Shown: piece by piece, positions 1 through 33,068 of the stretch
How the letters are laid out: every line of letters starts with the position of its first letter
Numbering within the stretch: position 1 is the first letter of the stretch
From: Bacteroidales bacterium
GTDB taxonomy: Bacteria; Bacteroidota; Bacteroidia; Bacteroidales; WCHB1-69
DNA: 33,068 nt
Assembly: GCA_031285725.1 (NCBI GenBank)
Contig: JAITVP010000104.1
Location: 1 to 33,068 of the forward strand
Direction: 5' to 3'
Notes under the pieces: model-generated
What the model was told of the DNA's origin: nothing
The model's input: only the letters and a program-made list of their open reading frames with translations
Databases searched by the model: none
Translations under genes and position numbers: made by a program

Positions 1-59
1 CTCAAACCTGTCAGCGAACGGAAAGTTTTTGGATTATTTTTATGCTCGGTATATTTCAT
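1..59 (-). CDS. 5' end of a putative IS transposase (partial, runs off the left edge)
   Basis: Minus strand from 59 reads MKYTEHKNNPKTFRSLTGL with no stop to the edge. It resembles the N-terminus of Bacteroidota IS5-like/DDE_Tnp_4 transposases (...F.SLTGL...). A TATCTTTG -7 box lies just upstream. Confidence 0.5.
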   Translation of the reverse strand, partial: MKYTEHKNNPKTFRSLTGL

Positions 60-63
60 GAGG

Positions 64-71
64 CAAAGATA
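64..71 (-). promoter_or_regulatory. Bacteroidota -7 box TATCTTTG for the left-edge transposase
   Basis: CAAAGATA on + strand; matches TAnnTTTG, 4 nt from the ATG. Confidence 0.5.
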
Positions 72-109
72 CGCACATGCGCGTTATATAACAAATCTAA
101 TTTACGTAA

Positions 110-381
110 ACTCTATTATAAAGACATGTCAGGATTGTGAATTTAGAAACATGTGTTATGATGCGAGATTACCTGTAAAAGAGGGGGATCATTGGCGTTA
201 TGAATCAAATTGCACCTATAATCCGTACATCTGTAAATGGAAAGGGCAAGAAGGATATGTTCCGGTGGAAGAGTGTGGCGGTTACATCAGGGAGAAAGGC
301 TTTGTCCTTGATCATAAAAAGATTAAAGAGCTAAATAAAGAGATATGGGGAGAAGACGATGACACGCAACTATCCTCATAG
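110..381 (+). pseudogene. 3' remnant of a grasp-with-spasm system SPASM-domain peptide maturase (GwsS-like)
   Basis: C-terminal residues TCQDCEFRNMCYDARLP...YESNCTYNPYICKWKGQEGYVPVEECGGYI...KIKELNKEIWGE match the Cys-rich SPASM tail (CxxCxFRxxC...CxYNPY...W...EECG) as I recall it for GwsS proteins. Only about 85-90 aa remain and there is no radical SAM core. The upstream part of the ORF (58-110) lies by the transposase. Confidence 0.55.
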
Positions 382-465
382 GACAATTTAAAGTCGTTCT
401 ACTATGACCATTAGAATTACAGAAGCTTTATAAAGAATTGAGCAACTCAAAAAGATATTCACTTC

Positions 466-1116
466 TCATTTTACCCAAACATTCACAATTTCTCCAATGT
501 AATAATGATGTACCCCCATACCGTTACGATATCTTGCCTTCGTTTCATCGTTGAATCGTGTACTGTCGAATTGTTCGGTGTAGATTTTCCGACATTCGAT
601 CATAAGGCGGCCGTCGGTAAAGGTGGGATTACCGAGGTCGGTGTATTCCACGGTTAGGCCGGCATCCTTAATTTTGTCGCCATCACGACCGGAATGCGAA
701 CCGATATATTGCAGTTTATCCCGCTCCGTTTCGGGGAAAGCGGTTACGGTGAAGTATTCGTTGCGTTCCATGAATTCGTAAGTATAGCGGTCTGGGGAGA
801 CGAAAACCGTCACCACGGGCTTGCCCCAGAGGTTGCCCATGGTTCCCCATGCGATGGTCATGGCGTTCAGGTCGCTCTCTTTTCCGGCGGCAAGTGCCAG
901 CCAATCGTCAGCGATCAACTGCACAGGGTTGTCCTGAATCTCTTTAGGATCAATCTTTTTCCATTCTCTATCATTGATAATTTCGGTGGTTGTTGCGGTT
1001 TTCGGTGCGGATTCCTCCGAATTTTTGCAGCAACAAAGCGGTTTCAGCACGACAAGGACGATGATGATCACGATGGCGATGGCCAATAAAATCTGACAAA
1101 TGGTTGTTTTCTTCAT
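466..1116 (-). CDS. flavin reductase-like protein with N-terminal membrane anchor
   Basis: Core motifs LIADDWLALAAG, NAMTIAWGTMGNLWGKPVVTVFVSPDRYTYEFMERNEYFTVTAF, SHSGRDGDK and HHYYIGEIV; N-terminal hydrophobic segment ICQILLAIAIVIIIVLVVL. Start moved to the internal Met because the -7 box overlaps the ORF's first Met. Confidence 0.75.
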   Translation of the reverse strand: MKKTTICQILLAIAIVIIIVLVVLKPLCCCKNSEESAPKTATTTEIINDREWKKIDPKEIQDNPVQLIADDWLALAAGKESDLNAMTIAWGTMGNLWGKPVVTVFVSPDRYTYEFMERNEYFTVTAFPETERDKLQYIGSHSGRDGDKIKDAGLTVEYTDLGNPTFTDGRLMIECRKIYTEQFDSTRFNDETKARYRNGMGVHHYYIGEIVNVWVK

Positions 1117-1151
1117 GATATTATACTTTTGATTGTTGTTTTTGTAATGCA

Positions 1152-1159
1152 CAAAAATA
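1152..1159 (-). promoter_or_regulatory. -7 box TATTTTTG upstream of the flavin reductase-like gene
   Basis: CAAAAATA on + strand, 36 nt upstream of the ATG at 1116. Confidence 0.45.
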
Positions 1160-1207
1160 AGATAATAAAATTGAAATTCAAGGATGGATTTTTGATTTTA
1201 TTTTTAT

Positions 1208-1215
1208 TATTTTTG
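1208..1215 (+). promoter_or_regulatory. -7 box TATTTTTG upstream of the HHH protein gene
   Basis: TAnnTTTG match in the divergent intergenic region. Confidence 0.4.
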
Positions 1216-1289
1216 CGATCTAATAATTAATAAAAATATGCCATATATTTTACAATACAACATCCGATAACATTTCAATATTCCATTCC

Positions 1290-2015
1290 ATGCTCTCATT
1301 TTTTAGATTTTCCCGCGGAGAATGGACGGCCGCAATTCTGATTAGTATAGTCCTGTTTTTCACTCTTATTCTTAAAAATATTTACCCGAAACGGCACACT
1401 CCGGCACCGCTCTCGGCACATTACGAGCAAGAGATCAGCCGGTTTGTGGAACGACAACAGCATTTGGCAGATTCCCTGAAACAGCTGTATGCTGCGAAAA
1501 AGGAGCGACGTTATTTCCCGGAATATGATTCAACAAAACCCCGGCGCTACATTTCCGGATTGATTCTTGATGATAGTGTGAAACGGAAACCGAAAGTGTC
1601 CGGTTATGCCATCGTGAAAGTGGAACTAAACCGTTGCGACACCTCTGACATCACCCGGATTCCGCTTTTTGGTGTCAAACGGGCGGAGAAAATCGTGGAA
1701 TATCGGGAACGGCTGGGTGGTTTTCACCATCTTGAACAACTCCACGATATCTTCGTCATTCAAAACATCGCCATGGAACATATTGAGAAGTACTTCACCG
1801 TTAATCCCAATGAAATCAATAAAATAAAAATTAATGAGGTGGAATATGCCAACTTGGTGAGACATCCCTATTTCGACAGCTACTTGGCCAAAACGGTTCT
1901 ACAATATCGCCAAAAAAACGGCAAGATCAAGGATATGGAACACTTCAGGGAAATTACCCACGCCTATGAGGAACTGGTTGGGAAGTTGAGGCCTTATTTG
2001 GAGTTTGGGGAGTAA
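1290..2015 (+). CDS. helix-hairpin-helix (ComEA-like) domain protein with N-terminal TM segment
   Basis: VELNRCDTSDITRIPLFGVKRAEKIVEYRERLGGFHHLEQL and a second degenerate HHH unit; hydrophobic AAILISIVLFFTLIL near the N-terminus. Confidence 0.75.
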   Translation: MLSFFRFSRGEWTAAILISIVLFFTLILKNIYPKRHTPAPLSAHYEQEISRFVERQQHLADSLKQLYAAKKERRYFPEYDSTKPRRYISGLILDDSVKRKPKVSGYAIVKVELNRCDTSDITRIPLFGVKRAEKIVEYRERLGGFHHLEQLHDIFVIQNIAMEHIEKYFTVNPNEINKIKINEVEYANLVRHPYFDSYLAKTVLQYRQKNGKIKDMEHFREITHAYEELVGKLRPYLEFGE

Positions 2016-2754
2016 CCCATAGCTTTATCACTTCCACCGCATATACCGAAGCGATCTCCTCGATGAATCGTTGGAAGTCGGTGGAAGAGTTGTCGTCGGC
2101 GGAGTCGGAGATGGTGCGGATGATGGTCCAGGGAATGTTGTATTCGGTGCATATTTGTGCGACGGCGGCGCCCTCCATCTCCACACACAGGACGGTGGGA
2201 AAAGCATCGGCCAGCTGTTTTTTCTGTTCGTTACTCGAGAAAAATTGATCGCCACTGGCAATATCGCCGATCCACAGTTTGGGATTTGTGATGTTGAATT
2301 GTTCTAGTAATTGTTGGTTGATCTGCTGATTAGTTAGAAATTCCGTGATGGTTTTCTCGGATTCTTGCAGATGTTCTTCCATGTTCTCGAAGAAGATCTT
2401 TTTATGCAGTGGGATTACATATTGGGGTAGCAATGGTCGGGAATCCATGTCATGTTGCATGACCCGTTTTGCCAATACCATGTCGCCGACTTTCACATTC
2501 TGGGCAATGGCACCCGCCACACCAGTGAAAATCAGCTCGGTGATGTGAAATTCAGTAATCAAGGTGGAAATGGTAGTGGCCGCCGCTACTTTTCCCCAGC
2601 GGGAAAAGACCACCACTACGTCCACGCCGTTAATTTTTCCTTGGTAGTAGGTACGCATTCCCAGTTCTTGCTTCACCGGATTTTCCACCAGTGCGATCAC
2701 GCCGGTCACCTCTTCTAACATGGCACCCATGATGCCGATAATGGGATTCTTCAT
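1954..2754 (-). CDS. mtnN: 5'-methylthioadenosine/S-adenosylhomocysteine nucleosidase-like protein
   Basis: GIMGAMLEEV, FTGVAGAIA, GDMVLAKRVMQHDMDSRPL, VEMEGAAVAQICTEYNIPWTIIRTISDSAD. Confidence 0.85.
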   Translation of the reverse strand: MKNPIIGIMGAMLEEVTGVIALVENPVKQELGMRTYYQGKINGVDVVVVFSRWGKVAAATTISTLITEFHITELIFTGVAGAIAQNVKVGDMVLAKRVMQHDMDSRPLLPQYVIPLHKKIFFENMEEHLQESEKTITEFLTNQQINQQLLEQFNITNPKLWIGDIASGDQFFSSNEQKKQLADAFPTVLCVEMEGAAVAQICTEYNIPWTIIRTISDSADDNSSTDFQRFIEEIASVYAVEVIKLWVTPQTPNKASTSQPVPHRRG

Positions 2755-2803
2755 AATGATTTAATAATGCAATGATTCCATAATTGAGTCATTGACTTCG
2801 TGG

Positions 2804-2811
2804 CAAAAATA
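2804..2811 (-). promoter_or_regulatory. -7 box TATTTTTG upstream of mtnN
   Basis: CAAAAATA on + strand, 50 nt upstream of the ATG. Confidence 0.4.
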
Positions 2812-2825
2812 GTAATATAAAAATG

Positions 2826-2856
2826 AAAAGGCGGCAGGATAAACTTGCCGCCTTTT
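2826..2856 (-). terminator. rho-independent terminator hairpin
   Basis: AAAAGGCGGCA-GGATAAACT-TGCCGCCTTTT: perfect 11-bp stem, 9-nt loop, just downstream of the 2883..5351 gene. Confidence 0.75.
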
Positions 2857-2882
2857 CCTTATTGCGCCTTTTCCTTTTGCGC

Positions 2883-5351
2883 TTATTTTATAATAGAAAC
2901 TTTCTTCGTAGTCATACCGTTTTCATTGTGAATTTTCACAAAATAGAATCCTTGAGCAAAATCATTCGTATTGATTTTCAAGTTGTTGTCGGTACTTTGT
3001 GTCTTGTGGATCAACTGGCCGGTCATATTGAATATTTCCACTTGATTGATGATGGAGGTGGAAGTGATGTTCAATACGGAAGTCGCTGGGTTAGGATAAA
3101 CGTTCACAGTGTTGTCAACGGAGGTTTCGTTGATGGAGTTGCCCGCTTGAACTTTGATATCATCAATGTATAACATATACATGTCAGCTGCGGATTCCGC
3201 TTTAATTCCGATATAGATGGTTTGTCCGCTATAAGGAGTCAGGTCAACATAGGGGGTGTAGAGTATGGATGTTGAATTCGCACTCACAGGGGCAAGTATT
3301 TGCGTTCCGCCGGTATGGTTGTTCAGGTCGGTAATTGCCCACACAGAGAATGTTTCGGGATAATCCGCACCTTCACAGGAGTAGCCAATGGTCAACGCCA
3401 GGTTTTCATCGTTGATTGCCATGGCCGGAGATATCAACCAATCGTTAGCTGCATTGGAGGAGGAAAAGCGGTAATAAGCGTATCCGTCTTCTTCATTGAT
3501 ATAAAATTTACCGTCATCATTGTTGTCATTGAAAATGGTCCAGCAAGGTGCTTCTTGCGTAAAGTCAACTTGATACGGAAAATCGGTGATGGCGTTGCAT
3601 TCAATGCCGACACCTGTTGCGGTGATCGTAAGTGTGTCTTCTGTGTCGATAGAGGAGACGATTACATTTTCTGTAATGGTTCCTGCTGCGCTCGGGGAGA
3701 ATTGGATGTAGAAATTCCGGGTGAAATTGAGCTGGGTGGTATCGCCTGGCAAGGTGATGGAAGCACTGTAAGTAGTGCCATCTGCTGACACCAAATAGTC
3801 ACCTGCGGTTTCCACATTGATATCGTTAGTGATACGCATGGCGGAAAAGGTTGCTTGTGCGATACGTAAACCTCCGATGCCCACATCGCCGAAATCAATG
3901 GTGTCTGCCGACACGAGATTCAATGATGACGCTATGAAATCTACCACAAAATTGTCTACTGCAAAATAATATCCCTCATCCGTGGGGGTCTCAAGTTTGA
4001 TTCCTATTCTGATGGTTTGCCCAGCAAAAGCGGATAGGTCAACGATCATGTTTTGCAATGACCCGTCACCACGAGGTTGGGCAGGCACAAGATTTATGGC
4101 GTTGTCAATGGAATTTCCTTGTGGTATGGCCCACACAGAGAATGTTTCCGGGAAAGTCCATATCAAATAGGATCCCACCTCATAATCAAAAGAAGCATAC
4201 ATCCCGTTGGAGATTTCAAATTCGGGAGAAATTATCCAATCATTGGCGGACACGATGGTTGAGTCATCAGAATGAATGTATGCTACCATAGTGTTATTGT
4301 CCGTGGTTTGTGTGAAAATAAACTCGTCATTTTCGCCATCGCCATCGTTGTTGACATCAATGTATCTCCAGCAAAGGGTTGGCCCTTCTGTAGGTTCAAA
4401 ACCGCAAGAATAGGGGAATGCGGTCACGGTGTTGCATTCAACGGCATTGCCGGTAAGTGGAACAATCACATCCGTCAAACCGGTAGCGCTAAGGGTGAGG
4501 TCTTCGGTGGAGGCTCCCGCAACAGTGGGGACATATTTGATATACAGCGTGCCGCCTGCGGTGTCAACCATTGCCGTGGATCCAAAAGTAATTCCGTCCG
4601 CTGAAACTTCAAACGGAGCGGTTGTCGTTGCGGTGATGTCGTCTGATAAGTCAAAGGCTGTGATGTGGATTGCCGTGGTTGCGCTGTCTCCTAAAATCAA
4701 ACTTCCGAAATCCACATTGGTAGTAGACACGATGAGCGTGGGGCCTAACGCGATCAAAATGTCAATGTCATCCAGCATGAAGAGGTGAACATTATCGGAA
4801 ACGCAGTTGATCGCAACATATTTCGCATCTGCAGGAATAGTATAGCTATATTGTGTCCATGTTGTAGGTGCTTCAACATAGCTTCCGCCTTGAATGAAAG
4901 TGAAGGACGACGTGCTGTTGGTTGTAGTGGAATAGCCTACTTTGAATTTTTCTAAACCGTATTCAGATGTGTAGCTTCGTGCCCAAAAGGTTAATATAGC
5001 ACCTTCATGGGTGCCCAGATCGGGACTGATCACCCAGTCGTTGTTGGCTGTAGTGGCAGAAGCAAAACAAGCTAAAAACTTGCTGCCGGAATGAGGTGGC
5101 ATGGTGGATGATAAATCTGTCGAAGCTTGGGAAGGGTTGAATACCATGAACGCCATTCGACTAAACATGCCCGGGAAAGAGATGCTCAAAAATCCATACG
5201 TGGAATCTGCGTCTTCATCCACGAAAGTCCATTGGCTGGTGGGATTGATGGCGAAATTTGTATAACTTTCAAAGTCATCGGAAATCGTTGTCTGTGCCTG
5301 AATCGCACATACCGCAAACAAAATTGCGAAAAATGATAAAATAGTCTTCAT
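2883..5351 (-). CDS. T9SS type A sorting domain-containing secreted protein with choice-of-anchor-J and HYDIN-like modules
   Basis: Signal peptide MKTILSFFAILFAVCAIQAQ; three DDFESY/YSCGFEP/YQVDFTQEAP...NDWLISP...YIGIKAES...IDDI modules; C-terminal VDNTVNVYPNPATSVLNITSTSIINQVEIFNMTGQLI...QGFYFVKIHNENG...KKVSIIK. Confidence 0.85.
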   Translation of the reverse strand: MKTILSFFAILFAVCAIQAQTTISDDFESYTNFAINPTSQWTFVDEDADSTYGFLSISFPGMFSRMAFMVFNPSQASTDLSSTMPPHSGSKFLACFASATTANNDWVISPDLGTHEGAILTFWARSYTSEYGLEKFKVGYSTTTNSTSSFTFIQGGSYVEAPTTWTQYSYTIPADAKYVAINCVSDNVHLFMLDDIDILIALGPTLIVSTTNVDFGSLILGDSATTAIHITAFDLSDDITATTTAPFEVSADGITFGSTAMVDTAGGTLYIKYVPTVAGASTEDLTLSATGLTDVIVPLTGNAVECNTVTAFPYSCGFEPTEGPTLCWRYIDVNNDGDGENDEFIFTQTTDNNTMVAYIHSDDSTIVSANDWIISPEFEISNGMYASFDYEVGSYLIWTFPETFSVWAIPQGNSIDNAINLVPAQPRGDGSLQNMIVDLSAFAGQTIRIGIKLETPTDEGYYFAVDNFVVDFIASSLNLVSADTIDFGDVGIGGLRIAQATFSAMRITNDINVETAGDYLVSADGTTYSASITLPGDTTQLNFTRNFYIQFSPSAAGTITENVIVSSIDTEDTLTITATGVGIECNAITDFPYQVDFTQEAPCWTIFNDNNDDGKFYINEEDGYAYYRFSSSNAANDWLISPAMAINDENLALTIGYSCEGADYPETFSVWAITDLNNHTGGTQILAPVSANSTSILYTPYVDLTPYSGQTIYIGIKAESAADMYMLYIDDIKVQAGNSINETSVDNTVNVYPNPATSVLNITSTSIINQVEIFNMTGQLIHKTQSTDNNLKINTNDFAQGFYFVKIHNENGMTTKKVSIIK

Positions 5352-5387
5352 AAGAGTTGTTTTTTGTGAATTATTTTAATGATGTGG

Positions 5388-5395
5388 CAAAGATA
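5388..5395 (-). promoter_or_regulatory. -7 box TATCTTTG upstream of the 822-aa T9SS protein
   Basis: CAAAGATA on + strand, 37 nt upstream of the ATG at 5351. Confidence 0.5.
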
Positions 5396-5449
5396 CATAA
5401 ATATAATTAATCAAATTCAATAAACTTTTTGGATTGTTGAATTATTAAA

Positions 5450-7051
5450 TCAGAATCCGTTGAATGGGATATATAATGGAATCAGTAATAAGATAAATCC
5501 AATGATAATCAATCCTGAGATGAACGGCAAAATAAATTTGGCCCATTTGGCATACGGCACCTTGGCTACGCCCAGCACGCCGATCAGCACACCTGAGGTT
5601 GGGGTAATCATGTTGGTGAAGCCGTCGCCGAATTGGAAAGCCAGTACGGTCAATTGCCGGGAAACGCCGATGATGTCGGAAAACTCGGCCATCATGGGAA
5701 TGGTCAAGGCCGCCTTGGCCGAACCGGACGGAATGATGATGTTCAATAAGTTTTGAATCAGATACATGGCACCGACTGCTCCCTCTTCTCCCGTGTTCAC
5801 CATCGATTGCGAAACGGCATACAAGATGGTGTCGATGATCTTGCCGTCTTCCAAAATGATGATGATTCCACCTGCCATGCCGACCACCAACGCCGCCACC
5901 ATGATGTCTTTGCATCCTTCCAAGAAAAGGCGGATACTCTCGTCGAATTTCAGGCTGTAGGCGAATCCGGCGGCAAATCCCATAGCAAAGAAGAGTGCTG
6001 CAATCTCCATCACATACCACTGATAACCTAACACTCCCACAACCAGCATGATAATTGTGAGCAACAAGATCGTGAGGATGAAATTGTAAACCGATTTGCG
6101 CAATGCGATGAATCCCAACATGATAAAGATGGCCGCCACCACGGGAAATAGCAAGGCGTTATAAATTCCATTCCCGATGGTAATTTCCGTGAACGGCATG
6201 GCAATGGCGCAGTAAAGCATGATGACAGAGATCACACCATAAACGATCCAAGCGGAAAGGGTGGATTTCCGGTCGGTACTGTCTTCCGCCATATCCGCCT
6301 CGCGATTGCGCCAATATTGATCCAGCTCATATACCGGCGACCTTTCCGGTTTTTTCTTTATTCTCGAACAGTAAACCAACGTAAATGTTATGGCGATGAT
6401 AGTCAAAACCAACCAGCATATAAAGCGATATTCGATACCGGAGAATGGCGGCAATCCTGACAAACCTTGTGCAATCCCAATGGTGAACGGATTGAGTAAT
6501 GCGCCTGCAAATCCCACATGCGCCGCCACGTAACACATCAACACGCCCGTGATGGAATCGTAACCCATTGAGATGGCCAGCGGCACAAAGATGATGATGA
6601 AGGCGATGCTCTCTTCACTCATCCCGAAGATTGCCCCGAAGAGGCTGAACATGACCATGATAAGGATGATTACTAAATTGTTTACCCCGATCTTCTGAAA
6701 AAGCTTGTATTTCTGCAACTTCTGTGTGCTCCTGAGAAAAGAGAGAATCCCCACATCGATGGCTTTGGTGCTGTTCATAATCCAAAAGGCTCCACCAATC
6801 ATGAGAATAAACACGATGATGTTGGCCGTTCTCACGAATCCTTTGAAAAAGGCGGTGAAAATTGTCCACGTTTGCGGCTGATGATCGACCTGTTCGAAGG
6901 AATTGGCTACCACCACGTTCCGTTCCGTTCCGTCCACGGTGATAATTTCGCGGGCAAACTCGCCGCCTGGAATGATCCACGTCAGCACAGCACAAACAAT
7001 GATGATGGAGAAAACAATAGTGAAGGTGTGGGGGATTTTGAAGTTTCTCAT
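5450..7051 (-). CDS. YfcC/DcuC-family (C4-dicarboxylate carrier-like) membrane transporter
   Basis: IPHTFTIVFSIIIVCAVLTWIIPGGEF start; many TM segments; NIIIPSGSAKAALTIPMMAEFSDIIGVSRQLTVLAFQFGDGFTNMITPTSGVLIGVLGVAKVPYAKWAKF. Confidence 0.8.
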   Translation of the reverse strand: MRNFKIPHTFTIVFSIIIVCAVLTWIIPGGEFAREIITVDGTERNVVVANSFEQVDHQPQTWTIFTAFFKGFVRTANIIVFILMIGGAFWIMNSTKAIDVGILSFLRSTQKLQKYKLFQKIGVNNLVIILIMVMFSLFGAIFGMSEESIAFIIIFVPLAISMGYDSITGVLMCYVAAHVGFAGALLNPFTIGIAQGLSGLPPFSGIEYRFICWLVLTIIAITFTLVYCSRIKKKPERSPVYELDQYWRNREADMAEDSTDRKSTLSAWIVYGVISVIMLYCAIAMPFTEITIGNGIYNALLFPVVAAIFIMLGFIALRKSVYNFILTILLLTIIMLVVGVLGYQWYVMEIAALFFAMGFAAGFAYSLKFDESIRLFLEGCKDIMVAALVVGMAGGIIIILEDGKIIDTILYAVSQSMVNTGEEGAVGAMYLIQNLLNIIIPSGSAKAALTIPMMAEFSDIIGVSRQLTVLAFQFGDGFTNMITPTSGVLIGVLGVAKVPYAKWAKFILPFISGLIIIGFILLLIPLYIPFNGF

Positions 7052-7078
7052 GGGATAATTATGTTATTTTAAGATTAT

Positions 7079-8434
7079 TCAAAATGATTGATGGGAACAC
7101 GGATTTTTCCCCACAAACACCCACAACACCACAGCGCTGGTGGCCCAGGCTGCCACATCCGACACGGCGGCGGCGATCCAGACACCGTCCAAGTGCAAAA
7201 AACGGGGCAAGATGAGCAGCATGGGGATTAGGAAAATGGCTTGGCGGGAGAGCGAAAGGAGCGCCGCCGTCTTGGCTTGCCCGATGGACAGGAAGAAGTG
7301 AGAGGCAACCATGTGGAAGCCTATTACGAAAAAGGCCATCATGTTTAGCCGCATTCCTCGCACGGTGTAGGCCACCAAAACCGGATCGTTATTGAATGCC
7401 TTCGCAATCCAGTCGGGGATGAGTTCGGCCAGCAAAAAACCGAATGTGGCACAAATCGTAGCCACATAGATTGATTTCTTCAAGGTGGAGAAAACTCGAT
7501 CCATGTTTCTGGCACCATAGTTGTAGCCGACGATGGGCTGCATGCCTTGTGTCAATCCCAAAATTACCATCACGATCAGGTAGGAAATGCTGTTGATAAT
7601 GCCGAATGCCCCAATGGCCATGTCGCCGCCGAAAAGCGCCAGCTCCCGGTTCATGATGATCGTTACCAAACTGGCCAGCACGTGGATAATGAAGGGTGAC
7701 AATCCGATTGCAAAGATGTTTTTAATGATAGACGATGAGAGTCTAAAACCTTGTCTTTCAAAATGGATATACGGTTTTTTACTGCAAAAATGAAGTAATA
7801 CCCAAATCAACCCGATAGTTTGCGAGATGACGGTGGCAAAAGCGGCTCCCTGGATGCCCCATTCGAACCCGAAGATGAATATCGGGGCTAAGATGATGTT
7901 TATAGCAACGGTCAACAGGATGGAAATCATGGCTTTGGTGGGATGACCGGAAGAACGCATCACACCGTTCAGGCCAAAAAACATATTGGCAATGACGTTT
8001 CCGAAGAGAATCACTCGCATGAAGCTGCGGGCGTAGGGGAGTGTGTCGTCGCTGGCGTGGAAGAGGCGGAGCAGGTCGTCTAAGAAAATCAGTCCAAGAA
8101 TAGAGACTGTTGAGCCGATGAGAAAAATCAGCAGAGTGGTGTTGCCCAGCGTGCGGATAGCGTCTTCTCGGCGTTGTTGTCCCATGCGGATGGAGACCAT
8201 TGCCCCGGCCCCGGCACCCACCAGCGTGCTGAATGCAATCATCAAGTTGATGATCGGTAGCGTCAGCGCCAAACCGGCAATAGCCAATGCCCCAACACCC
8301 TGCCCGATAAAAATTCGATCAATGATGTTGTACAGCGAACTGGCTGTCGTGGCGATGATGGCCGGCAATGCGTATTCGAAAAGGAGTTTCCCGACTGGTT
8401 TTTCCGCTAATTCATTCTTGTTTAACATGTTCAA
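7079..8434 (-). CDS. MATE family efflux transporter
   Basis: 451 aa, about 12 TM segments; LFEYALPAIIATTASSLYNIIDRIFIGQGVGALAIAGLALTLP; LTQGMQPIVGYNYGAR. Confidence 0.85.
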   Translation of the reverse strand: MNMLNKNELAEKPVGKLLFEYALPAIIATTASSLYNIIDRIFIGQGVGALAIAGLALTLPIINLMIAFSTLVGAGAGAMVSIRMGQQRREDAIRTLGNTTLLIFLIGSTVSILGLIFLDDLLRLFHASDDTLPYARSFMRVILFGNVIANMFFGLNGVMRSSGHPTKAMISILLTVAINIILAPIFIFGFEWGIQGAAFATVISQTIGLIWVLLHFCSKKPYIHFERQGFRLSSSIIKNIFAIGLSPFIIHVLASLVTIIMNRELALFGGDMAIGAFGIINSISYLIVMVILGLTQGMQPIVGYNYGARNMDRVFSTLKKSIYVATICATFGFLLAELIPDWIAKAFNNDPVLVAYTVRGMRLNMMAFFVIGFHMVASHFFLSIGQAKTAALLSLSRQAIFLIPMLLILPRFLHLDGVWIAAAVSDVAAWATSAVVLWVFVGKNPCSHQSF

Positions 8435-9786
8435 ATTAAATCCTTCCTCATTATCCTCCCTTTTATCTCCTTAATATTCAACAATAAAGAATTTTTCTTT
8501 CTCTCCAACGAACGATATCTGCATGAACCTCTCCATTTTACGAATGCCTTTCGGTATGCATTATAAATGAGCAGTGACCAGAATGCCACAACGCAGTATA
8601 CCAAGCTGATCCACCATTTTCCGGAAACAATCCAAGCGATGATGAAGATGATGAGATACATTATCGGAAAGGTGAAAAGCACGGCTGGGGCGAAGTTCAT
8701 CGAGGAGTGCAGTTGTTTATCCTTGATTTTCTTTTTCAGTAGATTGGGGGCGTGGAAAGGCAAGCCATTATTGATCAATCCGAAAAGATAAAATGGAAAT
8801 GTCACGAGTAAAAGCAGCGATTTTAACACTAAGGTCACCAACGGAATTTTTGATTCTACCAACCAATCCCGGATTTTTAGCTTCCGTACCCCTTTTTCAT
8901 AGGCGGCCGCATCGTTCATTAACTTTGTAAAGCGTTCATTGTCTGTTTTTTTCAATTGATCTAACTCCGCAACAATTTGTATGTCCTCGGTCTTCATTTC
9001 GCACAGATCTTTCGGATTCCCGCCTCTTTTACGGATTCGATTTCTGCGGAGTATCTTGCGCAGCGTGTCGTATTGCGGGTAAAATTCGGGATCTTCATCT
9101 AACGTGATCTCTTTCAACTTCTCCCGTGCCATCTCGTTCAGTTTCAGATAGGCGCTGTTGGGCTCGGTATCGTACAGTTCTTTCAAGGACTCGATGGTGA
9201 ACGCCTCCCCCACGGTGGCTAATACCCGGGAATGAAAGTTGTAATAATCCTCGTAGTAGATGTTCACGGGAAGGATTTTCACTCCCAATTTGAAGTCATG
9301 TTTGGCCTCCGCATCCAGGGCGATACGCGGGAATCCTTTCTTGAAACCGCCGAGATAATTTCCATGTTGGTGCGACGCTTCGGGGAACATCACCAGTGTG
9401 TTGCCCCGACCGAGCACCTCGGCGGCGATGTTGAAAATGTTGCTGTTGGCTCGCACGTCGCCCCGGCTACCGTCCCGGTCTCTGAAACTGGGCAATATCT
9501 TGAGGAAATGTAATAGTTTCGCCACGAAATCTTTTTTGAAAATGTCGCCACGGGCAATAAAAACCGGTTGACGTTTGTCGGGATACATGTAGAGCAACAC
9601 TAAGGCATCCGTCAAACCGTTCTGATGGTTGCCGATGATGAAGAGCGGTTCCCCCGGCGGCGGGACTTTGTCTTGATTATCAACCCGATACTCCTTGTAA
9701 TATACCTTGTTGTGGTTAAAACGGAGGTAGCGGTTAAAAAGGTCGTATTTCCACGACCACTTATCAATATTGGAAAAATCAATCAT
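8431..9786 (-). CDS. 1-acyl-sn-glycerol-3-phosphate acyltransferase-like (PlsC superfamily)
   Basis: GNHQNGLTDALV (N/HHxxxxD-type block), MFPEASHQHGNYLGGFKKGFPRIA, VNIYYEDYYNF; C-terminal TM region. Stop overlaps the MATE start by 4 nt. Confidence 0.8.
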   Translation of the reverse strand: MIDFSNIDKWSWKYDLFNRYLRFNHNKVYYKEYRVDNQDKVPPPGEPLFIIGNHQNGLTDALVLLYMYPDKRQPVFIARGDIFKKDFVAKLLHFLKILPSFRDRDGSRGDVRANSNIFNIAAEVLGRGNTLVMFPEASHQHGNYLGGFKKGFPRIALDAEAKHDFKLGVKILPVNIYYEDYYNFHSRVLATVGEAFTIESLKELYDTEPNSAYLKLNEMAREKLKEITLDEDPEFYPQYDTLRKILRRNRIRKRGGNPKDLCEMKTEDIQIVAELDQLKKTDNERFTKLMNDAAAYEKGVRKLKIRDWLVESKIPLVTLVLKSLLLLVTFPFYLFGLINNGLPFHAPNLLKKKIKDKQLHSSMNFAPAVLFTFPIMYLIIFIIAWIVSGKWWISLVYCVVAFWSLLIYNAYRKAFVKWRGSCRYRSLERKKNSLLLNIKEIKGRIMRKDLI

Positions 9787-9807
9787 GTTTTTGGTTTTTA
9801 GAGATGG

Positions 9808-11967
9808 CTATTCCACAATAGTCATCTCATTTATAATGTTTTGCGCATTAGCAAATTTATCAACAATAAACAAAAGATAGCGAATGTCTAAACTGATATT
9901 TCGGCAGCGGCTCACGTCGTAATGGATGTCGCTCATGGTGCCTTCCCACACGCGGTCAAAGTTCACACCGACCAGTTCACCGTTGGCATTGAGCACGGGA
10001 CTTCCCGAATTTCCGCCGGTAGTGTGGTTGCTGGCGATGAACGCCACCGGCATTTCGCCCGCCGCATTGGCGTACCTTCCATAATCTTGCTGTCCGTAGA
10101 GCTCTTTCAATTTCGGATCCACCTTGTAATCAAACACATTCGGGTCTTCTTTCTCCATCACGCCTTGTAACGTGGTGTAATACACGTACTCTTTACCGTC
10201 TTTTGGCGAGAACCCTTTCACCTGCCCGTAAGTCACGCGCATTGTGAGGTTTGCGTCGGGATAGAAACGTTTGTTCTCCGCATCTTTCTCCATTAACGCC
10301 GCTACATAAGTGCGATAGAAAAGGTTGATTTTATTATTAACATCAACCATTCCCTCGTAATTACCGAAATATTGATCATACGCCGGAATAAACAGTTGAA
10401 AAAATTCGCTTTGTCCCAATTTGGCAAACTCTTTTTTATTTCCTTTTTCCACGAAAGAAGAAAAAGTTTTATAATCACTGAAAACGGTTTTGTCATAAAT
10501 CCGATCCGCCATCTGGTCAAACATTGACCTCGACATACCCATAAATTTCATCAATTCAGAAGGGATTAATTTCGTGTTAATCGTGCTGAAATAGTGATAG
10601 AGTAGGGAAGAGAAAACTTCTTTATCAATAGGTTTATAATATCCTTTGTAGAAAGATTCGACACTTTTTAACAATTTCTCCTGCTGCTCTTTCCACTGTT
10701 CATTGGTGGTGTTTTTATCTTGTGACATATAAACCAACGGCAACACATTCCGGTATGCGAATGCAATCAGTTCCACGGCGGGAAACGTTTCCGAAAAATA
10801 GACATTTCCGATGAGGTAAGGCTCGTACAGTGCGTAGTAGTTCCGCAGGTCTTGCAGCACCGTGCCATATTTTTCCATTCGCACAGCATCCGCATTTACC
10901 CATTGTGTGAACTCTTCTTCATTGTTGATTTTCTTGTCGATAGCCTTGGCATCTATCAGTCCATTGTTTTCTCCGATCCACTTTTTCCATCCGTTGGAGA
11001 TGGAGTTCGCTTTGCCGGAGTACAACAGTCGGGTTTCCACCGATTGATCCATATATTTTTTCATAATGTCTAACCGTTCGCCGCGTTGGTGTATTGCCAC
11101 GGGATTTTGCAGTTCAACGATTTGCCGCACCGCTTCCGAAGTCAAGAATTGTCTGGTAGTGCCGGGATAGCCGAACACCAACGTGAAATCGTTTTCCTCC
11201 ACGCCCTTGGTGGAAATCTTGAAAAACTGTTTGGGTTGGTAAGGGGCATTATTTAACGAAAAATCAGCCGGTTTTCCCTCTTTATCGGCATAAATCCGGT
11301 AAAGGGAGAAATCGCCGGTGTGCCGGGGCCACATCCAATTGTCGCTGTCACCGCCGAACTTTCCGATATTTTCAGGCGGCGTGCCCACCAGACGTATATC
11401 GTCGAATGTCTCATTGATGTACATAAAATATTGATTACCATAATACAGCGGCTTGATGATTGCCGTATAGTGTGTGCCCTTTACCGCTTCTTTCGTGAGT
11501 TTCGCGATGTTATTATTGATCATCTTTTCCCGGTCAACTTCGCACTGATCCGCTGTGGTGCCACGGAGCACACGTTCGGTCACATCTTCCATGCTTACCA
11601 AAAAAGTCACGCTCAATCCCGGACAAGGCAACTCCTGCGATTTGTCCTTCGCCCAAAATCCGTTGTGCAAGTAGTTGTTTTCCACAGTGCTCAATGACAC
11701 GATGTTGGAATATCCACAATGATGATTGGTGATTAGTAATCCTTCGGATGAAATCAGTTCGCCGGTGCAGCCCCGTCCGAAGAGGACAATGGCATCTTTC
11801 ATGCTGTGGTTGTTCACGCTGTACACATCCTCAGCCGTCAATTTGAAACCCATCTGTTGCATTTCCGCCTCGTTATATTTCAAAAACAGCGGAATCCACA
11901 TCCCCTCGTCCGCACGGGAGAAAGGGAGCAGGAAGAAGATGAGGAGGGATAATAGGAGTTTTTTCAT
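9808..11967 (-). CDS. dpp11: S46 family dipeptidyl-peptidase, DPP11-type (Asp/Glu-specific) by signature residue
   Basis: Signal peptide MKKLLLSLLIFFLLPFSRA; DEGMWIPLF; CTGELISSEGLLITNHHCGY; TGGNSGSPVLNANGELVGVNFDRVWEGTMSDIHYD. Arg 18 residues after the catalytic Ser as in DPP11. Confidence 0.85.
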   Translation of the reverse strand: MKKLLLSLLIFFLLPFSRADEGMWIPLFLKYNEAEMQQMGFKLTAEDVYSVNNHSMKDAIVLFGRGCTGELISSEGLLITNHHCGYSNIVSLSTVENNYLHNGFWAKDKSQELPCPGLSVTFLVSMEDVTERVLRGTTADQCEVDREKMINNNIAKLTKEAVKGTHYTAIIKPLYYGNQYFMYINETFDDIRLVGTPPENIGKFGGDSDNWMWPRHTGDFSLYRIYADKEGKPADFSLNNAPYQPKQFFKISTKGVEENDFTLVFGYPGTTRQFLTSEAVRQIVELQNPVAIHQRGERLDIMKKYMDQSVETRLLYSGKANSISNGWKKWIGENNGLIDAKAIDKKINNEEEFTQWVNADAVRMEKYGTVLQDLRNYYALYEPYLIGNVYFSETFPAVELIAFAYRNVLPLVYMSQDKNTTNEQWKEQQEKLLKSVESFYKGYYKPIDKEVFSSLLYHYFSTINTKLIPSELMKFMGMSRSMFDQMADRIYDKTVFSDYKTFSSFVEKGNKKEFAKLGQSEFFQLFIPAYDQYFGNYEGMVDVNNKINLFYRTYVAALMEKDAENKRFYPDANLTMRVTYGQVKGFSPKDGKEYVYYTTLQGVMEKEDPNVFDYKVDPKLKELYGQQDYGRYANAAGEMPVAFIASNHTTGGNSGSPVLNANGELVGVNFDRVWEGTMSDIHYDVSRCRNISLDIRYLLFIVDKFANAQNIINEMTIVE

Positions 11968-12090
11968 GATGCTATGGTTATTTGTTGAAGTTAAGCTACT
12001 CGATTTTATAAATTTCCACCCCGTTGAGTTCCCACCGTGTCTGCCAGATCGAAAAATTCCTCTAGTAGCCCGATATCCAAACCATTGCTT

Positions 12091-12285
12091 CTAACCTTTC
12101 TTTCCCCTACCATCAGTATCTTTACGGGTTTTGTATTTCAAAACAGTATTTCCCGCAATAAAAGCCAACACTGCGCCGGCGGTCCAGCCGATCATGATGG
12201 GGAATTTATTGTCCAGATCAGAGACGTAGACCACTACGATGCCGATACCGACCAGCAGGAGACAGCGGAAAATTTGTTGCAACAT
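12091..12285 (-). CDS. small membrane protein of unknown function
   Basis: 64 aa, two hydrophobic segments (CLLLVGIGIVVVYV; WTAGAVLAFIAG), starts 3 nt after the valS stop on the same strand. Confidence 0.5.
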   Translation of the reverse strand: MLQQIFRCLLLVGIGIVVVYVSDLDNKFPIMIGWTAGAVLAFIAGNTVLKYKTRKDTDGRGKKG

Positions 12286-12287
12286 GG

Positions 12288-14927
12288 TTAGCTGTTTTGT
12301 TTTAAATTGGCGATTTGTTCTGTCAAAATCTTGATTTTCTCTTCGCTGTCGGCTTGCTTTTTCCGCTCGATATTCACCACCGCTTCAGGGGCACCACTGA
12401 CGAATTTCTCATTAGACAGCTTGTTCAACACGCTTTGCCGAAATTTCTCGGTATACTCCAACTCCGCCGCCAACTTTGCCAACTCCTCTTCCACATTGAT
12501 GTTTTGTGATACCGGAATAAAATATTCGGTATTTTGTTGGATAAATGACACTGCGCCGTTGGGCTTTTCAGTGATGAACCGGATCCCTTCCAAATTACAC
12601 AATTTGCTAATAATGGAGTTCATTTCGACATCGCCGTTTTTTTCATCACCCATAATGAACAAAACCAACTTGTTCTTTTGGGGAATGTTTTTCTGAGTGC
12701 GCACCCGGCGGATCTCCTCCACGATCTTCTGCGTGTTGGCAAAACGATCAAGGAACGGTAGCCCGTAAGGTACGCTGGTGCTTGGCATAGGCTGGATCAT
12801 GATTGATTCGCCTGCCGTCCGTTCTTTCAAACTATGCCACAACTCTTCCGTGATGAACGGCATGAACGGGTGCAGACAGAGCATCAGTTTTTCAAACACA
12901 TCGATGATTTCCCGGTAGCTTTTCCCGTCAATCGCTTGTTGATAAGGCGGTTTCACCACTTCGAGGAAGTAGGAGCAGAAATCGTTCCACACCAATTTAT
13001 AGAGTGTCATTAACGCCTCGGAGAGCCTGTATTTTTCAAAATCATCTTGGATTTCAGTGCAAACCTGTGTGACTCGCTGGTTCATCCACTTTATGGCCAC
13101 TTGGGAGTGCAACGGTTGTTCGCCGTTTTCATCCACGTCCCAACCTTTCACCAATCGGAAGGCGTTCCAAATCTTATTGTTGAAATTGCGGCCTTGCTCA
13201 CAAAGCGACTCATCGAACAGAAGGTCGTTGCCAGCGGGTGAGCTGCACAACATGCCAAACCGCACACCATCGGCGCCATATTGTGCGATCAAATCCAATG
13301 GATCCGGTGAATTGCCTAACGATTTCGACATTTTTCGACGCAATTTGTCGCGTACGATCCCCGTAAAATAGACATTCCGGAACGGAATCTCATTTTTCCA
13401 CTCGAACCCTGCCATGATCATCCGCGCCACCCAGAAGAAGATGATCTCGGGAGCGGTAACTAACACGGAAGTAGGATAATAGTAGCTCAATTCGGGATTG
13501 TTCGGATGACGGATTCCATCAAAGATGGAGAGTGGCCATAACCATGAGGAAAACCACGTATCCATCACATCTTCGTCCTGTTTCAGGGAATCTATCATGA
13601 GGTTCAGTTCGGGATATTTCTCTTGAGCAATATGCAATGCTTCTTCGGGGGTTTTCGCTATAACATACTCTTGATTAGGAAGATAATATACAGGGATGCG
13701 GTGTCCCCACCATAACTGGCGACTAATGCACCAATCCTTCACATTTTCCATCCAGTGTGAGTATGTATTTTTGAATTTCTCAGGGAAAAAACGGATGAGG
13801 TCATCCATCACAGCTTTCAGCGCGGGTTTCGCCATCTCTTCCATCTTGCAGAACCACTGCATGGAGAGTTTGGGTTCGATCACCTCGTTGGTACGCTCCG
13901 AATATCCCACTTTATTCACATAATCTTCAATTTTAACTAAATTTCCTGCATTTTCAAGCAGCGGAACGATCTGTTGGCGTGCCTCGAAACGATCTGTGCC
14001 CACCAACAGTTGCGCCTGTTCGTTCAACGTTCCGTTATCATTGAAAATATTGATGGTATCGAGGTTATATTTGATCCCGAGGTTATAGTCGTTGATGTCG
14101 TGGGCAGGAGTGATTTTCAGCGCTCCGGTGCCGAACTCACGATCCACGTATTCGTCGAAAATGATTGGCACGGGGCGGCTTACCAACGGCACAATCGCCC
14201 GTTTGCCTCTCAAATTGGCATAGCGGTCATCATCGGGATGCACGCAGATGGCGGTGTCGCCCAGAATCGTTTCCGGACGGGTGGTTGCGATGGTGATGTA
14301 TTGGTCGGTGCCTTCCAACTGATATCTAACATAGTACAACTTCGATTGTACCTCTTGATAGATTACTTCTTCGTCGGAAATAGCGGTCAGGGCTTTGGGA
14401 TCCCAGTTGACCATGCGCACGCCGCGGTAAATTTTCCCTTTATTATGCAGGTCGATGAAGGTATCCAATACCGATTCAGACAGGTCTGAATCCATCGTAA
14501 ACTTGGTTCTTGACCAATCGCAAGAGGCTCCTAACTTTTTAAGTTGCTGCAAGATAATCCCGCCATGTTTTTCCTTCCACTCCCAAGCGTATTCCAAAAA
14601 CTGTTCCCGGGTAAGTTGACTTTTCTCGATCCCTCTCTCTTTTAACAATGTCACCACTTTCGCTTCGGTGGCGATGGACGCATGGTCAGTGCCCGGTACC
14701 CATAGCGCATTGTAGCCCATCATGCGGGCGCGGCGGATCAAAATGTCCTGGATGGACTTGTTGAGCATGTGCCCCATGTGCAGCACACCGGTCACGTTGG
14801 GAGGCGGAATTACGATGGTGTACGACTCTTTCTCGTTCGGCTCCGACTTGAAGAACTCGTTTTTCATCCAATAACCATACCATTTGTCCTCAATATTTTT
14901 CGGATCATATTTCGTGGCAATTTCCAT
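12288..14927 (-). CDS. valS: valyl-tRNA synthetase
   Basis: [66 protein letters not shown]-terminal coiled-coil. Confidence 0.97.
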
Positions 14928-14951
14928 CGTTTTTTTCTTTTTAAAAATGAA

Positions 14952-14982
14952 GCGCGAATGTACGAAAAAACTATTTTCGCGC
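14952..14982. promoter_or_regulatory. inverted repeat spanning divergent -7 boxes of valS and the DUF4296-like gene
   Basis: GCGCGAA (14952-14958) and TTCGCGC (14976-14982). Each arm is the tail of a TAnnTTCGCGC box: TATTTTCG at 14972-14979 (+) and TACATTCG at 14962-14955 (-). Confidence 0.45.
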
Positions 14983-14984
14983 CT

Positions 14985-15365
14985 ATGAAAAAGCTATGCC
15001 GGTTGGCCGCTGCCGCCCTATTTCTATGCCTTTCTGTTTCGTGCCACAAGAAGCAGTTGCAGGAAAAACCCGACCACCTTGTCCCCTATCACAAGCTCGT
15101 TGACATGGTGGCCTATTCCTATATTATTGAGAGCGATGCGCTGTTGATGCCCGATCGTTCCGATTCTGCAAAACAATTTAACAGCGCTACACTCTACGAA
15201 TCTCTTTTCGACAAATACGACGTCACCAAAGAGCAATACGCCACCTCTGTTGAATTCTACCTGAAAGACGAAGACCAAGCCAACAAACTGAATCAGGATG
15301 TGATGATCAAACTGGAAGAATTGCGGGTGGAATATCTTGAAAATGAAGAAAGGAGTATACCATAA
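14985..15365 (+). CDS. DUF4296-like lipoprotein
   Basis: [23 protein letters not shown] lipobox; body [24 protein letters not shown]...[25 protein letters not shown] resembles DUF4296. Start moved from the ORF's 14769. Confidence 0.65.
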
Positions 15366-15424
15366 GGGGAGTAAGGAGAACTCTTTATGAACCAAAATGG
15401 TGAGTAAGAACGATTTCTTTCTCC

Positions 15425-16969
15425 TTATTTCTTTCCCCAATTATCCCGGTCCAAACTCCGAAAGTTAATGGCTTCTGAAAGGTGTCCGATGTCGATGTTG
15501 GGACTTTGGTCCAGGTCGGCAATAGTGCGGGCGACTTTGAGGATGCGATCGTAGGCGCGGGCGGAGAGCCCCAGTCGCTCCATGGCTTGTTTCAGCCGTT
15601 CTTGTCCTTCTTTAGCGATGGTGCAAAACTCGCGCACTAGGCGGCTTCCCATCTCTGCATTGCTGAAGATCGTCGGATTGTCTTTGAAACGTTCCCGTTG
15701 AATTTTCCGAGCTTTGATGACCCGTTCCCGTATTGATTCGCTCTTCTCGGCCATCGTTTCCGAGGTCAGCTCCGCGTGGCTCACCGGCACTACTTCCACA
15801 TGGATGTCGATGCGATCCATCAGCGGTCCGGAGACTTTGTTGAGGTAGCGCTGCACATCGCCTTGTTGACAGGTACATGGCTTGGTTGGATGGTTGTAAT
15901 TGCCGCAAGGGCAAGGATTCATGGCGGCGATGAACATGAAAGAAGCAGGAAACTCCACACTGTATTTCGACCGGGAAATGGTCACATATCGCTCTTCCAA
16001 CGGCTGGCGCATCACTTCCAACACTGTCCTTTTAAACTCGGGAAGTTCATCTAAAAACAATACGCCATTGTGGGCAAGGGAGATCTCCCCGGGTTGGGGG
16101 TGTGTTCCACCGCCTACCAGCGCCACATCACTGATCGTGTGGTGCGGAGAGCGGAACGGGCGGACGGAAATCAACGAGGCATATCGCCCCATTTTTCCTG
16201 CCACGGAGTGAATCTTGGTGGTCTCTAACGCTTCGTTTAGCGACAACGGCGGCAAAATGGACGGGAGCCGTTTAGCCAACATCGTCTTTCCCGAGCCGGG
16301 GGATCCGATGAGAATCACATTATGGCCACCACCGGCTGCGATCTCCAATGCCCGTTTGATATTTTCCTGTCCCTTCACTTCGGAAAAATCAAATTCATAG
16401 TTATTTAAGCTGCGTTGAAATTCATGCTGCGTATTCAGCGTCACCTTTTCTATGGGTGTTCCTTCGTTGAAAAAATCGATAACCTGTTTGATGTTTTCTA
16501 CGCCCAACACGTCGATGTTGCTCACAATGGCGGCTTCCTTGGCATTTTGGATGGGCAGGATGATCCCTTTTTTGCCGCGTTTCAGTGCTTCAATAGCCAC
16601 GGGTAACGCACCCCGCACCGGTTGCAACGTGCCGTCCAGCGACAACTCGCCCATGATAAAATAATCTTCCACCGTCTCCACCCCCTTGATCTGTTCGGAG
16701 GCAATGAGAATACCGACCGCCAGCGTGAGGTCGAAGGCGGAACCTTCCTTACGGATGTCGGCGGGAGCCATGTTGATCACGATTTTTCTGCCGGGAATAC
16801 AATAACCATAATTTTTCAATGCCGAGTCAATTCGCTGCTGACTCTCTTTCACCGCACTGTCGGGCAGTCCCACCAAAAAGAAGTTGATACCGAGATCGAC
16901 GTTTACTTCAATAGTGATAGGGATCGCCGCAACCCCCATGAGCGCACAACTATAAGTTCTGATTAGCAT
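15425..16969 (-). CDS. YifB/ComM family Mg-chelatase-like AAA ATPase
   Basis: GLPDSAVKESQQRI, GGGHNVILIGSPGSGKTMLAKRLPSILPPL, FRSPHHTISDVALVGGG, GVLFLDELPEF, AMNPCPCG. Start set to Met10 since the -7 box overlaps the ORF start. Confidence 0.92.
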   Translation of the reverse strand: MLIRTYSCALMGVAAIPITIEVNVDLGINFFLVGLPDSAVKESQQRIDSALKNYGYCIPGRKIVINMAPADIRKEGSAFDLTLAVGILIASEQIKGVETVEDYFIMGELSLDGTLQPVRGALPVAIEALKRGKKGIILPIQNAKEAAIVSNIDVLGVENIKQVIDFFNEGTPIEKVTLNTQHEFQRSLNNYEFDFSEVKGQENIKRALEIAAGGGHNVILIGSPGSGKTMLAKRLPSILPPLSLNEALETTKIHSVAGKMGRYASLISVRPFRSPHHTISDVALVGGGTHPQPGEISLAHNGVLFLDELPEFKRTVLEVMRQPLEERYVTISRSKYSVEFPASFMFIAAMNPCPCGNYNHPTKPCTCQQGDVQRYLNKVSGPLMDRIDIHVEVVPVSHAELTSETMAEKSESIRERVIKARKIQRERFKDNPTIFSNAEMGSRLVREFCTIAKEGQERLKQAMERLGLSARAYDRILKVARTIADLDQSPNIDIGHLSEAINFRSLDRDNWGKK

Positions 16970-16993
16970 ATTCTTAGTATTTTTTAGCAACTG

Positions 16994-17001
16994 CAAAAAT
17001 A
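16994..17001 (-). promoter_or_regulatory. -7 box TATTTTTG upstream of the YifB gene
   Basis: CAAAAATA on + strand. Confidence 0.4.
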
Positions 17002-17198
17002 TAAAAATAATTCAATTAATATAAAATTGTTTATAAAATAGAATCAAGCGTGTTGAATTTAAATAGTGTGTTAATTTGAAGAGACAAAAACGGTATCATA
17101 TTCCTCCATTTTCAAATTGACTGCGTTTTTATATCTCCAAATTAGCTTTCCATTTTCCTAATAAATGTTAACCTCTTTTTCAGTCTCACTAAAAATTG

Positions 17199-17206
17199 TA
17201 ATTTTG
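17199..17206 (+). promoter_or_regulatory. -7 box TAATTTTG upstream of efp
   Basis: TAnnTTTG match 39 nt upstream of the ATG. Confidence 0.45.
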
Positions 17207-17244
17207 CACGCTAAAAATTGTGTATTCACAAATAAATATGGAAC

Positions 17245-17811
17245 ATGGCAAGTACTGCGGATTTTAGAAACGGATTATGTATAGACTATAACAATGAATT
17301 ATGGTCAATAGTTGAATTTCAACATGTTAAACCGGGCAAAGGGCCTGCTTTTGTTCGGACGAAACTGCGGAATTTGAAAACCGGCCGGGTGTTGGAGAAT
17401 ACATTCACGGCGGGTGTGAAGATTGATTTAGCGCGAGTGGAACGCCGTCCATACCAATTCTTATATAAAGAAGGTGACACTACATATAATTTTATGCATG
17501 CCGAAACTTATGAGCAATTGGCGATCGAGGAGAACTTGATCAACAATCCGGGATTGTTGAAAGAGGGGCAAAGCGTGGAGATTATGTATCATGTGGACAC
17601 GGACACGCCGCTTACGTGCGAATTGCCATCCTTTGTGGACCTGGAAGTGACTTACACTGAACCAGGCGTGAAAGGCGACACGGCAACCAATGCCGCAAAA
17701 CGGGCGATCGTGGAAACCGGCGCCGAGGTTTTCGTCCCCCTTTTTATCGAAACCGGAGAGAAAATCAAAGTGGACACGCGCACTAATAAATATTCGGAAA
17801 GAGTAAAATAA
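17245..17811 (+). CDS. efp: translation elongation factor P
   Basis: 188 aa; [32 protein letters not shown] loop; [57 protein letters not shown]. Confidence 0.97.
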
Positions 17812-17812
17812 T

Positions 17813-18790
17813 ATGAGATTTCAAAATCCATTAACCATAGACGAACTTTGCTCGATTATCGGTGGAAGTCGTGCTGTGCAGGGGAATGCTCAAATAAAAA
17901 TCACCGGAATTAATGAAATACATTCTGTAGAACCCGGAAATTTGTCTTTTGTAGACCATCCCAAATATTACGAAAAAGTATTAAACAGCTTGGCCAGCGT
18001 GATCCTCATCAACAAAGAAGTGGACGTTCCCGAAGGCAAGGCAATCATCATTACGGAAGATCCGTTGGACGACTATCTCAAAGTGGTTCGACATTTCGTA
18101 AAATTTGACCCACAGTCCGAAGCGATCAACCGCAAAGCGGAAATCGGTGAAAATACTATCATTCAACCCAACGTTTTCATTGGCGAAAATGTTAAAATCG
18201 GCAATAATTGCTTGATTCACGCCAATGTGAGCATTTATGCCGACACGATCATCGGTGATAACGTGGTGATCCATTCCGGTTGTGTGATTGGTGGCGACGC
18301 ATTCTATTTCCAAAAACGGGAAAACGGTTGGAAAAAGCTCTACTCTTGCGGATGCACTGTGATTTGCGATGATGTGGAAATCGGATCCAACGTGACGATT
18401 GACAAGGGCGTTTCAGGTGATACGTACATCGGAAAAGGGACGAAATTCGATAACTTGGTACAAGTCGGGCATGACACGCACATTGGAAACCACTGCCTGA
18501 TCGGTTCCCAATGTGCCATCGCCGGTTGCACGTTCATTGACGACGAGTGCATCATTTGGGCGAAATCAAGTGTAAACAAGGATCTTTATCTGGCTCCGCA
18601 TACCACGTTACTGGCTCTTTCAGCTTTAGACAAAAGTATCCACGAAGAGGGACAAGTGCTCTTCGGCCTTCCGGCCATTGACGCCCGGACAAAATGGAAA
18701 GAATTGGCCTACCAACGGAGACTTCCGGAATTGGTTGGAGAAATGGAGGTGTTGAAGAAAGAGTTGAACAAGTTGAACAAAAAAAAGTAG
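17813..18790 (+). CDS. lpxD: UDP-3-O-acylglucosamine N-acyltransferase-like (LpxD paralog)
   Basis: LpxD N-domain (GINEIHSVEPGNLSFVDHPKYYEKV) and left-handed beta-helix hexapeptide repeats (IGENTIIQPNVFIGENVKIGNNCLIHANVSI; FDNLVQVGHDTHIGNHCLIG). Confidence 0.8.
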   Translation: MRFQNPLTIDELCSIIGGSRAVQGNAQIKITGINEIHSVEPGNLSFVDHPKYYEKVLNSLASVILINKEVDVPEGKAIIITEDPLDDYLKVVRHFVKFDPQSEAINRKAEIGENTIIQPNVFIGENVKIGNNCLIHANVSIYADTIIGDNVVIHSGCVIGGDAFYFQKRENGWKKLYSCGCTVICDDVEIGSNVTIDKGVSGDTYIGKGTKFDNLVQVGHDTHIGNHCLIGSQCAIAGCTFIDDECIIWAKSSVNKDLYLAPHTTLLALSALDKSIHEEGQVLFGLPAIDARTKWKELAYQRRLPELVGEMEVLKKELNKLNKKK

Positions 18791-18806
18791 ACGAGTTGGC
18801 TTTAAT

Positions 18807-18847
18807 AAAAAATGCCCCGATGATTTTTAGTTATCGGGGCATTTTTT
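18807..18847. terminator. bidirectional rho-independent terminator
   Basis: AAAATGCCCCGAT ... ATCGGGGCATTTT perfect stem between convergent lpxD-like (+) and 18898 (-) genes, with A/T tracts on both sides. Confidence 0.85.
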
Positions 18848-18897
18848 ATTACTATATCTACTTGGATGTGTCTACTCGTTAACTTATCTACTTTCAA

Positions 18898-19536
18898 CTA
18901 TTTATTATACTGCTGCAATAACATTTTCGCTTTGTTCAAATCCGATTGGGTTGTGCCTATTTGGGTTTGGCGGTTGTTGAGGTCTTTCGTCATTTTGTCG
19001 ATTTTCGATTGTTGTTTGTCGCGTTTTTTCGTTGCGGAGGTTAACTGTTTTTGTTGTTTGGCCAAATCTTTCTCCAGCGCTTCGACATTTTTGCCCACAG
19101 CGTATCCGCGTGCGTGAGTCGTGAACTCTTCCAGGAAAACCATGATTTTGTCCATTACTTCGCGGTCTGCAGTTTCGGTAAGAGGGTTCATGTTTCCTTT
19201 TGTCGCAACGAAATAGACCTTTACCTTGTTGGCTTTCTTTTTCCCTTCTTGCACCACTTTGGTGTAGATGTCGTAGTGGAGGGTACCGATTTTCGGGATG
19301 TTTTGATTGCCATAGAATGCGAAACCGGATAATTTTCCGGGTTTTACCAACCCTTGTTTCGCCAAATAGTCTGCCATTGCCGACTCCACCACACCGACAT
19401 CCAAGTCCGATACGATTAAAGAAAATCCGGGAAGGATCTGCTTGTCAATGGGAATGTTCTCTCTGGCTGGTTTTTGTGCAAACGCAGTGGCCGTCATGAG
19501 CAGCCCGATCACGAATAATAATGTGAATTTTTTCAT
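18898..19536 (-). CDS. secreted protein of unknown function with C-terminal coiled-coil
   Basis: Signal peptide MKKFTLLFVIGLLMTATAFAQ; Lys/Gln-rich heptad-like tail VEALEKDLAKQQKQLTSATKKRDKQQSKIDKMTKDLNNRQTQIG. Confidence 0.75.
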   Translation of the reverse strand: MKKFTLLFVIGLLMTATAFAQKPARENIPIDKQILPGFSLIVSDLDVGVVESAMADYLAKQGLVKPGKLSGFAFYGNQNIPKIGTLHYDIYTKVVQEGKKKANKVKVYFVATKGNMNPLTETADREVMDKIMVFLEEFTTHARGYAVGKNVEALEKDLAKQQKQLTSATKKRDKQQSKIDKMTKDLNNRQTQIGTTQSDLNKAKMLLQQYNK

Positions 19537-19627
19537 TTTCTTTTAATTTTAGGTTATTATTTTTTACTACAACGCTACTACAAACAAATTTGTTTAAAAT
19601 GTTTGAATGCACAAAAATAAAAAATCT

Positions 19628-19635
19628 TATCTTTG
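19628..19635 (+). promoter_or_regulatory. -7 box TATCTTTG upstream of the M48 peptidase
   Basis: TAnnTTTG match 32 nt upstream of the ATG at 19667. Confidence 0.5.
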
Positions 19636-19666
19636 CCATGTCGTTTCATCAAATAAAAAATTGGTT

Positions 19667-21796
19667 ATGAAGTGTTTTTTTATTTTTTTAACTTTTATAT
19701 TGTTTCCTATAATCCTTTTTGCCCAGTTTTCCTTGGCCGATTTTAATTGGTTGAAAAGCGAAGGGAAAATTCCAGCTGATTTCAAAAAAGCGATGGACAG
19801 TCCAAGCGATATGACACAATGGACCCTGCATGGTCTTTTTGCTCAGGGAGATGTGATTTACGGCACGGAGGTGAATCAATATTTGGACAATATCATCGAC
19901 CGTCTTCTAACGGAGCATCCGGAGTTGCGCAACGAGATCCGCTGTTATGCCGTCCGTTCTACCGAGGTGAACGCCTATGCGATGCCGAACGGTGTGATCT
20001 TCGTGAACCTCGGATTGATTGCGCAGTCTAGCAATGAAGGCGAAATCGCATTCGTGTTGGCTCACGAAATCGCCCACTACGTAAAAAAACATCACCGGCA
20101 GAAAAAGGAGTACAAGAGAGACAAAACCAATGAGACAATCGATGATTTTTTGAAAATACACAACTATTCCCGTGAAATCGAAATGGAAGCCGACCGTTTC
20201 GCTATCGAGCACTACTACACCAATTCCGCTTATTCGTATGCTGCGCTGGAGGGCGTTTTCGATATGCTCCAGTATGGCTATCTTCCATTTGACGAGATGC
20301 CATTTTCCCGAACGTTCGTGGAAGAGGAGTTCTATCATTTTCCCGACAGCTATTTCTTGGACAATCTGAACCCGATTCGAAGTAGGGATGATTATGTCGA
20401 TACGCTAAGCACACACCCTAACATCAAACGGCGGCGGGAAAATGTGGAAAACATCATCCGAAATCTGGATAATAACGGTCGGGAACTTTTTGTGCAATCG
20501 GAGGCTAAATTTAAACAAATCAGGGAAATATGCCGCTTCGAGTGCATCAATGTTTTCTTGGTTGATCATGAGTATGACAATGCGTTATACAATATATATT
20601 TCTTGCGGAAAAACAATCCGGAGCATTCATTTTTGGATATTGCGTTGGCGATGGCATATTACGGGTTGTGCGCTCACAAACTGCAAAGCGACTATACGGA
20701 TGTGATGGAAAACTATCGAAATATTGAGGGCGAGAAGCAGCAGATGCACCACATCTTCACCAAGTTGACCCGCCAAGAATTGAATGTGTTGGCGTTGCGG
20801 AATATCTGGATAATACATAAAAAATATCCTGAAAATGTTTTTGTACAAGGACTTTTGGAAGATATGGCGAGCGAGTTGATTGTGCGCAATAAAATGGAAT
20901 ACACTGATTTCTCAGATTATGCACAACACGTTAATATTGAAGAAATTAAAATAGAAGAAGAACCGGCAGACACCACCGCCACGGCAGGTACCCGCTATCA
21001 ACGGATTCGAAAAACGACCCGCGGGAAAGTGGTGCCCACGGAAAAGTTCAAAACTGTGAACTATATGTTAGTTGATCTGAAAGCAAATCCCGATTTTGTG
21101 GATTATATGGATCAATTGACGAAAAAAATCGAGGATAAAGCAATACTGCAATCGTTGACCCAATCCAAAACCTATGCTCCGGTAAACGGCATCGCCGTGA
21201 TGAATCCCTATTACTGGCGAGGTATTAAGGTGATGAAAAACACGAGTGATGAAAAAATCGAAGAACATGTAAAAAAGGTTGAAAACCAAGCGAGGGCATT
21301 GGATAAGACCGTGGAATACTCCTTGAAGGATTTGAAATTCGATTATCACTATTATACGAATGAGAATATGTTGAAATTTGATACGGAAAATTACAATAAC
21401 TATACGCAAATACAACTTTGGCGATCGGAATATTTCTCCGCCGGAAAAACCGAGATGCGACTTTATCAATGCCGTAATAGCGAGCAAATCACAGAGACAC
21501 TGGGATATGAAAACGCCGCATTCATTTATGTTTATTCGGCACCTGCTAAATTCGCCGCATATGACAAATTTGAAAAAATCCTACTTTATGCGCCTTTCCA
21601 ATACACCATTCTCCCGATGTCGGTTTTTAACTTCTTATTGCCCCGATATCAAACATATATCACGGTAAATACGGTGGATTTGCGTGACGGAAAAACTATC
21701 CGCTCGGCGAGTGTCATCCGTACCGGCGATATGACTCAGAGTTATATCAATTATTTTATCTATGATTCATTCTACAATTTAAAGAAAGGGAAATAA
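19667..21796 (+). CDS. M48-family metallopeptidase, secreted, with long unassigned C-terminal region
   Basis: AHEIAHYVKKHH (HExxH), EMEADRFAIEHY (ExxxD), AYAMPNGVIFVNLGL; hydrophobic leader. About 450 aa follow the protease domain without a recognisable family. Confidence 0.8.
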   Translation: MKCFFIFLTFILFPIILFAQFSLADFNWLKSEGKIPADFKKAMDSPSDMTQWTLHGLFAQGDVIYGTEVNQYLDNIIDRLLTEHPELRNEIRCYAVRSTEVNAYAMPNGVIFVNLGLIAQSSNEGEIAFVLAHEIAHYVKKHHRQKKEYKRDKTNETIDDFLKIHNYSREIEMEADRFAIEHYYTNSAYSYAALEGVFDMLQYGYLPFDEMPFSRTFVEEEFYHFPDSYFLDNLNPIRSRDDYVDTLSTHPNIKRRRENVENIIRNLDNNGRELFVQSEAKFKQIREICRFECINVFLVDHEYDNALYNIYFLRKNNPEHSFLDIALAMAYYGLCAHKLQSDYTDVMENYRNIEGEKQQMHHIFTKLTRQELNVLALRNIWIIHKKYPENVFVQGLLEDMASELIVRNKMEYTDFSDYAQHVNIEEIKIEEEPADTTATAGTRYQRIRKTTRGKVVPTEKFKTVNYMLVDLKANPDFVDYMDQLTKKIEDKAILQSLTQSKTYAPVNGIAVMNPYYWRGIKVMKNTSDEKIEEHVKKVENQARALDKTVEYSLKDLKFDYHYYTNENMLKFDTENYNNYTQIQLWRSEYFSAGKTEMRLYQCRNSEQITETLGYENAAFIYVYSAPAKFAAYDKFEKILLYAPFQYTILPMSVFNFLLPRYQTYITVNTVDLRDGKTIRSASVIRTGDMTQSYINYFIYDSFYNLKKGK

Positions 21797-21798
21797 CG

Positions 21799-22482
21799 AT
21801 GAAGAAACATATATTTTTAACTGTTATTTTAGTAATTTTTTATGCTGCACAACTCTTTCCCCAAGGCAGCGGTTACATGGGAAAACGTTTCGTGATCAAT
21901 GCGGAGGTGATTAACTCGCCATGCTACTTCAAGCCTAATCACAAAGGGAATACAGGTTATTTCGCTTTTGATTACATCTTGAATCCAAGCGTGGAAGTTA
22001 TTGCTGGAAAGACAATTACACTTGGTGCCAGTTTTATGTACAATAAATCCATGTACAAAATAGCTGAAAAATTTGAGTTCGATGAGATAAACGTAGAAAC
22101 ACTTTACTTCCCGGAAACTTCCCATGAATACACGGCGATGGGCGGTGGACTTTTTTTCAAATCTTATTTTGGAATTGGAAAAAGAACTCCCCTCATGGGG
22201 AACTATTTTCGAATAGAAATCAATGTGCTGAATGTTGCCGAACTGGGTGGTTCTGAACGCTTCCTCATGGGCGGTGGCCGTTTCGAATTAGGAAAGGATT
22301 TCCTCTTTTTCAATAGATTGAAGTTGAATATGGGAATTGGTGTAGGGCTTATATTTGGTAAAAATTCGATTGATGATGCGGAAGATAATTTATATAGTAG
22401 GGATGTGGTAACCGCTGGCGGTCGAATGTTCCGCAACTATTTTTTCGGATTGCGAATGGGAGTGGGTTTTTTGGCATTTTAA
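21799..22482 (+). CDS. putative outer-membrane (beta-barrel-like) protein
   Basis: Signal peptide MKKHIFLTVILVIFYAAQLFPQ; alternating amphipathic strands; ends NYFFGLRMGVGFLAF with terminal aromatic residue; stop-to-start spacing of 2 nt from the M48 gene. Confidence 0.6.
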   Translation: MKKHIFLTVILVIFYAAQLFPQGSGYMGKRFVINAEVINSPCYFKPNHKGNTGYFAFDYILNPSVEVIAGKTITLGASFMYNKSMYKIAEKFEFDEINVETLYFPETSHEYTAMGGGLFFKSYFGIGKRTPLMGNYFRIEINVLNVAELGGSERFLMGGGRFELGKDFLFFNRLKLNMGIGVGLIFGKNSIDDAEDNLYSRDVVTAGGRMFRNYFFGLRMGVGFLAF

Positions 22483-22489
22483 TCACTCC

Positions 22490-22720
22490 TGTTACGCACT
22501 TGGTATAATTTTTTAGTCCCCCCAGTTCCTTTCCAAGCCATTTTGATGGCCACCAAATATACCTTTGCTTTGAGGGCAAAGCGATTCAAGTTGTGTGCAA
22601 ATTTTAGTTGTTCCAATTTGACATATTTTGTCCATCTGTAAATTTTATTGTATGCAACACCAAAGTTACAGTTAGTTAATCGGGCAGTAGTGATAAGAAA
22701 ACGGGCATTACAAAATGGTC
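22490..22720 (-). pseudogene. possible relict coding fragment (transposase-like C-terminus?)
   Basis: Minus strand open frame without an ATG start: PFCNARFLITTARLTNCNFGVAYNKIYRWTKYVKLEQLKFAHNLNRFALKAKVYLVAIKMAWKGTGGTKKLYQVRNRSD*. 'KLEQLKFAHNLNRFALK' recalls IS transposase C-termini. Confidence 0.3.
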
Positions 22721-22771
22721 AAAACCATCGGGAGTATTCAAGATGAACGGGAAGTACATCATTTCGATAAG

Positions 22772-24859
22772 CTATTGAACTATGCTTCCCGCCTTCACCA
22801 CTTTCTCCGGCTCCACCGTGCTTAGTTCACCGTTGGCGTTTTCAACCATCAAAATCATACCATGGGAAGATATACCTTTGATCTCCTTGGGTGTCAGGTT
22901 GATGAGCATCAGTACTTGCTTGCCGGGCAACTCTTCGTGAGCGTAATACTCTGCAATGCCGGAAACCACCTCGCGCACATCTATGCCTGTATCGATTTTC
23001 AGTTTCAATAACTTCTTGGTTTTCGCCACCTTCTCCGCCTCCAACACCGTGCAGATTCGAAGATCCATCTTCTGAAAATCATCATACGATATGTCCGGTT
23101 TTGCCTCTTGCGCAGGGGCTTGTTCCAACTGCATCTGCTTGCGGCTGGCTTGCAATTTAGCCACTTGCGCCTCCATCACTGTGTCGTCTATTTTCTCAAA
23201 CAGGTACTGCGGTTCGCCAATCAGGTTGCCGGCTTGCAGTAGATCCATATCCGCCGCACCATCCCACGTATGACGGTCAATCTTCAACATCTCCTGCAAC
23301 TTCTTGGAGGTGAATGGGAGGAACGGCTCGCTCAGCACCGACAACGCCGCCGCAATCTGCAACGAAAGGTACAGTATTGTCTTTACTCTTTCAGGATCTT
23401 CTTTCACTTTCTTCCACGGCTCGGTGTCGGTCAAATATTTGTTCCCCACGCGCGCCAAGTTCATCAGCTCCATCTGCGCTTCGCGGAAACGGAACTTCTC
23501 TAACGACTCCCCGATTTTTGTCGGGAAAGTTTTGATCAAAGTGATCATCCCTTGCTCTTCCGGTGTCAATTCGCCTGCGGAAGGAATGATGCCATCGTAG
23601 TATTTGTGGGTCAGCACCACGGTACGGTTCACAAGATTGCCGAAAATAGCGAGTAACTCGTTGTTATTTTTGGCCTGAAGATCAGCCCAAGTGAAGTCGG
23701 AATCTTTGGTTTCGGGTGCGATGGAGGTCAATGTGTAACGCAGCACATCTTGCTTATCCTTAAACTCTTCCAGATATTCGTGCAACCACACCGCCCAATT
23801 CCGGGAAGTGGAAATCTTGTCGCTCTCCAAATTCAGAAACTCATTGGCCGGCACGTTTGTGGGGAGGATGTATGATCCCTCGGCCTTCAACATCACCGGA
23901 AAAATGATGCAATGGAACACGATATTATCTTTCCCGATAAAATGGAGCAGCTCCGTATTCTCGTCTTTCCACCACTCTTCCCATGTTCTGCCGTTTTGCT
24001 CCGCCCACTCTTTCGTGGCGGAAATATAGCCGATCGGCGCATCAAACCAGACATAGAGTACTTTACCTTCTGCCTCTTGCAGCAGCACCTTCACGCCCCA
24101 ATCCAGATCGCGGGTCACAGCACGCGGGTGCAGGCCCTGCTCAATCCACGACTTGCACTGTCCGTAAACATTAGTCTTCCAATCTTCCTTATGTTCATCC
24201 AAAATCCACGCTTTCAACCATCCTTCATATTGATCCAAAGGCAAATACCAGTGTTTGGTCTCTTTCAACACCGGCACGTTTCCGGTCAGCGCCGACTTGG
24301 GGTTAATCAGATCAGTAGCACTTAAGCTGGTGCCGCATGCCTCACACTGGTCGCCATAAGCTTTCTCATTGTTGCAAAACGGACAACCGCCAGTAATGTA
24401 TCGATCCGCCAGAAACTGATCTGCTTCCGCATCGTAATACTGCATCGTGGTCTTTTCGATCAATTTGCCATCATTATACAATTTCGCAAAATAATCCGCT
24501 GCCGTTTGGTGGTGTATCGGATTGGAAGTACGGGAATAGATGTCGAACGAGATGCCAAACTCCTCAAACGACTTCTTGATCATGGCATGATACCGATCCA
24601 CAATGGCTTGCGGCGTGGTGTTCTCGTTCTTCGCCTTGATGGTGATCGGTACGCCGTGTTCATCGGAGCCGCCAATGAAAAGCACCTCCTCCCCTTTCAT
24701 CCGGAGATAACGAGCGTAAATATCGGCCGGCACGTAAACCCCTGCCAAATGCCCGATATGAACCGGACCATTGGCGTAAGGCAATGCAGAGGTGATGGTG
24801 TGGCGTTTTTTCAGGTGAGAGGTAAGAGGGGGGAGGTGAGAAATATTGGTTTTGTTCAT
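22772..24859 (-). CDS. metG: methionyl-tRNA synthetase with C-terminal tRNA-binding domain
   Basis: [18 protein letters not shown]; zinc motif [36 protein letters not shown]-terminal [32 protein letters not shown]. Confidence 0.97.
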
Positions 24860-25002
24860 TGGTTATGTTTTTATTTGGTATTTTTAATTTAAGTTTTGAA
24901 ATTCAACAAATATTTTGGTACTTGCGTCCATTTGACCTAATTTATTTTCAGAAGCGCTATCTTCAAGAAAAAAGAATAAATAAGCAAATTTATTTCACCT
25001 TT

Positions 25003-25563
25003 TCACCTCATTAAATACACAATCTCCCTTCCCCCCTCCTCTCCATTCCACACTACCAAATCCGCCATCTTCACCTTGCACTCCTGATCCAGCTGGGAGG
25101 CGACCCGTTGATTGATGTCGGCGTTCGTCCAGTCGGGGTTACGGTTTTTGAGGCGATGAAGTCGTTTTTCGAGCGGAGCGTGGACTGTTAGCACCAAATC
25201 GAAAAAACGGGCGAGGTTCGCCTCGAAAATGATGGCCGATTCCAATATCACCACAGGGGAGCGTTGCGCCACCGCCCAACAGTCGAAATCCTCCATCAAG
25301 CGGGGATGGATAATGTTATTAATCAAAGTCAGATTGTCGGGATTTGAGAAAACGGCTTGTGTGAGTTTGGTTTTATCTAAAACATCGTTTTGATAAACGG
25401 CTTCGCCGAAATGGCGTTTCACCAACGCCTTAACATCTCCCCTATCATAGAGTTTTTTTGCTTCATCGTCGGCGTAGAAAACCGGCACTGACATGATCTC
25501 GAAGAGCGAGGCCACATAACTTTTCCCCGCTCCGATTCCCCCGGTGAGTGCGATTTTCAACAT
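25003..25563 (-). CDS. coaE: dephospho-CoA kinase
   Basis: MLKIALTGGIGAGKSYVASLFEIMSVPVFYADDEAKKLY; NNIIHPRLMEDF; VVILESAIIFEANLARFFDLVLTVHAP. Start moved from ORF 25848 to avoid overlap with ybbR. Confidence 0.92.
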   Translation of the reverse strand: MLKIALTGGIGAGKSYVASLFEIMSVPVFYADDEAKKLYDRGDVKALVKRHFGEAVYQNDVLDKTKLTQAVFSNPDNLTLINNIIHPRLMEDFDCWAVAQRSPVVILESAIIFEANLARFFDLVLTVHAPLEKRLHRLKNRNPDWTNADINQRVASQLDQECKVKMADLVVWNGEEGGREIVYLMR

Positions 25564-25565
25564 CG

Positions 25566-25997
25566 CTATCTCAGATAAACGGTAATCGATTCCGGAGTTT
25601 CCACTTCCATGAATGCCGCATCGATTCCGGGTTGCGTGCGGATATATTCCGTCAACACTCGTCGATTGAACGTGTAGACATTCCGTTTGGAACTGTTCTG
25701 CGTAAGCGTGGTCAATGACAAGTTGATCTGACGATGGGAATCCGAATACTTGGGACCTAGGAAGTTGAACCCGCGGGTCGTAAACGTGAGGTTCACCACC
25801 GAATCCGATAATGCCACCAACTGCTTGCTGGCCGGCAGATCCTTGCAACTCACCTGGTATTCCAACGTCATCGTATATTCCTTAGAGAGGGTCGTAAATA
25901 ACCAGATTGCCGCTGCCATCACCAAACAAGTCACAAACGCCAATGAAGGCAATTTGATTTTGTTTTTTAATTCTGGTGATTCTTCCTTTTTCATCAT
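25566..25997 (-). CDS. short YbbR-like protein
   Basis: KLPSLAFVTCLVMAAAIWLFTTLSKEYTMTLEYQVSCKDLPASKQLVALSDSVVNLTFTTRGFNFL; located between yajC and coaE as is usual in Bacteroidota. Confidence 0.65.
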   Translation of the reverse strand: MMKKEESPELKNKIKLPSLAFVTCLVMAAAIWLFTTLSKEYTMTLEYQVSCKDLPASKQLVALSDSVVNLTFTTRGFNFLGPKYSDSHRQINLSLTTLTQNSSKRNVYTFNRRVLTEYIRTQPGIDAAFMEVETPESITVYLR

Positions 25998-26056
25998 TGT
26001 TGAATGAAGGTTTCCCCCCCTACTTTCTCCCTTCTCCTTTTTCTCCTTTTTTGCGT

Positions 26057-26383
26057 TTACTGCTTATTTTTCATATCATTTGCGTCAATTGCCACCGCCG
26101 CTTTGTCGATTCTTAACTTCGTACCGTCTTCCACTTCGATTACGAAAGTGGTCTCGTCCACATTGACGATTTTGCCGTGGATGCCGCCGATGGTGACGAT
26201 TTTGTCGCCTTTATTCAACGAGGATCTAAATTCTTGCATCTTTTTTTGTTTCTTTTGTTGCGGACGGATCATGAAGAAATAGAATATCGCAATCATGAGC
26301 ACCAAGAAAATGATCATGGAACTGCCGCCACCTTGTCCGCCTTCGCCCGTAGGAGCCATAAGAAGTAAATTGTAAAAAATCAT
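26057..26383 (-). CDS. yajC: preprotein translocase subunit YajC
   Basis: SSMIIFLVLMIAIFYFFMIRPQQKKQKKMQEFRSSLNKGDKIVTIGGIHGKIVNVDETTFVIEVEDGTKLRIDKAAV. Confidence 0.95.
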   Translation of the reverse strand: MIFYNLLLMAPTGEGGQGGGSSMIIFLVLMIAIFYFFMIRPQQKKQKKMQEFRSSLNKGDKIVTIGGIHGKIVNVDETTFVIEVEDGTKLRIDKAAVAIDANDMKNKQ

Positions 26384-26416
26384 ACTGTAAATATTAATGT
26401 ATTAATTTATATTGAT

Positions 26417-26863
26417 TTATGGTATTTTAACGTCGGCGGTGACCCGCAGAATCGTGTGTGTCGGGTAGGTGTTAGCCGAAACGAGCACCGTGCTGTTCAC
26501 CTCTCCTGATTTCGTTTTAGAGTCGAACAGCACGGTTATTTCGCCGCTTTCCCCCGGTTTGATAGGTGCTTTGGGCGGTGTAGTTGTGGTGCAATTGCAC
26601 GAACCGTTGGCATTTTCGATAATCAAGTTTGATTTTCCCGTATTGGTGAATTTGAAAACATACGACAAACGTTCCCCTTGAATCACCTTGCCGAAATCGT
26701 GCACGGTTTTTTCGAAAGTGATTTCAGGCATGTCGGTTTTCTTAGCATCTTGACCCTGCGCAGTGGCCGGATTCTTGATCTCGTTCACTGTAATCCCATC
26801 ATTTTTCTTTCCGCAAGAGCAGAAAAATAAGAGTGTGAATAGTAACATGAAAGTATATCTCAT
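26417..26863 (-). CDS. DUF1573 domain-containing lipoprotein
   Basis: Lipobox LLFFCSCGKK; ITFEKTVHDFGKVIQGERLSYVFKFTNTGKSNLIIENANGSCNCTTTTPPKAPIKPGESGEITVLFDSKTKSG. Confidence 0.9.
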   Translation of the reverse strand: MRYTFMLLFTLLFFCSCGKKNDGITVNEIKNPATAQGQDAKKTDMPEITFEKTVHDFGKVIQGERLSYVFKFTNTGKSNLIIENANGSCNCTTTTPPKAPIKPGESGEITVLFDSKTKSGEVNSTVLVSANTYPTHTILRVTADVKIP

Positions 26864-26872
26864 AATAAATAA

Positions 26873-27820
26873 TTATTTGTCTAACAATCCCCGTCCCATC
26901 TTGTTTAACTCGTTATTGGCTCTCAGTTGAACGATCACTTTATCCAAGATGCCATTGATGAAAAAGCCGCTTTTGGCGGAGCTATACGTCTTGGCCAGTT
27001 CAATGTATTCATTGATAATCACTTTCACTGGGATAGTGGGAAATTCGCGCAATTCACAGATCGCCATCTTCATCAAAATCACATCCACGGTGAGCAAGCG
27101 CTCCGACTCCCAATTTTGGAGTTTATCTTCAATCAACGAGAAGTAGTAGCCATCATTCAGGATGGCTTTAGAATATAAATCCTGATAAAACGCCACATCG
27201 TCCTGATCTTTGAACAGCGGCATGATCTTCACCTCGTTTCCCTTGGACTCTTTGAAAGCTTGGATATTCTTATAAACGATCAACAAGGCGTCGTTATAAT
27301 CATCGAACCAATGCACGTTTTTCTCCTCAAAAAACCAATGGATCAATGTGCTCTCCACAAACACTTTCTCGATGATATCTAACACCAACTGCCGATCTTC
27401 GTCATAAGACCTTTTCGGATTTTCCATATATTGCTGAAACTTCTCCAACTTGCCCACTTCTTGAAAAATCTGCACGATTACATCATTATGATTCGTCCAG
27501 TTGACTTTGTTATTTTTCCACTCCTTTTTCAAGGTCACATTATCCTCAATTTGATTGATCACGATATTGTCCAAAAATTTGGTATTGGGATTTCTATCCT
27601 CCTGCGTGGGATTGACTTTCGCTTTCAACTCCTCGAGTTTATTGAGGCGGTATCTGCGCAATTCGGGGAAGATAGAGAAGAAGTAAAGAAACAGCGTGTA
27701 ACAATTGTAAATGGAGTCTGTCAATTTTTTACGTCCTTCCACCACATTTTCCGTTTCATTAATTTTGTGAGCAAAAAGGGCTTGCATCACCTTTGTTCTC
27801 AAATATCGCCGATTAACCAT
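26873..27820 (-). CDS. nusB: transcription antitermination factor NusB
   Basis: NRRYLRTKVMQALFA N-terminus; C-terminal LTVDVILMKMAICELREFPTIPVKVIINEYIELAKTYSSAKSGFFINGILDKV. Confidence 0.9.
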   Translation of the reverse strand: MVNRRYLRTKVMQALFAHKINETENVVEGRKKLTDSIYNCYTLFLYFFSIFPELRRYRLNKLEELKAKVNPTQEDRNPNTKFLDNIVINQIEDNVTLKKEWKNNKVNWTNHNDVIVQIFQEVGKLEKFQQYMENPKRSYDEDRQLVLDIIEKVFVESTLIHWFFEEKNVHWFDDYNDALLIVYKNIQAFKESKGNEVKIMPLFKDQDDVAFYQDLYSKAILNDGYYFSLIEDKLQNWESERLLTVDVILMKMAICELREFPTIPVKVIINEYIELAKTYSSAKSGFFINGILDKVIVQLRANNELNKMGRGLLDK

Positions 27821-27839
27821 TATCTATTTTTTACGTTCG

Positions 27840-27847
27840 CAAAAATA
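27840..27847 (-). promoter_or_regulatory. -7 box TATTTTTG upstream of nusB
   Basis: CAAAAATA on + strand, 20 nt upstream of the nusB ATG. Confidence 0.45.
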
Positions 27848-27853
27848 TAAAAA

Positions 27854-27880
27854 AAAAGTGGAGTTATCAGCTCCACTTTT
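27854..27880 (-). terminator. rho-independent terminator of the large T9SS protein
   Basis: AAAAGTGGAG-TTATCAG-CTCCACTTTT stem followed on the minus strand by a T tract. Confidence 0.8.
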
Positions 27881-27903
27881 CAAGTTCATCAATTATGATT
27901 CGA

Positions 27904-30900
27904 TTAGTTATTAGCGATGTGTACTTTGTACGTGTTAATTTTGCCGTTCATAGTAATGCGCACCATGTAAGTACCCGTTGCCACGTTCAGGTCGATAATT
28001 TCAGGATTGTTCAACGCACTTCCTGTATAAATCAATCTGCCGTATATGTCATAGATATCCACGCCTTGTATTACTAAACCCGCTTCATTTACAATGTAAA
28101 CGCGCGTTTGGTTACTGTAAACAGTAATTTGAGATGGATCAAAATCATCGATGCCAACGATGATTGTCGGTTTCGCCGTTTTGAATGTCGCATAAATAGC
28201 ATCAGCACTTTCGGAAACGTTTCCGCAAGCCGCTCTCACTGTCCAATCATAATAGGCGTTGGTATCCAAACCTTGAACTTCCACATAGTTTTCCGTGATG
28301 TTCGGGATAATTGTCGCATTGTCGTCTCCTCTTCGCATGTAAGTCACGATATAAGCATCCGCTCCATCGTGAGACCAGTTGAGTTTTGCGGTAGTGTAAG
28401 TGATTTCAGTCGTATACAAATTGACGGGAGCATGACAAGTGATCGGAACGAAAGTCGCGATGATCGTTCTGTTAGAAGTAACATTGGCAAAAACGAAAGA
28501 AGTAACCGCACCTACGAAGACACCGTCAACCTGAACGTTTTCAACCATATAGCCAGCATGTGCCGTAATGGTATAGGTTTGCGATCCACCGTAGTTAACC
28601 GTAACTGCTCCGGAAGGAGTAATTGTTCCGTTAGAGCCGGCTATGGCTGTGATCGTGAAAGTCTTGATCTTCATCGTAGCGGTGATCGTGGTGTTAGCCG
28701 TGATGTTGCTGATGGTGTGGGATGCCGCACCGGTAGCATCTGGTGTAAATGCAACGTTAGAACCATTCACTTTGATGTTTTCGATATCATATCCCTCGTT
28801 CGGGGTAACTCGGAAAGTAACGGAAGAACCATGGTCAACCACTTGTGTCCCTGGGGCAATCGTTCCGTTTGCCGGTTGAGAAACCGTCACGGTGTAAGTG
28901 TTGATTGCGAAGTTAGCAAAAATATCGTGGTTCGTCGTAACATTGCTGAATGTGTGGCTGTAAGTCGCCGCATTCACTGTGGTTGTCGAACCGTCGATCA
29001 CCACTGTTGAAACGGTGTAACCGGTAGCTGCCGTGATGCTGTATGCTTGGCTTGCTCCGTGAGCCACGGTGGTTGTTCCTGTCGGAGAGATTGCGCCACC
29101 CGTAGCAGCACCGGATGTGATCGTGTATTGATATTGCGTGAAAGTAACTGCGATCGTGTGGTTCGCCGTGATATTAGCGAATGTGTAAGTGTTACCGCCG
29201 AAGCCTGCTACCACCGCGCCATCAACCGTAACAGTAGAGATATAGTATCCCGTATTCGGAGTGATGGTGTAAACTTGCGTCGCACCGTGGTCGTACGTGT
29301 TGATTCCGGAAGGAGTGATCAATCCGCCAATTCCCGCCGTAGCCTCAATGGTGTACGTATGGGTAGCGAAAGTCACTTCAATAGCATGGGTACTCTCAAC
29401 CACGAAAGTTTGCGACCAATAGGTCATATTGTCCGTGGCGGTGTAGTTGGTCACTGTGCCGTCCACATTCACGGAAGTGACATAGTGACCTTGGTCGGCA
29501 TTGATTTCGTAAGTTGCAATCGCACCATAACCGTACGAGGTCGTTCCGTTCGGGGTGATGGAACCGCCATTGCCTGCGGTTGCCGTGATCGGGTAAGTGT
29601 GGAGCGCAAATCTTGCCACGATATTGTAATTTTCAGCGATGTTGCTTAATGAATCGGTGAATAGATCCGGATTGGTGATCGTTTGCTCAACGCCGTTGAC
29701 CATCACGGAAGTGATATAGTATCCCGTGTTTGGAGTCACGGTATAGTTGTATACATAGTCAGGATCGTACTCGATGGTCACACCGTCGGTAATCATTCCA
29801 TTTCCGTATGCTTGTGTAGCCACAGTATAAGTGTTTTTCGTGAAATAGATGTCGAATACGTGATTTGAAGTGATTTCAAACAGGTTATACTGTTCTACAA
29901 ATCCAACATCAATCCCGTTGTAAGACGCACTCACGCTATACCCTCTTTCAGGAACAAACGAAGCATAGAAATCTCCCCAGAAAGGTACGCTGTACGTGTA
30001 AACGACTTCCGCATCAGTTGCATCAGCGGGCATACCACAAACCGTACCGATTCCGCTGTGAGTACGCACAATCACATGAACAGAGTCAACAATAGCGATA
30101 ACTTGAATGATTGAATTTCTACGTACTTGTTCAAAGTCATACCTAAAATTATACTCATCAATAACAGTTAACTGATCCATTGCCGATTCACCGTTAATTA
30201 AGACATCATGGAGATGGAAATGTTCAGCGATGTGAATTTGATAAGATTGACTTCCACCGTAATCCACTTCAACGATACCCTCAGGAGTGATTGTTCCAGC
30301 AACCATATCCAGGTAAGTGTTGATCGAAGACATTATAGTGAATGTATTCTTTGTGAATTCCACATGAACGGTAACTTCGGCTTGATCCGGTGTGAAAGTG
30401 AAGAATTGATAATTGGGGAATATAATATTTTCACCTTCCACCAATTCACCGTTCACATAAATACCGCTTACGTGATATCCGGCTTCAGGAACAATGGTGA
30501 TCATCATCGATTCATTTTGATAAACGGTAACTAAACCTTCTTCCATCACAGAACCATGATCTCCTGAGGTAATGGTTACATCCGACAATGCTTTAATGGA
30601 AAGATTATCAAAAGTAATTCCCGCAGTGCCTGCCAAAGAAGTAGCATGCAAACCAAGGTAATAAGTACCTGCAAGCGGAACGTCAACGATATGAGAAGCG
30701 CTATAATCTGTGGATGCTTTTGAAAAACCGGTATAAGATGCCAAAGGCATAATCATTCCCGCTGGATTTGGAGCCACTCCGCAGTAAACGTCAAATGATT
30801 CGGTAAATACATTCAGTGCATTATAATCATAAGAAATTTCGTACTTGCCAACAGGAATGTCAAGACAAGTTGTTAAAAACCAATCATTTGTATTCGCCGT

Positions 30901-33068
30901 GTCATTTGTTGCAATTTGCAATTTACCGTTTTGAACCGTCCAAGTAATATCATCGTTATTCGCATCGGTGGCAAAATAACCACCTTTTCCTATGGTCACC
31001 GAAGAAAAATCTTGATAATAAGGAATCGCAGCCGGCGCAACCAATGCAAAATTGGAAAGCAATAAAGCATTATTGGGCAAATAGTAATCTCCCTCAACCA
31101 TTACTTCAACAAGAAGATAATTATTTTCTTGAACAAAATTAGCCGGTATTGAAAATGTATGTTTGTATTCTTCGCCCTGTCTTAGCGTATCTGAAAGGAT
31201 TACGGTCTCCGTAACCATTGCGTTGGTAGTGGTATACCTTGCTGTAAATTCGGTAATTGGCGTAGTACTGTTTTGCTTAACAGTGAATGAAACGGGGATG
31301 TTAGTCAAGTCGCATTGGTCTGAAATCGCATCTATTGACACCACTTCCATTTCCATGGTGGAGTATACCGGAGGAAGAGCCACATCGCCTTTAGCGATTA
31401 ATGAAACATTATCAATGGCAATGGGGAGGGAACCTCCACTACCATCATTTCTCCACCTGAAATAAAGCCGTTGCACGGTTCCAGCATATTGCGAAGCATT
31501 TAACTCGGTTTCAAAGTGAACCCAATTTGACTGTCCATTAAACTGTTGTGTTCCTTTTAATGGATTATTAAACCTAATAGCAGCGGATGGTTCGGACATT
31601 GACGTGGAAGACAAAGGATCTACTTGTTGAGGAGTTCCAATATAGACTGATAGCCAGTCATAATTATTTTCTCCCGTGCATTTCCAATCAAAACTAAATA
31701 CATAATTCGAATCGGAAGGCGTAAAATAGAAATCTCTGTAAGCCCATACTTGACACGCACTATTATTAGTATAGGCGTGGGATATTCCCTTATCATTTGA
31801 AATATATAAAGATTTTACCCCATCTTTAAATGTGGCATTACCCGTATACCAATCATTTCTGCTGCCTGTATTTCTAAATGCCCACAAAGAGTTATCAATA
31901 TCATCTTCAAATCCCGTAGCATAAGGCACATTTGTCAAAAATCCCATAGTCGTGAACGTTGCAGCAGCCCAGTCAGATTCATCGTCGGTACAGATTGCTT
32001 TTACCCTGACATTGTATGTTATGCCCGAAACAAGATCGTCAATAGTAACTGCAGGAACGGCAACCGTACCAACAGAAGTATAATTTTGATCATTTTCAAT
32101 CTTATATTCCACGATCCATTCGGGAACCCCATCATTAGCCGCCCAAGAAACAGTGGCTGATGTAGGTTGTGCGGAAACAGACAACGAAGATATTTCGCAA
32201 CTTTCAGCAGCGATATAATTAATGGCCATATTATCCACCAAAAATGTATTCTGAACTGTTCCCTGACCATTCTCCATTTTCAGCGCAATGTAGCGTCCGG
32301 TTCCGGCATAATTGGAAAATGTATTCGTATGATCATACCAGGTGTTGGCCGTAACACATTCCGTAACCGTATCAACCACTACAAAAGAATCCGGATCCTC
32401 AGGATCAGACATGACTCCAACAAGGAAATGGCCTTGGTTCAAAACGCGTTGGAAAGCCTTACATGACATTTGAATAGCTTGGATATCTATATTATCTACC
32501 AATACAGGAAGAATAACCATATTAAATCCTGTCCGCGTATGATGAAAATCCAAATAATTCGGACTTGTCGGCGGTCTGTCAGACGAATTATTCGCTATAT
32601 AAGGAAGTCCATTGGCTGTGGTAGTTTTGTATGTTGACCAACATGGCAGCATTCTATTTTCTCCCGTTTGAGGGGCTTTGTCAAAATTCTCCACAAAAGG
32701 AAGCCTTGAAATTATATTACAACTTGTAGCAGTGGTGACGATTTCCGAATAGATGGATTTTTCAGTTTCCGAACACAAGGATTGCAGTCTGAAACGATAT
32801 GTTGAATTAGCATCCAAACCGGTTACCTCATATTCATTAGAATTTACGATTATACTGGTCCAATTGCTTCCCGTACCTTTCACATATTCCAAATTCCATT
32901 GTGTCGCCGTATTGGCTTCCCAAGTAAGTGTAGCATAAGATTCTCCGGTAAAAGCAACTTCCAAGGTTGGTACTTCAAAACAGGAGCTAATTAAAACATT
33001 GTCCAATGTAAGCGCAGCGTTGGATGTTGGAGTATTGTGAACAAAAGCCAAATATATAATTTCCCCTT
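27904..33068 (-). CDS. large T9SS-type surface protein: FN3 and choice-of-anchor-J modules, InlB B-like repeats, T9SS C-terminal domain (5' end outside window)
   Basis: Reading frame stays open past the ORF start to the window edge (...EIIYLAFVHNTPTSNAALTLDNVLISS). FN3-like blocks, choice-of-anchor-J-like blocks, about nine repeats, C-terminal ITVYSNQTRVYIVNEAGLVIQGVDIYDIYGRLIYTG...VATGTYMVRITMNGKINTYKVHI. Confidence 0.85.
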   Translation of the reverse strand, partial: GEIIYLAFVHNTPTSNAALTLDNVLISSCFEVPTLEVAFTGESYATLTWEANTATQWNLEYVKGTGSNWTSIIVNSNEYEVTGLDANSTYRFRLQSLCSETEKSIYSEIVTTATSCNIISRLPFVENFDKAPQTGENRMLPCWSTYKTTTANGLPYIANNSSDRPPTSPNYLDFHHTRTGFNMVILPVLVDNIDIQAIQMSCKAFQRVLNQGHFLVGVMSDPEDPDSFVVVDTVTECVTANTWYDHTNTFSNYAGTGRYIALKMENGQGTVQNTFLVDNMAINYIAAESCEISSLSVSAQPTSATVSWAANDGVPEWIVEYKIENDQNYTSVGTVAVPAVTIDDLVSGITYNVRVKAICTDDESDWAAATFTTMGFLTNVPYATGFEDDIDNSLWAFRNTGSRNDWYTGNATFKDGVKSLYISNDKGISHAYTNNSACQVWAYRDFYFTPSDSNYVFSFDWKCTGENNYDWLSVYIGTPQQVDPLSSTSMSEPSAAIRFNNPLKGTQQFNGQSNWVHFETELNASQYAGTVQRLYFRWRNDGSGGSLPIAIDNVSLIAKGDVALPPVYSTMEMEVVSIDAISDQCDLTNIPVSFTVKQNSTTPITEFTARYTTTNAMVTETVILSDTLRQGEEYKHTFSIPANFVQENNYLLVEVMVEGDYYLPNNALLLSNFALVAPAAIPYYQDFSSVTIGKGGYFATDANNDDITWTVQNGKLQIATNDTANTNDWFLTTCLDIPVGKYEISYDYNALNVFTESFDVYCGVAPNPAGMIMPLASYTGFSKASTDYSASHIVDVPLAGTYYLGLHATSLAGTAGITFDNLSIKALSDVTITSGDHGSVMEEGLVTVYQNESMMITIVPEAGYHVSGIYVNGELVEGENIIFPNYQFFTFTPDQAEVTVHVEFTKNTFTIMSSINTYLDMVAGTITPEGIVEVDYGGSQSYQIHIAEHFHLHDVLINGESAMDQLTVIDEYNFRYDFEQVRRNSIIQVIAIVDSVHVIVRTHSGIGTVCGMPADATDAEVVYTYSVPFWGDFYASFVPERGYSVSASYNGIDVGFVEQYNLFEITSNHVFDIYFTKNTYTVATQAYGNGMITDGVTIEYDPDYVYNYTVTPNTGYYITSVMVNGVEQTITNPDLFTDSLSNIAENYNIVARFALHTYPITATAGNGGSITPNGTTSYGYGAIATYEINADQGHYVTSVNVDGTVTNYTATDNMTYWSQTFVVESTHAIEVTFATHTYTIEATAGIGGLITPSGINTYDHGATQVYTITPNTGYYISTVTVDGAVVAGFGGNTYTFANITANHTIAVTFTQYQYTITSGAATGGAISPTGTTTVAHGASQAYSITAATGYTVSTVVIDGSTTTVNAATYSHTFSNVTTNHDIFANFAINTYTVTVSQPANGTIAPGTQVVDHGSSVTFRVTPNEGYDIENIKVNGSNVAFTPDATGAASHTISNITANTTITATMKIKTFTITAIAGSNGTITPSGAVTVNYGGSQTYTITAHAGYMVENVQVDGVFVGAVTSFVFANVTSNRTIIATFVPITCHAPVNLYTTEITYTTAKLNWSHDGADAYIVTYMRRGDDNATIIPNITENYVEVQGLDTNAYYDWTVRAACGNVSESADAIYATFKTAKPTIIVGIDDFDPSQITVYSNQTRVYIVNEAGLVIQGVDIYDIYGRLIYTGSALNNPEIIDLNVATGTYMVRITMNGKINTYKVHIANN
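28450..30583 (-). repeat. tandem InlB B-repeat-like domains (about nine, roughly 65-85 aa each)
   Basis: Recurring pattern [Y/F]TI.A..G..G.I.P.G...V.YG.SQ.Y.I....GY.V..V.VDG......T.[SN]F.N[VI]T.N.TI.ATF in the translated minus strand. Confidence 0.8.

Follow-up and report, generated by a model that had tools for sequence, protein, structure and literature searches.

The window is the whole 33,068-nucleotide stretch of DNA that was analysed, contig C96 of a Bacteroidales assembly of 2.11 Mb in 197 contigs (94.6% complete), and its base 1 is the contig start. At this edge the end of an IS-like element meets the 3′ end of a gwsS gene, the maturase gene of grasp-with-spasm loci. The features are as follows:

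1 to 113, minus strand: right end of an IS-like element; the start of a divergent ORF from base 59 (first 19 codons), then the terminal sequence ...TTTACGTAAACTC
114 to 115, no strand: TA adjoining the IS end, a presumed target-site duplication; a TA follows all six right ends and is present in the C104 copy
58 to 381, plus strand: chimeric ORF of 107 amino acids, in which about 19 IS-derived residues are fused in frame with the gwsS tail
116 to 363, plus strand: 3′ end of gwsS, namely the final ~82 codons, from the constant SPASM module (Cys-poor subclass), matched by TIGR04193 and by profile A1
382 to 461, plus strand: downstream flank of the gwsS tail, of which 403-461 recurs on contig C22
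466 to 1113, minus strand: flavin reductase-like gene (Pfam PF01613, E=3.6e-15), the right-hand border, outside the gws remnant

An earlier note, made from the letters alone, had read the first plus-strand ORF as the Cys-rich SPASM tail of a GwsS-type maturase, and profile searches bear this out. The 107-residue protein matches TIGR04193 (SPASM_w_grasp, NCBIfam) over model positions 290-333 of 342 with E=3.1e-7, and the score of 30 bits is, as one would expect of a fragment, far under the 175 bits set as cut-off for a whole protein. Profile A1, whose 13 GwsS rows include the window piece itself, covers the tail over its last 82 positions (300-381) with 151 bits and E=9e-44. By these matches the window piece is a fragment of a TIGR04193 member and not itself a member. 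It reads CQDCEFRNMCYDARLP...CTYNPYICKW...EECG...IKELNKEIWGEDD, and its frame is free of frameshifts and stays open across 82 codons. At the place of the normal gwsS stop it has GACACG, against GAGTAG in contig C121, and so the frame runs on for about six codons, to 381. The first ~19 residues of the ORF (MRQRYAHARYITNLIYVNS) are IS sequence and not gwsS, as is everything before position ~113; the N-terminal leader-binding and barrel part is absent from the tail, with IS sequence upstream of base 114. A Pfam search of the remnant gave no match. No gwsG (TIGR04192) lies next to the tail, whose left side is beyond the contig, and it is there that double-glycine precursor genes would be expected. 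To the right follow flavin reductase-like, helix-hairpin-helix and phosphorylase-superfamily genes. Window bases 403-461 (59 bp) recur at 97% identity on the minus strand at the start of contig C22 (L018, 42-100), near metK.

The IS-like ORF that the earlier note placed upstream and divergent is real: it begins MKYTEHKNNPKTFRSLTGL on the minus strand from base 59, with just 19 codons inside the window, and searches for its family gave no match. Bases 1-113 recur, 100% identical, at the edges of five other contigs (C2, C37, C101, C114 and C121, the C114 copy lacking the first 10 bases), and in 6/6 contig edges a TA stands directly after the right end of the element. The terminal inverted repeat and the target site that the note had proposed to look for were both found, the former as a matching inverted end (TA, then GAGTTTACGTAAATTAG) that forms the end of a seventh contig, C89, and the latter as the TA at 114-115 and at the other right ends. 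Read inward from the C89 end, in the reverse frame, the sequence gives the C-terminus of an ORF, RLRANSFVERIFATCAALHNLKIKIKTWTYKN, and a Pfam search with these 32 residues gave no match. On contig C104 a decayed copy of the same gwsS region runs uninterrupted across the insertion point (GCAAATAAGAATATTATAAGACATG), with no IS and with TA at the same place (AAGAATATTATAAG). The element is thus multicopy, has terminal inverted repeats and adjoins a constant TA, as an insertion sequence does, and its insertion at TA is well supported, because the six shared right ends, the inverted C89 end and the uninterrupted C104 copy all speak for it.

Elements that insert at TA include some of the IS5 and IS630 types. 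The element in the window resembles such elements in its terminal inverted repeat, in the TA at all its ends and in a single ORF running inward from the right end, but it differs from them in being known from its two assembled ends alone, its interior not being in the assembly. The stretch of ~118 bases common to the contig edges would be what a k-mer assembler leaves at a repeat that it cannot resolve. Since the bin holds one left end (C89) against six right ends, the two flanks of the window's copy, and their TAs, cannot be paired, and the 5′ half of gwsS may sit on an unbinned contig. We sought the IS end in the 103 other genomes of the family and in plasmids, with no match. A 508-residue ORF of the SPASM-type radical SAM kind (L062 on C89, 7958-9586) adjoins the sole left IS end of the assembly.

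Intact grasp-with-spasm loci have gwsS downstream of one or more genes for double-glycine precursors, of gwsG, which encodes the ATP-grasp ligase, and of a small ORF of the LPL type, often with a C39 peptidase/ABC transporter after gwsS. The small ORFs tested against NCBIfam gave no precursor-family match. Within the present genome gwsG occurs on contigs C25 and C121 only, so the ATP-grasp partner for which the earlier note had suggested a search is present in the genome and missing beside the window tail. On C25 both genes are intact, gwsG scoring 305 bits and gwsS 172 bits, and a small ORF of the double-glycine type lies close by; C121 carries an intact gwsS (266 bits) beside a gwsG that is cut by the same IS as in the window, also in frame. 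The window tail shares with GwsS proteins of TIGR04193 the segment CxxCEFRxxC...CxYNPYIxxW, and its intact relatives in this genome adjoin gwsG; it differs in keeping the last ~82 codons only, in having YDAR where the canonical sequence is TDCR, and in having no partner genes beside it. Two repeats of about 130 bp, 93-94% identical, lie adjacent to one another on C37 (L011, 193-446) and 2.7 kb apart on C121 (L009, 6473-6602 and 9276-9411).

The same genome holds three further pieces of gwsS, all of them free of IS sequence. Contigs C24 and C131 each keep only the last ~50-57 codons of the gene, 95-97% identical to C121, and the C131 tail directly follows the stop codon of a gene for an S41 peptidase. 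The C104 piece is an internal, frameshifted gwsS fragment that lacks the 3′ end of the gene and is 93% identical to the window piece over 60 bp. A few hundred bases from it lies a radical SAM/SPASM-like ORF (L016, 3493-5460; ORF at 4815-3493, minus strand), accompanied by two double-glycine small ORFs (5158-4871 and 5460-5182, minus strand). The window piece reaches upstream to residue ~293, further than the tails on C24 and C131, which start at 320-325. Because three fragments in this genome are free of the IS, and because there are more in its relatives, gwsS tails must also arise by deletion, and the earlier note's simplest reading, truncation by the IS, holds in so far as an IS end abuts the 3′ end of gwsS in the window and is incomplete as an account of such pieces.

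The earlier note had also made much of the missing radical SAM core. A CX3CX2C motif before the SPASM part was found in 0/96 full-length GwsS proteins, and its absence therefore does not set the window fragment apart. The AlphaFold2 model of an intact GwsS has a mean pLDDT of 95, and its best Foldseek matches are CteB (5why) and SuiB (5v1q), at low query-normalised TM-scores of 0.3-0.36; TbiB1 with its leader peptide (5v1v) is matched with a probability of 0.98, again with a low query-normalised TM-score. A sequence search of the PDB with GwsS gave no match, and the C-terminal part carries the SPASM domain PF13186 at 22 bits. Given these fold matches and the lack of CX3CX2C, we read the N-terminal part as a leader-binding-like domain followed by a degenerate barrel. 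In the model, GwsS appears to resemble SuiB and CteB, radical SAM-SPASM enzymes of sactipeptide and ranthipeptide synthesis, in the order of its parts, leader-binding-like, then barrel, then SPASM, and it departs from them in lacking the radical SAM cysteine triad and in its TM-scores of just 0.3-0.36. The N-terminal module probably recognises the precursor. The window piece falls in a Cys-poor subclass of GwsS together with C25, L051 and L052; the subclass as listed comprises L017, L051, L052, L049 and window 116-363. In its fuller members the SPASM cysteines are replaced, with NTYFNRKLFI for NTCLNRKxCI and CxDxR for CTDCR, and this replacement suggests loss of an iron-sulphur site.

Comparison of the 96 full-length GwsS, most of them from loci in metagenome assemblies, points to a protein made of two modules: a variable N-terminal module of ~235 residues and a constant C-terminal SPASM module. 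Tandem or same-genome gwsS copies are 38-55% identical in nucleotides (20-35% in residues) before the SPASM part, and after a sharp break near residue 234 the same copies reach 80-97% nucleotide identity in the clear cases; one same-genome pair, L092/L103, is an exception and is alike along the whole gene. A two-rate fit puts the break at residues 233-247 in C121 numbering (FFTESQxHNTCLNRK) in 14 of 17 mosaic pairs, with gains of 27-176 in lnL for pairs that are not all independent of one another. Pairs of gwsS with a nucleotide identity of 0.85 or more in the C part fall into two groups by their N part, one with 0.87 or more and the other with 0.54 or less. Of 23 paralogues, 13 have their closest relative within their own genome when judged by the C part, against 2 by the N part, and 2000 label shuffles of the C part gave a mean of 0.4 and a maximum of 5. 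Homogenisation of the 3′ module within genomes thus holds for about half of the paralogues and not for all. We had considered it as a general rule and rejected it, the C parts of the pair in genome G020 being closer to those of other genomes. A strong difference in rate between the modules could account for part of the contrast; rate alone is argued against by the identity at fourfold sites of the C part, which is 24/26 in the L145 pair and 33/41 in L071/L074. GwsG has a weaker form of the same two-part pattern.

Orphan gwsS tails like those described above also occur elsewhere in the family. Among 104 genomes they were found away from contig ends in G086 (two of them), G019, G013 and G006. 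In G086 (L179, G086:C9, 3912-16412) four direct repeats, 91-100% identical, flank successive RiPP cassettes that contain S41 peptidases, an FGE-like protein and precursors; each repeat either runs from the gwsS tail through the start of the C39 transporter into downstream sequence or comprises just that downstream sequence. Outside the family, the second cassette of Taibaiella soli (L091) has the first 98 codons of gwsG joined straight to a gwsS tail, and in L145 a duplicated block of 97% identity has ~42 gwsG codons joined to gwsS from about profile position 274. Both arrangements look like duplicated cassettes after the loss of their maturase genes.

We consider it likely that the window holds a dead gwsS remnant, cut by a multicopy IS at TA, and that this belongs to a larger pattern of a two-module GwsS whose cassettes are exchanged and pruned; the same good confidence extends, jointly with the remnant and the two modules, to the claim that orphan 3′ tails recur across Bacteroidota as what is left of cassettes after loss of the maturase genes. 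The multicopy IS, inserting at a TA, would have cut the last ~82 codons of the SPASM module from the part upstream. Across loci, homologous recombination would exchange or duplicate cassettes, with the constant SPASM module and the flank 3′ of it as the common landing place. From redundant cassettes gwsG and the 5′ part of gwsS would later be lost, so that orphan 3′ tails stay behind; the window tail would have been such a leftover, or a whole gene, when the IS struck it. What the sequences show directly is the fragment, the IS end with its TA, the two-module pattern and its break near residue 234, the orphan tails, and the deletion joints in two other species; precursor recognition by the N module, homologous recombination as the mechanism and the course of events at the window are inferred. 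We lean, by a small margin of belief, towards a further step, in which GwsS is a variable-constant mosaic: its precursor-recognition module, the precursor and the ATP-grasp ligase would be swapped as one cassette, entering by homologous recombination at the constant SPASM module and 3′ flank, and the precursors of cassettes that have lost their maturases would be processed by the enzymes of a neighbouring cassette.

Two accounts of the window itself deserve weight, and we regard each as a serious possibility that somewhat less than convinces us. The first is that a simple IS insertion split an intact gwsS, whose 5′ half, gwsG and precursor lie just past the IS, on a contig that was not assembled or not binned. 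The remnant frame, open over 82 codons, fits this, as does the gwsG on C121, which makes it plain that the IS does strike gws genes. However, the 94.6%-complete assembly yielded neither a 5′ half nor a gwsG or precursor that goes with the tail, a search with the full GwsS protein as query returned known loci only, and the 10 kb to the left that the earlier note had proposed to extract does not exist, the window beginning at the contig edge; moreover, the IS-free pieces on C24, C131 and C104 indicate that fragments form without the IS as well. The second is that the fragment was already an orphan tail, with gwsG and the 5′ part of gwsS deleted, when the IS landed. Orphan tails recur in this genome and its family, and the related C104 copy is likewise a fragment; against this, the window piece extends further upstream (residue ~293) than the C24 and C131 tails (320-325), and its frame is intact.

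It is very improbable that mobile or retro-type copying of 3′ ends spread the tails as 5′-truncated copies. Most orphan pieces do keep the 3′ end and vary at the 5′ end (C24, C131, G019, G086), but several copies lie inside RiPP loci with downstream transporter starts and flanks, the C104 fragment has no 3′ end, and the internal deletion joints in L091 and L145, where 5′ codons of gwsG run into the tail, lead us to set this account aside. Scarcely credible, finally, is the idea that ORF 58-381 is expressed from the IS end and yields a small protein with a function: the fusion is in frame at two sites (the window and gwsG on C121), but chance alone would put both of two fusions in frame once in nine times, the ORF holds little over half of the SPASM module with no leader-binding part, and its C104 counterpart is frameshifted.

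PMC8939145 describes Bacteroidetes graspetide loci with very diverse precursors next to closely similar ATP-grasps, and with duplication and horizontal exchange. Our intact relatives resemble its Branch 5 loci in combining an ATP-grasp, a SPASM protein, an LPL small protein and diverse double-glycine precursors; they differ in that the SPASM protein, there named a radical SAM enzyme, here lacks the CX3CX2C triad in 96/96 cases. According to PMC13097080, some graspetide ligases require partner proteins, and a SPASM protein always accompanies one group; PMC10352776 mines Bacteroidales RiPPs. We found no description of a GwsS mosaic or of orphan tails in a text search of these three papers, subscription literature lying outside the search, and no mention of recombination, hypervariability or pseudogenes in PMC8939145 by the same means; nor did the term 'grasp-with-spasm' appear in the literature searched, with subscription papers again outside it.

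Taken alone, the remnant is an ordinary one, a piece of a gene from a known family that an IS has cut. Of more interest is the module structure: in a widespread peptide-modification system of Bacteroidota, a sharp and repeated break divides a swappable module from a constant one. If this is true, it would explain how close bacterial relatives make unrelated modified peptides, it would tell annotators that orphan SPASM tails are the scars of cassettes and not genes, and it would offer, at residue ~234, a ready-made modular joint for probing which part of GwsS sets the choice of substrate.
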